From positions 1 through 64,000 of the forward strand of contig DUBB01000027.1 in assembly GCA_012960535.1 (NCBI GenBank): a stretch of DNA of 64,000 nt, in the 5' to 3' direction. Positions within the stretch are counted from its first letter, which is position 1; each line of letters begins with the position of its first letter. The position numbers and the translations under genes are program-made. The stretch is from Gammaproteobacteria bacterium. GTDB lineage: Bacteria; Pseudomonadota; Gammaproteobacteria; Pseudomonadales; Azotimanducaceae. Positions 1 to 64,000 of this stretch are shown here, piece after piece. Under the pieces are notes generated by a model that was not told the origin of the DNA, ran no database searches, and saw only the letters and a list, made by a program, of their open reading frames with translations.

Positions 1-47
1 ATACGTATGGAATAAACAACTATAACATATTGATTTATAAGAGTATC

Positions 48-138
48 TGGCGGAGAGACAGGGATTCGAACCCTGGATAGGCTATCAACCTATACTCCCT
101 TAGCAGGGGAGCGCTTTCGACCACTCAGCCATCTCTCC
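48..138 (-). tRNA. tRNA-Ser (GCU)
   Basis: The reverse complement folds as a type II (long variable arm) tRNA of 91 nt including an encoded CCA. The acceptor stem GGAGAGA pairs with TCTCTCC, the anticodon loop CTGCTAA carries GCT, and the variable arm is a clear stem (TATAGGTTG / CCTATC region). It reads AGC/AGU codons. It lies downstream of the tRNA-Arg on the same strand, so the two are probably co-transcribed; Ser-GCU next to Arg-ACG is a common gammaproteobacterial pairing. Confidence 0.97.
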
Positions 139-226
139 GAAAAACCTATTATCTATATACTGATCTTTATCCTGACGCTGGTACCTGTTATCAAATAAGC
201 ATCAGTGCAGCATATTCTGGATCAAA

Positions 227-303
227 TGGTGCGCTGGGAGGGATTCGAACCCCCGACCCCCTGGTTCGTAGCCAGGTGCTCTATCCAACTGAGCTACCAG
301 CGC
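227..303 (-). tRNA. tRNA-Arg (ACG)
   Basis: The reverse complement is a 77-nt cloverleaf with encoded CCA. Acceptor GCGCTGG pairs with CCAGCGC, the anticodon loop CTACGAA gives ACG (A34 normally edited to inosine by TadA), and the T arm is GGGGG-TTCGAAT-CCCTC. It is upstream of tRNA-Ser in the direction of transcription. Confidence 0.97.
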
Positions 304-410
304 ACGTGAGGGCGCTATTATCTAGGTCGGCTTGGGTAAGGTCAACTCTGAAAGAATACCGATCACCCGGAAATTGCTATAAGCTATGAAGATTTTCCGG
401 TAGAACTACC

Positions 411-647
411 ATGAATGCAGGATTGTTAGCAGGTCTTGAACTGGCTGGCCTTGGAATGGGCGTGGTCTTTTCGTTTCTAACGCTGTTGGTTGTGATGACT
501 TCTATGATGTCTTCAGTTCTGATGCGCTGGTCCCCGGCTGTGACCGGTTCTGGTCTTGTTGATGGTGCTGGAGACAGAACGCAGCAGAGGCGCTTGCAGG
601 CCGTAGCAATTGCGGTGCAAAAATATCGGCAACAGCATCGGCGATAG
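411..647 (+). CDS. oadG: oxaloacetate decarboxylase gamma subunit (OadG)
   Basis: A 78-residue protein with one N-terminal membrane helix (about residues 8-35, ending SMMSSVLMR) and a basic, Gln-rich tail (KYRQQHRR). This is the architecture of OadG, the small membrane subunit that holds the alpha and beta subunits of the Na+-pumping oxaloacetate decarboxylase together. Sequence similarity alone would be weak at this size, but it lies 52 bp upstream of oadA and is followed by oadB, giving the usual G-A-B order. The family's C-terminal zinc-binding His is consistent with the His in the last few residues. Confidence 0.88.
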   Translation: MNAGLLAGLELAGLGMGVVFSFLTLLVVMTSMMSSVLMRWSPAVTGSGLVDGAGDRTQQRRLQAVAIAVQKYRQQHRR

Positions 648-699
648 TAAAGAGCCTAGAGGCTAACTCCAGGTGTACACAGCAGTAGGATACGGGTTA

Positions 700-2478
700 A
701 TGACAGATACAGCATTAAGTGACGGGCAACCCCTGGGAATAACAGATGTTGTACTGCGCGATGCCCACCAGTCTTTGTTTGCGACGCGTCTGCGACTGGA
801 TGACATGCTACCCATTGCCGGTAAGCTTGATCAGGTTGGTTTCTGGTCACTGGAGAGCTGGGGCGGCGCCACTTTTGATGCCTGTATTCGTTACCTCGGT
901 GAAGACCCTTGGGAGCGCCTCCGGGAGCTGAAAAAGGCGATGCCGAATACACCCCAGCAGATGTTGTTCCGTGGACAGAATATCCTGGGGTACCGTCATT
1001 ACGCAGATGATATTGTTGATCGATTCGTTGCAAGAGCAGCGGTCAATGGTATCGATATTTTCCGGGTATTTGATGCCATGAATGATCCCCGTAACCTGGA
1101 ACGGGCGATCAAGGCAGTGCGCAAGCAGGGAAAACATGCCCAGGGAGCCTTGTCCTATACGATCAGCCCGGTGCATGCGCTAGATGGCTGGCTGACCCTG
1201 GGTCGGCAATTAGCTGATATGGGTGCTGATTCGATTGCTATAAAGGATATGGCCGGTTTGCTCACCCCCTACGCGGCTTTTGAATTGGTCAGTGGTTTAA
1301 AAAAGGCGGTGGACATTCCGATTCACATGCACTGTCATGCCACTACTGGGATGTCAACGGCGACTTATCTCAAAGCGGTTGAGGCAGGTGTTGATAATGT
1401 CGATACGGCTATCTCGTCAATGAGTATGACCTATGGCCATTCACCCACCGAATCGCTCGTAGCCATACTGCAGGGTAGTGACAGAGACACCGGCCTTGAT
1501 TTGTTACTTCTGGAAGATATTGCGGCCTATTTCAGAAAGATCAGAAAGAAGTACGCGCAGTTCGAGGGTTCACTTAAAGGCATAGATTCGCGAATTTTGG
1601 TGGCTCAGGTACCTGGCGGCATGCTAACCAACCTGGAGAATCAGCTCCGCGAACAGGATGCAACCGACAGACTGGATGAAGTCCTGGAGGAGATTCCCCG
1701 GGTACGTGAAGAGCTGGGTTTTATCCCGCTGGTGACCCCAACATCGCAGATTGTTGGTACTCAGGCGGTCTTGAACGTGCTGACCGGGGAACGCTACAGC
1801 AATATCACAAAAGAGACCCAGGCTGTGCTTAAAGGCGAGTATGGTGCCACGCCAGCACCGGTTGATGAGGCGTTACAGGCAAAAGCACTTGACGGCGCCG
1901 AAGCGGTGACCTGTCGCCCTGCGGACCTGCTGGAGCCGGAATTTGAAGCACTGAGCAGTGAACTTTCTGGCCTGGCCAGGGAAAAGACGCTGCTTTTCGG
2001 GGAATATTTTGAAGATGATGTGCTTACCTACGCACTGTTTCCACAGGTTGGTCTTAAGTTTTTTGAAAATCGCCAGAACCCCGATGCGTTCGAGCCGATT
2101 CCTGTTGAACAGTCTGATACGGTGGTAATAGCACAGGGGTCTGAAACCTACACTGTTGAAGTTGACGGACAGCACTTTGTGGTTTCGGTGAGCGCCGGTG
2201 GTGATGTCAGCAGTATCCAGCCACTTGCTCAGGCAGCGCCACTGAGTGCGCCTTTCAGCGCTGAAACTGGCGTTACAGCGCCCTTGTCCGGTAATGTATT
2301 TAAGGTACTGGTCGGTCCGGGCGATGCAGTCTCAGAAGGTGATGTTGTTATTGTGCTGGAAGCGATGAAAATGGAAACCGAGATTCGGGCGACCCGGGGT
2401 GGCCAGGTGACGCAGGTTCCGGTGCGCGAAGGTGATGCTGTTAAGCTGGGAGAAGCTCTGGTTATGGTAGGGCAGTAG
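700..2478 (+). CDS. oadA: oxaloacetate decarboxylase alpha subunit (OadA), biotin carrier
   Basis: It transfers the carboxyl group of oxaloacetate to biotin, giving pyruvate; the carboxybiotin is then decarboxylated by OadB with Na+ export. The N-terminal half is the carboxyltransferase TIM barrel (start [19 protein letters not shown], with the metal site DAHQ and the later HMHCHATTG). The C-terminus is a biotinyl domain with the attachment motif EAMKMETE; the biotin Lys is residue 557 of 592. A GTG 27 bp upstream would add nine residues of no family character. ATG at 700, with AGGAT about 10 nt before it, matches the family start better. Sits between oadG and oadB. Confidence 0.95.
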
Positions 2479-2485
2479 ACAGGCC

Positions 2486-3616
2486 ATGGATCAGTTATTC
2501 CTATTGTGGCAGGGCACTGGCATTTACCAGATGGAATTGAATCAGCTGGTTATGATTGGTGTTGGTTTATTGCTGCTGTACCTGGCGATTTCGCGGGGCT
2601 TCGAACCCTTGTTACTGGTGCCTATTGGGTTCGGCGGTGTCCTGGCCAATATCCCGGGTGTTGATATCGCCGTTGGTAGTGGTATTTTGCACCAGCTCTA
2701 TGCCATGGGCATTGAGACCGGACTGTTTCCTTTATTAATATTTATGGGGGTAGGCGCGCTCACTGATTTTGGGCCATTGCTGGCTAATCCAAAAACGCTA
2801 TTTCTGGGCGCAGCGGCTCAATTTGGTATTTTTGCGACCCTGTTGGGCGCATTGTATTTCACGCAGCTGGGACTGTTTGATTTTACCCTTTCGGAGGCTG
2901 CGGCAATTGGTATTATCGGTGGTGCTGATGGCCCTACGGCGATCTATGTAGCCGGTAAGTTAGCGCCGCAATTATTAGGTGCCATCGCTGTTGCAGCTTA
3001 TTCGTATATGGCCTTGGTGCCGCTTATTCAGCCGCCGATCATGCGATTGCTGACCACGCCCCAGGAGCGATGCATTGAGATGGCGCAGCTGCGTGACGTA
3101 TCGCAGACCGAAAAAATTATTTTCCCCCTCGTCTTACTGATGCTGGTGGCCCTGATGGTGCCCAGTGCAGCGCCGCTGCTGGGCATGTTCTGTTTTGGTA
3201 ATCTCATGCGCGAATGTGGCGTAGTCAATCGTTTAAGCGATACCACTCAGAATGCGCTGATCAATATCACAACCATATTCCTGGGTCTGGCGGTAGGCTC
3301 TAAATTGAGAGCTGATCAGTTTCTGGTGCTGGATACGCTGGGTATCCTGCTGCTCGGCATGGTTGCCTTTTGTATTGGCACCGCGGCTGGCGTGCTCATG
3401 GCAAAATTGATGAACCTGATGTCTTCCCGGAAAATCAATCCTTTGATCGGTGCAGCCGGCGTTTCGGCGGTGCCCATGGCCGCCAGAGTTGCCAGTCGTG
3501 TCGGTCTGGAAGCGAACCCGAATAATTTTCTGCTGATGCATGCTATGGGACCTAATGTGGCTGGCGTGATTGGTTCGGCCGTTGCTGCCGGAGTCCTGAT
3601 TCAGTTTGTCGGTTAG
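2486..3616 (+). CDS. oadB: oxaloacetate decarboxylase beta subunit (OadB), Na+ pump
   Basis: A polytopic membrane protein of 376 residues that couples decarboxylation of carboxybiotin to Na+ extrusion. It contains the family's conserved motif [10 protein letters not shown] around residues 150-160, a conserved Asp in a re-entrant region, and roughly nine hydrophobic helices. The C-terminus has [15 protein letters not shown], also typical. It starts 7 bp after oadA, so the three oad genes form one operon. Together they suggest a sodium motive force contribution, common in marine bacteria. Confidence 0.95.
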
Positions 3617-3685
3617 GTGTCCGCAAAGGGATTAATATCAGATTTAGTATGGGCCGCCTGGATGTTAACTATCCGCTGCAAAACC

Positions 3686-3714
3686 TTGACATAGGTTCGG
3701 TCAGTTTGTAGTTT
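3686..3714 (+). promoter_or_regulatory. possible sigma-70 promoter upstream of the aldehyde dehydrogenase
   Basis: A perfect -35 TTGACA (3686-3691) is followed after 17 bp by TAGTTT (3709-3714), a weak -10 with three of six consensus bases. It points at the aldehyde dehydrogenase start about 90 bp downstream. Only the -35 is strong, so this is a candidate. Confidence 0.35.
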
Positions 3715-3800
3715 GAGCATCTGTTTCGCGGTGCCGGCAAGGTCCAGGTTGACGCAGATGTTATTCGTTTCAGAAGCTATTCATTTTAAGAGGAAAAATC

Positions 3801-5228
3801 ATGCAAGAATATTTACAGTTTTATATTAATGGCGAGTGGGTTGATCCAGTCAGCCCGGCAACGCTTGACGTCATTAACCCGGCGACCGAGACCGCTTTTG
3901 CCAGGATCAGTATGGGTGGGGCCGCTGATGTTGATAAAGCTGTGGCTGCGGCGGCAGCAGCGTTCGATAGTTTTTCTAAAACAGCGGTGGCTGAGCGAGC
4001 TGAATTATTAGGCGCTATCCTGGCAGAGTATGCCAAGCGCTACGATGAAATTGCGGCAGCTATTTCCACCGAAATGGGCGCGCCGATCTGGTTATCAAAA
4101 GCGGCTCAGGCGGCCATGGGACAGGCTCATTTTGCAACCACGCTGGGCATATTAAAGGACTTCCCCTGGGAGGAAAAGAAGGGTAAGTACCTGCTCAGGC
4201 GTGAACCGGTTGGTGTCTGTGGCCTGATCACGCCGTGGAATTGGCCGATCAATCAGATTGCCTGTAAGGTCGCACCGGCCCTGGCCGCGGGTTGTACCAT
4301 GGTGCTTAAGCCCAGCGAAGTGGCGCCTGTGAATGGCATTATTCTGGCTGAGGTGCTGCATGCAGCGGGCGTCCCGGCTGGCGTTTTTAATCTCGTAAAT
4401 GGAGATGGCCCCAGTGTGGGTGCTGCCATGTCATCTCATGATGATATTCATATGATGTCGTTTACAGGTTCCACCCGGGCAGGAATTGAAGTAGCCAAAG
4501 CGTCAGCTGCTTCGGTTAAGCGGGTAGCGCAGGAGTTGGGTGGAAAATCGGCCAACATCGTGCTGGAGGATGCTGATCTTGAGCAGGCCGTGAGTAGCGG
4601 TGTAAATGCTATATTCCAGAATTCTGGACAGAGCTGTAATGCGCCGACGAGGATGCTGGTACCTGCAGCTGCCCATAGCCAGGCTCTGGAGATTGCCAAG
4701 CGCACGGCCGAAGGGGCCAAGCCAGGTGATCCCTTTGCCGATGGGACCACCATGGGACCAGTGGTCAGTGAAGTACAGTTTGACAAAATACAGGGCTTGA
4801 TCCAGAAAGGTATCGATGAAGGCGCTGAGCTGGTTTGTGGTGGCACCGGACGACCCGATGGGCTAAATGCGGGGTATTTTGTTAAACCCACTGTGTTCGG
4901 TAATGTCAGTAATGATATGACGATTGCCCGAGAAGAAATTTTTGGGCCAGTCCTTTCTATTCTGCCTTATACAGATGAAGCGCAAGCCATCGAGATAGCC
5001 AATGACACGCCATATGGATTATCTGGCTATGTGCAGTCCAGCAGTGTCGATCATGCCCTTGAAGTCGCCGCGCAGATTCGTACTGGTAATGTTCATATCA
5101 ATGGCAGCGGTCCGGATTTAAATGCGCCGTTTGGAGGCTATAAACAGTCCGGAAATGGCCGCGAATGGGGCGATCTGGGCTTTGAGGAATTCCTCGAAAC
5201 CAAAGCGGTATTCGTGCCTAAGGCCTAA
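3801..5228 (+). CDS. NAD(P)-dependent aldehyde dehydrogenase
   Basis: Oxidises an aldehyde to the acid. 475 residues, full length for the family. The Rossmann/cofactor segment includes the TPWNWP motif, FTGSTRAG and the general-base Glu in QELGGKSAN (E245). The nucleophilic Cys is C279 in NSGQSCNAP. The C-terminal EEIFGPVLS motif is present. The start follows AAGAGG by about 7 bp. The substrate cannot be told from sequence; closest in character to broad-specificity acetaldehyde/betaine-type enzymes. Monocistronic: a strong terminator follows. Confidence 0.92.
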   Translation: MQEYLQFYINGEWVDPVSPATLDVINPATETAFARISMGGAADVDKAVAAAAAAFDSFSKTAVAERAELLGAILAEYAKRYDEIAAAISTEMGAPIWLSKAAQAAMGQAHFATTLGILKDFPWEEKKGKYLLRREPVGVCGLITPWNWPINQIACKVAPALAAGCTMVLKPSEVAPVNGIILAEVLHAAGVPAGVFNLVNGDGPSVGAAMSSHDDIHMMSFTGSTRAGIEVAKASAASVKRVAQELGGKSANIVLEDADLEQAVSSGVNAIFQNSGQSCNAPTRMLVPAAAHSQALEIAKRTAEGAKPGDPFADGTTMGPVVSEVQFDKIQGLIQKGIDEGAELVCGGTGRPDGLNAGYFVKPTVFGNVSNDMTIAREEIFGPVLSILPYTDEAQAIEIANDTPYGLSGYVQSSSVDHALEVAAQIRTGNVHINGSGPDLNAPFGGYKQSGNGREWGDLGFEEFLETKAVFVPKA

Positions 5229-5252
5229 ACCTGGTTGTCGAAGAAAGGCTGG

Positions 5253-5284
5253 AACAATAGCGCCCTGTCAGGCGCTATTGTTTG
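5253..5284 (+). terminator. rho-independent terminator after the aldehyde dehydrogenase
   Basis: A perfect 12-bp stem, AACAATAGCGCC / GGCGCTATTGTT, with loop CTGTCA. The T-run is short (TTT), but the GC-rich stem directly behind the stop codon supports a terminator. Confidence 0.7.
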
Positions 5285-5287
5285 TCG

Positions 5288-5319
5288 GCTGGCTGATTGG
5301 ATGAGCTGGCTGATTGGAT
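5288..5319. repeat. 15-bp direct repeat, period 17
   Basis: GCTGGCTGATTGGAT occurs at 5288-5302 and again at 5305-5319, separated by GA. It is one of several short tandem repeats of 14-17 bp period in intergenic parts of this window. Confidence 0.8.
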
Positions 5320-5451
5320 AAAAGGCTGTCGGTGCAGGCATTGGATTCCAGCTTTGAGACCTGATTCAGGGCCAGTTGCAGCAGTTATTGGTCTGATTGC
5401 CATTCGTACCTGCAGGCTTTGAATAAGGCTTGATAAAAAAACGAGGCCGCC

Positions 5452-6678
5452 ATGGAAAGCTATCGTAATTCGGATTCTCGACCGCCCATAATGCAACCTT
5501 CACCGGTATTGCCGCAGTGGCGCATCCCTCGAGCGGATTGGGACCGCCCACCCTGGAATCGCTGGACTTTTCAGAACGTCCGGCAAATCCTAGCTACCAC
5601 CAATGTTGCCCGCGGCGCCGGGCCCCAGCAGCCGTTGCAGAGTGACTTGCAGGACTTGTCTGGTGTGTCCTTCACCGGTGTGGGTGGTAGCCCGATGACA
5701 GTTTCCGACATGCTCGATCAGACCTATACAGATGGGTTCCTGGTCTATATGGATGGCAGGATCATTCATGAGAGTTATTACAACGGCATGGACCGTCACA
5801 CCCAGCATCTGGCTCAATCCATGTCTAAATCCATCGTTGCTACCGTAACGGGGATTATGATTGGCCAGGGATTGCTTGATCCGGCGGAACTGCTTTCGGC
5901 TTATTTACCGGAACTGGAAAGCACCGGCTGGGCGGGCGCGAGCCTGCAACAGGCGCTGGATATGACCACGGGCGTTCAGTTCATAGAGGAATACACCGAT
6001 ATCGATTCTGATATTGGCAGGACGGACGTGGCCTCAGGTTGGAAACCCATCCCAGACAATGCACCCAAGGGATCGTACTGGCCGTCCTGTATCTGGGATC
6101 AGATTCTTTCCCTGACGCAGACCGACGCGGCCCATGGAGCGCGTTTCTACTACCGCTCAATAGAGACAGATGTCATTGCCCATGTCATGGAACGGGTGTC
6201 CGGTTTGAAGCTGGCGGAGCTGGTCAGTCGTGAGCTCTGGATGAAAATGGGCGCAGAAGATGATGCCTATTTTACCGTTGACAGTGCAGGTTACGCCCTG
6301 GCTGACGGCGGCTTTAATGCAACCCTGCGTGACTTCGCACGCTTTGGCGTATTGAACTTAGACAATGGCCGGCGCGGTACCGAGCAGATCATCCCGCTGG
6401 CATGGATAGATGACGTCAGAAGCGGTGATCATGGGCTATTTAATGACGCATCAAGAACAACACTGCCTCTGGGGCGATATCGCAATCAGTTCTGGATAGA
6501 AGACGCGTCCGCAGCCAACGTGATGTGCCGGGGGGTATTCGGTCAGCTTATTTATATTGCACCGGATGACAATATGGTCGCGGTTAAACTATCCAGTTGG
6601 CCCGAATTCCTCAATCAGACACACAGTCTGAATACGCAGGCCGCTCTACGTGAAATCGCCCGGGTTTTTAAGGCGTGA
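5452..6678 (+). CDS. serine hydrolase, beta-lactamase/6-aminohexanoate-dimer hydrolase-like
   Basis: 408 residues of the penicillin-recognising fold. The catalytic Ser-x-x-Lys is S123-M-S-K126 and the second motif appears to be Tyr-Arg-Ser in FYYRSIETDV. The region DGFLVYMDGRIIHE upstream of the nucleophile and the general layout resemble NylB-type hydrolases and class C-like esterases. There is no obvious signal peptide: the N-terminus is polar and Pro/Trp rich, so it is probably cytoplasmic. Family members cleave amides or esters; the true substrate is unknown. Convergent with the carboxylase gene. Confidence 0.85.
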   Translation: MESYRNSDSRPPIMQPSPVLPQWRIPRADWDRPPWNRWTFQNVRQILATTNVARGAGPQQPLQSDLQDLSGVSFTGVGGSPMTVSDMLDQTYTDGFLVYMDGRIIHESYYNGMDRHTQHLAQSMSKSIVATVTGIMIGQGLLDPAELLSAYLPELESTGWAGASLQQALDMTTGVQFIEEYTDIDSDIGRTDVASGWKPIPDNAPKGSYWPSCIWDQILSLTQTDAAHGARFYYRSIETDVIAHVMERVSGLKLAELVSRELWMKMGAEDDAYFTVDSAGYALADGGFNATLRDFARFGVLNLDNGRRGTEQIIPLAWIDDVRSGDHGLFNDASRTTLPLGRYRNQFWIEDASAANVMCRGVFGQLIYIAPDDNMVAVKLSSWPEFLNQTHSLNTQAALREIARVFKA

Positions 6679-6724
6679 TGCCTTGCTTGCCAATACCGGG
6701 CTGGACTTCACGCCGCGGGTAAGT

Positions 6725-9700
6725 TTACCAGGTGTCAATAAAGGGTCGTTTTTTGCCTTCGCGCTGTAGTGGGGCTGGGCTGGCCTTAAGCCCTGATAGG
6801 ATCCAGTGGCGGGTGTCCATGGGGTCGATGACTTCGTCGATTTCAAATGCAGTGGCAAAATTAACCGCCTTGCCTCGGTCATACATCTGAGCAACTCTTT
6901 TTTCGTATTCCTCGCGCCGGGCTTCTGGGTCCTCTATGGCCTCGAGTTCTTTGCGATAACCGAGCTTGACCGCACCTTCCAGGCCCATTCCACCGAACTC
7001 TCCGGTTGGCCAGGTCACAGTGAAAGTGGATGCCTTGAAACCGCCTCCGGTCATAGCCTGGGCGCCCAGGCCGTAGCCTTTTCTTAGTACGACGGCGAAA
7101 AGAGGTACGGTGAGGCTGGTGCTGGTGACAAAAACGCGGCTGGCATGGCGTACCAAGGCAGTCTTTTCTATTTCCGGGCCGACCATGATCCCAGGGCAGT
7201 CCACCAGGGAAAGAATAGGAATATCAAAGGCATCACATAACTGCATGAAGCGCGCTGCCTTATCGGCACCATCACTGTCTATGGCGCCAGACAGGTGTAC
7301 AGGATCATTGGCTATCAGCCCCATGGGTCGACCTTCGACTCTGATAAAGGCGGTAACCATGCCGATGCCGAATTCAGGGCGGAGCTCGAGTACCGAATCA
7401 GTGTCAGCAATCAGGCTAATGATATTCTTGATGTCATAGACCCTGAGGCGGTTTTCCGGTACGGAAAATCTTAATTTGCGCTGGTCTTCACACTGCCAGT
7501 CTTTCAGCGGTCCCTGAAAGTAGGAAAGTAACTGCTTGGCTTTGGCGACAGCTTCCTGCTCGTCTTTTACAGCGATATCAACTACGCCATTTGGAACCTG
7601 CACGTCCATCGGACCAACCTCATCAGGGCTGAAAATACCCAGGCCACCACCTTCAATCATGGCCGGGCCACCGATGCCAATATTGGAATCCGCCGTTGCG
7701 ATAACGATATCACTGCAACCCAGCAGTACCGCATTGCCAGCAAAGCATCTTCCTGTGGTGATGCCGATCCTGGGAACGAGCCCGCTTAATCTGGCGTACA
7801 ACTGGAAGGCGAGGCAGTCCAGGCCTGCTATGCCAGCACCGTCGGTATCACCTGGCCTGCCACCGCCGCCTTCAGCAATCAGGATGATGGGGATCCTGAG
7901 CTGTTCGGCCAGCTCAAACATGCGATCTTTTTTGCGATGGTTCTGCAGGCCCTGGGTTCCTGCTAGTACCATATAGTCGTAGGACATCACCACGCATTGG
8001 GCCTGATCCTCGGTTACCAGTGCGCCATTAACGCTGCCAATACCACACACCATGCCGTCACCGGGTGTATTTTGCATCAGGTCATCGACGCTGCGACGTC
8101 TGCGTTGCGCAGCAATGGCGAGCGAACCATATTCGATGAAGGTTTCAGGGTCACAGATATCCTGTATATTTTCACGGACGGTGCGATGGTGTGTTTTGCG
8201 GCGTTTTGCGACCGCAGTCTGCCTGTTTTCATCCAGGCCATAGCTGTGGCGAGTGTTTGCTTCCTGTAAGTCCGGGCGAATAAAATCAAGATCGATATTG
8301 TCGTCAGTGTCAGCCGCCCGGGCCGACACTTCTCCTGGTTTGATGGATATAATCAGATGGTCTTCAAATACGGCTTCCTGGGGATTTGCGTGTACTGATA
8401 AAACGGTTCCACTGGCCGTTGCGGTGATAACGTGTTCCATTTTCATAGCATCCATAACCACCAGCTCCTGGCCTATGTGGACCTCATCGCCAGGACTTAC
8501 CTGGATTTCGATGATGGTCCCCTGGAGCGGTGCTGTTATGGCAAGGCTATGCTCTGAACCAGATATCGCCGGGCTGGGCTGTTCTTTTTTTACCGATTTT
8601 TTGCCGTGGGCGAGAACAGCCAGCGGATCCACTTGATCGATCTTGACGCCGGCCGTTTTTTTAACAGGCTCGGCTGGCAAATCGGCGGCGCGAGGTATTT
8701 CACTGGCGATGGCTTTAAGGTTGTTGTCAATGTAGCGAGTGTAGATATCACCCTGCACGAATATATCGCTGTTCAGGATGTATTGCAGAAAAGGCTGGTT
8801 GGTTTCAAAGCCATCAATATGGAAGGCTTTCAGGGCCCGGCTGGCTTTGTCTACAGCCAGTCCGTAATCGTTACTTCTGCTATGCACGATGAGTTTAGCC
8901 AGTAAAGAGTCGTAGCGGGTTGAAGTCTGATAGCCGGCATAGCCAAATCCATCAACCCGTATACCGGGACCGGAGGGCGGGGCGTAGGTTTGTAACTGCC
9001 CACCCGAAGGTTTGAAAAAAGCTTTGGTAGCCAGTGTTTCCATGTTGATTCTGCATTGGATAGCGTAGCCCTGCACATCTGGAGCCTGGCTGAGACCCAG
9101 GGCATTGAGGGTGCTGCCTTGTGCAATGGCGATTTGCAGTTGTACAAGATCAAGTCCGGTAATGGCCTCGGTAACGGTGTGTTCGACCTGCAGGCGGGCG
9201 TTGGCTTCAATAAAGTAATATTGACTGGGGTCGTCGCAGCTGACCAGAAATTCGAAAGTGCCAAGACCTCGATAATTTGCTTCACCGGCCATTTTCAGCG
9301 CTGCGTCGATCATAGCCTGTCGAGTACCCTCAGCCAGCCCTGGGCTGGGCGCGATTTCGATAATTTTTTGATTCTGGCGCTGTACCGAGCACTCTCTCTC
9401 CCATAAGTGTATGACCTGGCCCTGGCCATCACCGATAACCTGGATTTCAATATGCTTGACCCGGGGAATGAGTGCCTCCACATACACAGAGTCGTTACCA
9501 AATGCCATTTTTGCCTCTGACTGGCAGCGCTGATAATTCTTCTCTAACTTCTGCGGGTCATCGACACTGCGCATACCTCGGCCACCACCACCATGTACAG
9601 CTTTAATCAGCAGATCGAATTTTCCGTCCAGGGATGCCATAAAGGCGCTGGCATCTGCCAGCGTCGTCTCGCCATTGGTGCCGGGTACCAGGGGTACTTT

Positions 9701-10072
9701 ACAGTGGGCAGCCAGTGTTCGAGCTCCAGTTTTGTTTCCGAACTGTGCCAGCTGCTCAATAGTAGGACCGATGAGAACGATGTTGGCCGCCTGGCAGGCC
9801 TCGGCGAACGCGACACTTTCACTTAGGAAGCCATAGCCGGGGTGGATGGCATCGGCGTGGGTTTGAACAGCTGCTGCAACCACGGCGTCAATATCAAGAT
9901 AAGCCTGCGCACCGGTGCCGCTGAGCTGAAAAGATTCATCGGCTTGTAGGACGTGCAGTGAAAGGGCGTCGTCTTCTGGATGGATTGCGATACAATCGAT
10001 ACCCATATCCCTGGCCGTGCTGGCGATGCGGAGAGCAATTTCTCCTCGATTGGCAATGAGTAGTCGTTTCAT
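6725..10072 (-). CDS. single-chain biotin-dependent acyl-CoA carboxylase (BC-BCCP-CT)
   Basis: A 1115-residue fusion of all three activities that are usually split over two or more proteins. Residues 1 to about 450 are biotin carboxylase (start MKRLLIANRGEIALRI, ATP-grasp Gly loop HGGGGRGMRSV). Around 510-580 is the biotin carrier domain with AMKMEH; the biotin Lys is K544. From about 620 to the end is a fused carboxyltransferase (GGGGRPGDTDG, and GYGLGAQAMTGGG). Order and size match single-chain long-chain acyl-CoA carboxylases. Substrate (acetyl-, propionyl- or longer acyl-CoA) cannot be fixed from sequence. The enoyl-CoA hydratase gene is divergent, so a role in acyl-CoA metabolism fits. 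Confidence 0.9.
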   Translation of the reverse strand: MKRLLIANRGEIALRIASTARDMGIDCIAIHPEDDALSLHVLQADESFQLSGTGAQAYLDIDAVVAAAVQTHADAIHPGYGFLSESVAFAEACQAANIVLIGPTIEQLAQFGNKTGARTLAAHCKVPLVPGTNGETTLADASAFMASLDGKFDLLIKAVHGGGGRGMRSVDDPQKLEKNYQRCQSEAKMAFGNDSVYVEALIPRVKHIEIQVIGDGQGQVIHLWERECSVQRQNQKIIEIAPSPGLAEGTRQAMIDAALKMAGEANYRGLGTFEFLVSCDDPSQYYFIEANARLQVEHTVTEAITGLDLVQLQIAIAQGSTLNALGLSQAPDVQGYAIQCRINMETLATKAFFKPSGGQLQTYAPPSGPGIRVDGFGYAGYQTSTRYDSLLAKLIVHSRSNDYGLAVDKASRALKAFHIDGFETNQPFLQYILNSDIFVQGDIYTRYIDNNLKAIASEIPRAADLPAEPVKKTAGVKIDQVDPLAVLAHGKKSVKKEQPSPAISGSEHSLAITAPLQGTIIEIQVSPGDEVHIGQELVVMDAMKMEHVITATASGTVLSVHANPQEAVFEDHLIISIKPGEVSARAADTDDNIDLDFIRPDLQEANTRHSYGLDENRQTAVAKRRKTHHRTVRENIQDICDPETFIEYGSLAIAAQRRRRSVDDLMQNTPGDGMVCGIGSVNGALVTEDQAQCVVMSYDYMVLAGTQGLQNHRKKDRMFELAEQLRIPIILIAEGGGGRPGDTDGAGIAGLDCLAFQLYARLSGLVPRIGITTGRCFAGNAVLLGCSDIVIATADSNIGIGGPAMIEGGGLGIFSPDEVGPMDVQVPNGVVDIAVKDEQEAVAKAKQLLSYFQGPLKDWQCEDQRKLRFSVPENRLRVYDIKNIISLIADTDSVLELRPEFGIGMVTAFIRVEGRPMGLIANDPVHLSGAIDSDGADKAARFMQLCDAFDIPILSLVDCPGIMVGPEIEKTALVRHASRVFVTSTSLTVPLFAVVLRKGYGLGAQAMTGGGFKASTFTVTWPTGEFGGMGLEGAVKLGYRKELEAIEDPEARREEYEKRVAQMYDRGKAVNFATAFEIDEVIDPMDTRHWILSGLKASPAPLQREGKKRPFIDTW

Positions 10073-10257
10073 GAATTGTCTGATGTGTACTGGTGAATGA
10101 CAAAACTACCCTATGTTTACGGTGCTGTCAGCTTAAGTTTTCGGTTGCTTATATTCCGAGGCAAATTGTTTCTGGAAGGTTTGCTCTGAGTGAATCATCT
10201 CATGGTAGACTCGATTAAAGGCAAGCATGAGTCGGTTCAACATATAAGGAGAATATT

Positions 10258-11079
10258 TTGACTAGCATTGATACGGGTACAGAAGATTTATTAGCAGATG
10301 TTACAGCGGGTGTTGGTGTCATTACCTTAAATCGACCGGAAGCCCGAAACGCGATGTCGGGTGGCATGAATGCAGCACTGTCGAAAACGTTAGCAGCCTG
10401 GGAATTCGACCCGGAAGTTAAATGCCTCGTGATTACCGGCGCCGGAAAGGGTTTTTGTGCCGGTGGCGATGTGAAGGGGATGGCATCTTCAGGCGACGGC
10501 ACGGTAGGCCAGAACACGATTGATGGGGCTATTCACGCGCAGCGAGTCAATCAACGCTCTACGGCAGGCAAGCTCTTTAAGATGCCCAAGCCAACCATTG
10601 CTGCACTGCCTGGTGCGGCAGCAGGCGCAGGGCTATCCTACGCACTGGCCTGTGATATGCGCATCATGGCGAGCACTGCGATTATGACCACGGCATTCGC
10701 TAAAGTTGGATTTTCAGGAGACTACGGCGGTACTTACTTTTTGACCCAATTGGTGGGCACGGCGAAAGCCAGGGAGCTTTATTACCTGTCAGACAGAATT
10801 GACGCTAACGAAGCGCTTCGGCTGGGATTGACTAATTGGGTTGTTGAGCCTGATCAGCTGATGGACAAGGCAATGGAAATTGCTGGTCGCATTTCTGCTG
10901 GGCCAACGGTAGCTTACCGTTACATGAAGGAAAATCTCAACCGGGCATTAGCCGGCGAGGTTGATGATTGCATGGATCTTGAAGCAACTCATCATGTTCA
11001 TTGCGGGCAGACAACGGATCACAAAGAGGCGGCCAAGGCATTTGTAGAAAAACGCCAGCCGACCTTTGTCGGTCGGTAA
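10258..11079 (+). CDS. enoyl-CoA hydratase/isomerase family protein
   Basis: 273 residues of the crotonase fold. The oxyanion-hole segments are visible as GAGKGFCAGGDVKG (about residues 60-73) and LPGAAAGAGLSYALACD. The usual catalytic Glu positions are not certain, so hydratase versus isomerase activity is open. The start is TTG at 10258: AAGGAG lies 6 bp upstream, and no in-frame ATG fits better. Divergent from the acyl-CoA carboxylase gene. Confidence 0.88.
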   Translation: MTSIDTGTEDLLADVTAGVGVITLNRPEARNAMSGGMNAALSKTLAAWEFDPEVKCLVITGAGKGFCAGGDVKGMASSGDGTVGQNTIDGAIHAQRVNQRSTAGKLFKMPKPTIAALPGAAAGAGLSYALACDMRIMASTAIMTTAFAKVGFSGDYGGTYFLTQLVGTAKARELYYLSDRIDANEALRLGLTNWVVEPDQLMDKAMEIAGRISAGPTVAYRYMKENLNRALAGEVDDCMDLEATHHVHCGQTTDHKEAAKAFVEKRQPTFVGR

Positions 11080-11419
11080 CCTTTACTGGCTGTTACACAA
11101 AAGTTTATTGGCCGGTAAAAAGAGTGCCCGTTCATGCTGATTAAAGATGCCGATTGCAGCATCATAAGAGTGCTAGTGGAACTAGACTGGCAGGCGTTAG
11201 ATCAATTGATAGAGACCCTTCAAGCGGATAAAGTTGTTATACGTTAAAGCGGCAGGCCTTAGCCATGGATCTATCAGGTATCTCCCATGATCTGTGAGGT
11301 CAGGAAGTGCACGTGCTGGTTGAATTGTTTGTATCAGTGTCAGTCAAAGCTGGAAGATCGTTTAACACGTAGAATCTTGTTATGATCGCGCGGTAAATAA
11401 ACTAACCGGAATTCGCTGC
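11080..11419. other. intergenic region with one possible small ORF
   Basis: 340 bp between the enoyl-CoA hydratase and the aminotransferase. An ATG at 11134 opens a 37-codon frame to TAA at 11245-11247 (begins MLIKDADC, ends KVVIR). It lacks a clear ribosome binding site and resembles no family I know, so I do not call it a gene. The 3' part holds a likely promoter. Confidence 0.4.
11378..11386 (+). promoter_or_regulatory. possible extended -10 promoter for the aminotransferase
   Basis: TGTTATGAT: an extended -10 (TGn plus TATGAT, five of six consensus) 34 bp before the aminotransferase ATG. No convincing -35 is seen, which is usual for extended -10 promoters. Confidence 0.4.
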
Positions 11420-12271
11420 ATGTCGATTGCTTATCTCAACGGTCAATGGTCCAAGCCAGAAGACGCAAAAATTTCTGTTTTTGATCGTGGCTTTATGTTC
11501 GGCGATGGCGTCTATGAGGTGATGCCGGTCTATCACGGGCACATATTCACGCTTGATCAGCATATCGCCAGGCTAAAGCGATCTATGGCAGAAGTTCGGA
11601 TTCAATCTCCGTTGGATGCTTCAGCATGGAAGGCGCTGCTGGAAGAGGCCGTCTCCCGCAGTGCTGAGCACAATGCCCTGATCTATCTTCAGGTGACACG
11701 AGGGATAGCATCCGAGCGATCGCATGTCTATCCGGAGGTTTCCCCTACTATTCTGGTTACGGTCACGCCAAGCGAGTTTGATGAACAGACCATCAAGCCT
11801 ATCAGTGTGATATGTAAAACAGATTTCCGCTGGGCCAGGGGTGATATCAAGGTGGTAAGCCTGATTGCAAATGGCATGTTGAAAAATCAGGCCATGGATG
11901 AAGGTTTTGATGATGCTATTTTGATCCGTGATGGACTGGTAACCGAAGGGACTTCTTCTAATGTTTTTGCGGTCAAAGATCGGGTGCTCTGGACCCCACC
12001 AAAGAGCGAATACCTGCTGCATGGCATCACTCGTGATCAGACCATCGAGTTGGCAAGAGGCCATGGATTGGAAGTCAGAGAAGAAAACATTCAGGAAAAT
12101 TTCCTCAAGCAGGCAGATGAGATCTGGTTGACAGCCTCTGGTCTGGAAATTTTACCGGTTGGGAAAGTAAACGGACAGACAGTGGGAAATGGCTGTGTCG
12201 GTGAAACCTGGTACCTGATGAAAAAAGCGTTTCAGGAAGAGATACTTAAGGCAATTGAAAAAATCGATTAA
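11420..12271 (+). CDS. dat: D-amino acid aminotransferase (class IV, PLP)
   Basis: Interconverts D-alanine and D-glutamate with 2-oxo acids, supplying peptidoglycan precursors. 283 residues, the usual length. Class IV features are all present: the N-terminal YLNGQW strand, FDRGFMFGDGVYE, the PLP-Lys region GDIKVVSLIANGMLKNQA, and the phosphate-binding loop VTEGTSSNVF. Close relatives are D-alanine aminotransferases; branched-chain aminotransferase is excluded by the D-type N-terminal motif. Begins with ATG at 11420 after a candidate extended -10. Confidence 0.9.
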   Translation: MSIAYLNGQWSKPEDAKISVFDRGFMFGDGVYEVMPVYHGHIFTLDQHIARLKRSMAEVRIQSPLDASAWKALLEEAVSRSAEHNALIYLQVTRGIASERSHVYPEVSPTILVTVTPSEFDEQTIKPISVICKTDFRWARGDIKVVSLIANGMLKNQAMDEGFDDAILIRDGLVTEGTSSNVFAVKDRVLWTPPKSEYLLHGITRDQTIELARGHGLEVREENIQENFLKQADEIWLTASGLEILPVGKVNGQTVGNGCVGETWYLMKKAFQEEILKAIEKID

Positions 12272-12349
12272 TATAAGAGAAAAGATTCATTGGATTCATG
12301 TACAGTCCGAGAATATATTAAGTTAACTACAACCTTCAGGAGAAACAAG

Positions 12350-12769
12350 ATGGCGTTGAAAGACTCCAAAACAGAACAGAATTTAAAAGATGCCTTCGCA
12401 GGTGAGTCTCAGGCTAATCGCCGATATCTGTATTTTGCGGCAAAAGCTGACGTAGAGGGATACAACGATGTTGCAGCCGTATTTCGGTCAACGGCGGAAG
12501 GTGAGACTGGCCATGCCCACGGGCATCTGGAATATCTGGAAGAAACCGGAGATCCAGCCACCGGGTTACCGATTGGCGGGACATCAGATAATCTTAAAGC
12601 ATCTGTTGCTGGTGAGACTCACGAATACACCGATATGTACCCAGGGATGGAGGCAGCGGCTCGGGAAGAGGGTTTCGATGAGATAGCGGATTGGTTTGAG
12701 ACACTAGCTAAAGCGGAAAGAAGCCATGCTAATCGTTTCCAGAAAGCACTGGATACACTCGACAGTTAA
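12350..12769 (+). CDS. rubrerythrin (diiron ferritin-like, no rubredoxin domain)
   Basis: 139 residues forming a four-helix diiron domain with the repeated Glu/ExxH ligand sets: [28 protein letters not shown], and near the end [14 protein letters not shown] plus [10 protein letters not shown]. Rubrerythrins reduce hydrogen peroxide in the cytoplasm. The C-terminal rubredoxin domain of classic rubrerythrin is absent, so an external electron donor is needed. ATG at 12350 has AGGAG 6-7 bp upstream; an upstream TTG would add 20 unrelated residues. Next gene is DUF3501, a frequent partner. Confidence 0.92.
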
Positions 12770-12822
12770 TCGCTGGAAATAGATTAAGTGCGGTCCTCTG
12801 ATCGCGCTTGATTAAGGTACCG

Positions 12823-13401
12823 ATGCTATCAAGATCTGATTTGTGGTCTTTGGAAGACTATTCACAAATGCGCTCGACTTTTCGAAAGGAAGTTCTGGCG
12901 CATAAGCAGCATCGCCGTGTCCAAATCGGTGATGCCATGCAGTTAATATTTGAGGATCGGTTGACCATTAAATACCAGATCCAGGAAATGCTGCGGATTG
13001 AGAAGATCTTTGAAGCCGAGGGGATTCAGCAGGAACTTGATGCATATAATCCGCTCATTCCTGATGGTGATAACTGGAAGTGCACCTTGCTGATCCAATA
13101 CGAAGATGTGCAGGAGCGTCAGCGTCGGCTTAAAGAACTGCTCGGTGTGGAAGATAAGATCTGGGTGCAGGTGGGAGACGGCAAACCTGTCTGGCCCATT
13201 GCAGATGAAGACATGGACAGGGCGAATGAGGATAAAACCGCAGCGGTACATTTTCTTCGCTACCAGTTAACCCCTGAAAATATTGCCGATCTAAAAGTTG
13301 GTGGGACGGTTACCTTCGGCGTTGAGCATGATGCTTATGCCAGCAATCCAGTCCAGGTTGCTGAGGAGGTCAGGCTGACCCTGGTGAGCGATATTGGTTA
13401 G
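12823..13401 (+). CDS. DUF3501 family protein
   Basis: 192 residues, soluble, charged, no membrane segment. Recognisable features of DUF3501 are the N-terminal Y-R-F/K-E-V-type segment (YSQMRSTFRKEVLAHKQHRR), FEDRLTIKYQIQEMLRIEKI and a C-terminal VTFGVEHDAYA. Its biochemical role is unknown; the gene is regularly found beside rubrerythrin and redox proteins, as here, 53 bp downstream. ATG at 12823 is preceded by AAGG; a TTG at 12808 is the alternative. Likely in one operon with rubrerythrin and ended by the terminator at 13430. Confidence 0.85.
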   Translation: MLSRSDLWSLEDYSQMRSTFRKEVLAHKQHRRVQIGDAMQLIFEDRLTIKYQIQEMLRIEKIFEAEGIQQELDAYNPLIPDGDNWKCTLLIQYEDVQERQRRLKELLGVEDKIWVQVGDGKPVWPIADEDMDRANEDKTAAVHFLRYQLTPENIADLKVGGTVTFGVEHDAYASNPVQVAEEVRLTLVSDIG

Positions 13402-13429
13402 TGATTTGTTTATTATCCGCAATTGTACC

Positions 13430-13472
13430 TGCAGGTCGTGTTGGCAGTTCGACCTGCATGCCTTGGTTTTTT
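13430..13472 (+). terminator. likely terminator after DUF3501
   Basis: A perfect 9-bp stem TGCAGGTCG / CGACCTGCA with an 11-nt loop, followed by a T6 run eight bases on. The gap before the Ts lowers confidence. Confidence 0.5.
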
Positions 13473-13545
13473 GAGCGAATTTTTTTATTTGTTGCAACTG
13501 CCTTATAAGTGCTTATACGTTAAACTGATTTACTGGAGGTATGCT

Positions 13546-14136
13546 ATGTCCCGACTCGTCTATGTAATGCTGTTGATTATTCTTGGTCTGACGTCTGGTT
13601 GTGGCCTGAATAGCCTGCCGACTCTCGATGAGCAGGTTAAGTCGTCCTGGTCCCAGGTGGAAAACCAGTATCAGCGCCGTGCTGACCTGATCCCAAATCT
13701 GGTGGCTACCGTAAAAGGCTATGCAGCCCAGGAAAAAGACACTCTGCTTGCGGTCACCCAGGCGCGAGCGAAAGTGGGCAGCATGCAAGTCGATCCGGGG
13801 CTCATCAATGACCCGGCTAAACTGCAGCAGTTTGAGCAGGCCCAGAGCCAGCTTTCCGGGGCATTGAGCAGGCTGATGGTAGTGGTTGAAAAGTATCCGG
13901 ACCTGAAATCAAATCAGAATTTTTTAGCGCTGCAGTCGCAGTTGGAAGGCACTGAAAACCGTATCTCAGTTGCTCGTCGCGATTATATTGGCGCTATCGA
14001 GCGCTATAATACCGAAATGCGGACTTATCCGGGGAAACTATGGCATTCCTGGCTGTACAGCGAGCTCAAACCCAGAGATGCTTACTATGAAGCCACTGCC
14101 GAGCGTGCTGAGCAGGCTCCGGTGGTGAATTTTTAA
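13546..14136 (+). CDS. lemA: LemA family lipoprotein
   Basis: 196 residues. The N-terminus is a lipoprotein signal, with lipobox LTSGC ending at about residue 21, followed by the LemA hallmark (VENQYQRRADLIPNLVATVK) and long helices typical of the fold (QSQLSGALSRLM, TENRISVARRDYI). LemA proteins are found with TPM-domain proteins, as here; function is poorly defined, possibly in envelope maintenance. ATG at 13546 is preceded by GGAGGT at a good distance; a frame open from 13423 has no start signal. The stop overlaps the next ATG by one base (TAATG). Confidence 0.93.
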   Translation: MSRLVYVMLLIILGLTSGCGLNSLPTLDEQVKSSWSQVENQYQRRADLIPNLVATVKGYAAQEKDTLLAVTQARAKVGSMQVDPGLINDPAKLQQFEQAQSQLSGALSRLMVVVEKYPDLKSNQNFLALQSQLEGTENRISVARRDYIGAIERYNTEMRTYPGKLWHSWLYSELKPRDAYYEATAERAEQAPVVNF

Positions 14137-14873
14137 TGATGGTGCGTAGCCTGCTGCTATTGTTACTGATCTTTCCGGTCAGTGCTGATATCCAGTTTCC
14201 AAGACTGGGTGGTCGGGTGGTTGATGATGCGGGGATGCTCAGCTCGAACAGGCAATCCCAACTCAATCGGTTGTCAGAAGCTCACGAAAACGCCACGGGT
14301 AATCAGGTTATTGTTGTGACCCTGCCTGATCTGCAGGGTATGGCCATCGAGGAATACGGTTACCAGTTGGGTCGACATTGGGAGATTGGTCAGAAAGGCA
14401 AAAATAATGGCGTCCTGCTGATGATAGCCAAAGCAGAACGCCAGGTTCGGATCGAAGTTGGTTATGGCTTGGAAGGTCAATTGACGGATGCGATTGGCAG
14501 CAATATCATTTACCAGGTGATCCGGCCAGCGTTCAAGAAAGGCCAATTCGGTCAGGGAATTGAAGCCGGGATGCGATCAATTATCCAAGCCTTGGGGGGT
14601 GAATATGTGGTCAAGAAGCAATACCGGGAAAGCCGTAATAAAAAGCCTATGAGCTATGGTTTTGTTTTAGTTCTGGGGGTGCTCTACTACCTGTTGCCGA
14701 TGTTAGGGGGTGTTCTGGGCCTGGGTAGGCCCCGCCGTCGTCGTGGGCGTTATGGTGCGACGGCTGGCTATATTGGCGTCGGCGGATTCCGCGGTGGTGG
14801 TTTCGGCGGCGGTGGCGGATTCAGTGGCGGTGGTGGCGGCTTTGGTGGTGGTGGCGCGAGTGGAGGCTGGTAG
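14136..14873 (+). CDS. TPM-domain protein, YgcG-like, secreted/membrane
   Basis: 245 residues. Signal peptide (residues 1-18, LLLLLLIFPVSA), then the TPM domain (about 25-155; VVDDAGMLSS start, VRIEVGYGLEGQLTDA motif), one membrane helix near 175-195 (GFVLVLGVLYYLLPMLGG) and a Gly-rich tail ending GGGGASGGW. This is the standard YgcG architecture: the TPM domain is probably periplasmic, anchored by the helix. Some TPM domains bind metal and have phosphatase activity in vitro. Translationally coupled to lemA. Confidence 0.9.
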   Translation: MMVRSLLLLLLIFPVSADIQFPRLGGRVVDDAGMLSSNRQSQLNRLSEAHENATGNQVIVVTLPDLQGMAIEEYGYQLGRHWEIGQKGKNNGVLLMIAKAERQVRIEVGYGLEGQLTDAIGSNIIYQVIRPAFKKGQFGQGIEAGMRSIIQALGGEYVVKKQYRESRNKKPMSYGFVLVLGVLYYLLPMLGGVLGLGRPRRRRGRYGATAGYIGVGGFRGGGFGGGGGFSGGGGGFGGGGASGGW

Positions 14874-14876
14874 AAA

Positions 14877-15491
14877 ATGACCTTGTTAACGAAAAGCGAA
14901 CTAGAGAAGGTATCTGCTGCAATTCACGAAGTCGAACAGAAAACGGATGCCGAGTTGGTGACTGTGCTGGCGGCAAGAGCGGATAACTACAGTTATATAC
15001 CGACGATGTGGGCGGCAATGCTGGCCCTGTTATCTCCCAGCCTGGTCACGGTTCTGCCCTTCTGGGTTGAAATGAATGACATTATGCTGATTCAGTTAGG
15101 TGTATTTATTGTGTTGGCGATTCTACTGAGATGGCAACCCATTCTGGTGAGGATTATCCCCAATCAGGTAAAAACCTGGCGGGCCAGTAATCTGGCGCGC
15201 CGACAGTTCCTGGAAAACAATCTGCATCACACCCAGGCCGAAGTGGGTGTGCTGATTTTTGTATCAGAAATTGAGCATTATGTTGAGATTATTGCTGATC
15301 GTGGCGTCAGTAGTCACATAACAGATGACGAATGGGCCGAGATTGTTTCTGCTATGACCGATCAGGTTGCAGCCGGCAATACCTTAGAAGGATTTCTGAG
15401 CTGTGTAGACGCTTGCGGCGTGTTGCTGGAGAAGCATTTACCGGCAACCTCTGCGAAGGATGAATTACCCAATCATATGGTGGTTATCTGA
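14877..15491 (+). CDS. second TPM-domain membrane protein
   Basis: 204 residues without a signal peptide. N-terminal half has the TPM start (IHEVEQKTDAELVTVLAARA), then two hydrophobic segments (about 45-60 and 70-85; IQLGVFIVLAILLRW), and a C-terminal half AEVGVLIFVSEIEHYVEIIADRG that carries the typical TPM strand pattern. Thus the domain is interrupted by a membrane hairpin, as in many proteins that follow lemA and ygcG. Three bases separate it from the first TPM gene, so all three genes form one operon. Confidence 0.85.
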   Translation: MTLLTKSELEKVSAAIHEVEQKTDAELVTVLAARADNYSYIPTMWAAMLALLSPSLVTVLPFWVEMNDIMLIQLGVFIVLAILLRWQPILVRIIPNQVKTWRASNLARRQFLENNLHHTQAEVGVLIFVSEIEHYVEIIADRGVSSHITDDEWAEIVSAMTDQVAAGNTLEGFLSCVDACGVLLEKHLPATSAKDELPNHMVVI

Positions 15492-15525
15492 AATCAGTGC
15501 CCATCGCTGGGATGATTTCTTGAAA

Positions 15526-16341
15526 TCATGTTTGCCGCTTGTACAGATCCTTTGCTGAAAGAGCGCCGTGCTGCATGAAGCTATGTATGGCATCGCTGAC
15601 GCCCTCGGGTTCATGGATGGCGACTTCATGCCCGGCGCGCGCGAACACCTGCAGCGCTGCATTGGGCAGGCGTTTGAAATCTGCCAGGTTCGCGTTCAAC
15701 AGGCCATCGACTGAGCCGGCAATCATCAGCGTGGGGATCGTGATTTCAGCGAGTTTTTCAGCAAGGTCGATGTCAGCCATTGCTTTGGCGCCATCGATCA
15801 GGTGACCTTCTGATACCCGCATGATGTGATCTACCCGACTTTCTATCCAGGCATCAGTTTCCACCTCAGGTCGAAATCGTGTATCAAGATAATTCTGTTT
15901 TATGGCAGCTCTGTCGTTTTGCCTGCGATGTTTCAGTCGGGTCTCAAGCATGGCAGCGCTCATCATGCCAGTGCCTTTGCTGGGGATCGGCGCCATGAAG
16001 ATCAGGCGATTGAGCCGGTCTAGGTGGTGCGCTCCCAGAACATAACCAATGCCGCCACCCATGCTGTGTCCGGCATAACTGAATTTGTCGATTTTCAAGT
16101 GATCCATCAGGCCAAGCACATCCAGTGCATATTGCTCCAGATTGTAACCGTCAGCGGTGTCTTCGCTTTCACCAGTGCCTCTGCATTCCATCAGGATAAC
16201 CTGGTAGTACTGCTTGAGTTGTTGTGCCACTGGCAACCAATTCACCCTGGAAGCGGTGTAACCATGATGCAGCAGTAAGGGTTCGCCCTGACCGAGTTGA
16301 TCGTACCAGAGTCTGGCATTGTTGATGGTGGCTGTTGGCAT
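15526..16341 (-). CDS. alpha/beta hydrolase
   Basis: 271 residues, typical alpha/beta-hydrolase fold. HHGYTASRVNW gives the oxyanion-hole HG, the nucleophile elbow is GHSMGG (S93), and the catalytic His is probably in FARAGHEVAIHEP near the end, with an Asp in AGSVDGLLN. No signal peptide. Substrate unknown. Convergent with the LemA/TPM operon; a short hairpin (ATGATTT-CTTG-AAATCAT, 15512-15529) lies between the stop codons and may end either transcript weakly. Confidence 0.9.
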   Translation of the reverse strand: MPTATINNARLWYDQLGQGEPLLLHHGYTASRVNWLPVAQQLKQYYQVILMECRGTGESEDTADGYNLEQYALDVLGLMDHLKIDKFSYAGHSMGGGIGYVLGAHHLDRLNRLIFMAPIPSKGTGMMSAAMLETRLKHRRQNDRAAIKQNYLDTRFRPEVETDAWIESRVDHIMRVSEGHLIDGAKAMADIDLAEKLAEITIPTLMIAGSVDGLLNANLADFKRLPNAALQVFARAGHEVAIHEPEGVSDAIHSFMQHGALSAKDLYKRQT

Positions 16342-16577
16342 TGCGCTTCGTCCTTTTATGTCCTTGTTGGTGGCGCTGGATTACCTTGGTATGTCCTGAA
16401 TGAGGCGTTGCTCTACCAGCAATAGTCTCATTGAATTAACTTGTTGGCTATGTCGATCTAACCTGGCTCTGGCTGGCCCTGCTTGAGCGAGTATATTGAC
16501 CCTGGGCCATGATAACCCGATGGCCTTTCCCGGATAAGCTGTTTTCTGATGGTCTGGGGTGTACCCCGTCAGCACTA
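16342..16577. other. sequence without a recognisable gene
   Basis: Lies between the hydrolase and the IS remnant. A 64-codon minus-strand frame (16381..16575) has no family character and no ribosome binding site. It may be the old target-side flank of the insertion or part of the lost region. Confidence 0.4.
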
Positions 16578-16760
16578 TGTGGACAGGTTAGCCTGGTAGC
16601 TTAAGAGACACTTTTGGTTCATCGTTAACCCTTGAGGAAACGATGATGACAGAGAGACGAAGTATTGAACAGAGTGTGCGCGATATTCGACACCGCATCC
16701 GTAAGAAATATTCTGCCGAAGAGAAAATCCCTGTCGTATTGGAAGGTTTGCGTGCTGAAT
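16578..16760 (+). mobile_element. left-end remnant of an IS3-family insertion sequence
   Basis: Starts with an IS3-like terminus TGTGGACAGGTTAGCC, followed by ATG at 16643/16646 with GAGGAAACG upstream. The first 38 or so codons read MTERRSIEQSVRDIRHRIRK and then KYSAEEKIPVVLEGLRAE, the N-terminal HTH of IS3-family orfA. Homology stops at about 16755-16762, where the sequence changes to the antisense of an adhesin repeat (VTVTDSDDANMDS on the minus strand). The rest of orfA, all of orfB and the right end are missing, so the copy is dead. Confidence 0.8.
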
Positions 16761-17352
16761 CCATGTTGGCATCATCAGAGTCCGTGACTGTTACCGTACC
16801 GTCAAGTACCGTTACGGCATTGCCTGCCATGTAGCTGAGGTTATTTCCTGCATTGGTAATTACGGGCGCTTCATTCACAGCAGAATTAGTGAAAGACGGG
16901 GCTCGGAGTCATACGTTTCGTCCGTTTTACATTTGTCTTTCGCATAGATGGTTACCCTGACAGTGTAGGTGCCGACTGGTTGAGTTAACAGGTTTGAAAT
17001 ATGCAGGCTGCCACTAGAGTAAGAGTTATCAGAATAATCGTTATCGAAGTTGAATGTGCCGTCTTCGCCCTCATCGGTCATGGCCCAGTCGGGATCACGG
17101 TTTGAATTTTCTGAGCTTTCATTATCGTGAAATTTGGTATTATCACATACATCTTGAGGGGTAGAGCCGTCATCCACGGTTAATCGCAAGGAATGGATGT
17201 GATCGCTGCCATTTGACCTGTTAAAATTGATAATCAGATCATAGGGTGATGAAGTGTCATTAGTGTCACGATAAAAACTGTTGAGTGAGACTGTTCCAAC
17301 AGATCCGCTTCCTCCCATTAGCTCCGGTCGGCAACACCCAAAATGAGCCTAA
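16760..17352 (-). pseudogene. fragment of a large repeat adhesin (cadherin/VCBS-like)
   Basis: Minus-strand reading gives a Ser/Asp/Asn-rich segment (GSVGTVSLNSFYRDTND) and then, after a frameshift near 16897-16905, a cadherin/VCBS-type repeat: APSFTNSAVNEAPVITN, then GNNLSYMAGNAVTVLDGTVTVTDS in two overlapping pieces. The shift is visible because reading one base over restores PSFTNSAVNEAP, whereas the current frame ends in a TGA. Both ends are lost: the 3' end is cut by the IS3 fragment and the 5' end begins without a signal peptide or SD. It is a relic of a surface adhesin or RTX-like giant protein. Confidence 0.75.
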
Positions 17353-17441
17353 GCCCCGGTTACGACGAAATGCACAGAGATTAACGAACAACGAATTCAA
17401 ATGAGCCAATTTTCCTGATTTAAGCCTGCGTCGGCGCTAGG

Positions 17442-18272
17442 TTAATTTGGCTGTGTGAATCTCATGGCTTCGGGCGCTTTTAATTTACCGCCGGCATTGG
17501 CTGAAGGTAGTTTGTGGGTTGATTTAAATTCGCGCCCCTCAGAAATCTGGTTATTCCAGACTTCTGCTGAGCAGTTCAGCGCGGTGACAGCAGCAAACCC
17601 TGCATTAACCAGTCCCAGATCACTGTGCGGCGGTGGGTCGAAGTCGGTTTGGACGAGGTCGAAGAACAGCTGCCCGTCACCCTCTTCTACTATTTGACTT
17701 CTTACTGAGCCAAATTCAGCAAGGCCAGCCCAGCACATTGATTTGACTTCATTATAAGGTAAAGCGGGAACATTCAGGTTGAGCATGCAGCGGTTGGATG
17801 CCTGCATGAGGGGATCCAGGAGCTCAATTGCAAATCGGCAGGCAGTGTCCCAGTGCCAGGGATCTGAAACTGCCAGGCTTACTGCCAGGCTTCGGATGCC
17901 AAAATTCTGTGCTGCAAGCGCTGCACCGACGGTACCACTGTGCAGGACAGAGCGTCCTGTGTTGAGACCGAGATTGGGACCCGAGAGGACAACGTCTGGT
18001 TTGGGGCCAAAGGCGCCAAGAAAACCGCTGATTGTACAGAGCGCCGGTGGGCCGTTCAGGCCAAATGCAGGGCCCTTGAGTTTTTCAATAGTGTGTTTCT
18101 TATACTCAATGGGAACATCTCTTGAAATATGCCCCAGGCTGGCACCGGTTCCTGATGCATCAAAGCTGGGTGCCACGACGACGACTTCAAAACCAGCTGA
18201 CTCGACTTGCCGTGCCAATTCATGAAGGCCCGGGCTGGTTATACCATCGTCATTAGTGATTAGCGCTCTCAT
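17442..18272 (-). CDS. surE: SurE-like 5'/3'-nucleotidase
   Basis: 276 residues with the SurE N-terminus (MRALITNDDGITSPGL; metal ligands D8 and D9), the S/T phosphate-binding loop at ASGTGASLGH and the conserved Asn of LSGPNLG. SurE dephosphorylates nucleoside monophosphates. Canonical gammaproteobacterial surE lies beside truD/pcm/rpoS; that context is absent here and the C-terminus is longer than usual (about 250), so it is probably a paralogue. AAGGCAAG before ATG at 18272 supports the start. Confidence 0.88.
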   Translation of the reverse strand: MRALITNDDGITSPGLHELARQVESAGFEVVVVAPSFDASGTGASLGHISRDVPIEYKKHTIEKLKGPAFGLNGPPALCTISGFLGAFGPKPDVVLSGPNLGLNTGRSVLHSGTVGAALAAQNFGIRSLAVSLAVSDPWHWDTACRFAIELLDPLMQASNRCMLNLNVPALPYNEVKSMCWAGLAEFGSVRSQIVEEGDGQLFFDLVQTDFDPPPHSDLGLVNAGFAAVTALNCSAEVWNNQISEGREFKSTHKLPSANAGGKLKAPEAMRFTQPN

Positions 18273-18364
18273 CTTGCCTTATTAAATTAATATGAATGGG
18301 CTATTTTCATGTATTCAGCTTCTCCCGACAAGCGCTTATAAGGTTATTCTTGTTTAAGGCTCGC

Positions 18365-18532
18365 TCATGCACTGGCTGATCTTTTCCTGGAAGCGGCTTC
18401 ACACTCCTGCCATAGGTCGTAACAGGTATAACGCGTTCTTTCGATAGGTAGTTGTTTCTTGAAGCAGCTATCATATTCGGATTCACACGCAGCAAAAGTA
18501 AGTAATACAGTGGCCAGTAATAGGTAAGGCAT
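18365..18532 (-). CDS. small lipoprotein, 55 residues, function unknown
   Basis: Reading begins ATG (18530-18532) with AGGAAGG 5-6 bp upstream, which is a strong ribosome binding site. The protein has a short hydrophobic signal and a lipobox FAAC (MPYLLLATVLLTFAAC), a cysteine-containing mature part (ESEYDSCFKKQLPIERTRY, then CYDLWQECEAASRK) and stops at TGA 18365. Three further cysteines after the lipid-attachment Cys suggest disulfides in the periplasm. No family is recognised. It lies between surE and the sulfur transporter pair, transcribed toward surE. Confidence 0.7.
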   Translation of the reverse strand: MPYLLLATVLLTFAACESEYDSCFKKQLPIERTRYTCYDLWQECEAASRKRSASA

Positions 18533-18896
18533 AACAGCCTTCCTCGTGTTAAGGTTTTGTCCTGCTTTGGTGATTATCCCTTTATTTTGTCAGTTGTTAT
18601 GAAATTGAGCTGTCCTTGGAGTGACTGCAACAAACAAATGCAGGGGAAGGTAGGTTTTTTCAGGGATGATCCATGCTTTTGTTTGCAGTACTTCTCATTA
18701 AGATAGTTGTCATTTCTGGCAAGGCGGTTCTCTCGGGATATTGAAATGTTTTTTACGATTCCTGGAGTGGAAAATAATTTTCACAATTCAGATTAGCCGG
18801 CTTTTCTATCAGTTCATTTTCGCCTATATAATTTATGTTATTGTGGCTGGCGGCTGAATGGGTTGTAGTGTCATGTTGAATAGGTGAGGTGAAAGG
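18533..18896. other. AT-rich intergenic region upstream of the YeeE/YedE pair
   Basis: 364 bp without an ORF worth calling. A perfect TATAAT lies about 70 bp before the first transporter gene, with only a poor -35 (TTCTAT) 17 bp upstream. It is the likely promoter region for the sulfur transporter genes and, on the other strand, the small lipoprotein. Confidence 0.45.
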
Positions 18897-19304
18897 ATGA
18901 GCATATACGCTATTTTAGGAGGTGTCTGCATTGGCATAGGAGCCATGCTGCTGATGGTTCTCAATGGCAGAATTGCGGGTATAAGCGGTATTTTTTATCA
19001 GTCATTTGATGGACCAAAACACCGCAATTGGGCACTTTTTTTCCTGGCAGGGCTTTGCCTGGGCGTGGTTATTCATCTGTGGGCATCGGGTGACCCAGGT
19101 CCCGTATTTGACATGCCGCTATCGACTTTATTACCCGGAGCTTTTCTGGTTGGCGTAGGAACTCGAATGGGTAGCGGCTGTACTAGTGGTCATGGTATCT
19201 GTGGTATTGCCAGATTTTCCCGGCGTTCTATTGTCGCTACGATTGTTTTTATGGGTTCTGCTTTTATCACAGTATTTGTTCAATCGCTGGTTTGGGAACT
19301 ATGA
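18897..19304 (+). CDS. YeeE/YedE family transporter, first half (PmpA-like)
   Basis: 135 residues, about four membrane helices. The signature GSGCTSGHGICGIARFS carries the conserved cysteines that bind and pass thiosulfate/sulfur in YeeE (TsuA)-type transporters. Full-length YeeE has two such halves; here they are separate genes. The start has GTGAAAGG 4-5 bp before ATG. It overlaps the second half by ATGA (translational coupling), so the two almost certainly form one transporter in the inner membrane. Substrate probably thiosulfate or another sulfur compound. Confidence 0.85.
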   Translation: MSIYAILGGVCIGIGAMLLMVLNGRIAGISGIFYQSFDGPKHRNWALFFLAGLCLGVVIHLWASGDPGPVFDMPLSTLLPGAFLVGVGTRMGSGCTSGHGICGIARFSRRSIVATIVFMGSAFITVFVQSLVWEL

Positions 19305-19729
19305 AAATTTATTCTGCGTTGGCATCGGGGACGGTATTTGGATTCGGGTTGGCGCTGTCTGGTATGACAGATCCTGCGAACATTATCGGCTTTCTTGATA
19401 TCCGTGGACAATGGAATCCTTCACTGGCATTTGTGATGATGGGTGGTTTAGCAGTTACAACGGTTACTTTCCAGCTAGTCATTCCAAATATGCAGAAACC
19501 GGTATTGGCAGAGCTGTTTGTCCTGCCAGAAACCAACATCTTAGATGGCAAGCTCGTTTTAGGTGCTTGTTTATTCGGAATTGGATGGGGCTTATCGGGA
19601 CTGTGCCCTGGCCCGGCTGTTGCTGGTTTAGCCTATTTTGACTGGCATATTGTTTTGTTTGTTCTGGTAATGGTCGTGGGCATGTACAGTGGAGACTGGC
19701 TGACGCGATTGCTGTTCAGCGCAGACTGA
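19301..19729 (+). CDS. YeeE/YedE family transporter, second half (PmpB-like)
   Basis: 142 residues starting at ATG 19301, which overlaps the stop of the first half by 4 bp; an ATG three codons upstream in frame would be inside that gene. Contains the second-half markers: FGFGLALSGMTDPAN, GWGLSGLCPGPAVAGL with its Cys, and four membrane helices. Pairs with the upstream gene as a two-subunit sulfur transporter. Confidence 0.85.
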   Translation: MKIYSALASGTVFGFGLALSGMTDPANIIGFLDIRGQWNPSLAFVMMGGLAVTTVTFQLVIPNMQKPVLAELFVLPETNILDGKLVLGACLFGIGWGLSGLCPGPAVAGLAYFDWHIVLFVLVMVVGMYSGDWLTRLLFSAD

Positions 19730-20575
19730 TCATCCCGGGTTAGTTAAACCCCGCTTACCAGCTTCTCGTATAATGGGCACATATTCCTCGAAAGGTGAGG
19801 GATTTAGCGAAGAACCCGTTGTCATCCCTGCATCTGTAGTGAGTGTATGCCCGGTCGTATAGCCAGATTCATCGCTGGCCAGCCACAGGGCCGCATTAGC
19901 GACATCTTCTGCTACACCAGCACGGTCTTTCAATGGCGAGGTTTTTGCTAGCCTTTGTTTAGTTGCTTCGATGGCGGCGGGGTCACCACTGAGTCCTGCG
20001 ACCATTGCGGTCGCCATGCCAGCAGGGGCAATCGCATTCACTCGAATTCCTACTTTGCAAAGTTCAGCAGCGGTGTTTTTTGTAAGGCCGATGACGGCAT
20101 GTTTTGAAGCAGCGTAGGCATGCGGGCCGAGTCCGCCCATCAGCCCGGCGGTGCTCGCCATGTTGATGATTGATCCTGTGCCGTTTGCTGACATCACTCG
20201 CGCGGCGTGTTTACAACCATAAAAAACGCCATTAATTAAAACATCGATAGTGAATTTCCATTCATCTGCGGGTGTTGTTGCTATTGGACCCGCTGAGCCA
20301 ACAATGCCAGCATTGTTGTACATGATATCAAGTTGGCCAAAATGGCTGACCGCGGTGTCTACGAGGTTAATGATATCCTCTTCCACCGTAACATTGCAGG
20401 AAACGAAGACAGCATCTGAGCCGAGTTCCGCAGCCAGAGCCTGTCCGGCATCTTCCTGGATATCACCGAGCACGACTTTAGCACCTTCAGCAACAAAACG
20501 CTTGGCGGCTGCACAACCAAAGCCGCTGGCAGCACCAGTTATGGCGGCTACTTTCCCTTGAAGTCTCTGACTCAT
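19730..20575 (-). CDS. short-chain dehydrogenase/reductase
   Basis: 281 residues of the classical SDR type. Cofactor loop TGAASGFG near residue 15 (Gly-rich TGxxxGxG), NNAG at about 87, and the catalytic Tyr/Lys in YAASK around 155-160 after a Ser in INMASTAG. Cytoplasmic NAD(P)-dependent oxidoreductase; substrate unknown, perhaps an acyl or sterol-type alcohol. It stops directly against the end of the sulfur transporter (no gap) and is divergent from the VOC gene. Confidence 0.9.
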   Translation of the reverse strand: MSQRLQGKVAAITGAASGFGCAAAKRFVAEGAKVVLGDIQEDAGQALAAELGSDAVFVSCNVTVEEDIINLVDTAVSHFGQLDIMYNNAGIVGSAGPIATTPADEWKFTIDVLINGVFYGCKHAARVMSANGTGSIINMASTAGLMGGLGPHAYAASKHAVIGLTKNTAAELCKVGIRVNAIAPAGMATAMVAGLSGDPAAIEATKQRLAKTSPLKDRAGVAEDVANAALWLASDESGYTTGHTLTTDAGMTTGSSLNPSPFEEYVPIIREAGKRGLTNPG

Positions 20576-20723
20576 TTGTTATCCCTACCCATATCCAAGT
20601 TTTACTATCCAATCATTTCTGGTGGTGTTCAGCAATACTATTTTAATATTCTGTTAAGGTTCTATGGACCTTAATCTGTAACCTGTTATGTTGAAAACCG
20701 TGGCCAACGAAGGAAGGATAGAT

Positions 20724-21260
20724 GTGAGCATGATGCAGGGTCTTGGTTATCCCGTTGTTCAAATAGCTTATTTTGTGGAAAACATTGAAAGCAGCGCTTT
20801 ACTAGCCAACAAAAGGTTTGGTGCTGGGCCTTTTTTTATTGCCAGAGAAATTCCGCTTGAGTGGGCTATACATCGTGGCAGGAAAAGTACCCTGGTGCAT
20901 AGCTCGGCCTATGGTCAGTGGGGCAATGTCATGCTGGAGCTGGTCCAGCAGGATTCCACGGGCGCCTCGCCTTTCAGGGATCTTTTCGACGAAGGCCAGT
21001 TTGGACTGCATCATATCGCATCCATGGTGCCATCTCTACAGCAGGCCTATGACCACTTCCAGGAGCAGCAGATAGAAATCGCGACACGAGCTCAGACTAC
21101 CTCTGGTGTCGAGTTTGCCTTTGTTGATATGTTATCGATTTTAGGCCACTTTGTGGAGATCTATGAGGACAGTGAGCAACTCCAGGGATTTTACCGTATG
21201 GTAGCAGCCGCCTCAGAAGGCTGGCAGGGCCAGGAAGTGCTTAGATATCTCGATGGATAA
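20724..21260 (+). CDS. VOC (glyoxalase/dioxygenase-fold) protein
   Basis: 178 residues from a GTG at 20724 that has AAGGAAGG 6 bp upstream. ATG at 20730 or 20733 is the other possibility. Contains the paired beta-alpha-beta-beta-beta halves of the VOC fold: an N-terminal VVQIAYFVENIESSALLAN and later FGLHHIASMVPS, with a final ILGHFVEIYEDS giving the metal-ligand Glu. Members include glyoxalase I, extradiol dioxygenases and epimerases; no ligand set points to one. Divergent from the SDR gene and convergent with the MFS gene. Confidence 0.75.
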   Translation: MSMMQGLGYPVVQIAYFVENIESSALLANKRFGAGPFFIAREIPLEWAIHRGRKSTLVHSSAYGQWGNVMLELVQQDSTGASPFRDLFDEGQFGLHHIASMVPSLQQAYDHFQEQQIEIATRAQTTSGVEFAFVDMLSILGHFVEIYEDSEQLQGFYRMVAAASEGWQGQEVLRYLDG

Positions 21261-21265
21261 TCAGG

Positions 21266-22537
21266 CTATTGAGATGGGCTCGTTGGAGCGTGGGGTTTTT
21301 TGGGTGGCGGGGCAAGAAAAATTAAGAAGCCGGAGAAGATGTTCAGTGTCGCAACCACTAGTAGAGCGCCATGATATTGCAGGTAATTGTCGTAATAGAC
21401 GCCGACCAGCCAGGGAGCTAGGGCACCCAGGATAAGAGAAAAAGGCATGGCAGCCCCTCTAATGGCGCCAATGTATCGTCGACCGAAAAAAGATGTCCAG
21501 ATAACTTCTTGCATTGGAATCATGCCACCCCAGCCAAGCCCGAGAAGGATGTAAGCGGCGTAAATCCCGAATAAGTGCCGCTGCCCTATGGCGTAGACGA
21601 TCAGCAGTAGAGCAATACCGGTGATGACCGCAGAGACAGCGGCAAGTGGTTTAACCGGAGATCGGTCGATGAGATAACCCCAGATGGGCTTAGAGATAAG
21701 TGCCGGAATAGAGGCGATTACCATGGCCAGGGCTGCTTCAGCCCTTGAAAACCCAGCGTCAGCTAGATAGGGCAGGGTATACAGCAGAACCACAACGATA
21801 TTGATGGTGAAAAACCCGAAGGCGATGATCAGTGCATAGAATGAAAAAGTTCTAATGGCCTGGCTTCGGGTAAACGAGGCCAAGTCTTCAGCGTCGGCTT
21901 TGTCTCCTGCGCCTGCCAGAATATCTGCTTCACTGTAACCATCGGGTTTTAAGCCATAATCCTCTGGAGCTCGGCGCATTACCATGGCAATGGGAAACAG
22001 TAGACCGGCAGTAAGTACAGCCAGCCACAACCAGGCTTCTCTCCAGCCTAGGCTGTCTATCAACCAGGTAGCAAACGGCGTAATGAGAATTCCACCCAGG
22101 GATACGCCCATCGCGGCGATGGCAATTGCTTTGCCTCGATTGACAACAAACCATTTAGACAGGGTAACATTGACGACCAGATTGCCCACCATGGCACAGC
22201 CGCAGGTCAATGCCACGCCGTTCAATAGCCACCAGGCCCAGAGTGATTCGATCAGGCTGTGCAGGGCCAGACTGGTCGATAGCACCAGCGTGCCCATGAG
22301 CATGATGGCTTTACCGCCAATACGGTCCACATAAGCACCGATATAGATACCGGTCACAGCCATGATCACCTGGCCAATGCTCCTGGACAAGGCGAAATCG
22401 CCACGACTCCAGTTTAGTTCCTCACTCATTGGCATCATAAAAGGCCCGAGAACATAACTGTACATGCCCAGAGCAACAAATTGAGCTATGAAGGCCGCAC
22501 CGAGTAACCAGTAACCGTAGTAAATTGGTTTTTTCAG
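21266..22537 (-). CDS. major facilitator superfamily transporter
   Basis: 423 residues, 12 predicted membrane helices, with the MFS A-motif region (GAYVDRIGGKAIML between helices 2 and 3). Resembles MFS transporters of carboxylates or oxalate/formate type, but the substrate is not determined. Start: a TTG at 22565-22567 gives ten extra residues and has no ribosome binding site. A CTG at 22535-22537 is preceded by AAGGAG at 6 bp and gives a natural MKKPIYYGYW start. I choose the CTG, a rare initiation codon, with caution. Stops 5 bp from the VOC gene's end, convergent. Confidence 0.85.
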   Translation of the reverse strand: MKKPIYYGYWLLGAAFIAQFVALGMYSYVLGPFMMPMSEELNWSRGDFALSRSIGQVIMAVTGIYIGAYVDRIGGKAIMLMGTLVLSTSLALHSLIESLWAWWLLNGVALTCGCAMVGNLVVNVTLSKWFVVNRGKAIAIAAMGVSLGGILITPFATWLIDSLGWREAWLWLAVLTAGLLFPIAMVMRRAPEDYGLKPDGYSEADILAGAGDKADAEDLASFTRSQAIRTFSFYALIIAFGFFTINIVVVLLYTLPYLADAGFSRAEAALAMVIASIPALISKPIWGYLIDRSPVKPLAAVSAVITGIALLLIVYAIGQRHLFGIYAAYILLGLGWGGMIPMQEVIWTSFFGRRYIGAIRGAAMPFSLILGALAPWLVGVYYDNYLQYHGALLVVATLNIFSGFLIFLAPPPKKPHAPTSPSQ

Positions 22538-22567
22538 CGGTAACTCCTTAACAACGAATTTGCACAA

Positions 22568-22923
22568 TTATTGATTTCTGGCAGCTATAGAGCAGCAGTG
22601 ACAGTGGTATTTTATACCGGGTTTGTGTGCCGGTGTCGCATCCTGTTAGAGAAATTGTACTGCCTGGACGTTATCGTCCCGGAAGTGGCGCTGCAGGGTA
22701 GTGGTTTCTGTGCTGCCAGCATGGCTCAATAGGCCAGCCCAGAATGGGTCATTAAATCACCGACTCCAGGCCGGGTTGTTATCTTATGCAGTGCCTCCTG
22801 GCGGATAGAGTAAATGGGGTTGGGCGCGAAGATGAGACTCATCCTATGAGAATGGAAGGTACCATTGAATATTTTTTTAAGAAAAGCCCAGCAAGCAAGA
22901 CATAGCAAGCAGAGTGGCTTTGA
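22568..22923. other. intergenic, no gene seen
   Basis: 356 bp between the MFS gene and tRNA-Arg. A short minus-strand frame (60 codons, 22726..22908) has no family character. No promoter or terminator is strong enough to call. Confidence 0.4.
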
Positions 22924-22998
22924 TGGTCGGGCTACCTGGAGTCGAACCAGGATCTAACGCTTAGGAGGCGCTTGTACTATCCATTGTACTATAGCCCG
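22924..22998 (-). tRNA. tRNA-Arg (CCU)
   Basis: The reverse complement is a 75-nt cloverleaf with encoded CCA. Acceptor CGGGCTA pairs with TAGCCCG, anticodon loop CTCCTAA gives CCT, and the T arm reads CTGGT-TCGACTC-CAGG. It reads the rare AGG codon. tRNA genes of this type are frequent integration sites, but no direct repeat was noticed here. Confidence 0.95.
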
Positions 22999-23550
22999 TC
23001 TGAATCGGCTGCGAGTATACCAGACCAGATTGATCTGAAGAATCAATGGCACAAGAATTCTGTGCGCGTAAATTGATTATATCGGGTGAATCCATGGTAG
23101 ACGACGGTAGAAAGTCCAATTGTAAGTAAAACCGGTTAATTATCGGCAATAAAGGAAGCAATGTGCTTGTCATATTGTTCACATTCCAGCCATCAACTCG
23201 GCTTTCAGGCAGCGAAATCTAATGGGTGCAATCTCAATAATACACAAACTTAATTCAATTGGATCAATATGACTTGTTGGCTAAGGTGGAGGTTAATTGC
23301 AGTGAACCTTTATTAAAGTGAAGCCTGAAAATAGTGAAGCCTTTAATAGTCAAGCTCGGTAATAGCCAAGCCCGGTAATAGTTATGTCTGGTAAAAATAT
23401 ATGTCGGGTAATAGCCAGATCTGGTTTTTATGAACCGGGTTGAGGTGCCGCTTTATTTGATGCAAAAGTAACCGTGTTAACATAGTTGGCCTGGTGGCGT
23501 AGAGTGAACCTGTTAGCCAGCGAATAAAAAAATTCAGATTCAGGAAACCT
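22999..23550. other. intergenic region with a short-period repeat array
   Basis: 552 bp upstream of prlC. No ORF longer than a few tens of codons is convincing. Most of the 3' half is the 16-bp-period repeat listed separately; just before prlC a possible -35/-10 pair (TTGATG, 15 bp, TAACAT) is too poor to call. Confidence 0.45.
23301..23424. repeat. imperfect tandem repeat, period about 16 bp, 7-8 units
   Basis: Successive units begin AG(T/C) and end AAT: AGTGAAGCCTGAAAAT, AGTGAAGCCTTTAAT, AGTCAAGCTCGGTAAT, AGCCAAGCCCGGTAAT, AGTTATGTCTGGTAAAAAT, ATATGTCGGGTAAT and AGCCAGATCTGG, with a first, weaker copy AGTGAACCTTTATTAA. The central pair differ at two positions in 16. There are no unique spacers, so this is not a CRISPR array. 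Confidence 0.8.
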
Positions 23551-25566
23551 ATGAGCAATCCTTTTTATGCAGAATGGCCGTCGCCTTTTGGCTTGCCTTC
23601 ATTCTCAGATATCGAACCCATCCATTTTGAAGAAGCTTTTCAAGCGGGCTTTGATCAGAATAATGAAGAGATCGATACCATAGCAAATAGTCTGGAAGCT
23701 CCAACTTTTGCTAATACGGTGGTCGAATTGGAACGGGCAGGGGAATTATTAAGTCGCGTTGCTGATGTTTTTTTTAATCTTTCGATTGCTGATACCAATG
23801 ACCAGATTCAGGCTTTGGAGTTAAAGATTGCGCCACGCCTGGCTGTTCATGAGGCCAACATATACCAGAATACAAAACTATTTCAGCGCGTCCTGAGCGT
23901 TAAAGAAAGTGGTGTTAGCCTCGATGCTGATCAAGCCCAGCTGGTTAGCGATCTGATTAAGGAATTTGTTCGTGCTGGTGCCAACCTGGATGAATCGACT
24001 CGTCAGGATGTACAGAAGCTGGGCACAAGGCTGGCAACGCTAATGGCTGAATTCGGTCAGAACGTCCTGAAAGATAGCAATGCTTTTGAGTTAATTGTGG
24101 AAACACCATCAGTACTGGCAGCGCTACCCCAATGGGTTCGTGATGCAGCCTTGGCAGAGGGGGATCATCGTGGTTGCAGCGGTCAGCATGTGTTCACCCT
24201 TTCCCGCTCATCTATTACCCCGTGCCTGCAATTTATTAATGATCGAGCGCTTCGAGAAGAAATTTACCGTGCTTATAGCCGCTGCGGTAACAATGATGAT
24301 GTCAATGATAACAAGAAGATCCTGTCGGAAATTGCGTTGTTAAGGGCGCAGCGCGCCAGCAAGCTGGGCTTTGCGGATCATGCCGCATTTATGTTGTCAG
24401 ATCGGATGGCTGAGTCGTCTGATAAGGTCAGGAACCTGTTGGATCAGATTTGGCAACCCGCCAGAGCGCGGGCAGAGGAAGAAGCCGTGGCGCTGCAACA
24501 GGTCATTCAGAACGAAGGTGGAAACTTTACCCTGGCACCCTGGGACTGGCTGTATTATACGGAGAAACTGCGTAAACAGCGCTTTGATCTTGATGAGGGT
24601 CAGTACAAACCTTATTTTGCCCTTGAGCGAGTCCGGCAGGGCGCTTTTGCGGTCGCTCAGAAATTGTACGGAATTCGTTTTCAGCGATTGGAGGATGTTC
24701 CCGTATATCATCCGGATGTTGATTGTTATCGCGTTGAAGAAGCCGACGGTACCTTTATTGGGCTGTTTATGACTGATTATTTTGCTAGAAGCTCTAAACG
24801 CTCGGGGGCATGGATGAGCCACTATCGAGCCCAGAGTCACATGGATGAAAGGGTTACGCCGATTATTGTAAATTGCTGCAACTTTCAGAATTCTCATCCC
24901 TGCCTGCTGAGTATGGATGAAGTCAGGACGTTATTTCACGAGTTCGGGCACGGTCTGCATGGATTACTGTCGAAGGTTCGCTACCCGAGTCAGTCCGGGA
25001 CGAATGTTAAGCAGGATTTTGTTGAATTACCCTCCCAGATTATGGAGCACTGGGCAACCGAGCCTGAAGTGATGCAAGCGTACGCGCGTCATGTGGATTC
25101 AGATGAAAGTATACCCATTGCCCTGGTAGAGAAGCTGATTGAGTCAGAAAAATTCAATCAGGGCTTTGCGACCAGTGAATACCTGGCTGCCAGCTATCTT
25201 GACCTGGCCTGGCATGAACTTGGCGATGATGTGCCACAGGTGGATGATCTGGAAGCGGTGGTAGCAGAAGGTATCGGTCTTAATGCCGCCATTGATCCTA
25301 GATATTTGTCGACCTACTTCCAGCATATTTTCAGTGGAGAGTCGTATTCGGCTGGATATTATTCCTATATATGGGCAGAGGTTCTTGATGCAGATGGCTT
25401 TGAAGTTTTTAAGGAGAACGGCATTTTTGATCCTCAGACGGCAGAGGCATTCAGGAAACACATTCTGCAGGCAGGCGGCACAGCCGATCCGGGGATTCTG
25501 TATCAGAGGTTTGCAGGGCATGAGCCTGTTGTTGAACCTCTTCTGCGGCAACGCGGCTTAGCCTGA
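23551..25566 (+). CDS. prlC: oligopeptidase A (M3 metallopeptidase)
   Basis: 671 residues, full length. Zinc motif HEFGHGLHG places the ligands at H463 and H467 with catalytic E464; the third ligand Glu lies in the downstream LPSQIMEHWA region. N-terminus (MSNPFYAEWPSPFGLPSF) is typical of PrlC, which degrades signal-peptide remnants and other short peptides in the cytoplasm. AGGAAA before ATG is a good ribosome binding site. Peptidase Dcp is the alternative M3 member, but the N-terminal sequence favours PrlC. Confidence 0.93.
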   Translation: MSNPFYAEWPSPFGLPSFSDIEPIHFEEAFQAGFDQNNEEIDTIANSLEAPTFANTVVELERAGELLSRVADVFFNLSIADTNDQIQALELKIAPRLAVHEANIYQNTKLFQRVLSVKESGVSLDADQAQLVSDLIKEFVRAGANLDESTRQDVQKLGTRLATLMAEFGQNVLKDSNAFELIVETPSVLAALPQWVRDAALAEGDHRGCSGQHVFTLSRSSITPCLQFINDRALREEIYRAYSRCGNNDDVNDNKKILSEIALLRAQRASKLGFADHAAFMLSDRMAESSDKVRNLLDQIWQPARARAEEEAVALQQVIQNEGGNFTLAPWDWLYYTEKLRKQRFDLDEGQYKPYFALERVRQGAFAVAQKLYGIRFQRLEDVPVYHPDVDCYRVEEADGTFIGLFMTDYFARSSKRSGAWMSHYRAQSHMDERVTPIIVNCCNFQNSHPCLLSMDEVRTLFHEFGHGLHGLLSKVRYPSQSGTNVKQDFVELPSQIMEHWATEPEVMQAYARHVDSDESIPIALVEKLIESEKFNQGFATSEYLAASYLDLAWHELGDDVPQVDDLEAVVAEGIGLNAAIDPRYLSTYFQHIFSGESYSAGYYSYIWAEVLDADGFEVFKENGIFDPQTAEAFRKHILQAGGTADPGILYQRFAGHEPVVEPLLRQRGLA

Positions 25567-25782
25567 TGGTTCGCAGGACCTGCTTGATCAGTCAACGCGT
25601 GGTGGGGCATCTAAGGTGTTGAGTTGTGCTTCAGGCCAGGCTGCAAGCATTGAAATGCAGATATTGCCTGCCTTTTTAGAATTCTGAGTATCGGCGAACT
25701 ATTATTTGGTCAGGCTGTTCACCGAAACCCCAGCCAGGATATTACAGCTGGTTATCTTCTACACCTGCTCGGAATTCCTGGG

Positions 25783-26526
25783 TCAGGGGTCTCCCTGTTC
25801 AGGTAAATCAATGGTATGAAGGTGACTAATGTCTGGGTTTAATGACGTTTGCTGGGTTGATTTTTCAGCATCTTCGAGCAGGTTGCCCTGCATCTCTCGC
25901 ATGCTGAGTTGTGATGTGTCCGGGATAACGGGGTCGATTTCCTCAGTGGTCGCATCGAGTAAAGTACCCAGTTCATCCAGCATAAAATCCGGGGCGTCGA
26001 CCGGGGTCTCCGGTGCGGTTGCCTCGATTAGGGGGCTGCCATCATTTTCTTTCAGGCTCAGAGCAGAAGTATCGATAGTAACCTGATCAGAGGTGCTGGT
26101 CTCAGTAGTTACAGTTGTACTGTCATCCCCGGCGATCGAAATACCACTCAGGTCTAGCACGGGCTCGGGTGCTTGTTCAGCTGGTTCTACCAGGTAACCG
26201 ATATTGGCTGCCAGGGTGAGTCCATTGCTGGCGGCTTCAACTTGAACAGTGTCGTTCGGGCTGACAACGGTTTTGGTGGCTTGTGGCTCATCCTTTGTCA
26301 GCCGTATTCGCACATCGGCACCAATTGCTTTCAGCGCTGTCATGACCTTGAGCACCTCATCCTTATTGGCTGAGCGTTTAATTACAATGGTTTTGCCGGA
26401 GAAAAGCGTGGTCAGTTTGTTCTCGTCTGCTCGAATCAGGCTGGCCATACGCTCCTTAACCTGGCTGATGTCAAAACCTACCAGGACCTTTCCTGAAAAA
26501 ATCAACACATAAGTTGGAGTGCTCAC
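25783..26526 (-). CDS. uncharacterised protein with a repeated D-x-S-x-L-S motif
   Basis: 247 residues. Residues about 5-80 form a small alpha/beta domain (VLIFSGKVLVGFDISQVKER, LFSGKTIVIKRS, LKAIGADVRI) that occurs at the N-terminus of other gammaproteobacterial proteins with membrane or signalling tails. The rest is acidic, low-complexity and has four related segments: VLDLSGISIAGD, IDTSALSLKENDGSPLIE, PDTSQLSMREMQGNLLED and PDISHLHTIDLPE. No membrane helix or signal peptide. Function unknown. Upstream of coaE in the antisense neighbourhood, separated by about 75 bp, same strand. Confidence 0.7.
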   Translation of the reverse strand: MSTPTYVLIFSGKVLVGFDISQVKERMASLIRADENKLTTLFSGKTIVIKRSANKDEVLKVMTALKAIGADVRIRLTKDEPQATKTVVSPNDTVQVEAASNGLTLAANIGYLVEPAEQAPEPVLDLSGISIAGDDSTTVTTETSTSDQVTIDTSALSLKENDGSPLIEATAPETPVDAPDFMLDELGTLLDATTEEIDPVIPDTSQLSMREMQGNLLEDAEKSTQQTSLNPDISHLHTIDLPEQGDP

Positions 26527-26602
26527 AGGGCGTATGCTGCAAAGTGACTATACGTCGTTTGTTGGTACAGACTCGTATCGGCATTGGGCTTGATTCGGGG
26601 TT

Positions 26603-27202
26603 TCATCTTGTTACTACTCTGGCCCATTGCTGTTCAAGGGAAGCCTTTAATCTTTCCTGGCTGTCATCATTGCTGATCACCTGGTCTGCTTTACTGATTC
26701 TATCTTCATTGCTCAGCTGCGCGTTCAGTCTGTTTTCTATTGCTTCCTGGGTCAGGCCGTCTCTAGTCATGCAACGTTGCAGGGCTGTTTGCCTCTCTAC
26801 TGTAACCACCCATACTTCGTCACCGAGGTCGTCCCAGCCCGCTTCGATGAGAACGGCAGCTTCGAATATGATGATGGCATCGGCATGGGCTGAGTTAACT
26901 TTTTTGAAGGCTGACTCGGCCATCGCTCTGATCTCAGGCCAGACAATATCGGTTAATTTAGTTAGTTCTTCTGCCTGTCCAAAAACTTTGCCACCGAGGA
27001 TTCGACGATCAATTTGGTGGTTGTCAGCGAGGATGTCTTCTCCGAAAGTTTTGACAATTTCTTTGTAAGCCCTGGTGCCGGGCATATAGGCTTCGTGGCC
27101 CAGTTTATCAGCGTCTATTATGTGAGCGCCCAGAGTTGCAAGGTATTTGGCGGCGGTGGATTTACCTGAACCAATGCCACCGGTCAAACAGATTACGAAC
27201 AT
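26603..27202 (-). CDS. coaE: dephospho-CoA kinase
   Basis: Last step of CoA synthesis, phosphorylating dephospho-CoA. 199 residues with the P-loop GGIGSGKST near the N-terminus and the DADKLGHEAY segment that follows in CoaE. Also typical is the V-R-Q-x-L-Q-R-M-type region (VERQTALQRCMTRDGL). ATG at 27202 gives the standard MFVICLTGGIG start; the open frame reaches 30 codons further upstream without family likeness. Often near pilD/yacG in pseudomonads; that context is not seen here. Confidence 0.93.
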   Translation of the reverse strand: MFVICLTGGIGSGKSTAAKYLATLGAHIIDADKLGHEAYMPGTRAYKEIVKTFGEDILADNHQIDRRILGGKVFGQAEELTKLTDIVWPEIRAMAESAFKKVNSAHADAIIIFEAAVLIEAGWDDLGDEVWVVTVERQTALQRCMTRDGLTQEAIENRLNAQLSNEDRISKADQVISNDDSQERLKASLEQQWARVVTR

Positions 27203-27344
27203 ATTAGTCTCAGTTATAAAAGTCCTAATCTGCCATAGAGTAGTTATGATATAAAGAGATAATGTTAGGCGCGTGCTGTCGTAAAAGTGCAAGTTTATCG
27301 CTTAGGTCAGTTTATTGTATAGACATCAGTGAATGGTGCCAGTA

Positions 27345-27392
27345 CTTGGAGTTAGTAATGCTTGGAGTTAGTAATGCTTGGAGTTAGTAATG
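27345..27392. repeat. three perfect tandem copies of a 16-bp unit
   Basis: CTTGGAGTTAGTAATG repeats three times without a mismatch. Each unit contains GGAG followed 6-7 bases later by ATG, so it looks like a ribosome binding site plus start codon. The frames opened by the three ATGs close after 5 to 9 codons. It sits 24 bp before the ATG of the thiolase-like gene. Confidence 0.9.
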
Positions 27393-27415
27393 AATGATGT
27401 AGATAGGAAATAGGT

Positions 27416-28609
27416 ATGACCCAGAAAAGAGATGCGGCAATTGTTGGAATTCATGAATATCCTAGCCGGGATGTTGAAGGTGAAGTTAGTCCCTTGCAGA
27501 TCAAGGCTGAATCAGCAGCGCGTGCCCTGGAGGATGCGGGTTTAAACTGGTCGGATGTGGATGGGATCTATGATGCGGGAGAAGGTGGCGGCATGGGAGG
27601 ACTTACCATTGCTGAATATTTTGGTCTGCATCCCAGTGTTATTGATACAACAAGCGTCGGAGGAAGCTCTTACGAATTTCATGCGGCCCATGCTAAGCGG
27701 GACATAGCGGCCGGTAAGTGCAGAGTGGCCTTACTCACATATGGATCTACCGCTCACAGCAATGCCCGTGCTATTGGTGTGGGAGGGCGAGGCGGCGCCT
27801 CTATGCACCCTGCGGAGAACATGGATGCTTTTGCCGGGATGACGTTGATTGCAAATTATGCGATGGTCGCGCATCGACACATGCATAATTATGGTACAAC
27901 CAGTGAGCAGTTAGCAGAGATATCCATAGCGACGCGACTACATGCCATGCGCAATCCAGAGGCCGTAAAAGCAATGGAGGATCTGGAATTCCTGGATATC
28001 AGAGAGACGACCATTGAGGATGTGGTGAATTCGAGGATGATCGCTGATCCTCTGCATCTACTGGAATGTTGCATGATTTCAGATGGCGGTGGTGCGGTGG
28101 TCATAGCAGCACCTGAAATTGCCAGGGACTGCAGGAAATCTCCAGTTTGGATTCTCGGTAGCGGTGAAGCGACAAAATATCCAACGCGTGGTGGTGATAT
28201 TACCAGTAGCGCAGCAACTCAATCAGGGCCCCAGGCCTATGGTGAGGCTGGGGTTACAGCGGCAGAGATGGATATAGCGATGATATACGATTCCTTCAGT
28301 ATCACCGTCTTGACGTTGCTGGAAGACCTTGGTTTTTGCCGGAAAGGTGAAGGTGGAGGCTGGGCTCAGGGCGGTAGACTGCGTTTTGACAGGCCCTCTG
28401 ATGGCCCGGCATTGAACACTGATGGTGGCGGGTTATCATCCAATCATCCTGGTATGCGCGGGATCTTTCTGTTGATAGAGGCTGCCAGACAATTGCGTGG
28501 CGAATCCTGTTCGCAGGTTGTTGATGCGAAGCTTGCAGTGGCTCATGGCAATGGTGGTATGCTGGGTAGTCGTCATTCTGCGGGAACGATTATTCTAGGG
28601 AGAGACTAA
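27416..28609 (+). CDS. thiolase-like protein of the SCP2/Ltp type
   Basis: 397 residues with the overall thiolase fold (start RDAAIVGIHEYPSRD, late AHGNGGMLGSRHSAGT). In active thiolases the nucleophile is Cys in a motif like GACASG; the matching stretch here is DTTSVGGSSYEFHAA, with no Cys. Ltp2-type retro-aldolases also lack this Cys and work with a DUF35 partner, which is the very next gene (TAATG overlap). Thus an aldol-lyase of side-chain degradation is more likely than a thiolase, but this is inference. AGGAAATAG before the ATG is the ribosome binding site. Confidence 0.75.
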   Translation: MTQKRDAAIVGIHEYPSRDVEGEVSPLQIKAESAARALEDAGLNWSDVDGIYDAGEGGGMGGLTIAEYFGLHPSVIDTTSVGGSSYEFHAAHAKRDIAAGKCRVALLTYGSTAHSNARAIGVGGRGGASMHPAENMDAFAGMTLIANYAMVAHRHMHNYGTTSEQLAEISIATRLHAMRNPEAVKAMEDLEFLDIRETTIEDVVNSRMIADPLHLLECCMISDGGGAVVIAAPEIARDCRKSPVWILGSGEATKYPTRGGDITSSAATQSGPQAYGEAGVTAAEMDIAMIYDSFSITVLTLLEDLGFCRKGEGGGWAQGGRLRFDRPSDGPALNTDGGGLSSNHPGMRGIFLLIEAARQLRGESCSQVVDAKLAVAHGNGGMLGSRHSAGTIILGRD

Positions 28610-29028
28610 TGAATGAACCAGTAAGGCCTTTGCCAAGAGCGGATGAATTCGATACCCGAGAATTCTGGGAAGGAACGAAACAGCGGGAATTTAGATACCA
28701 GCAATGTAATCATTGTGATGAAGTGGTGTTTTACCCCAGGCGTCACTGTACCGGTTGCACCGAAGGTGAGCTGGTTTGGAAAGTATCAGCCGGGAAAGGA
28801 ACGGTATATACCTTCAGTGTCGTCAGGCAGAGTTATCACCCGTTTTTTAGAAGCAGGGTGCCTTATGCGGTCGCCTGGATCGATCTGGAAGAAGGCCCAC
28901 GTATATTGAGCAACATAGTGGGCGTAGACGATCCTCTATCGGAAGTATCCATAGGAATGGCGGTGCAAGTAGAATGGGAAGAGCATGAGAATGTGAATAT
29001 CCCCCTGTTTAAACCCATAGAAGATTAA
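28609..29028 (+). CDS. DUF35 OB-fold/zinc-ribbon protein, partner of the thiolase-like gene
   Basis: 139 residues: an N-terminal zinc ribbon with Cys pairs CNHCDEVVFYPRRHCTGC, then an OB-fold (GTVYTFSVVRQSYHPFF). DUF35 proteins bind acyl-CoA thiolases or aldolases and are required for their stability or activity, and the ATG overlaps the upstream stop by one base, implying a fixed stoichiometry. Acts in the cytoplasm. Confidence 0.85.
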   Translation: MNEPVRPLPRADEFDTREFWEGTKQREFRYQQCNHCDEVVFYPRRHCTGCTEGELVWKVSAGKGTVYTFSVVRQSYHPFFRSRVPYAVAWIDLEEGPRILSNIVGVDDPLSEVSIGMAVQVEWEEHENVNIPLFKPIED

Positions 29029-29062
29029 GCTGAATTACAGCCGGGTTGCTAACAGGGAATAA

Positions 29063-29491
29063 TCAGCCCCTGGGCAGGATTACTGTTGCAGTACCAAATA
29101 CCCGGGTTTCAGATTTGTCATTGGTGACCGTCAGGTCGATTTCAATCGTTGATTTGTCTTCATCTATATCTGTGACAACACCATTAACCGTGTAAACCTG
29201 GTCAGCCATTACCGGTGCTCTGAATATAGTATCGATGCTCTTAATTTCTGCGCATTGAGCCCACTGGTGGATCATTGCAACCAGATATGCCTGGCTGAGT
29301 ACGCCTGGAATCATAGCCCCGGGCAGGCCCTCTTTTTTGGCACCTTCATGATTGGTGAAACGCGGTGCGTGCCAGCCAATTAGGTGGGCAAATTTTGCTC
29401 CGGTTGTCAGTGTTGTATCTGGGGAAAAAGCAGGTAGTTCAGCACCAAATTCAACATCCGATAGCTTTTCTATTAGCGCTTCTTTTATCAT
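29063..29491 (-). CDS. MaoC-like hot-dog hydratase, C-terminal type
   Basis: 142 residues, hot-dog fold. Contains the C-terminal-type segment GWHAPRFTNHEGAKKEGLPG and PVMADQVYTVNGVVTDID. The classic hydratase-2 motif (G-D-x-N-P-x-H) is not intact, so activity may come from the pair as a whole. Overlaps the upstream MaoC gene by 4 bp (ATGA), which suggests a heterodimer. Convergent with the thiolase-like/DUF35 operon. Confidence 0.75.
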   Translation of the reverse strand: MIKEALIEKLSDVEFGAELPAFSPDTTLTTGAKFAHLIGWHAPRFTNHEGAKKEGLPGAMIPGVLSQAYLVAMIHQWAQCAEIKSIDTIFRAPVMADQVYTVNGVVTDIDEDKSTIEIDLTVTNDKSETRVFGTATVILPRG

Positions 29492-29928
29492 TTAGTTTTC
29501 TCCCTCATGACCATTCGGCTATCTGAATTAGCCAGGTGCTGGCGTTGCTTATCGTAAAATTCGATTCTTGCAACCACAAAAACCATGCGACCGGACCGGC
29601 CTGTTTTTGTATAAATATCATGCAAGTGTGTCTTGCCGGTAATGGTTTGGTCTGGTTTTATGGGAATCAGGCACTCAACACCCTTACCAGCATCCATACC
29701 AAAGCCAAATCGCGGGAAACCGTCAGGCAGCGAACGTCCTCCACTGAGGCAGGCTATAAAGGTGGGCGGGGCCTGGAAATTGGGGTGATCCGGGTCAAGG
29801 AATTTTGGATCTGTCTCGCCACACAGGCGGGCATATTCACTGGTTACTTTCGAATCGATGGTAAATTCTTTTTCATCAAAGTCCTTATTGAGGAATTGTT
29901 CTCTGAGAGCAAGGATATCGGTGTCCAT
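29488..29928 (-). CDS. MaoC N-terminal/FAS1-type dehydratase domain protein
   Basis: 146 residues of the MaoC_dehydrat_N family: EFTIDSKVTSEYARLCGE, then FIACLSGGRSLPDG and GKGVECLIPIKP. Members are the non-catalytic or partially catalytic half of a two-component hydratase. With the downstream partner it would form a double hot-dog like ChsH1/ChsH2 enoyl-CoA hydratase of sterol side-chain breakdown; HadA/HadB-type hydratases are an alternative. Confidence 0.72.
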   Translation of the reverse strand: MDTDILALREQFLNKDFDEKEFTIDSKVTSEYARLCGETDPKFLDPDHPNFQAPPTFIACLSGGRSLPDGFPRFGFGMDAGKGVECLIPIKPDQTITGKTHLHDIYTKTGRSGRMVFVVARIEFYDKQRQHLANSDSRMVMREKTK

Positions 29929-29935
29929 ATTTTTA

Positions 29936-30574
29936 CTACCTTCCTGAAGCTTTTAAGTTGACGGCCTCGAAGTCACCTTGTTGCAGCGCTTCTAAGAGTT
30001 GATTCATGTCGTGAACAGGTCTGCCAAAACGAGTTGCGCAGCGCCCCACGTGGCTGACGATATGCGAATCACTGCCACCGATACCCAGGTAGCCTTGAAT
30101 GCTGGCCTGGTCAATAGCGATCTGGTCCTCATCATCACGGCTACCGCCATTGTATATTTCAACAATCTGAACATCGGCGGGAATCCCCAGTTCTTCTGTA
30201 TGAGCAAACATGCCTACTCTGGGCCTGCCAGGGTGGCAGGGAGCGGCAATTGCACCATGTTCTTTAGCCGCCGCCAGCACGGTTGCCAGAGGCGTGTCGA
30301 TGCTTGAAAAGTCGAAACAGTCAGTCAATGCCTGGCTTACGCCAAAAACCAGGACATGGCCGTATTCAGTTTCAACTTCGCTGCCTTTCAGAATAACCAG
30401 GTTGTATTCGGTTGCAAGGCCGGAATAATCCGATTCGAAATCGAATTGCCGGTGCTCGGTGAGCACGAATCCGTCGATTGGGATTTGGCGCGCTTTAATC
30501 CATTGACAGTAGTTCTCAACTTTTGCCCGGCCATCGTCTGATTTTATTGAGTGGGTGTGTAAATCGAGTATCAC
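29936..30574 (-). CDS. PHP-domain metal-dependent phosphoesterase
   Basis: 212 residues with the PHP metal ligands: HTHSIKSDDG at the N-terminus, VLTEHR, and GGSDSH near the end, plus PCHPGRP. PHP proteins hydrolyse phosphate esters; substrates include histidinol phosphate, nucleotides and RNA. Nothing here identifies one. Eight bp before the MaoC genes on the same strand, so possibly in one transcript. Confidence 0.85.
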   Translation of the reverse strand: MILDLHTHSIKSDDGRAKVENYCQWIKARQIPIDGFVLTEHRQFDFESDYSGLATEYNLVILKGSEVETEYGHVLVFGVSQALTDCFDFSSIDTPLATVLAAAKEHGAIAAPCHPGRPRVGMFAHTEELGIPADVQIVEIYNGGSRDDEDQIAIDQASIQGYLGIGGSDSHIVSHVGRCATRFGRPVHDMNQLLEALQQGDFEAVNLKASGR

Positions 30575-30639
30575 TATGTGCTCTTAGTCATTTAGTTGGG
30601 TCAACCTGCCATAAGGCTGTGGTTCGCGCAAGTCCGCCA

Positions 30640-31224
30640 TTATACCGATAACTGCATAGATTGTGGGGAATAGGTTATTGCCGGAATTTCAGGGTGTGGT
30701 GAGGTTGATTCAGGCATTATTTGGTGCAACGACACCCTGGCACAGCCCTTGTCAATAATGATTTCGCCTAGCGTGCCTGGTCGAACTGACTGGTTTCTCG
30801 GTAGTATGGCTGACCCTGGATTGATAAAAAGCATATTGTGGTCGGCTAATAATATCTCGAAATGGGTATGTCCGAAGATCAAGATATCAGGAAGCTGGTT
30901 AAAATTCCTTCGTAAGTTTTTGTGAATAGTTCCAGCATCTTTCCGTGCAGGTGAAGGACACTGGTGTATCAGTCCTAATTGCAGACCCCCAAATTCCAGC
31001 ATCCAGTGATCACGTAATCTTGAATCCTCGAGTCCTTTATCGCCATTGCCTCTGGCGACAAAAGTAGGTGCTATATCACTCAAGGTATCGACCACATCAA
31101 GGGTATGAAGGTCCCCGGCATGCAGGATGCAGTCGCTTCCAGCCAGGAATTCCACAGCAGCTGGCCATAATTCCTTTACAGCACCAGGCATGTGAGTATC
31201 GGAAATCAAACCTATCCGGATCAT
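30640..31224 (-). CDS. metallophosphoesterase, YfcE/MJ0936-like
   Basis: 194 residues. Calcineurin-type motifs in order: SDTHMP, HAGDLH, GNGDKGL, HQCPSP, and GHTHFE near residue 117, the last being the GHTH signature. Cytoplasmic phosphodiesterase or phosphatase of small substrates. Two bp separate it from the prolyl oligopeptidase gene upstream. Confidence 0.88.
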   Translation of the reverse strand: MIRIGLISDTHMPGAVKELWPAAVEFLAGSDCILHAGDLHTLDVVDTLSDIAPTFVARGNGDKGLEDSRLRDHWMLEFGGLQLGLIHQCPSPARKDAGTIHKNLRRNFNQLPDILIFGHTHFEILLADHNMLFINPGSAILPRNQSVRPGTLGEIIIDKGCARVSLHQIMPESTSPHPEIPAITYSPQSMQLSV

Positions 31225-31225
31225 T

Positions 31226-33466
31226 TTATTTCCCTGCCTGTTCTGTTTTTACCGGTGGTAGCTGTTTCACGCCCATGTTGAATAGCGTAAAGGCAAACTG
31301 ATCAGCATATTTTTCCAGCGTTTTGCTAACCGGCGTGCCAGCACCATGCCCAGCCTGGGTCTCGATTCTTATTAAGGTGGGTGCGGGACTGGCCTGGGCT
31401 TGTTGCAGGGTTGCCGCGAACTTAAAAGAATGAGCGGGTACGACTCGATCATCGTGATCACCGGTGGTAATAAGCGTCGCCGGATACTCGGTACCACTGG
31501 TAATATTGTGCAGGGGAGAATAACTTTTTAGATACTGGAACATATCCGGGCTTTGCTCGGCGTGACCATAGTCATAGGCCCAGCCTGCGCCGGCCGTGAA
31601 GGTGTGATAGCGCAGCATATCCAGTACACCCACTGCCGGTAGAGCGACTTGCATGAGATCAGGTCGTTGGGTCATAACGGCACCGACCAGCAGACCGCCG
31701 TTGGACCGACCTGATATAGCGAGGAATTCTTTACTGGTATAGCCTCTTGCGATCAATACTTCGGCGGCGCTGATGAAATCGTCAAACACATTTTGTTTTT
31801 TCATCTGAATGCCCTGGTCGTGCCAGGCATTGCCATACTCGCCTCCGCCTCGCAGGTTAGCCACAGCGTAGATGCCGCCAAGAGATAGCCACAGGGCGTT
31901 GGCAGGATTGAAGGCGGGTGTGATACTGATATCGAAACCACCGTAACCGTATAAAATAGTGGGGTTGAGGCCGTCTCTGGTAAGGCTTTTCAGATGGGTG
32001 ATGGTCATCGGGATTCGAGTACCGTCTTTAGATACATAAAAAATCTGTTCAGAGACATATCTGCTGGGATCGAAATTAATAGACGAAGTGAAATAGAGGC
32101 TGGATTCGCCGTTGTCGGCATTAAAGCTGTAAATACTCGGTGGTGTTTTATAATTATTGAATCTGTAATACAGGGTTGTCTGGGTTTGCTTGCCAATAGG
32201 CAGGGAGGCTGACCCGGGTCCGGGTAGTACCACTTCGCGTATGAATGCACCACTGTAGTCGTACTGGTGGATGACCGACTGGGCATCTTTTAAGTAGTGA
32301 GCAAACAGATAACCTCCTGCCATGGACACCCGCAGTGGTTCGCTGGTTTCGGCTATGACCGTGTGCCAGGCACCTGGTTCTGGTGCATTCAGTGTCGTGC
32401 TGACCAGTTTCCCGTTGGCAGCGCCTCGATCAGTGAACAGGAAAAGCGTTTCACCGTCATTACCCAGCAGATAAGTGTCTGAATCGAAATCGTCCTGTAG
32501 TGTTACAGCAGTTGAAGGGTGTTGGTTCTTGTCCACGATACGCAGGTCATTACCTTTGGTGGTCATTGAGCTCTGAATACTCAGAAAACGATGGTCCTCT
32601 GTCAGATCGGCACTGACATACCGCCGCTTGCCGGAATCACTGCCGCCAAAGATCAGAACATCAGCGCTTTGATGGGTTCCTATCTGGTGGAAGTAGAGTC
32701 GATGGTCATCCACCTGCGCACTGAGCCTGCTGCCTTCAGGTTGTTTATAACTGGAGTAATAAAAGCCCTGGTCATTGAGCCAGGTGATCGCTGAAAATTT
32801 CACATCAGTGATGGGTGTCTCCAGCTGCTGCCTGGTTTCAACGTCAATTATGAAGATTTTATTCCAGTCGCTGCCTGCCTCGGAAATAGAATATGCCGCG
32901 AGTTCAGCGCTTTTTGAAAAAGCCAGTCCAGACAGTGCTGCGGTTCCGTCGTGGCTGAATTTGTTGGGATCCAGGAAGTTCTCGGTAATGCCATCTGTGC
33001 TGCGCCTTTGAACAACTGACTGGTCCTGTAGCCCGTTATTCTCATAAAAATATTCGAACTCGCCTTCGACGAAGGGCGCTGAAATGCGGCGATAGCGCCA
33101 CAGACTCTCCAGTCTTTGTTTTAGTTCCTGCCGATAGCTTATCTGCTTCAGGTAATTCGATGTAACTTCGTTCTGGCGGCTAACCCAGTCAGCGGTGTCC
33201 TTACTGAGGTCGTCTTCCAGCCAACGGTAAGGATCCGGTACTTTTACGCCGAAGTAGTCGTCCGTATGGTCTACTGTGGCTGAGTCTGGGTAACTGACCG
33301 GCAGCCTTTGAAGATTTTCTTCTGGTTGGCAGGCTATTAGACCCAACAGCAATGTCAGTAAGCTTAAATCTGATTTGCAGCTGGCCAATGCTGACTCGAT
33401 GCAAGTTATTCCTTTGCTTCGGGGTAATTCTTTTGGTGTCAGTAAATGTGTCCTAAATTGGGTCAT
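31226..33466 (-). CDS. prolyl oligopeptidase family (S9A), probably lipoprotein
   Basis: 746 residues. N-terminal seven-bladed propeller (starting around DPYRWLEDDLSKDTADWV), C-terminal hydrolase domain with the serine in SGRSNGGLLVG, Asp in GDHDDRVVPAHS, and His in AGHGAGTPVS. The ATG at 33466 overlaps the hydrolase stop upstream by one base (TGATG), supporting it, although the first 30 residues are poor for a signal peptide. A TTG start further in would give MASCKSDLSLLTLLLGLIAC, a clean lipoprotein signal ending LIAC. So it is likely a periplasmic or outer-membrane lipoprotein peptidase. Confidence 0.87.
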   Translation of the reverse strand: MTQFRTHLLTPKELPRSKGITCIESALASCKSDLSLLTLLLGLIACQPEENLQRLPVSYPDSATVDHTDDYFGVKVPDPYRWLEDDLSKDTADWVSRQNEVTSNYLKQISYRQELKQRLESLWRYRRISAPFVEGEFEYFYENNGLQDQSVVQRRSTDGITENFLDPNKFSHDGTAALSGLAFSKSAELAAYSISEAGSDWNKIFIIDVETRQQLETPITDVKFSAITWLNDQGFYYSSYKQPEGSRLSAQVDDHRLYFHQIGTHQSADVLIFGGSDSGKRRYVSADLTEDHRFLSIQSSMTTKGNDLRIVDKNQHPSTAVTLQDDFDSDTYLLGNDGETLFLFTDRGAANGKLVSTTLNAPEPGAWHTVIAETSEPLRVSMAGGYLFAHYLKDAQSVIHQYDYSGAFIREVVLPGPGSASLPIGKQTQTTLYYRFNNYKTPPSIYSFNADNGESSLYFTSSINFDPSRYVSEQIFYVSKDGTRIPMTITHLKSLTRDGLNPTILYGYGGFDISITPAFNPANALWLSLGGIYAVANLRGGGEYGNAWHDQGIQMKKQNVFDDFISAAEVLIARGYTSKEFLAISGRSNGGLLVGAVMTQRPDLMQVALPAVGVLDMLRYHTFTAGAGWAYDYGHAEQSPDMFQYLKSYSPLHNITSGTEYPATLITTGDHDDRVVPAHSFKFAATLQQAQASPAPTLIRIETQAGHGAGTPVSKTLEKYADQFAFTLFNMGVKQLPPVKTEQAGK

Positions 33467-34446
33467 CAGGACGGATCCATTAATTGTCTTAAGAATTTGT
33501 TGAATTGCGAAACGCACCAAGCAGTTCTATCGACAGTTGCTAGGTTTCCGGCGAATACGTGTTCGGCTTTGTCGCCGTCAATGGTTACTGGAATCAGTTG
33601 TTTTGGGTTGCCCCCCCACGATCTGAAAGCTCGCACCGCGGCTGACGCATCAATGGTTGGGTCATTTCGCATGTACATCAGGGCTAAAGGGGTTTTGTAA
33701 ATACTTAAACGCTGCTTGCGGAACCAGGCTACTACTTTTTGCATTTCGATTATGGCTTGAATGGGGTAGCGACTGGACCAGTATTTAGCGACCAGATCAT
33801 TCTCCGGCTGCCAGTGCCTTTCCTGCCCGAGAATCCACGGAATCCAGGTTTCAGACATTGGCAGGGTTAACAGGAAATCGAAACGTGATTTCACTTTGAA
33901 ATTCGGTGACATCAACAACAACGCCAGGATTTGAGCGGTTTCTTTCTGCAGGGTGGCCGCCGCCCAGGCTGCTAATGTTGCTCCAGTTGAAGTGCCGATA
34001 ATGATGATTTTGTGACCCAGTTGAGATGCTATGTCGTAACCGTTTACCACCGTTTGCAGCCACTCTTCTGCGCTTGCCTGCATGGGGTTTTCTGACAAGC
34101 CATGTCCAGCCAATCGGACTTCCACCAGGTTACCGTTAAAGTTATCGGCTAATTTCTCTGCCACTGGCGCCGTTTCCTGTCGGCACGCTGAAAAGCCATG
34201 AATGTGAAGAAAGGCATAGGGAGTTTTCTCCGGCTGCTGGCTGGAGGCAAACCTGATATGAGCCTCAGCTCCGGCGATGACATTGGCAACCTTCGCTTCG
34301 TCAGTCTCAAGCCAGTTTTTAAGGCTAGAAAGCGACAGGTCCGGTGGAACCGAAGAGGGCAATGAGCGTGCGTTCATTTTTGTCCCCGGCAGGAAGAAAA
34401 ACAGCCCTAACAGGATGGCCATAGAAACCAAAGCCATTGTAATCAC
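33466..34446 (-). CDS. membrane-anchored alpha/beta hydrolase
   Basis: 326 residues. N-terminal hydrophobic helix (MITMALVSMAILLGLFFFLP) anchors or exports the protein. The hydrolase core has HIHGFSACRQ, the nucleophile motif GTSTGA and a late His in KAEHVFAGN, with an Asp in MRNDPTID. Overlaps the oligopeptidase gene downstream by one base. Substrate unknown; similar proteins are esterases of the serine aminopeptidase (Hydrolase_4) group. Confidence 0.83.
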   Translation of the reverse strand: MITMALVSMAILLGLFFFLPGTKMNARSLPSSVPPDLSLSSLKNWLETDEAKVANVIAGAEAHIRFASSQQPEKTPYAFLHIHGFSACRQETAPVAEKLADNFNGNLVEVRLAGHGLSENPMQASAEEWLQTVVNGYDIASQLGHKIIIIGTSTGATLAAWAAATLQKETAQILALLLMSPNFKVKSRFDFLLTLPMSETWIPWILGQERHWQPENDLVAKYWSSRYPIQAIIEMQKVVAWFRKQRLSIYKTPLALMYMRNDPTIDASAAVRAFRSWGGNPKQLIPVTIDGDKAEHVFAGNLATVDRTAWCVSQFNKFLRQLMDPS

Positions 34447-34570
34447 GTGAACGTTTTCAGGCAGGGTGTGTGGATGTTGTCAGCAGTCAATTAGCTTACC
34501 TCTGAGTTTATTCTACATTGTTTCTTAATATAAGGTTTCTCTCTTATGTTCATTCTAGTAACATTCTCTG

Positions 34571-37500
34571 ATGCGTCTTCAAGCTATAAAACTATCTGGA
34601 TTTAAGTCTTTCGTTGACCCGACCACCGTTCCTTTTCCGACTAATCTTTGTGCGGTAGTGGGCCCAAATGGCTGTGGTAAGTCTAATATAATCGATGCCG
34701 TCAGGTGGGTTATGGGAGAAATATCGGCTAAGAACCTCAGGGGCGAGTCGATGACTGATGTTATCTTCAATGGTGCTAATACCAGAAAGCCAGTAGGCCA
34801 GGCGGTTATTGAATTGCAGTTTGATAACGCCGCTGGAAGGTTGACTGGAGAATACGCCGCTTATAGTGAAATTTCATTGAAACGACAGGTGAGTCGAGAT
34901 GGCCAATCCAGTTACTTTCTGAATGGGGTTAAATGTCGGCGAAAAGATATCACCAATATATTTCTGGGCACAGGGCTAGGCCCCAGGAGCTATTCGATTA
35001 TCGAGCAGGGTATGATCAGCCAGCTAATTGAGGCTAAACCAGAAGATCTCAGAGTCTATATTGAGGAAGCAGCAGGCATATCAAAATACAAAGAGCGGCG
35101 TAAAGAAACAGAGCGGCGAATCAGTCACACCAGAGATAATCTGGATCGATTGCACGATCTGCGTGAGGAGCTGCAGCGGCAGTTACATCACCTGGAGCGA
35201 CAGGCCAGAGCCGCGGAGAAATATACCGAATATAAACAGGAAGAAAGGACTGTTAAAGCGCAGTTACAAGGTTTGCGCTGGCAGGAACTGGACGCCCAGG
35301 CCAACAGGAAAAAAACAGGTGTTGATGAGTTGGAAACTGAACGGCAGGCGAGAATCGCCGAGCAGCGCAGCAGTGAAGCGGAGCTCGCGGAAAAACGTCA
35401 ATTGCAGCAACAGTTCTCTGATGATATAGACGAGGTACAGCGGAATTTCTATGATCAGGGTACTGATATCGCCCGGCTTGAAGAGATAATCCAGCATCAG
35501 TCTGAACGGGCAAAACAACTGAACAGTGATTCGACCCAGACCGACGCTGAACTTGTCCAGGTGCAGGCTAGCCTGCACAAGGATGAACAGCAGATGGCTT
35601 TGTTCACCAGCCAGCTAGAACAGTTGCAACCCCAACAGAAGCAATTGTCAGAATCTGAGCAACAGTCTCTGGATAAACTCGCTAGCACTGAATCTGAGGT
35701 CAGCCATTGTCAGCAGGAGTGGGAAACTTTCAATCGGGAAGTGGCTGAATGGCGTCAAGCGGGGGAAATACAGCAATCGAGAATCGCTCTGCTGGAAGAT
35801 TCGATAGAAAGAACCAATGTTCGATTACAGGTGCTGGCAGGTGATATCGAGCGGATATCGGGTCAGTCAACTGAGCAGGAAGTTGCCCCACTGGAAGCAA
35901 TGCTGTCGACGCAGGAAGATCAGTTGAAAAGAATTGAAGCAGAGATCTCCGAGCTTCTGCAGGCACTTAATCAGTGCAGAGTTGAAAATGAACAGAATGA
36001 TATTGCTTTGAATGAAAAGCGGCATCAACAGCAGAACCTGACGGGTCGGCTGGCTTCTCTGGAGGCGCTGCAGGAGGCGGCTCTGGGCCAGAGCGGAGAG
36101 GAGCATAGCTGGCTGGAATCTCAGGGGCTGGGAGAGAAAGCCAGATTGGCAGAAGTTCTCAAAGTCATCGATGGCTGGGAAACAGCGGTCGAAACCGTGC
36201 TGGGTGAAAACCTTCAGGCAATTGTCGTTGAGGATATTGAACCTCTGATCAGAGTTTCCGAAAGTTTACAGAAGGGTGCTGTAACGCTGCTTTCCGATTC
36301 TAAGGAGATCTCCAGGCAGGATAATCCCGACGCTCGCACGTTAGCTTCGGTAGTCGAGGCTTCAACGGATCTCGATGATTGGCTGGACAAGGTCTATCTT
36401 GCTGAGAGCCTTGAAACGGCACTCGATCTGAGTCGGTCGGTACCAGCAGGTTGTTCGGTTATCACCCGTTCAGGTCTCTGGTTGGGTCACAACTGGTTTC
36501 GACTCAGCCGTGACCATGATATGACCTCTGGTGTCCTGCAGCGGCAAACAGAGCTCTCAGCAATAAACTTTGAATTGCAGGATGTAAAGCAGGCAATATC
36601 GGCGCTTGAGGCAGAAGCGACAGGTGGCATGGAACTGTTGAAGCAGATCGAGCACGATCGCGAAGCTCAGCAAATGAGGCTGGCAGAACAACAGCGAACC
36701 TATGGAGAGACACGCGCCAGATTGACTGCCAGAAAAGCCCAGACGGAAAAGCTGGCAATTGATCTGGCCAGAGCTGAAGGCGAAGCCAAAGACAGTCAGG
36801 AACAGAAAAGGCTGGATCTGCAACAATTATCTGAGGCGCGTAACCTGCTACAGACGGCCATGGATGAGATGGAGGAAAACGAGATCCGTGAGACAGATAT
36901 TTCTGAACGGCGCGCTTCTGCCCTGAAGCAACTTGAAACCGTCAGAAAGTTGGCTCAAATGGATCGGGAAGCGAGTCATTCGCTTGCCTTGCAATGGCAG
37001 AACCTGACAGCGCAGATGGATTCGTTGCGGCAGGCCATGCAGCGGCTTAATGAGCAGTTGTCTTCTCTGGAACTACGCAGAACAGAGTTGCAGAAAACCC
37101 TGGGTGAGATGGAGGATCCGCGCAGCCAGCTTCAGGAAGAACTGGATGTAAAATTGAAGTTGCGATCAGAAATCCAGGGAGAACTTTCTGAAAGACGAAA
37201 ACGTATCGAGGAGATAGAGTTTGAGATACGTGCCATGGAACAGAAACGGTTGACTTTTGAGGCAGCCGTGGATTCGGTGAGGTCAACCTTAGAAGCAGCT
37301 AGATTGGAGTTCCAGACTTTGGATGTTAAGAGAACTGGCATCGAAGATCAGTTGCACTCAGAAGACACTGCGTTGGCGTCTGTGCTTGATGAGATGCCGG
37401 CAGATGCCAGTGAGGTTGAGTGGTCAGCACGTCTTACAAGAGCCGAAAATCGCATTCAGAGGCTGGGAGCCATCAATTTAGCTGCCATTGATGAGTTCAA

Positions 37501-38077
37501 AATCCAGGCTGACCGTAAAGACTATCTGGATGCTCAGAATGAGGATTTGGAAAAGGCGCTGACCACATTGGTTCAGGCCATACGAAAAATAGATGTTGAA
37601 ACACGGACGCGATTTAAGGAAACCTTTGACCTGGTTAATATCAAACTCCAGCAATTATTTCCCAAATTGTTCGGCGGTGGCCACGCCTACCTGGAAATGA
37701 CCGGAGAGGATCTGCTTGATACCGGTGTTGGCTTGATGGCTCGCCCGCCTGGAAAGCGTAATTCCAGTATTCACCTGCTTTCGGGTGGTGAAAAAGCCTT
37801 GACTGCGATTGCACTGGTATTCTCTATTTTCAGCCTGAATCCCGCTCCATTTTGTCTGTTGGATGAAGTTGATGCGCCGCTGGACGATGCCAATGTGCAG
37901 CGCTATTCTGATTTGGTGAAAGAAATGTCGCGCACCGTACAGTTCATTTTTATTACCCATAATAAGGTGGCCATGGAAATGGCCGATCAACTGATGGGTG
38001 TTACCATGCATGAGCCGGGAGTATCGCGATTAGTATCGGTAGATGTGGAGGAAGCTGTCGCTATGGCAGCTGTTTGA
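34571..38077 (+). CDS. smc: chromosome segregation protein SMC
   Basis: 1168 residues. Walker A GPNGCGKSNI (31-40), two long coiled coils around a hinge (about 500-650, GLGEKARLAEVLKVIDGW region), the ABC signature LLSGGEKAL and Walker B FCLLDEVDAPLDD near the C-terminus. SMC condenses chromosomes together with ScpA/ScpB. Most gammaproteobacteria such as E. coli use MukB instead; SMC here fits the pseudomonad-like lineage. Followed by zipA and ligA, the standard order. Confidence 0.95.
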   Translation: MRLQAIKLSGFKSFVDPTTVPFPTNLCAVVGPNGCGKSNIIDAVRWVMGEISAKNLRGESMTDVIFNGANTRKPVGQAVIELQFDNAAGRLTGEYAAYSEISLKRQVSRDGQSSYFLNGVKCRRKDITNIFLGTGLGPRSYSIIEQGMISQLIEAKPEDLRVYIEEAAGISKYKERRKETERRISHTRDNLDRLHDLREELQRQLHHLERQARAAEKYTEYKQEERTVKAQLQGLRWQELDAQANRKKTGVDELETERQARIAEQRSSEAELAEKRQLQQQFSDDIDEVQRNFYDQGTDIARLEEIIQHQSERAKQLNSDSTQTDAELVQVQASLHKDEQQMALFTSQLEQLQPQQKQLSESEQQSLDKLASTESEVSHCQQEWETFNREVAEWRQAGEIQQSRIALLEDSIERTNVRLQVLAGDIERISGQSTEQEVAPLEAMLSTQEDQLKRIEAEISELLQALNQCRVENEQNDIALNEKRHQQQNLTGRLASLEALQEAALGQSGEEHSWLESQGLGEKARLAEVLKVIDGWETAVETVLGENLQAIVVEDIEPLIRVSESLQKGAVTLLSDSKEISRQDNPDARTLASVVEASTDLDDWLDKVYLAESLETALDLSRSVPAGCSVITRSGLWLGHNWFRLSRDHDMTSGVLQRQTELSAINFELQDVKQAISALEAEATGGMELLKQIEHDREAQQMRLAEQQRTYGETRARLTARKAQTEKLAIDLARAEGEAKDSQEQKRLDLQQLSEARNLLQTAMDEMEENEIRETDISERRASALKQLETVRKLAQMDREASHSLALQWQNLTAQMDSLRQAMQRLNEQLSSLELRRTELQKTLGEMEDPRSQLQEELDVKLKLRSEIQGELSERRKRIEEIEFEIRAMEQKRLTFEAAVDSVRSTLEAARLEFQTLDVKRTGIEDQLHSEDTALASVLDEMPADASEVEWSARLTRAENRIQRLGAINLAAIDEFKIQADRKDYLDAQNEDLEKALTTLVQAIRKIDVETRTRFKETFDLVNIKLQQLFPKLFGGGHAYLEMTGEDLLDTGVGLMARPPGKRNSSIHLLSGGEKALTAIALVFSIFSLNPAPFCLLDEVDAPLDDANVQRYSDLVKEMSRTVQFIFITHNKVAMEMADQLMGVTMHEPGVSRLVSVDVEEAVAMAAV

Positions 38078-38112
38078 TCAAAGACGACAAAGACAAATAA
38101 GAAGAGGTCATT

Positions 38113-38919
38113 GTGGATTTTGGTTTTCGAGAGTGGTTAATTATAGTTGGAATTGTGTTAGTAGCACTGGTCCTGCTACATGGGATTTGGCGTATGTGGA
38201 CCGATTCTGATCGGCTACGGGTCAAGCTGGATAAGTCCTTTATGTCAACCAGCAGCCTGGATGCTGATCACAATGATCTATCCTTATTAAAAGCTGAACT
38301 ACCTAATGGTGGTGCCAGGATAATCAAAGTGGGTGCTTCCAACATTCCTGTGACCGGTCTGTCCTCGAATGCCATGAAAAAAACAGCTGATAGCAAGCAG
38401 GATCCAAAGCTGGCATCAGAAGATCAGAACAAACATCAGTTTCTGAGTACTGACCATGAATCTGAACAGCCTTCGCAGCGGCACGTAGCAGAATCCGCCG
38501 CGGATGAGACCAGGCAAGAGGAAAAATATGTGGTCATAAATGTGCTGGGAGAAATTCACGGCCAGCCCTTGCTGGAATCCCTGCTGAGCCTGGGTTTCGC
38601 CTATGGAGACATGAATATCTTCCATTGCCAGGATGAAAATGGCGTGGTTCAGTTCAGTCTGACAAACGCTGTAGAACCCGGTAGTTTTGACCTGGAAAAG
38701 ATACAGGAGCTTGTCACCCCAGGTGTCACCTTGTTTATGCGTGCTCATGAACTTGAACAACCCCTGGACTGTTTTCATCAGATGCTGAATGCGGGAAGTC
38801 GACTCGCCGAGGATCTTGGCAGCCAATTGTGCGACGAGACCCGGAGCGAGATGACGGTGCAGGGCATTGAAGACCGAAGACAGAGTCTGCAGGAATATCA
38901 AGATCGTCGGTCGAGCTAA
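38113..38919 (+). CDS. zipA: cell division protein ZipA
   Basis: 268 residues. N-terminal membrane helix (residues 8-26, WLIIVGIVLVALVLLHGIW), a charged/Pro-Gln-poor linker, and the C-terminal FtsZ-binding domain (about 135-262; YVVINVLGEIHGQPLLESLL, FHCQDENGVVQFSLTN, and a final DRRQSLQEYQDR). ZipA tethers FtsZ to the membrane. GTG start with AAGAGG upstream. Located between smc and ligA, 35 bp after smc and 3 bp before ligA. Confidence 0.95.
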   Translation: MDFGFREWLIIVGIVLVALVLLHGIWRMWTDSDRLRVKLDKSFMSTSSLDADHNDLSLLKAELPNGGARIIKVGASNIPVTGLSSNAMKKTADSKQDPKLASEDQNKHQFLSTDHESEQPSQRHVAESAADETRQEEKYVVINVLGEIHGQPLLESLLSLGFAYGDMNIFHCQDENGVVQFSLTNAVEPGSFDLEKIQELVTPGVTLFMRAHELEQPLDCFHQMLNAGSRLAEDLGSQLCDETRSEMTVQGIEDRRQSLQEYQDRRSS

Positions 38920-41555
<2,636 letters not shown>

Positions 41556-41558
<3 letters not shown>

Positions 41559-41633
41559 ATAAGTTGTTTTAAACAAGTTATTTAAAGCTGAGCTGTTTTA
41601 GACCGAGCCATTTTAAACAGTGCGGCTTAGCTG
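41556..41633. repeat. imperfect AT-rich tandem repeat, period 14-16 bp
   Basis: Units AAATAAGTTGTTTT, AAACAAGTTATTT, AAAGCTGAGCTGTTTT, AGACCGAGCCATTTT and AAACAGTGCGGCTT follow each other just after the transglycosylase stop. Similar in period and style to the array at 23301, but poorer. Confidence 0.55.
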
Positions 41634-41672
41634 CGCGAACCATGATGCCTGGAGGTTAGATCGGCGTTGAAC

Positions 41673-42833
41673 CTATCCGGGAGGACCGTTATGGATGTCG
41701 TCGCCGGAATAACTGACTCGGTAGATAACGTTAGCCTTGTCATCAGAAATAAGCAGGCTACCATCGGCTAATTCGAGGATATCTGCGGGCCTACCCCATG
41801 CTTTGTTATCCTGCAACCAACCATCGATGAATGTATCGTATTCCAGCCCCCTGGAAGTTTGCCTTGCAATACTGATTCGATAGCCTGTATGTCCAACCGA
41901 TGGGCTTCTGTTCCATGAACCATGTTCAGCTATGAATAACTGCTGCCGGTAGTCAGCCGGGAATTGATCTCCCTCATAGAATGCTATTCCTAATGGGGCA
42001 ACGTGTGGGCCCAGTTCCAGGATTGGCGCTGTCGTTTGCAGTTTACCCAGCTTTTTGCCAAATTTTGGATCAGCAATAGAAGAACCGTGAATAAATGGGT
42101 AACCAAAATGCTGGCCTCGTTGTGAGGCTTCATTGAGTTCACAGGGTGGTCGTTCATCGCCGAGCAGATCCCGGCCATTGTCAGTAAACCAGAGGTGGCC
42201 TGTTTCAGGGTGCCATGTAAAACCGACGCTGTTTCTTACGCCTGATGCAAAGGTTTGCAGGATCATGGGCTGGGCAGTGACATCCAGTGTTTGAATGGAA
42301 GCAAAAACAGGATTGTCGGAAAGGCAGATGTTACAGGGTGCACCAACAGGCACGTAGAGTAAGCCATCTGGACCGAAATCAATAAATTTCCATCCATGGT
42401 GTCGCTTGTTTGGAAACCCCCGGTAAATGATTTCAGGATCTTTTAACTGGTTGAGGCGCTGATCTATATTGCTGATTTTGAGAACATCGCTAAGCGCAGC
42501 AATATATAAGTCGTTGCCCCGAATAGCCAGGCCCGATGGCATGGTAAGATCTTCGGCCAGTACCAGCACAGTCTCAGCATAAGCATCGCCGTCCTGGTCT
42601 ATGAGAGCATGGACCTTGCCTGCCTTTCTGCTGCCAGCAAAGATAACGCCGGATTGACTGATAGCCAGTTGTCTTGGATTCTCAACTTTGGCAAATACTG
42701 CTATGCGGAAACCGGCTGGCAGGTTAAGTTGATGCAGCGGTAAAGAATCCGAGGAAACGGACCCGATATAGATAAGTACCGAAAGAAGTATCAATCGCCG
42801 ATATTTGTATACAACACCGCCATACTCAATCAT
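41673..42833 (-). CDS. PQQ-type sugar dehydrogenase (glucose/sorbosone dehydrogenase fold)
   Basis: 386 residues from ATG 42833, following a signal-like segment (RRLILLSVLIYIGSVSSDS). The six-bladed propeller is marked by GFRIAVFAKVENPRQLAIS, KRHHGWKFIDFGPDGLLYVPVG and HPETGHLWFTDNGRD, typical of soluble PQQ glucose/L-sorbosone dehydrogenases. Some homologues bind no PQQ. Periplasmic. Only 22 bp from dinG on the other strand, so both promoters must overlap coding or be elsewhere. An ATG further upstream (42881) is less likely. Confidence 0.85.
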   Translation of the reverse strand: MIEYGGVVYKYRRLILLSVLIYIGSVSSDSLPLHQLNLPAGFRIAVFAKVENPRQLAISQSGVIFAGSRKAGKVHALIDQDGDAYAETVLVLAEDLTMPSGLAIRGNDLYIAALSDVLKISNIDQRLNQLKDPEIIYRGFPNKRHHGWKFIDFGPDGLLYVPVGAPCNICLSDNPVFASIQTLDVTAQPMILQTFASGVRNSVGFTWHPETGHLWFTDNGRDLLGDERPPCELNEASQRGQHFGYPFIHGSSIADPKFGKKLGKLQTTAPILELGPHVAPLGIAFYEGDQFPADYRQQLFIAEHGSWNRSPSVGHTGYRISIARQTSRGLEYDTFIDGWLQDNKAWGRPADILELADGSLLISDDKANVIYRVSYSGDDIHNGPPG

Positions 42834-42855
42834 TTTAGGACCTCTAATACTTGAT

Positions 42856-44976
42856 ATGAATTTGTTGACCGATAGCCTCAAAGACGAGATACGGGAATGC
42901 TACTCTCGCTTCCTGACCAGTAGGGCATTTAACGCTCGTTACTGCCAGCGCCTGATGATAGCAGAGGTTGCCAGGCAATTATGCGAAACAAGGAATGAAG
43001 CAACCGAAACCTATCCTCTGGCATTAATTGAAGCTGGAACGGGTACCGGTAAAACAGTGGCCTATGTGATTGCTGCCCTGCCCGTTGCCAGGAGCAGGGG
43101 TAAACGGCTGGTTATTTCTACTGCAACCATAGCCCTTCAGGAACAACTGGTATTCAGAGATCTGCCTGACATTCAATCGAATTCTGACATGGAATTCAGC
43201 TGGGCGCTGGCCAAAGGGCGGCGCCGCTATGTCTGTCTGTCGCGCTTAGACGCCTTGTTGCAGGAGGGAGCGAGCGGTAATCAGGCGCTTCGCTTTTTTG
43301 AAGACGAGTTCGCCAGCCCTGGAGAAGAGGATTTGGTTGTCTACCAGGAAATGATAAGCAAACTGGCCTCCGGAGAGTGGAATGGTGACCGGGATAGCTA
43401 CACCGAGACCGTTGCTGACCCGAGCTGGCGAAAAATCAGCACGGATCGGTCGCAGTGTACTCATAGGCAGTGTAGTTACTTCAGGAACTGTGCTTTCTAT
43501 CGTGCCAGAGAAAAGCTGATTGATGCGGATGTTCTTGTCGCCAATCACGATCTGCTATTAGCTGATGTTGCCAGCGGAGGCGGTAATGTATTACCTGAGC
43601 CCGCGGACTGCATGCTGATTCTTGATGAAGCCCATCACCTGACCGAGAAAGCCCGTTCACAGTTCTCTGCTGCTGTTTCCCTGAACATGGCAATGACCCA
43701 TCTTGAAACTGCTATGACGCTAAGCCAGCAACTGGAAGTATCCTTGCAGGCAGTAGACCTGCTGCCCCAGCTTCCTGGTTTTTCCCAGCTGGAGCAACTG
43801 ACTGATCGATGTACGGACGGCGGAGAACTGCTGGCTGAGTTGCGTTTGTTACTGAATCAGTTCTATGAAAAAGCAATACCGAGTGGCCGTCAGAGTCGGT
43901 TTCGATTTCCATGCGGTAAAGTCAGTGCCAGTTTAATTGAACAGGGTCAGTCAATGGCGCGCCTTTATGGCAGCATAATTCAGCTTCTTGAGCTCTGGCA
44001 CGGTGAATTGGAGCGGGCAATGCCTACAGCAGATCTTGCCCAGAGAACAGCATTGGAAAGCTGGATACCCAGCCTGGGCGGCTTGATAGCCCGATTGGTG
44101 CAGGCGCAGCGCCTGTGGGATTTGTTCACCCAGGAAGAACGACCTGACCTGCCCCCGCGCGCACGCTGGATCGATTTTTCAGAAGATGATTTGATTGTTC
44201 ACTGCTCGCCTATAAGCGTTGCTGAAACGCTGGCCGATTCGCTGTGGAGTGCCTTTGAAGGCGTTATTATGACTTCTGCCACCTTGTCGGTAGGGGGCGA
44301 TTTTTCGCTGATTCGAGATGAGCTGGGATTGCCCCTGCAGGTTCGCAGGGTCAGTCTTCCCAGCCCATTTGACTATGCTGATCAAGGTCAATTGCGTATT
44401 CCAGAGATGCAGTCTGATCCAGGTAAGCCAGCAGAACACAATCAGGAAATCGCCATTTTAATCCCTGAGTTGTTAGCCGAAAAACAAAGTGGCCTTGTTC
44501 TGTTCACGTCCTGGCGACAGATGCAGTTTGTGATCAGTGAGATGCAGGAACCTTTCCGCTCGTTGATCATCTGCCAGGGCGAATTGACCAAAAGCGATAT
44601 GCTTGACAAGCATCGGCAGCATATAGATTCCGGTGCACCTAGTTACCTGTTTGGCCTGGCGTCTTTTGCTGAAGGGGTTGATTTACCTGGAGACTATTGC
44701 TGCCAGGTGATTATTGCCAAGATTCCTTTTACTGTACCAGATGATCCGGTGGGAGCGACCTTGTATGAATGGATCGATGCCAATGGTGGTAACTCGTTTG
44801 AGCAGGTCATGGTACCCACAGCGGCGCTTCGTTTAACGCAGGCTGCGGGTCGGTTATTACGAACAGAACAAGATAGAGGTATCGTTACGATTCTGGATAG
44901 TCGATTGCGAAGTCGAAGATATGGGCAGCAATTGATCCGTGCACTACCCCCTTTTACACTGGTTGCGCCTGGATGA
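42856..44976 (+). CDS. dinG: ATP-dependent DNA helicase DinG
   Basis: 706 residues. Walker A EAGTGTGKTVAY, DEAHH box and XPD-family Fe-S cysteines (YVCLSRL upstream, then CTHRQCSYFRNC). C-terminal helicase motifs include TSATLS and GLASFAEGVDLPGD, plus TQAAGRLLRTEQDRG. DinG is an SOS-regulated superfamily 2 helicase unwinding R-loops and DNA forks. ATG at 42856 gives the usual MNLLTDSLKD start; the frame is open 17 codons further upstream. Confidence 0.95.
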   Translation: MNLLTDSLKDEIRECYSRFLTSRAFNARYCQRLMIAEVARQLCETRNEATETYPLALIEAGTGTGKTVAYVIAALPVARSRGKRLVISTATIALQEQLVFRDLPDIQSNSDMEFSWALAKGRRRYVCLSRLDALLQEGASGNQALRFFEDEFASPGEEDLVVYQEMISKLASGEWNGDRDSYTETVADPSWRKISTDRSQCTHRQCSYFRNCAFYRAREKLIDADVLVANHDLLLADVASGGGNVLPEPADCMLILDEAHHLTEKARSQFSAAVSLNMAMTHLETAMTLSQQLEVSLQAVDLLPQLPGFSQLEQLTDRCTDGGELLAELRLLLNQFYEKAIPSGRQSRFRFPCGKVSASLIEQGQSMARLYGSIIQLLELWHGELERAMPTADLAQRTALESWIPSLGGLIARLVQAQRLWDLFTQEERPDLPPRARWIDFSEDDLIVHCSPISVAETLADSLWSAFEGVIMTSATLSVGGDFSLIRDELGLPLQVRRVSLPSPFDYADQGQLRIPEMQSDPGKPAEHNQEIAILIPELLAEKQSGLVLFTSWRQMQFVISEMQEPFRSLIICQGELTKSDMLDKHRQHIDSGAPSYLFGLASFAEGVDLPGDYCCQVIIAKIPFTVPDDPVGATLYEWIDANGGNSFEQVMVPTAALRLTQAAGRLLRTEQDRGIVTILDSRLRSRRYGQQLIRALPPFTLVAPG

Positions 44977-44989
44977 GATCAGGATAGCA

Positions 44990-45823
44990 ATGGAATTGAC
45001 GACAATCAGCGCTTTAGCGGATGCGCAGGGAATCCACGATAGAGGTTTTATGGAGGCCCTTGCTCTGGTTGCCCGTGAAGTCACGCGGCGCAATGTCAGG
45101 ACTGTGGGTATTTCAGGAAGCCAGGGTAGCGGCAAATCAACTTTCGCCCGGATGCTGTCCGAGTTGTTGATGGCCGAATCAGACCAAAAGAATACGACGC
45201 TATGTCTGGATGATTTTTACAAGACCCGGGCAGAACGAACACAATTGGCAGCAACCGTACATCCTCTGTTTTTAACCCGCGGCGTACCAGGAACTCACGA
45301 CGTTCGATTGATGCTCGAAGTAAAGAATCGACTGCTTCAAGGTGCTGTGGTGGAGGTGCCTGTTTTTGATAAGGGCAGTGATGATCGTCGAAAACAAACG
45401 CGGCGGATTGGCCCTGTACAATTGATAATACTAGAGGGGTGGTGTTTTTCAGCCGTTGCTCAGGATGAGGCTGCTTTACAACTTCCTGTAAACGAACTCG
45501 AAAGATTACAGGATCCACAAGCTGTGTGGCGCAAAGCGGTGAACCAGAAGTTGGCAGGATCTGATTACCAAGCGTTGTTTGAGGTGGAACTATCAGTATT
45601 TTTTCAGGCACCGGACATGGAATCGATTATTCGATGGCGGCTTGAGCAGGAGCTACGCTTTAACCAGGGAACCCTGAGCATGACCGAGCAGCAGATCCGT
45701 GAGTTTGTCCAGTATTACCAGCGTTTGACGGATTGGATGCTGCAGGATAGGTCCGGTTCATCGGATATAGTGATAGCGCTTGATCAGGATCATAGCGTAT
45801 CAGGAGTGAGTTTAAATGACTGA
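44990..45823 (+). CDS. P-loop kinase, D-glycerate 3-kinase-like
   Basis: 277 residues. N-terminal P-loop GISGSQGSGKSTFA, catalytic Asp region LDDFYKTRAER and IILEGWCFS. The pattern fits the phosphoribulokinase/uridine kinase superfamily, glycerate 3-kinase (GLYK) branch, giving 3-phosphoglycerate. Starts 13 bp after dinG, ATG at 44990 with AGGA upstream; the frame 17 codons earlier overlaps dinG. E. coli YfdG-like and pantothenate kinases are alternatives. Confidence 0.8.
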   Translation: MELTTISALADAQGIHDRGFMEALALVAREVTRRNVRTVGISGSQGSGKSTFARMLSELLMAESDQKNTTLCLDDFYKTRAERTQLAATVHPLFLTRGVPGTHDVRLMLEVKNRLLQGAVVEVPVFDKGSDDRRKQTRRIGPVQLIILEGWCFSAVAQDEAALQLPVNELERLQDPQAVWRKAVNQKLAGSDYQALFEVELSVFFQAPDMESIIRWRLEQELRFNQGTLSMTEQQIREFVQYYQRLTDWMLQDRSGSSDIVIALDQDHSVSGVSLND

Positions 45824-45884
45824 TTCAGCCAGCATTCAGTAAGCCTTTGTTAGGTTAATGGCAAAGCAACTGGAGTAGTGGATC

Positions 45885-46406
45885 ATGAAAATTGTTCTCT
45901 TTGTTATTTTAGGATTGATGGCGCCGCTGGGGATTGCTAACCATAATCTCTCATCTAATCCCGTCAGTTATGAGTATGCCACGGTATTAGATACCCAACC
46001 GATTATAGAATCCGTGCGGGTGGTGACGCCGGTGGAAGAATGCTGGCAGGAAAGAGTGAGCGATCGTCATGGCGATCACGGCGTAGGCCTGGTGGTGGGA
46101 GCCTTTGTCGGTGGAGCATTGGGTCATGTTGTCGGTCATAAAAAAAAGAACAAGCAGGTGGGCGCTGTGCTGGGTTCGATATTGGGTGCAACACTGGGCA
46201 ATGCGGCCTCGGTTGATAGACGTAGCCGTCGGCATCATTACAGAACCGAAGAGTATTGTGAAATCGTTGAGCAAAGCCACTATGAAGAGCGCGTCATAGG
46301 CTATGATGTGCGATATCGTTACAATAACTCGACCTATACGGCTCGCATGGATACAGACCCGGGTGATACCATCAGAGTTCGAATTGAAATGTCTCCGGTA
46401 AGCTAA
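45885..46406 (+). CDS. glycine-zipper 2TM outer-membrane-type lipid-associated protein
   Basis: 173 residues with a signal peptide and a glycine zipper (GLVVGAFVGGALGHVVG, then VGAVLGSILGATLGN), followed by a soluble C-terminal part with YEERVIGYDVRYRYNN. Zipper domains insert into membranes; relatives (SlyB/RcnB-like) modulate envelope stress. Begins an operon with the PepSY and two-component genes, 10 bp before PepSY. Confidence 0.8.
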   Translation: MKIVLFVILGLMAPLGIANHNLSSNPVSYEYATVLDTQPIIESVRVVTPVEECWQERVSDRHGDHGVGLVVGAFVGGALGHVVGHKKKNKQVGAVLGSILGATLGNAASVDRRSRRHHYRTEEYCEIVEQSHYEERVIGYDVRYRYNNSTYTARMDTDPGDTIRVRIEMSPVS

Positions 46407-46416
46407 GGAGTTTCTG

Positions 46417-46731
46417 ATGCGCATATTGTTGTTAGTTATGCTTTTGACCTGGGGTGTCAATAGTCTGGCTGAGCCAACCCTTTTTGAAGGAAAGCGCAGT
46501 AGAGTCATTCCACCCCAGAAATTTGCACCCGAACTCGATCGAGGCCGGGTACAGATCGATAATCAACGGGCTGCATTGCTGGTCAGGAATCGTTTTTCAG
46601 AAAGGCGAATTCTAGGATTGAGGCTCATCCAGAGCAAAGGTCCCGCGATCTATAAAGTAAAGACATTGTCGGATTCTGGCGTTGTAAAGTTCGTTTTTGT
46701 TGATGCCGGCAGCGGCGAGGTGTTCGAATAA
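46417..46731 (+). CDS. PepSY-domain protein
   Basis: 104 residues: signal peptide (MRILLLVMLLTWGVNSLA) and a PepSY domain, marked by YKVKTLSDSGVVKFVFVDAG and ending GEVFE. PepSY domains inhibit or sense periplasmic peptidases, and a small PepSY gene before a PhoPQ-like pair is a recurring arrangement. Function probably to tune the sensor kinase. Confidence 0.82.
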   Translation: MRILLLVMLLTWGVNSLAEPTLFEGKRSRVIPPQKFAPELDRGRVQIDNQRAALLVRNRFSERRILGLRLIQSKGPAIYKVKTLSDSGVVKFVFVDAGSGEVFE

Positions 46732-46743
46732 GGCGAGATCGTT

Positions 46744-47421
46744 ATGACGGATCGACTGTTGCTTATTGAAGATGAAAAAACCTTGCGTCGGCAGCTCGTT
46801 GAACTGCTCGAAACCCATCTGTTTGAGGTGGATGCCTGTGTCGATGGCGTCGAAGGTGTGCATATGGGTGAATCATTTAATTATGATATAGCTGTTATTG
46901 ATTTAGGCTTGCCCCGCCTTCCCGGCTTGGAGGTCGTTAAAAGACTGCGATTGTGTGGCAAAGACTTCCCCATTCTTATTCTGACTGCAAGAAGTGACTG
47001 GACTGACAAGGTAGACGGGTTAGCAGCTGGTGCTGACGATTACCTGGTAAAGCCTTTCCATGTGCAGGAACTGTTAGCCAGATTAAAGGCGTTAACGCGT
47101 CGGGCCAGAGGGCAGCTGCGCACAGAGTTATCAGCCGGGCCGATAAAGATGGACACTCGTTCTAAAGGGGTCGAAGTAGCAGGCGCAGCCATGGATTTGA
47201 CAGCCTACGAGTATAATCTGCTGCACTATCTGATGCTCCGACCCAACGAGGTGATTTCAAAAACTGAACTCACAGAACACCTGTACCACCAGGATTTCGA
47301 TCGGGATAGTAATGTTATTGAGGTTTTTGTTGGCCGACTCAGAAGAAAGCTTGATCCCGGAAACCTACTGCATCCTATCGCAACGGTGCGCGGACAAGGT
47401 TATCGATTGAACTGTCCGTGA
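46744..47421 (+). CDS. OmpR-family response regulator (PhoP-like)
   Basis: 225 residues. Receiver domain with D53 (AVIDLGLP) as phosphorylation site, K in LVKPFH, and a C-terminal winged-helix DNA-binding domain (ETEYNLL-like YEYNLLHYLMLRPNEVISK and VFVGRLRRKLDPGN). PhoP is the closest recognised relative but the gene is not securely phoP. Overlaps the kinase gene by 4 bp. Confidence 0.92.
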   Translation: MTDRLLLIEDEKTLRRQLVELLETHLFEVDACVDGVEGVHMGESFNYDIAVIDLGLPRLPGLEVVKRLRLCGKDFPILILTARSDWTDKVDGLAAGADDYLVKPFHVQELLARLKALTRRARGQLRTELSAGPIKMDTRSKGVEVAGAAMDLTAYEYNLLHYLMLRPNEVISKTELTEHLYHQDFDRDSNVIEVFVGRLRRKLDPGNLLHPIATVRGQGYRLNCP

Positions 47422-48794
47422 ATAACCTGAATCTTTTTGGACTGACTTCACTGCGGGCCAGATTACTGGTTTCCGCCATGGTGGTGCTGGTGATTTTTCT
47501 CGGCTTAATGGGGCTGGTGCTGGATGATGCTTTCCACCGAAGTGCAGAAGAGGGCGTCCGTGAAAAGCTGATTCTTCAGGTGTATGGTCTGCTGTCAATG
47601 ACTGAGGATGATAGTGGTGCGCTTTTTTTACCAGAGTCCATGCAGGAGCCCCTGTTTAATACCCTGGGTAGTGGATTATATGGCCTGGTACTCAGGGATG
47701 ATGCAAGTGCACTCTGGCGTAGTATCTCGGCGCTGGATGTCATTGTCTCTCCTGAGGTTATCAACCGGGTGCAGGCGAACAGGGCTACCGGGCAGCCTCA
47801 GTTCGGGCGAATTGTGCAAGGTAAAGAGCCTGCTTATTTTCTTATTTACCGAGTGAACTGGCTGGGAGAGGAACGGTCAGGTTTTTATCAGTACCTCATA
47901 ATAAAAGATTCCTCTGGAATTGAAGCATCACTGGCCAGCTATCGAAATAGCTTGTGGGGTTGGCTTCTGGGTGTGGTGCTGGCACTGGTTTTGCTGCAGT
48001 TAATGATTATGACCTGGGGTTTGAGACCGCTGGCAGCTTTTTCTAAGGACATCCTGGTAGTTGAACAAGGCGGCAAGGGCAAGTTGGAAGGGGCCTATGT
48101 CTCTGAACTGATGCCCCTGGCGGATAATCTCAATTTACTCATAGAGAACGAGCGAAGTCAGCGAGAGCGATATCGCACTTCATTGGCTGATTTGGCGCAT
48201 AGTCTGAAAACACCTCTGTCGATTATTCGAAACGCAGTTTCCGGTGTACGGGTAACAGACGCCATCGATAACAATTTCAGAGGAGAATTGCTCAGGCAGG
48301 TTACGCGTATGGATGAACTTATTGGTTATCAGCTGGAGCGGGCGGTAGCCGCCAGCAGTAGGGTGGCCAGAAAGCGAACGCCGGTGATCCCGTTGCTCGA
48401 AAAGCTCGTCTCAGCGATGCACAAGGTTTATAGCGATAAAGGTTTAACCATGAAGGAGAATATAGCGCCAGTTGATTTTTCAGGGGATGACAGGGATTTT
48501 ATGGAGGCCGTGGGTAACCTGCTTGATAATGCCTGTAAATTCGGTCAGAAGCAGGTGCGCATCACCTTGGTTGACCTGGGCCAACAGCTGCAGCTGTTGA
48601 TTGAGGATGATGGTCCTGGAATCGCCCCACAAGCGCGTGATCGGGTCCTAAATAGAGGTTCAAGGTTAGATACGGATGAGCCAGGTCAGGGTATCGGGCT
48701 CAGTGTGGTTAATGAAATAGCCGTGCGTTATAAGGGTAGCCTGGAAATATTGGAGAGTGATCTGGGTGGCGCAAAAATCAGTTTGATCCTATAG
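47418..48794 (+). CDS. sensor histidine kinase (PhoQ-like)
   Basis: 458 residues. TM1 at about 17-36, a periplasmic sensing domain, TM2 at about 180-199, then a HAMP-like linker and HisKA with phospho-acceptor H261 (LADLAHSLKTPL). HATPase_c has the N box (EAVGNLLDNACKFG), G1 (DDGPGI) and G2 (GQGIGLSVV). Pairs with the upstream regulator; the PepSY and zipper genes suggest envelope or divalent-cation stress signalling. Confidence 0.92.
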   Translation: MNNLNLFGLTSLRARLLVSAMVVLVIFLGLMGLVLDDAFHRSAEEGVREKLILQVYGLLSMTEDDSGALFLPESMQEPLFNTLGSGLYGLVLRDDASALWRSISALDVIVSPEVINRVQANRATGQPQFGRIVQGKEPAYFLIYRVNWLGEERSGFYQYLIIKDSSGIEASLASYRNSLWGWLLGVVLALVLLQLMIMTWGLRPLAAFSKDILVVEQGGKGKLEGAYVSELMPLADNLNLLIENERSQRERYRTSLADLAHSLKTPLSIIRNAVSGVRVTDAIDNNFRGELLRQVTRMDELIGYQLERAVAASSRVARKRTPVIPLLEKLVSAMHKVYSDKGLTMKENIAPVDFSGDDRDFMEAVGNLLDNACKFGQKQVRITLVDLGQQLQLLIEDDGPGIAPQARDRVLNRGSRLDTDEPGQGIGLSVVNEIAVRYKGSLEILESDLGGAKISLIL

Positions 48795-48862
48795 AGGCAT
48801 CATTAGAAAACTGCCCGCGCCGCCATCGGCCGCCGTACCTTTTACGCTCAGCACGTGGGCGC

Positions 48863-49102
48863 TCAGAGGTCCGAATGACTTCCATCACAGAGTGGGGCAC
48901 CCTGAGTTTGCTTGCAGCCGCAGAAATAGAGTTTGGTTGACTGCTTTGCTTCATATTTCATGGGTAGGAAGTCTGAGCCTTGGTGCGAACCATCGCAGAG
49001 AGGCTGATTTGCACTTTTTCCGCAGGCACACCAGAAGTATGTTTTGCCAGCTTCTACCTCTAGTGGGAAAGGTGCTTTTTGGGCTATATCGGCTTGGGCC
49101 AA
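48863..49102 (-). CDS. dual CDGSH iron-sulfur domain protein
   Basis: 79 residues with two complete motifs: CACGKSANQPLCDGSH and CGCKQTQGAPLCDGSH. Each C-x-C-(x)-C-D-G-S-H set binds a [2Fe-2S] cluster, here two per chain. Small cytoplasmic CDGSH proteins are thought to transfer electrons or clusters. No signal peptide or membrane helix. Divergent from the acyl-CoA dehydrogenase gene. Confidence 0.9.
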   Translation of the reverse strand: MAQADIAQKAPFPLEVEAGKTYFWCACGKSANQPLCDGSHQGSDFLPMKYEAKQSTKLYFCGCKQTQGAPLCDGSHSDL

Positions 49103-49258
49103 TTTGATCTCCTTATGGCATTTAGGCTGTTATACATTACTGGCTATGCTACCTTGATGAAATCAGTCTATACAAGCGATAATAACCGTATATTTTTGGA
49201 TCGCAGTGGGAGGGGACTAAATTATTGTCTCATCCTGTATTTTTATTTGGAGTAACCC

Positions 49259-50389
49259 ATGGATTTTTCGTTTTCTGACGAACAGAGCATGCTGCAGGAC
49301 AGCGTGCAGCGATTTATACAGAATGACTATAGCTTTGAAAATCGTCAGAAGCTACTTGCTTCTGAAGAAGGCTTTAGTCGCGATAACTGGGCAAGTTTTG
49401 CAGAACTAGGCTGGTTGGCACTGCCGTTTGATGAAGCCGATGGCGGGTTTGGCGGTACTGCAATTGAAATGATGATCCTGATGGAAGAGTTTGGCAAGGG
49501 GCTCATTGTAGAACCTTACTTATCGAGTATTGTAATGACAGCCTCGCTGATTGCTGAAGCGGGGCTCGATGGGCAGAAAGAGACTTTGTTGCAGCCGATT
49601 TTACAGGGACAGAAATTGGGCGCGCTGGCCTTTGTTGAACCCCAGGCGAGGTTTAATTTAGCTGACGTTAAAACAATTGCTGTTCGTGACTCCGGCGGTT
49701 TCCGTATCAATGGCTTTAAAGGCGTTGTACTGGGTGGACCCAGTGCTGATTTCCTGCTTGTGCCAGCTCGCACCAGTGGATCTCAGACAGATGAAGAGGG
49801 CATTACCCTTTTTGTAGTGGATGCTGACAGCAGCGGTATTAACAGGCGGAATTACCCGACTATTGATGGCTTCAGGGCGTCGGAAGTAACCCTGCAGGAT
49901 GTGGTTGTTGAATCAGATGCGGTGTTAGGAGAGATGGATAAAGGCCTGGGGCTGCTGCAGTTTGGTATTGATCAGGCGATTATGGCAGTGGGTGCTGAAG
50001 CCACTGGCGCCATGGAGGTTCTCTACAAAGCGACGGTCGAATATTGTAAAACAAGAGAACAGTTCGGCCAGCCCATCGGTAAATTTCAAGTTTTACAGCA
50101 TCGTATGGTGGATATGTTTATTGAGCATGAACAGACTAAGTCGCTGGCCTATATGGCGGCCATGCGGCTGGCCGAAAATTATGATGATGTGTCGAGGAAA
50201 TCTCTGGCCGCGTTGAAGGTCCAGGTAGGTAAAGGCGGTAAATTTGTCGGGCAGAATGCGGTACAGCTACATGGTGGTATGGGTATGACCGATGAACTCA
50301 GCGTAGGTCATTACTTCAAAAGATTGACGGCTATAGACACTTTGTTTGGTAATGCCGATTTTCATTTAAAACTTTATGCGAGTTTTTAA
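49259..50389 (+). CDS. acyl-CoA dehydrogenase
   Basis: 376 residues of the FAD-dependent family, with MDFSFSDEQSMLQ start, LAFVEPQARF middle domain, and EYCKTREQFGQPIGKFQ helix. The usual QLHGGMGMTDE motif is near the end. The catalytic Glu is not obvious, so substrate chain length and even dehydrogenase activity should be taken as probable. GGAG at 7 bp gives the start. Probably co-transcribed with the hydrolase gene 14 bp downstream. Confidence 0.9.
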   Translation: MDFSFSDEQSMLQDSVQRFIQNDYSFENRQKLLASEEGFSRDNWASFAELGWLALPFDEADGGFGGTAIEMMILMEEFGKGLIVEPYLSSIVMTASLIAEAGLDGQKETLLQPILQGQKLGALAFVEPQARFNLADVKTIAVRDSGGFRINGFKGVVLGGPSADFLLVPARTSGSQTDEEGITLFVVDADSSGINRRNYPTIDGFRASEVTLQDVVVESDAVLGEMDKGLGLLQFGIDQAIMAVGAEATGAMEVLYKATVEYCKTREQFGQPIGKFQVLQHRMVDMFIEHEQTKSLAYMAAMRLAENYDDVSRKSLAALKVQVGKGGKFVGQNAVQLHGGMGMTDELSVGHYFKRLTAIDTLFGNADFHLKLYASF

Positions 50390-50403
50390 ACTGGAGCAGC
50401 GAT

Positions 50404-51258
50404 ATGTCTGAATCCCCTGACTGGTTCTGGGAGGCTGTTGACGATAAGCCAAGCAGTGATTACACAGAAGTCGAAGCGGTAGATATTCATTATCTCAGTT
50501 GGAGTAAACCCGGCCGGAAGGGGCTCTTGTTTGTTCATGGCCATAATGCGCATGCTCACTGGTGGGATTTTATCGCGCCGCGTTATAAAGCCGAATTTCA
50601 CACTGTGGCCATCGACCTGTCCGGCATGGGGGATAGCGATCATCGAGATGAATATTCAGCAGATCGTTATGCGCTGGAAATAAAAGCGGTTGCCGATGCT
50701 GCTGATATGAGTAGTGATACCGTACTGGTCGCACATAGTTTTGGCGGATTAATGGCGCTAAGGGCCATGGCATCGTTTCCTGAACGCTTTAAGGCATTGA
50801 TTCTGCTGGATTCAGGCGTTAAGCATCCTGATGATGAAACGCCAAGAGAACCGGAACGCTGGAACAAGCCGAAGGTTTATCCTGATTTGGAGATAGCGAG
50901 ATCCAGATTCCGCCTGCAACCCCCGCAGACCTGCGAAAATGAATATATTGTCAAGCACATTGCCAGGCACTCGATAGAGCATATTGACGATGGTTTTGTC
51001 TGGAAATTTGATGAAGAACTGAATTCAAGGATGCAGCAAAGCGGAGATTTTGCAGAAGATCTCGCCAGTATTAAAAAACCTGTGAGCCTCATGTATGGTG
51101 AGTTAAGTGCGTATTTCAGCAGTAAAAGCGCACAACACATGGCATCTATAAAAAACGATCTAACGGTAATAGAACTCGAGGATGCGCAGCATCATTTGTT
51201 TCTGGATCAGCCTGTATCTTTTATGGATAAACTCGATGAAATTCTGGCCGGATATTGA
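50404..51258 (+). CDS. alpha/beta hydrolase
   Basis: 284 residues. Oxyanion-hole HGHNAHAHWW, nucleophile in HSFGG (S112), and Asp/His in the final third, e.g. EDAQHHLFLDQPV. Resembles haloalkane-dehalogenase/epoxide-hydrolase-like enzymes; substrate not predicted. Follows an acyl-CoA dehydrogenase and ends with a clear terminator. Confidence 0.88.
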   Translation: MSESPDWFWEAVDDKPSSDYTEVEAVDIHYLSWSKPGRKGLLFVHGHNAHAHWWDFIAPRYKAEFHTVAIDLSGMGDSDHRDEYSADRYALEIKAVADAADMSSDTVLVAHSFGGLMALRAMASFPERFKALILLDSGVKHPDDETPREPERWNKPKVYPDLEIARSRFRLQPPQTCENEYIVKHIARHSIEHIDDGFVWKFDEELNSRMQQSGDFAEDLASIKKPVSLMYGELSAYFSSKSAQHMASIKNDLTVIELEDAQHHLFLDQPVSFMDKLDEILAGY

Positions 51259-51326
51259 TTCTCTGCTCCTCTGGACTTGAATTCGGCTATTAAAGCGAAG
51301 CAATAAAACAAAGCAACGAAACGAAG

Positions 51327-51358
51327 CAAAAAAAAGGAGCCAATCGGCTCCTTTTTTA
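51327..51358. terminator. bidirectional rho-independent terminator
   Basis: AAAAAAAGGAGCC-AATC-GGCTCCTTTTTT: a stem with a GGAGCC/GGCTCC core and A/T tracts on both sides, so it works on both strands, ending the hydrolase gene (plus) and the thiolase (minus). Confidence 0.9.
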
Positions 51359-51375
51359 ATAATCAGGGCTGAGTA

Positions 51376-52563
51376 TCAGCAGGCCTCGAACAAACCAGCT
51401 GCACCCATTCCTCCGCCAATACACATGCTGACGATACCGTACTTTTTGTCTCGTCGACGTAGTTCGCGAACAATGTGGCCAGTGAGTCGAGAGCCCGTCA
51501 TTCCAAATGGATGACCAATTGAAATTGAACCACCATTGACATTATATATTTCTGGATCAATGCCAAGGGCATCCCTGGAATAGACACATTGTGATGCAAA
51601 AGCTTCGTTTAGCTCTACCAGGTCGATATCAGCCATTTCCAGCCCGGTTGCTTTTAATAACTTGGGAATGGCAAATACGGGGCCGATACCCATTTCGTCG
51701 GGTTCACATCCGGCCACTGTCCAGCCTCTGAAGTAGGCCATGGGTTCAAGGCCCAGTTGAGCGGCTCGATCTGCGCTCATCACCAGGGTCATGGAAGCGC
51801 CATCAGATAACTGCGATGCATTGCCCGCTGTGACCGTACCATCTTCTTCAAAAACCGGTTTCAGCTTTGACAAGCCAGCCAGCGTGGTTTCAGGTCTGTT
51901 GCATTCGTCGCCAACGCAGACGCCGTCAACGATTTCCGTTTCTTTAGTTTCTTTGTTGACGATCTTTGCCCATTTTGTCGGCATAGGCGTAATTTCATCA
52001 TCAAAAAGCCCTGCCTGTTGTGCCGCAGCTGTTCGTAACTGGCTTTCCAGAGAGAATTCATCTTGATATTCACGGGACACATTGTATCGACGAGCGACGA
52101 CTTCCGCTGTATTGCCCATGGCCATAAAGATATCGGGTGATATTTCTCTTATCGTTGGATGTGGCTGGGATTTGCCGGGTGTCTGTCGAGTTCCTGCTGA
52201 AATGGACTCAACTCCGCCCGCAATCATGATGTCCGAGCAACCGCTGGCTATCTGGTTCGCTGCAAAGGCGATAGAATTGAGGCCGGATGAGCAAGCTCGT
52301 GAGATGGTGGAGCCCGCTACCGTCACCGGTAGTTTAGATAGGATCACCGCCAGTCGGGCAAGATTGCCCCCCTGTTCCCCTGTCTGCGATGCAGCGCCAA
52401 CGATTACGTCTTCTACTTCCGCGGGATCAATCTGACTGTTCCTTGCCAGCAGCGAGTCGATACAATGCGCTACCATATCGTCTGGTCGGGTTAGATTGAA
52501 GGTGCCCCGGAAAGATTTTGCAAGTCCTGTTCGAACGCTATCTACTATTACCACATCACGCAT
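51376..52563 (-). CDS. acetyl-CoA C-acyltransferase (thiolase)
   Basis: 395 residues with all thiolase catalytic elements: [11 protein letters not shown] (nucleophilic Cys), [17 protein letters not shown] (His), and the C-terminal [12 protein letters not shown] (second Cys). Cleaves 3-oxoacyl-CoA in beta-oxidation. The start used is ATG 52563 ([13 protein letters not shown]); an upstream ATG would add 23 residues. This contrasts with the Cys-less homologue at 27416. Confidence 0.93.
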
Positions 52564-52688
52564 GCTGACTCTCCATTGATTTTTCGTGCTTGAATTAGTG
52601 CTATTGTGCCTCTTTTTTATACTAGGAAACAACCGCCAATAGAGTGATCTTAAGTATATTGATCTCTTTGATCGGGGAAGATAGCAGT

Positions 52689-54491
52689 TTATCGCCAGGG
52701 TTCAATTGTATTTGCCAGGTGCTGGACACTTTCTCTTAAACCACCAGGCGCATTTCTGGCCAACCAGAGGCGTTCGTGTTCCGCTATGATTTTGCTGATA
52801 TCCGCATCGAGTTGCTGTTTTTTCACGGCATTGTTTCTGAAGGATAAAAGTCTGTGGACGCCGTGAATCGACATCCGAGCTGCATTACGAATCTCGTCCT
52901 GTACCAGATTCAGATTGGTTGAATCGCTGCTGGGGAGGGCCTGACTGATGCTTGACAGTTCGCTGACACAGTTTTGAAGTTGTTGATCGCTAATGGTTTG
53001 CGTGGTGCTGGGCTCGTTTCGCATAGACCAGAACAGGGTTCGATTGAATAGGGTTGCATTGCGAATTCTGGAGGGAGCCAGCGAGGAGACCTGGCCTAGT
53101 CGGACAAGCAATTCGGCGGTCTCAGCGCCCGGTTCTTTAAGGAAAACCTGATTGATTGCGCCAGCAAGGTCAATTCTTCGGGCTGCTTTGTGGTTCCAGC
53201 TATGACATGCAGCCAGGATAAAACCAGGGTAGCTGATCGGTAGATACTGGTGATGACCATTATCTCCCCAGTCCGTAACCAGATAGCCGCAAGACCCCGT
53301 GTTAAGGCCATTGCGGGCCGCATTGGCCAGATTTTTCCTGGCATTATCAATTCGACCGGTCAGTGAATTCCAACTGGACGTGCCTGGGCATACATAGAAA
53401 TCCAGACCCTGGTCTGCCATGTGTTCGCATTCTCGCTTGAAAGGATGGTCGCCTTCGTAACCCCAGTTCAAGGCAATCATGTCTTTGGGCAGTTGCCCCA
53501 GGCTACTGGGTTGTCTGAGAACAATATCACTCCAGAACTGGGTACGACGATCATATTGATTGCTTAGCTTGTTTATTCTGGCAAGGAAATCGACATAGAC
53601 TTGAGTGGTACCTTTTTTTGCGCATTTTTTCTTGCTCCAGCCGAGGCCTAACTCCCAGGGTTCATCACCACCGATGTTAAACAGCTTGCCGTCAAATAAC
53701 GGCAGATACTCGCCATAGAGCTCATCCAGGAGATCCAGACTTTTTTGGTTAGGTCTTAGCGTGCTACCGGTATCTGATCGGGTATTGGACAAGGGATGGG
53801 TGAAGCCATTCGGGCATTCAGCATATTGATGATATTCCGGGTATCTTAACCATCTTTCGAAGTGGCCGAAGGAATTGAGGTTTGGCACCAGGTCAATAAA
53901 GCGCTCGTTACAGTGGCGCTTTAGACACAGGATATCGTTGCTGTTAAGGGGGGAGGAATCGACCCAGACGCGCTCGTGGCGACTGAATGCAAAGGTATGT
54001 TCAGTGTATAACTGTAATTGATTAATTTTCAGGCAGGCAAACTGATCTATCAATTGCTTCAGTGAAGCAACCGTTGGTACTTTACACCGGCTGATGTCCA
54101 GCATGACGCCGCGTTGGTCGAAGTCGGGTTGATCCTCAATAGCAAAGCAGTTAATCGTGTCATCTGCCTGGTCGAGAATCTGCTGCAACGTCATTAGGCC
54201 GTAGAAAGTGCCTGTTTCTGAGCTGGCGGTAAGATCGATGCCCTGTTCACCGGCAATGAGCTGGTAAGCCCCTTCGATTTTCTCACCACCCTGGCGAATC
54301 CGAAGCAGGATAGATTCATTTTGCTGTGTTCCATAGGAGATTGTTAAGTTAGGTTTTGTTGCTATCATTCTTAGCAGCGCTGCGGTCAGGCGCTCCGATA
54401 TGGGTTGCTGAACCAGAATTTTATTTCGCTGCGTGAGTCGCAGTGTTTTACGTTGATAGGATGCTTTTCTGGGAGGGGGGTAAATCTGCAT
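52689..54491 (-). CDS. beta-N-acetylhexosaminidase, GH20 family
   Basis: 600 residues. N-terminal GH20b-like domain, then a TIM barrel with the catalytic Asp-Glu pair in FNIGGDEPWE, and preceding DQRGVMLDISRCKVPT and QLQLYTEHTFAF. Removes terminal GlcNAc from chitooligosaccharides or peptidoglycan fragments by substrate-assisted catalysis. No clear signal peptide, so cytoplasmic. Fits a marine chitin user. Divergent from glpK. Confidence 0.85.
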   Translation of the reverse strand: MQIYPPPRKASYQRKTLRLTQRNKILVQQPISERLTAALLRMIATKPNLTISYGTQQNESILLRIRQGGEKIEGAYQLIAGEQGIDLTASSETGTFYGLMTLQQILDQADDTINCFAIEDQPDFDQRGVMLDISRCKVPTVASLKQLIDQFACLKINQLQLYTEHTFAFSRHERVWVDSSPLNSNDILCLKRHCNERFIDLVPNLNSFGHFERWLRYPEYHQYAECPNGFTHPLSNTRSDTGSTLRPNQKSLDLLDELYGEYLPLFDGKLFNIGGDEPWELGLGWSKKKCAKKGTTQVYVDFLARINKLSNQYDRRTQFWSDIVLRQPSSLGQLPKDMIALNWGYEGDHPFKRECEHMADQGLDFYVCPGTSSWNSLTGRIDNARKNLANAARNGLNTGSCGYLVTDWGDNGHHQYLPISYPGFILAACHSWNHKAARRIDLAGAINQVFLKEPGAETAELLVRLGQVSSLAPSRIRNATLFNRTLFWSMRNEPSTTQTISDQQLQNCVSELSSISQALPSSDSTNLNLVQDEIRNAARMSIHGVHRLLSFRNNAVKKQQLDADISKIIAEHERLWLARNAPGGLRESVQHLANTIEPWR

Positions 54492-54569
54492 AGCTGCATA
54501 AGGAATTGAAATTCAACCCTATTAAGACATAATCAAGGTGCTCTGTCATGTTACTCACGAGGGAAATGT

Positions 54570-56051
54570 ATGCCTGCTTACCTATTAGCCATAGATCAGG
54601 GAACGACCAGTTCCAGGGCGATTATATTTAATGAAGCAAGTGAAATAGTCGCGCTTGCCCAACAGGAGTTCACGCAGTATTTTCCGAAGGATGGCTGGGT
54701 TGAGCACGATCCTGAAGAAATTTGGGACAGCGTCAAGCAGGTGGTCCGGCAGGCCTTGCAGGAAGCAGGCTTAGCGGCAATAGATCTGACTGCAATTGGC
54801 ATTACCAACCAGCGCGAGACCACGATTATATGGGATCGGTCCACCGGTGAGGCGATCCACCCGGCCATTGTCTGGCAGGACCGCAGGACGGCACCGCTGT
54901 GTGAGCAGCTTAGAGATCAGGGCCTTGCTGACAGTATTCAGGCGAAGACTGGTCTGTTAATTGATCCTTATTTTTCCGGTACCAAAGTGAAATGGATTCT
55001 AGAACAGGTGCCTTCAGCTCGGACCAGGGCAGAAGCAGGCGAGCTGGCGTTCGGCACGATAGATTCTTTTTTGTTGTGGCGATTAACTTCAGGTAAGAAT
55101 CATAAAACGGATGCCAGTAATGCTGCTAGGACCTTGATGTTTAACATCCATGATCAGCAATGGGATAGCGAAATTCTGGATTGGCTGGATATCCCAGGGG
55201 CGCTTCTACCGACGGTAGAGGACTGTAGTGCCGATTTCGGCGTATGTGATCCGGATCTGTTTGGTGCTGCTGTGCCGATCTGTGGCATGGCTGGAGATCA
55301 GCAGGCGGCCCTGATTGGGCAGGGTTGTTTTAAACCCGGTATGACAAAATCCACGTATGGCACGGGGTGTTTTGTCATTATGAATACCGGTCGTGAGGCC
55401 GTGATTTCCAAAAATGCACTGTTAACAACGGTGGCGTACAGGTTAAATGGCGAGGTCACCTACGGCCTTGAAGGTTCTATTTTTGTCGCTGGGGCAGCTG
55501 TGCAGTGGCTTCGTGATGAACTCAAACTGATTGCCTCTGCCAGTGCAACAGAAAGCCTGGCCAGCAATAATCCAGATAGTCACGGGGTCTACATGGTGCC
55601 TGCTTTTACGGGTCTTGGTGCGCCTTACTGGGATGCACAGGCGCGGGGTGCCATACTGGGCCTGACCCGCGATTCTGGCATATCCGATATTGTTACTGCT
55701 ACGCTTCAATCCATGGCTTACCAGACCAGAGATCTGCTCAATGCAATGCTTAGCGATGGCATAGATTCCCGGTTGATAAGAGTCGATGGTGGTATGGTTG
55801 CTAATAACTGGATGGTTCAGTATCTGGCCGATATTCTACAGATAACTGTGGACCGGCCTAAGGTCACAGAAACGACTGCACTTGGCGCTGCCTATTTAGC
55901 AGGGTTGCATACCGGTGTGTTCAGTTCTTTGAGTGATCTTGCTGATAACTGGCAGCTGGAACGTCGTTTTGAGCCAGAAATGGATACAGCAACCAGTACT
56001 GAGCGTTATGAAGGCTGGTTAGACGCAGTAGGCCGGATCCGTAGCCATTGA
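54570..56051 (+). CDS. glpK: glycerol kinase
   Basis: 493 residues. N-terminal [12 protein letters not shown] phosphate-binding motif, [13 protein letters not shown], and [12 protein letters not shown], all diagnostic for GlpK. Later [11 protein letters not shown] and [11 protein letters not shown]. Phosphorylates glycerol to sn-glycerol 3-phosphate. The regulatory EIIA-binding site seen in E. coli is not examined. GAGG upstream of ATG 54570. Confidence 0.97.
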
Positions 56052-56053
56052 TT

Positions 56054-57217
56054 TTATAAGGTCTCAACAAGCCCACAGACGATGTCACAGATCTGATCAG
56101 CCTGCTGCTCGTCTATTATCAGGGGTGGCAGCAGGCGGATGATGGAGTCCGCAGCTACATTGATCAGCAGGCCTTTCTGCAGTGCTTTCTGAACCAGATC
56201 AGTGCAGGGACGCTCCAGTTCGATGCCAATCATTAAACCTTTACCACGGACTTCGCGAACCACGTTGAGGTGGCCGAGTCTCTGTGAGAACTGGGAGAGC
56301 ATGTGTTCGCCGATTGCTGTGACCTGCTTGTCAATATCCAGTCTTTCAAATTCATCGAGTACGGTCAGCGCTACCGCGCAACTCAAGGGGTTACCACCAA
56401 AAGTCGAACCATGATTGCCAGGTCCAAATACCTGCGCAGCATCGCCACTGGCAAGGCAGACGCCTATAGGAACGCCATTGCCCAATCCTTTTGCTGTTGT
56501 CACCAGATCAGGGATAATGCCACTGTGTTGATAGCAGAAGTAGGCGCCCGTTCGGCAATTACCCGATTGCACTTCATCTAGGATCATCAGCCAGCCCTGA
56601 GCATTGCAGATTTCGCGGATGCCGATAAGGTATTTCTCATCAGGAATCTGTATGCCGGCCTCTCCCTGAATGGGTTCAACCATCACCGCGACAACATTTT
56701 GCATCTGTTTCGCGATTTGTTCGATGGACTCCAAGTCGTTATAGGGGACTCGCGCAAATCCGCCGACCAGAGGTTCAAAGCCGGCCTGTACTTTTCTATT
56801 TCCCGTTGCTGTCAAGGTGGCCATGGTGCGACCGTGGAAAGAAGCGTCGGCGACAATAATACAAGGTTCCACTATGCCTTTCTGATGGCCATAAAGCCGG
56901 GCAATTTTAATGGCGCATTCGTTGGCTTCAGCGCCTGAATTGCCGAAAAACATGTTTTCCATTCCGGTTAATGAGGCCAGTTTTTCTGCCAGTTTTTCCT
57001 GACTGGGAATACGATAAAGATTTGAAGTGTGTAACAGTTGCTGGCTCTGTGCAGCCAGCGTTTTTGCTATTGCTGGGTTAGCATGGCCCAGTGCGATCAC
57101 ACCCAGGCCGGAAAGGGCATCCAGGTATCGATTGCCCTGGTCGTCGTAAAGCCAGGGACCCTCACCTCGTACAAATGCAACATCAATACGACCATAAGTT
57201 GGCATAATGGCGTTCAT
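56054..57217 (-). CDS. argD: acetylornithine aminotransferase
   Basis: 387 residues of class III aminotransferase. PLP-Lys is in TTAKGLGNGVPIG, with FFGNSGAEANECAIK, LDEVQSGNCRTGAYF and a C-terminal FERLDIDKQ-type region. Catalyses N-acetylglutamate semialdehyde to N-acetylornithine in arginine synthesis (also DapC-like activity in some). Convergent with glpK; argG lies at 63298. Confidence 0.92.
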   Translation of the reverse strand: MNAIMPTYGRIDVAFVRGEGPWLYDDQGNRYLDALSGLGVIALGHANPAIAKTLAAQSQQLLHTSNLYRIPSQEKLAEKLASLTGMENMFFGNSGAEANECAIKIARLYGHQKGIVEPCIIVADASFHGRTMATLTATGNRKVQAGFEPLVGGFARVPYNDLESIEQIAKQMQNVVAVMVEPIQGEAGIQIPDEKYLIGIREICNAQGWLMILDEVQSGNCRTGAYFCYQHSGIIPDLVTTAKGLGNGVPIGVCLASGDAAQVFGPGNHGSTFGGNPLSCAVALTVLDEFERLDIDKQVTAIGEHMLSQFSQRLGHLNVVREVRGKGLMIGIELERPCTDLVQKALQKGLLINVAADSIIRLLPPLIIDEQQADQICDIVCGLVETL

Positions 57218-57312
57218 AATTATAGCTTCCTATCTGGATCTGCACCTTTAGAGTTGAAATAATAAACCAGAAATGCTTGAGTCAAAAGCATCCATTGAGG
57301 AGATCGCAGGCT

Positions 57313-58842
57313 TTGAACCAAATTGAACTGGCAATCTTTGTGTCTCGCAGTGTTGCAATCTGTGAAGAGATGGGAGCGGTATTGCGACAGGCCGCATTTT
57401 CTCCAAACATAAAAGATCGGCTTGATTTTTCCTGTGCCTTGTTCGATGCCGATGGCAGGCTATTTGCGCAGGCTGCCCATGTGCCTGTCCATCTTGGCAG
57501 CATGGCATTCGCCATGTCTTACATTGTTGGCGAAAAGGTCTGGCATGAAGGAGATATGCTTATCTTCAATGACCCCTATCTGGGGGGGACTCACCTGCCA
57601 GATGTGACCCTGGTACAGCCTTTCTTTGTCGAAGGTGAATTGCAGGGTTTTGTTGCCAATCGTGCTCATCACGCCAATATCGGCGCAGATTCTCCGGGAT
57701 CCATGCCCATTTCATCCTCTCTGGAAGAGGAAGGTCTGCTTATTGCGCCTACTTTTCTATATCAAAAGGGAAAGGCAGACGAGGCACTATTCGCCTATTT
57801 GAATGCTGAATTGGGTGCCAATACCTCAGGCGATCTGGCTGCCCAGTGCAGTGCTAATACGCTGGGTGTACAGCGTATTGAGAGCCTGGCGCGAAATAGC
57901 GGCAGGAAGTTATTTCAGCAAGCGGTGGATAAGACCAACCAGTACGGTCTTGATATTGCGTTAAAAAGCCTGAAGGTCATACCCGTGGGCCGTTACCAGT
58001 TTGAAGATAAACTTGATGATGATGGCTGGGCGAACCAGGACCTTCAGATAGTGGTCACAATACAGGTCAGTGAGGATCAGCTGACGGTGGATTTTACCGG
58101 CACCTGCGGACAGGTTAAAGGTAATGTCAATTGCCCGCTTTCGGTGACTGCGGCTGCAGTATTTTACTGTTTTCGTTGTCTCCTGCCTGAATATACCCCT
58201 GCCTGCTCAGGCGTTTTCAAACCCATTAAGTTATTAGCACCAGAGGCTTGTCTGGTGAATGCACAGAGACCCGCGGCGACTGCGGCAGGTAATGTGGAAA
58301 CTTCCCAGCGGATAGTTGATTGCGTTTTCGGTGCCCTGGCAAAGGCACTACCCGAGCTGATTCCCGCGGCCAGCCAGGGGACCATGAATAATGTGGCCAT
58401 GGGCATCCATCAAGACGATATCTCCTGGGATTATTATGAAACTTTAGGGGGTGGTATGGGCGGTGGCCCACAGGGGGCAGGCATTAGTGCCGTGCAGTCT
58501 CATATGACTAATACGTTGAATACGCCGATAGAAAGCCTGGAGATGCACTTTCCGATACGAATCAGGCGATATCAGATTCGCCGCGGCTCCGGGGGTAAAG
58601 GCCGGTATCCAGGTGGAGACGGACTAATCAGAGAATATGAGTTCCTTGGTCCAGCAGAAGCAACTTTAATCACCGAACGGCGCCGGCATCCGCCGTGGGG
58701 GTTATGCGGTGGTCTGCCGGGTCAAGTCGGAAGGAATATGCTCGATGGCGAACTTCTGCCGGGTAAGTGCCAACTGACGGTGCAGGCCGGTCAGACTTTA
58801 CGAATCGAGACTCCGGGAGGTGGCGCCTGGGGCGAGGATTGA
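57313..58842 (+). CDS. hyuB: hydantoinase B/oxoprolinase family protein, orphan
   Basis: 509 residues. Typical HyuB: EEMGAVLRQAAFSPNIKDR, DVPVHLGSMA-like (HVPVHLGSMAFAMSY), GTHLPDVTLVQPFF, and the Gly-rich end TPGGGAWGED. HyuB forms an ATP-dependent hydantoinase with HyuA, but no hyuA is present here. Starts: TTG at 57313 (GAGGAG 10 bp upstream) gives the family start; TTG at 57277 or 57295 are alternatives. The stop codon TGA is inside the left 15-bp repeat of the adjacent island, which also forms part of a tRNA-Phe fragment. Confidence 0.85.
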   Translation: MNQIELAIFVSRSVAICEEMGAVLRQAAFSPNIKDRLDFSCALFDADGRLFAQAAHVPVHLGSMAFAMSYIVGEKVWHEGDMLIFNDPYLGGTHLPDVTLVQPFFVEGELQGFVANRAHHANIGADSPGSMPISSSLEEEGLLIAPTFLYQKGKADEALFAYLNAELGANTSGDLAAQCSANTLGVQRIESLARNSGRKLFQQAVDKTNQYGLDIALKSLKVIPVGRYQFEDKLDDDGWANQDLQIVVTIQVSEDQLTVDFTGTCGQVKGNVNCPLSVTAAAVFYCFRCLLPEYTPACSGVFKPIKLLAPEACLVNAQRPAATAAGNVETSQRIVDCVFGALAKALPELIPAASQGTMNNVAMGIHQDDISWDYYETLGGGMGGGPQGAGISAVQSHMTNTLNTPIESLEMHFPIRIRRYQIRRGSGGKGRYPGGDGLIREYEFLGPAEATLITERRRHPPWGLCGGLPGQVGRNMLDGELLPGKCQLTVQAGQTLRIETPGGGAWGED

Positions 58843-58851
58843 AAATCCCCG
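58837..58851. repeat. left direct repeat (candidate attL core)
   Basis: GATTGAAAATCCCCG, identical to 61008-61022. Its first six bases also encode the last Asp codon and stop of hyuB; the whole is the anticodon loop and 3' anticodon-stem strand of tRNA-Phe. Confidence 0.75.
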
Positions 58852-58883
58852 TGTCCCTGGTTCGATTCCAGGTCCGGCCACCA
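58837..58883 (+). pseudogene. 3' part of a tRNA-Phe (GAA) gene
   Basis: From the anticodon arm on: loop TTGAAAA (anticodon GAA), variable region GTGTC, T arm CCTGG-TTCGATT-CCAGG, acceptor strand TCCGGCC-A-CCA. The 5' half is absent; upstream is hyuB, whose bases give a mismatch in the anticodon stem (GAGGA against TCCCC). So it cannot make a tRNA. Only the 3' end that elements carry to restore a tRNA gene is present. Confidence 0.85.
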
Positions 58884-59392
58884 ATTTCACGGCTTTTCGC
58901 AAAGCGAAAAACGTGAAAAACCAACTCCCAGAACACACGGCGGCAGCGTTTTTTACGCAGTAAAAATGCGAGAGCCCCATCCAAGCACGAAAGTCTCGCA
59001 GCGTTGAGCTCACCTGATGGGTCGATCCCCCTATTTCAAGCAACAGGTGTGAAAAGTCGGAAAACTCTCTTGGTCCACCATCAGCTCCACGTAACCTGCA
59101 CACACGAAAAATTGACGAGCGGTACCGATTCTCTACCAGCGAATTCACTGCAATTGGGTTGCGACAAACTGCAGATACCATGGTATTTTCGATTAAAACC
59201 GTGGGATTGTTTCGATGGTTGAGGAGTCCGAACGGAAATACTGTGGTATTGACGGCATGCGAACAGACCCTCTATGACATTTGTATGTGTTCATCCACAA
59301 ATCCGATCAATGACGATCCGTTAGCTTGTCAGTACCTTTTTTTGTGAAACCCATCGTACTTTCGTAAAATCAAGTTTTCTAAAAGTCAGATT
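58884..59392. other. island sequence without a clear gene, with a long hairpin
   Basis: About 500 bp between the tRNA fragment and the Rho-like gene. At 58885-58918 is a hairpin, TTTCACG-GC-TTTTCGC-AAA-GCGAAAA-A-CGTGAAA, with seven-bp arms on both sides of a small internal loop; it may be a transcription stop behind the tRNA end. Minus-strand frames such as 58798..59181 include the antisense of the tRNA (reading GPGIEPGTRGFS), which is a familiar false ORF. No integrase was found. Confidence 0.5.
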
Positions 59393-60352
59393 TCAAGTTC
59401 TTGTCAACGATTGATTCAACAGCTCTGCATTGGTGGAGTATTTCTTAAGTAACTCAACAAGTTTCCCAGCGCCATCCACAGGTTTAAGATGGGACAGTGC
59501 CCTGCGTAAAATTCTTACATTTTCGATTTCTTTCGAATTTATAAGTAGCTCCTCACGCCGGGTACTGCTTTTTGCAATATCCAGTGCAGGGAAAATCCGT
59601 TGATTCGCCACGTCACGTGATAAAACAATTTCCATATTACCGGTGCCCTTGAACTCTTCAAAAATTACCTGGTCCATCCGGCTTCCGGTATCAACGAGTA
59701 TGGTCGCGAGAATGGTCAGCGACCCACCATTCTCAACATTTCTAGCCGCGCCAAACATTTTTCGAGGTATTTCCAAAGCTCGTGCATCAACGCCGCCCGA
59801 CATGGTACGGCGGCTGCCTTTTAGCTCTGCGTTATGTACTCGGGAGAGCCTGGTAAGAGAGTCAATGACAATCATGACATCATGACCTTCGCCAGCTTCC
59901 TGACGGGCGACATCAAGAAGATCATTGGCCACACGGACATGGTGGCTATAGCTTTCATCCGAGGATGACGCATGCACCTGTGCCGGTACGCTGCGCTTAA
60001 AATCAGTCACTTCCTCCGGTCGCTCATCAATGAGTAACGCATACAGTTTTATCTCAGGATAGGCTTCCCCCACCGCCTGGCAGATGTGTTTTAAAATGGT
60101 CGTTTTCCCACAGCCTGGCGGAGCAACAATCAAGCCTCGCTGCCCCATCCCGATTGGGGTGATCAAGTCTATTGCTCGCGTGGTGAGTTGATTAGAGCCT
60201 GATTCCAGGCGAATGCACTGAGAAGGATTAATGGCGACGCCATCCATAAAACGCTTCTGTGGGTCAACAGGCGTCGTATCCTTGACCACTTTATCTACTC
60301 GTTCGGGAACTATGTTTCTTTTCGTTTTCAAAGATAGTGTTTTTTTGGTCAT
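59393..60352 (-). CDS. Rho-like ATPase lacking the N-terminal RNA-binding half
   Basis: 319 residues against about 420 for Rho. The ATPase/translocase half is complete: [15 protein letters not shown] joins directly to it, then Walker A APPGCGKT (77-84, K83), Walker [11 protein letters not shown] (159-168, D164), Q-loop region (176-190, [11 protein letters not shown]), R-loop region [18 protein letters not shown] (221-238) and the arginine finger in STRREE (R265). Missing are the Rho N-terminal helical and cold-shock RNA-binding domains. Instead a 30-residue basic start ([18 protein letters not shown]) precedes. Upstream 90 bp hold no coding for a lost domain. It may be a 5'-truncated second rho or a true short paralogue; see findings. 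Confidence 0.8.
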
Positions 60353-60440
60353 GATTTCAGGTGATCGCTCTAGTGAGTGAAGTGTTTCGACGCGCTTACT
60401 GTAGCTAAAGTCTTTTCGTTTAGCTTGTTATTGTTTTTGA

Positions 60441-60566
60441 TTTGTTCTGCTATTTGGGGGCACAGTGCTCTTCGAGGACGGTGCTCTTCGAACGCAGTGG
60501 CGTATAATTTTCCGATGGAAGAATGGTAATGCAGACGATGTGCAACATGTAGATTACCACAAATAG
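60441..60566 (+). pseudogene. higB: 5'-truncated higB toxin remnant
   Basis: The open frame before TAG 60564-60566 reads TQWRIIFRWKNGNADDVQH followed by VDYHK, matching the C-terminus of HigB/RelE-type toxins (R-I-x-F-R-W ... V-D-Y-H). The N-terminal two-thirds are missing: an in-frame TGA is at 60438-60440 and no start codon lies in the right place. A 16-bp tandem duplication (GTGCTCTTCGA at 60465 and 60481) falls in the frame just upstream and may have helped break it. Confidence 0.75.
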
Positions 60567-60577
60567 GAATCACAACG

Positions 60578-60886
60578 ATGACTGAGAAATACATAGAGTT
60601 AGAACATCTAGGCGTCCTTTTACAGGAGGATTTTCTGGATGACCTAGGAATCAAACCTGGCACCTTAGCTGGTTCCATTGGTGTGGATCGTACAGCCATC
60701 AAGAACATCATAGGTGGCAAACGTGCTACTACCGCAGACATGTCATTGCGACTTGGTCTGTTTTTCAATATGAGTACAGGCTTTTGATTCAACCTACAAA
60801 AAGACTACGAGCTACGAATCGCACAACGTGAAAATCTAGCTAAATTTGAAAAAGTCGTTCCACCCTTTAGAGCTGCCAACTTGTAA
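60578..60886 (+). pseudogene. higA: higA antitoxin with an in-frame TGA at the conserved Trp
   Basis: Reads MTEKYIELEHLGVLLQEDFL, then LGIKPGTLAGSIGVDRTAIK and GGKRATTADMSLRLG, the HigA helix-turn-helix, to STGF at 60784. The family continues F-W-L-N-L-Q; here TGA (60785-60787) replaces the Trp codon, and the same frame goes on FNLQKDYELRIAQRENLAKF to a TAA at 60884-60886, giving about 102 codons in all, the normal HigA length. One substitution explains it. The N-terminal HTH alone might still fold. Confidence 0.8.
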
Positions 60887-61007
60887 ACAACAGCTAGAAA
60901 GAAACGAGTGGGTGTAAATCTCGACAATCTAGCAATTCATCATTCACACACCTTCTACCCTCTTAAGCATCCGTGGTTCTTACCGTTTCTCCAAGGTAGG
61001 CCAGTCA

Positions 61008-61022
61008 GATTGAAAATCCCCG
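61008..61022. repeat. right direct repeat (candidate attR core)
   Basis: GATTGAAAATCCCCG, a perfect copy of 58837-58851. Unlike the left copy, it is followed by GATGGTTACATTG, with no tRNA sequence. Confidence 0.75.
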
Positions 61023-61089
61023 GATGGTTACATTGATCCGAGGTGGTGCCGTTAAATAGCCCGGGCAGGGTTTTGCTGGTTAACGGCGA

Positions 61090-61115
61090 ATTATCACGCC
61101 AGGGTCGGTGATAAT
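61090..61115. promoter_or_regulatory. 8-bp inverted repeat upstream of grxD
   Basis: ATTATCAC-(10 nt)-GTGATAAT. Perfect arms with no T-run after it, so an operator is as likely as a terminator. Lies about 90 bp before the grxD start. Confidence 0.4.
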
Positions 61116-61201
61116 GTTGGGTTTATTGTTGATCTTGCATTTAACTTTTTGTGAAACAAGTTAGAATGGCAACGTTAAGTCTTTACCAGAGAGCTAACCA
61201 A

Positions 61202-61528
61202 ATGGAAGTGTTAGAAACAATACAGAACCAGGTACGGGAAAACCCTATTCTTATCTATATGAAAGGGTCTCCTGATCAACCTCAATGCGGATTCTCCTCG
61301 CAGGCAAGCCAGATGCTAATTTCCTGCGGGAAAAGGTTTGCTTATATTGATATCCTGGCAAACCCAGAAATCCGTGCCAATTTACCTGCCTTCTCGGAGT
61401 GGCCGACCTTTCCCCAGTTATTCGTCAGTGGAGAGTTAGTCGGTGGCTGCGATATTATCACTGAAATGTATGACAGTGGTGAACTGCAGCCCTTACTGGA
61501 AGAAGCAGCTGGAGAGTCGGAAAGCTGA
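61202..61528 (+). CDS. grxD: monothiol glutaredoxin Grx4 (GrxD)
   Basis: 108 residues with the monothiol CGFS site (QPQCGFSSQ) and the WPTFPQLFV glutathione-binding segment, plus GGCDI near the end. Binds a [2Fe-2S] cluster with glutathione and delivers it. ATG at 61202 gives the usual length; the open frame begins 17 codons earlier. Next to rnt on the other strand, as in pseudomonads. Confidence 0.94.
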   Translation: MEVLETIQNQVRENPILIYMKGSPDQPQCGFSSQASQMLISCGKRFAYIDILANPEIRANLPAFSEWPTFPQLFVSGELVGGCDIITEMYDSGELQPLLEEAAGESES

Positions 61529-61541
61529 CCTAGAAGCGTGA

Positions 61542-62153
61542 TTAACTGAATTGCTGCCAGCGATTGACGACATCACAGAAGATTTCCGCTGTTTTTTCGC
61601 AGTCGTAAATTGCCGAATGTGCTTCACTGGCACTAAAAGCGATGCCAGCGGATTTGCAGGCCCGCGCCAGCACTGTCTGACCGTAGGCCAGACCGCATAA
61701 AGTTGCTGTATCAAATGAAGAAAATGGATGGAACGGATTTCGCTTAATTCGGCAGCGTTCCGCCGCCTTGTTCAGAAAGGCTTGATCAAAAGCGGCATTA
61801 TGGGCAACGATAATGGCTCTTTGACAACCCGTTCTCTTAACTTCGCCGCGAATGCCACTGAATACGTCCGTAAGAGCTTGTTTTTCGTCCACCGCCATCC
61901 TCAGAGGGTTGTAAGGGTCAATGCCGGTAAATTCAAGTGATGACGGTTCAATATTTGCCCCTTCGAAGGGGCTGACATTGTGAAAGAACTGCTCTCCTGG
62001 CCGTAGCAGACCCTTATCGTCCATGCGGATAAGCACAGCAGCGATTTCAAGGATGGCATCGGTGTCACTGTTAAATCCCCCTGTTTCTAAATCGATAACG
62101 ACAGGGAGGAAGCCCCTGAAACGACCAGCAATAGGTTCTTTTTGATCGCTCAA
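61542..62153 (-). CDS. rnt: ribonuclease T
   Basis: 203 residues, DEDD exonuclease: VVIDLETGGFNSDTDA (D and E), IIVAHNAAFDQAFL (D), and the final His/Asp region AHSAIYDCEKT. Trims 3' ends of tRNA and stable RNAs. Overlaps pyrC by 4 bp; same transcript. Confidence 0.95.
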   Translation of the reverse strand: MSDQKEPIAGRFRGFLPVVIDLETGGFNSDTDAILEIAAVLIRMDDKGLLRPGEQFFHNVSPFEGANIEPSSLEFTGIDPYNPLRMAVDEKQALTDVFSGIRGEVKRTGCQRAIIVAHNAAFDQAFLNKAAERCRIKRNPFHPFSSFDTATLCGLAYGQTVLARACKSAGIAFSASEAHSAIYDCEKTAEIFCDVVNRWQQFS

Positions 62154-63205
62154 GTTGACTCCCCCGGCTCGTTTACCACCTGCCAGTGGATGTTTTCTCC
62201 TGCTCGCACAGGAACCAGGTCAGTTTCGCCAAAACGTTTGCGGGCAGGGCAGGTCCATTCTGTTTCAATCAGTTTTATCGTCTTGGTATTGTGCGCCAGG
62301 CCATAGAAATCGGCGCCGTAACAGCTGGCAAAGTTTTCCAGGGCTTGCAGCGCATTATTGCTGGCAAAAACTTCAGCATAAAGCTCGATAGCGGCATGGC
62401 CGGTATAGCAGCCAGCCGCGCAGCCGCAAGCATTTTCTTTTGCGGAGGCAGGGTGAGGAGCAGAATCTGTACCCAGGAAAAAAGAAGGGTCACCCGAGGT
62501 GGCTGCCTGGATAAGGGCTTGTTGATGCTGGTCTCGTTTTAGCACGGGCAGGCAATAGAGAGCCGGTTTGATACCACCCGCAAGCATGTCGTTGCGGTTG
62601 TAGAGCAGATGATGGACCGTGATGGTTGCACCCATCCGTGAATCAGTCGCCTGGACAAATTGGACAGCTTCAGCTGTGGTGATATGTTCAAAGATAATCT
62701 TCAAAGAAGGGAACTGTCGAATAATGGGTTCCAGGTATTGTTCAATAAAGATTTTTTCTCGATCAAAAATATCAACCTTACTGTCGGTAACCTCGCCATG
62801 GATAGCGAGTCGCAGGCCGGTCTTCTGCATTTCTTCGAATATTGGATAGAGACCTTCAATGGTGTTTACCCCGGCATCTGAATGAGTCGTAGCGCCAGCA
62901 GGGTAGAGTTTACAGGCGTGGATAATGCTGCTTTTGGCGGCCTCTGTAATGGTCTTTTTGCTGGTTTGGTCCGTGAGATAAAGCGTCATAAGAGGATCAA
63001 AGGACCGATTACTGGGGACCTCACTGATTATTCTATCTCGGTAGCTTGCCGCGTCTGCACTGGTTAACACCGGAGGTACAAGGTTGGGCATAATTATAGC
63101 TCTGCCAAAATAGCGGCTTATGTCCTGCGTTGTCTCGGCAAGGTAGGCACCGTCCCTGAGGTGTACGTGCCAGTCATCAGGTTGAAGGATGGTCAATGTT
63201 CGCAT
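62150..63205 (-). CDS. pyrC: dihydroorotase
   Basis: 351 residues of class II dihydroorotase. Zn ligands in DDWHVHLRDG at the N-terminus, KLYPAGATTHSDAGV with the Lys to be carbamylated, HGEV and LGTDSAPH. Third step of pyrimidine synthesis. ATG at 63205 gives the standard MRTLTILQPDDW; a frame open 16 codons upstream is not needed. Divergent from argG by 92 bp. Confidence 0.96.
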   Translation of the reverse strand: MRTLTILQPDDWHVHLRDGAYLAETTQDISRYFGRAIIMPNLVPPVLTSADAASYRDRIISEVPSNRSFDPLMTLYLTDQTSKKTITEAAKSSIIHACKLYPAGATTHSDAGVNTIEGLYPIFEEMQKTGLRLAIHGEVTDSKVDIFDREKIFIEQYLEPIIRQFPSLKIIFEHITTAEAVQFVQATDSRMGATITVHHLLYNRNDMLAGGIKPALYCLPVLKRDQHQQALIQAATSGDPSFFLGTDSAPHPASAKENACGCAAGCYTGHAAIELYAEVFASNNALQALENFASCYGADFYGLAHNTKTIKLIETEWTCPARKRFGETDLVPVRAGENIHWQVVNEPGEST

Positions 63206-63297
63206 TCCGGTATTGTAGCACTCCCGTGGCGAGGCTGGCTTGATTACTGGCAAAGGTTTACCATACGCAGCTTGTTAACAAACGTCCCAAGGGTGCT

Positions 63298-64000
63298 ATG
63301 GATCAGATCGATAAAGTCGTGCTTGCTTATTCAGGGGGGCTGGATACTTCAGTCATTCTGCGCTGGTTACAGGAAACCTATGGCTGCGAAGTCGTCACTT
63401 ATACAGCAGACCTTGGTCAGGGTGAAGAACTCGAACCGGCCAGGGCAAAAGCCAGCAGTATGGGTGTCAAGGAAATCTACATTGATGATGTCAAGGAGGA
63501 ATTTGTACAGGACTTCGTATTTCCTATGTTCCGGTGCAATACCCTTTACGAGGGGGAGTATCTGCTGGGTACCAGTATTGCCCGCCCGCTGATAGCAAAA
63601 AGGCTGGTGCAGATTGCTGAACAGACTAATGCTAAGGCTATTGCTCACGGCGCCACAGGTAAAGGTAATGACCAGGTGCGTTTTGAGCTGGGCGCCTATG
63701 CCTTGAACCCGGATTTAAAGGTTATTGCTCCGTGGCGGGAGTGGGATCTGAATTCGCGGGCGGCATTGATGGCTTTTTGCGAACGCTACCAGATCAAGGT
63801 CGATAATAAGCATGAAGGGGAGAAATCACCCTATTCCATGGACGCTAATTTGTTACATATCTCATATGAAGGCGGCATACTGGAAGATCCCGGCGTAGAA
63901 CCTGATGAAGCTATGTGGCTGTGGTCGGTTTCTCCGGATCAAGCGCCGGATGAACCTACTTATCTTGAAATAGGCTATAGCCGGGGCGATCCCGTGTCAT
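63298..64000 (+). CDS. argG: argininosuccinate synthase (partial, cut by window end)
   Basis: The first 234 codons. N-terminal ATP-binding motif [15 protein letters not shown] and [13 protein letters not shown] are diagnostic. Joins citrulline and aspartate in arginine synthesis, related to argD at 56054. The stop lies beyond 64000. Confidence 0.96.

Follow-up and report, generated by a model that had tools for sequence, protein, structure and literature searches.

The closest described relatives of the locus reported here are thiolase-fold aldolases of steroid side-chain degradation. In the bile-acid aldolase-hydratase CtSal-CtShy (9myr; PMC12329534), the C5 side-chain aldolase CtSal lacks the nucleophile Cys, reportedly having Gly at that position, and its C304S variant is inactive (PMC12329534). 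The second system couples the C3 side-chain aldolase TcLtp2 to ChsH2DUF35 (6ok1) and, through ChsH1-ChsH2 (4w78), to two unlike MaoC halves. The Tyr of the YDxF motif is the essential base in both CtSal and TcLtp2. We compared with these a locus in the window, that is, the whole stretch of 64,000 nucleotides analysed, which comes from a marine gammaproteobacterium; for this locus the original prediction was a similar hydratase-aldolase set acting on a branched or sterol-like acyl-CoA.

The THIO gene (27416-28609, plus strand) encodes a Cys-less thiolase-fold protein of 397 residues, predicted to be an acyl-CoA C-C lyase (retro-aldolase), and its TAA stop shares one base with the ATG start of the gene for the DUF35 subunit (28609-29028, plus strand; 139 residues, zinc ribbon plus OB fold). 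Convergent on this pair are two half-size MaoC genes on the minus strand which overlap by 4 bases, MaoC2 (29063-29491; 142 residues, a PhaJ/HadB/ChsH1-type hot-dog protein that lacks the catalytic dyad) and MaoC1 (29488-29928; 146 residues, also a hot-dog protein, of the type seen in HadA, ChsH2 and the N-half of itaconyl-CoA hydratase). The four parts and their positions, including the tight coupling of DUF35 and the end-to-end MaoC genes, were thus as originally predicted. The MaoC operon is headed by a gene for a PHP-domain metallohydrolase (29936-30574, minus strand; PHP_C), the first of a PHP-MaoC1-MaoC2 run and a fifth partner that the four-part set had not included; a metallophosphoesterase (30640-31224, minus strand; Pfam Metallophos_2) is possibly a sixth. 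In about 8 kb around the locus, Pfam recognised M3 peptidase, CoaE, PHP, metallophosphoesterase and prolyl oligopeptidase genes, and SMC-like, glyoxalase-like, SDR and MFS genes were assigned by eye. A promoter and terminator scan gave no signal clearly above shuffled sequences.

THIO matched Thiolase_C_1 of Pfam (1.2e-44), and its best matches in the PDB were 4u4e (the nearest single chain), 9myr and 6ok1. In the tree it belongs to a Cys-less lineage which neighbours the steroid aldolases Ltp2 and Sal but does not include them. The entry 4u4e, named 'Thiolase' and presumably from Sphaerobacter thermophilus, has the same VGGSS / YDSF / THPGM / HGTGG signature but falls in a sister subgroup; in the open-access literature we found no paper on 4u4e and recognised no studies on this THIO clade. 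The motif DTTSVGGSSYEF (residues 77-88), to which the original prediction had drawn attention, carries Gly83 (codon 27662-27664, plus strand) at the nucleophile position, aligned with the Cys of BbsB (7pxp) and of AACT (6esq), so that canonical Cys thiolysis is excluded from the sequence. The predicted absence of the nucleophile was therefore confirmed, and no aligned Cys nucleophile was found elsewhere in the protein either. Ser84 was considered as a stand-in and rejected, since this alignment sets Gly83 and not Ser84 opposite the Cys. Cys218/219 and Cys308 were likewise rejected as hidden nucleophiles; they are conserved, with counterparts also in TcLtp2 and BbsB, but lie outside the active-site motifs.

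The motif Y291-D-S-F294 (28286-28297, plus strand) places Tyr291 at Tyr302 of CtSal and Tyr294 of TcLtp2, as in aldolases, whereas BbsB and AACT have His there. Ser293 takes the position of the essential Cys304 in the YDCY motif of CtSal, and TcLtp2 has YDHF. His344 (28445-28447, plus strand), which is the GHP His of thiolases, aligns with Tyr344 of TcLtp2 and with Gln352 of CtSal and was present in 33/33 aligned clade rows and in 31/31 rows of alignment A1. Hence, of the two aldolase Tyr residues looked for by comparison with Ltp2, the base is kept while the second is replaced by His. His377 of the HGxGG motif (28544-28546, plus strand) was found in 31/33 clade rows, with Val in L147 and L151. 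Benzoylsuccinyl-CoA thiolase BbsAB similarly has a DUF35 partner, the GHP His and a His at 377, but BbsB differs in its nucleophile Cys and HDAF motif. THIO also shares with CtSal an NSRM motif whose Arg probably corresponds to Arg216 of CtSal. Against NCBIfam, THIO stayed below the cut-offs of PRK07855 (187.3 bits, cut-off 469), PRK08142 (398.8 of 462) and PRK06158 (371.1 of 421); PRK07855, which we take to be the Ltp2 model, gave 11 matches in the whole genome, none passing its cut-off.

The DUF35 subunit matched OB_ChsH2_C (1.1e-20) and zf-ChsH2 (1.5e-10) and is homologous to the partner chains 9myr_B and 6ok1_B. Its sequence reads as a C4 zinc ribbon, Cys33-x2-Cys36-x10-Cys47-x2-Cys50 (28705-28758, plus strand), as in TcChsH2 and in contrast to the C3H1 ribbon of Shy, and unlike in either described system DUF35 has a gene of its own, free of the MaoC fusion of CtShy. 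The nearest solved two-chain complexes for THIO plus DUF35 are CtSal-ShyDUF35 (9myr) and TcLtp2-ChsH2DUF35 (6ok1); as both chains match them, the proposed coupling of a Cys-less thiolase fold to a C4 DUF35 was supported, and the two proteins would probably form a complex.

The MaoC pair departs further from the described systems. MaoC1 scored 37.6 bits against PF13452 (cut-off 22), and MaoC2 only 23.3 bits against PF01575, under its cut-off of 27. In Foldseek searches of the PDB with AF2 models (pLDDT 92.0 for MaoC2 and 91.4 for MaoC1), MaoC2 resembled ChsH1, 1iq6 and HadB, while MaoC1 resembled ChsH2 and HadA, so the expected pair of unlike ChsH1/ChsH2-type hot-dog folds, shared also with the HadAB and PhaJ (R)-hydratases, was recovered. 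The Asp/His dyad, however, is in neither half. MaoC2 has Trp40...Phe45 (29357-29374, minus strand) where HadB/ChsH1-type hydratases carry Asp...His, by HMM comparison to HadB-type chains, and Phe45 was found in 53/53 rows covering the segment, the window included; in MaoC1, column counts put Glu38 and Phe43 at the dyad positions. Neither half is therefore a canonical hydratase, and judged by its residues the pair appears to fail the label 'hydratase', so that no canonical hydratase locally feeds the lyase step. The locus thereby differs from the CtShy system, with its one active MaoC, and from the TcLtp2-ChsH2 system, with its intact ChsH1 half and no PHP gene.

We analysed synteny in 28 stretches (L049-L076; 10.9-20 kb, some ending at contig ends), which represent 28/33 genomes having a THIO orthologue. 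DUF35 directly followed THIO in all 28, PHP was present in 24 and both MaoC genes in 20, proportions which argue that the association is not due to chance. Similarly, MaoC1 was found in 31/33 genomes with a THIO orthologue (at least 79% identity, fragments included) and in 14/64 without (Fisher 3e-12, ancestry ignored). Those 14 are among 45 MaoC1-bearing genomes; in two of them, G009 and G012, an orthologous DUF35 lies so near to where the contig stops that THIO may fall beyond it. Nine gammaproteobacterial THIO-PHP genomes lack MaoC at the locus; a close homologue of MaoC2 is encoded elsewhere in six of these genomes but not in the other three.

THIO orthologues with 61-74% identity occur in Dehalococcoidia/SAR202 and Thermoflexus MAGs and in other phyla. 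Tblastn found no MaoC1, MaoC2 or PHP homologues in the distant THIO loci, although HMM searches then picked up such genes in L162 and clustering a PHP gene in L154; MaoC genes were found in only 6/48 distant loci, one of them weakly. In three actinobacterial loci (L150 by Pfam, L149 and L154 by clustering), THIO-DUF35 is accompanied by a double MaoC with intact dyad, by an acyl-CoA ligase and by two acyl-CoA dehydrogenases. The actinobacterial L162 likewise holds two acyl-CoA dehydrogenases, together with a PHP gene and a pair of MaoC genes whose dyad is intact; such sets correspond to the order dehydrogenase, hydratase, C-C lyase. Actinobacterial THIO loci carry SDR genes as well. In G063 (L208), as judged partly by eye, a pair of MaoC-like genes forms one row with DUF35 and a THIO-like gene (39%) that has YDCF in place of YDSF.

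The PHP protein matched a CehA/McbA-like family below cut-off. We found the order PHP-MaoC1-MaoC2 again in three THIO-bearing genomes (L223-L225), one from Myxococcota and two from Chloroflexota, and in L224 PHP and MaoC1 lie in a single reading frame. Among 201 Chloroflexota genomes, a THIO relative (E <= 1e-100; 54-73% identity) was present in 5 and a PHP homologue (E <= 1e-12) in 9, with both in 3 including the chosen centre; once the centre is left out, the remaining 200 genomes contain 4 with a THIO relative and 8 with a PHP homologue, 2 of them having both (p 0.008, ancestry ignored). MaoC genes adjoined PHP only in that centre, G109, out of 11 PHP loci scanned, which makes a PHP-MaoC operon uncommon in this phylum. 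Homologues of the metallophosphoesterase (32-38% identical) occurred in 13/48 distant THIO loci, for example L155.

A set acting on a sterol-like side chain in the manner of Ltp2/ChsH1/ChsH2, with MaoC1-MaoC2 as a working hydratase, would account for the four matching parts and the ChsH1- and ChsH2-like folds, and the genome does encode KshA_C (196.7 bits), KstD-like and extradiol-dioxygenase-like proteins. But these steroid-like genes are on contig C17 and perhaps C8, no steroid ring or side-chain genes were seen among the neighbours within about 8 kb of the locus, and in the tree, albeit with long branches, it is the paralogues on C16 and C2 that group with TcLtp2 and that on C51 with CtSal. 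A steroid substrate at this locus is thus not supported. Taken with the missing dyad, the absence of Tyr at 344, the low PRK07855 score and the spread of orthologues to distant phyla, this makes the sterol account very unlikely. It is unlikely, too, that THIO-DUF35 works without a covalent Cys on a 3-ketoacyl-CoA or malonyl-type ester, as a Claisen/retro-Claisen enzyme or decarboxylase using Tyr291, His344 and His377. The GHP nature of His344, the His of the DUF35-partnered BbsB at 377 and the actinobacterial SDR genes would suit such chemistry, whereas the aldolase-like Tyr at 291 and the Val at 377 in two loci speak against it.

Rather unlikely, in turn, is that THIO-DUF35 and PHP-MaoC1-MaoC2 are separate systems and chance neighbours in this clade, THIO being served by hydratases from elsewhere. 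The tblastn result, the MaoC1-bearing genomes without THIO and the MaoC pairs that we found in other clusters favour this, but the shared stretches, the co-occurrence of MaoC1 with THIO and the PHP-MaoC order in THIO-bearing genomes of two other phyla do not. We tentatively prefer, with somewhat less than even confidence, that THIO-DUF35 is a Cys-less thiolase-fold C-C lyase, most likely a retro-aldolase, which in this gammaproteobacterial clade works beside a PHP-MaoC1-MaoC2 unit with dyad-less MaoC; the aldolase half of the original prediction would then hold and its MaoC hydratase would not. We argue for this retro-aldolase because of Gly83, the conserved Tyr of YDxF and His344 at the site of the Ltp2 acid, and because of the invariable adjacency of DUF35, the match of both chains to 9myr and 6ok1, the actinobacterial loci and the G063 gene row. 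Against it, CtSal requires a Cys where THIO has Ser, the Tyr/His pair is only predicted to be catalytic, the MaoC neighbours here lack the dyad, and with the SDR genes a 3-ketoacyl-CoA could form instead; the scarcity of MaoC in distant loci, the YDCF of G063 and MaoC1 without THIO in 14/45 genomes also weigh against it. The retro-aldolase would convert a 3-hydroxyacyl-CoA to a ketone or aldehyde and a short acyl-CoA, with Tyr291 as base and His344 as the acid reprotonating the enolate, while the DUF35 subunit would form an active-site wall and dock partners. For the MaoC heterodimer, classical hydration seems less likely than acyl-CoA binding or other chemistry; the PHP enzyme may hydrolyse some group.

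It is conceivable, though rather unlikely, that an ancient multi-gene acyl-CoA system extends across Gammaproteobacteria, Myxococcota and Chloroflexota at the least, and that within it THIO-DUF35, as a thiolase-fold aldolase of a new Tyr/His type, cooperates with a PHP metallohydrolase physically joined to the dyad-less MaoC heterodimer; C-C cleavage and the MaoC step would then both follow undescribed chemistry. If our reading is true, Sal and Ltp2 would represent two lineages within a larger family of thiolase-fold C-C lyases, whose NCBIfam names are 'thiolase domain-containing', 'acetyl-CoA acetyltransferase' and 'lipid-transfer protein', and at least three acid residues (Cys, Tyr and His) would be used on one scaffold. 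It would also mean that MaoC heterodimers are conserved despite missing known catalytic residues, often with PHP as partner, and that such MaoC-PHP sets occur both within the marine K189A/OM182 clades and outside them.

The original prediction had proposed an Ltp2/ChsH1/ChsH2-like hydratase-aldolase, and all four of its genes were confirmed in the sequence at the positions claimed. The gene of the Cys-less thiolase-fold protein (THIO; 27416-28609, + strand, by sequence reading) has one base in common (TAATG) with that of its predicted zinc-ribbon/OB partner DUF35 (28609-29028, +), and the genes of the half-size hot-dog proteins MaoC2 (29063-29491, -) and MaoC1 (29488-29928, -) overlap by 4 bases, the two pairs converging 34 bp apart. 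Upstream of MaoC1, in the same orientation and separated from it by 7 bp, is a gene for a PHP-domain metallohydrolase (PHP; 29936-30574), itself next to a metallophosphoesterase gene (30640-31224). The source genome comprises 4.24 Mb in 53 contigs, with the window spanning the initial 64 kb of contig C27, and its near relatives among named records are MAGs labelled Pseudomonadales, K189A clade, OM182 clade and others. Elsewhere in the window, 6725-10072 encodes a very long single chain which, by eye, unites biotin carboxylase, biotin carrier and carboxyltransferase.

The predicted lack of a nucleophile Cys held throughout the THIO clade in a MAFFT alignment of 33 rows (the window plus 32 of 80 loci, 47-89% identical), where Gly occupies that position in 33/33. 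YDSF at 291-294 and NHP with His344 were equally invariant (33/33 each), while His377 was present in 31/33, with Val in L147 and L151. At the YDSF, His344 and His377 sites the steroid side-chain aldolase CtSal (9myr) differs in having YDCY, Gln and Ser; the other solved aldolase, TcLtp2 (6ok1), has YDHF and Tyr at the first two, whereas the Cys thiolase BbsB has HDAF, His and His plus its nucleophile Cys. PMC12329534 gives Tyr302 and Cys304 as the catalytic residues of CtSal, with C304A, C304S and C304H each inactive, and Tyr294/Tyr344 as those of TcLtp2. Therefore, by alignment, the Tyr base is the sole catalytic residue common to THIO and both aldolases: of the two aldolase Tyr anticipated from Ltp2, Tyr291, the putative base, is retained and the second is replaced by His344. 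Beyond the clade Ser293 varies, since the own-genome paralogue on contig C25, sister to 4u4e, has YDAF. The tree joined the window's clade to 4u4e and this paralogue (35 rows, 100/98) and kept it separate from TcLtp2 and CtSal, with long outer branches whose joins are unsure. With the THIO alignment profile, 4u4e ranked first among PDB entries (433 bits), followed by CtSal (247) and TcLtp2 (212), and the Cys thiolases BbsB (175 bits) and AACT (166 bits) scored below the aldolases. DUF35 best matched the DUF35 chains of 9myr and 6ok1, and its ribbon, by sequence reading, is of the usual C4 type (C33-x2-C36-x10-C47-x2-C50), in contrast to the C3H1 ribbon described for Shy, the DUF35-MaoC partner of CtSal, in PMC12329534. 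The Comamonas aldolase requires its DUF35 domain (PMC12502768). In L208 (G063:C2, 7988-10473) a CoA-ligase-like gene precedes a same-strand row of two MaoC-like genes, a THIO-like gene and a DUF35-like gene; this THIO-like protein (YDCF and NTHGGLLSHCHP) is a relative mixing Sal's Cys with a GHP His.

AlphaFold2 gave confident hot-dog folds for MaoC2 and MaoC1 (pLDDT 92.0 and 91.4). Foldseek matched the MaoC2 model to PhaJ, HadB and the short chains of 4w78/4wnb (ChsH1, assigned from chain length), and the MaoC1 model to itaconyl-CoA hydratase, HadA and the long chains of 4w78 (ChsH2). The predicted folds thus agree with the ChsH1/ChsH2 likeness first suggested, but the catalytic Asp/His dyad, which in known pairs sits in the ChsH1/HadB half (PMC11321319), is lost in the pair: W-x-x-P-R-F of MaoC2 stands opposite D-x-N-P-I-H of HadB-type chains in a gap-free stretch of the HMM alignment. 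Among 54 MaoC2 rows including the window, 53 contain this segment, and all 53 carry Arg44, Phe45 and His48, with Trp (49) or Tyr (4) in column 40; in MaoC1, Glu38 and Phe or Tyr at position 43 each occur in 47/49 rows. Distant MaoC2 homologues have RF (L224 and L225, Chloroflexota) or AF (L226) at the dyad site. Possibly, the pair has a different, putative active site.

THIO stretches were recovered from 28 of the 33 relatives' genomes that carry the THIO orthologue (L049-L076, n=28, THIO 79-99% identical). DUF35 came next after THIO in 28/28 (the L050 stretch ends just past it), PHP was present in 24/28 and both MaoC genes in 20/28, converging on THIO-DUF35 in 19 of these 20 and diverging in L074. 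L067, L070 and L075 had neither MaoC nor PHP within the stretch. In L061, from one member of the genus, MaoC2 (G001:C259:12618-13021) is in two pieces with internal stops, possibly an assembly error, with MaoC1, PHP, THIO and DUF35 present. Across 97 relatives, MaoC1 occurred in 31/33 genomes with a THIO orthologue versus 14/64 without, though in 2 of the 14 THIO may merely lie off contig; therefore the MaoC pair can exist without THIO. In the further MaoC loci surveyed, MaoC1 and MaoC2 were adjacent wherever both were listed, and in some cases without THIO (L084, L091 and L092) the pair still adjoined PHP. More pairs away from THIO lie in L079-L109, clustered with genes that by eye resemble those for SDR, enoyl-CoA hydratase, acyl-CoA dehydrogenase and P450.

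In other phyla the widespread unit is THIO-DUF35. THIO at 61-74% identity was found in Dehalococcoidia/SAR202, Thermoflexus, Actinobacteria, Myxococcales and Acidobacteria records, and 23/25 such loci (L143-L165, L168, L169) contain DUF35; the PHP-MaoC1-MaoC2 run was not adjacent to THIO in them. This run occurred away from THIO in 3/7 non-gammaproteobacterial genomes searched (G109, G110, G111); G106 gave weaker MaoC2 matches, one of them (L226) preceded by what by eye is a MaoC1-like sequence, and MaoC2 was without a match in the remaining three. In G109 (Chloroflexi) the PHP and MaoC1 homologues form one ORF (L224:1949-3415, -; Pfam PHP_C and FAS1_DH_region), which is a natural fusion if the assembly is correct; the MaoC2 homologue behind it carries Arg-Phe at the dyad site. 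Near THIO, Actinobacteria loci L149, L150 and L154 carry a double MaoC whose GDRNPLH is intact, along with two acyl-CoA dehydrogenases, an SDR and an acyl-CoA ligase of the ADP-forming type, L154 also a PHP gene; in L162 (Actinobacteria) the MaoC pair is split, its GDFNPIH is intact, and two acyl-CoA dehydrogenases and a PHP gene accompany it (Pfam was run on L150, on the MaoC genes of L162 and on the PHP gene of L154). By HMM, MaoC genes occurred in 6/48 distant THIO loci (L149, L150, L154, L162, L180 and, weakly, L191), and the MaoC context of distant THIO is therefore a minority. Relatives of the 30640-31224 metallophosphoesterase occurred in 13/48, where they share a stretch with THIO; most of these loci are from Chloroflexota, others from Myxococcota and Acidobacteriota, and several derive from a single ancestral region.

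THIO lacks the Cys and conserves Tyr291 and His344, and its gene is coupled to that of DUF35. By analogy with the two solved aldolases, Tyr291 would take the proton from the 3-hydroxyl, the C-C bond would then break to give a carbonyl and an acyl-CoA enolate, and His344 would protonate the enolate. The rival for the same residues is a Cys-free Claisen-type activity of THIO-DUF35. The MaoC pair, with its dyad lost and its frequent PHP link, may hold or pass on the acyl-CoA, or catalyse another reaction; alternatively, THIO-DUF35 and PHP-MaoC may be two independent neighbouring systems. The architecture is already known from steroid catabolism; in the open-access literature searched we found neither the residue set of THIO described, nor a MaoC heterodimer lacking the dyad, nor PHP as a partner.

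As regards steroids, contig C17 of the source genome (28.5 kb; L204, L205) is possibly a steroid or terpenoid ring-degradation cluster. It encodes two KshA_C proteins (196.7 and 93 bits), a KstD-like flavoprotein (541 bits versus a cut-off of 788), together with an IpdE2-like acyl-CoA dehydrogenase (252 bits versus a cut-off of 450). A second acyl-CoA dehydrogenase, a PRK07121-like second FAD-binding protein (under cut-off), SDRs and CoA ligases (the last two labelled by eye) were also noticed there. Contig C8 has an extradiol dioxygenase relative (316 bits versus a cut-off of 366); the genes around it need not be steroid genes because a ring-hydroxylating oxygenase pair is among them (by eye). 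THIO paralogues on C16 (G000:C16:59828-60976, YENF in place of YDHF) and C2 (G000:C2:143679-144743) carry a Tyr where Ltp2 has its acid residue and fall with TcLtp2 by alignment and tree, and the C51 paralogue groups with CtSal in the tree. The C16 paralogue lies between amidohydrolase-like and DUF35-like genes (both by eye). For any cleavage of steroid side chains by this organism, the C16, C2 and C51 paralogues are better candidates than the window's THIO.
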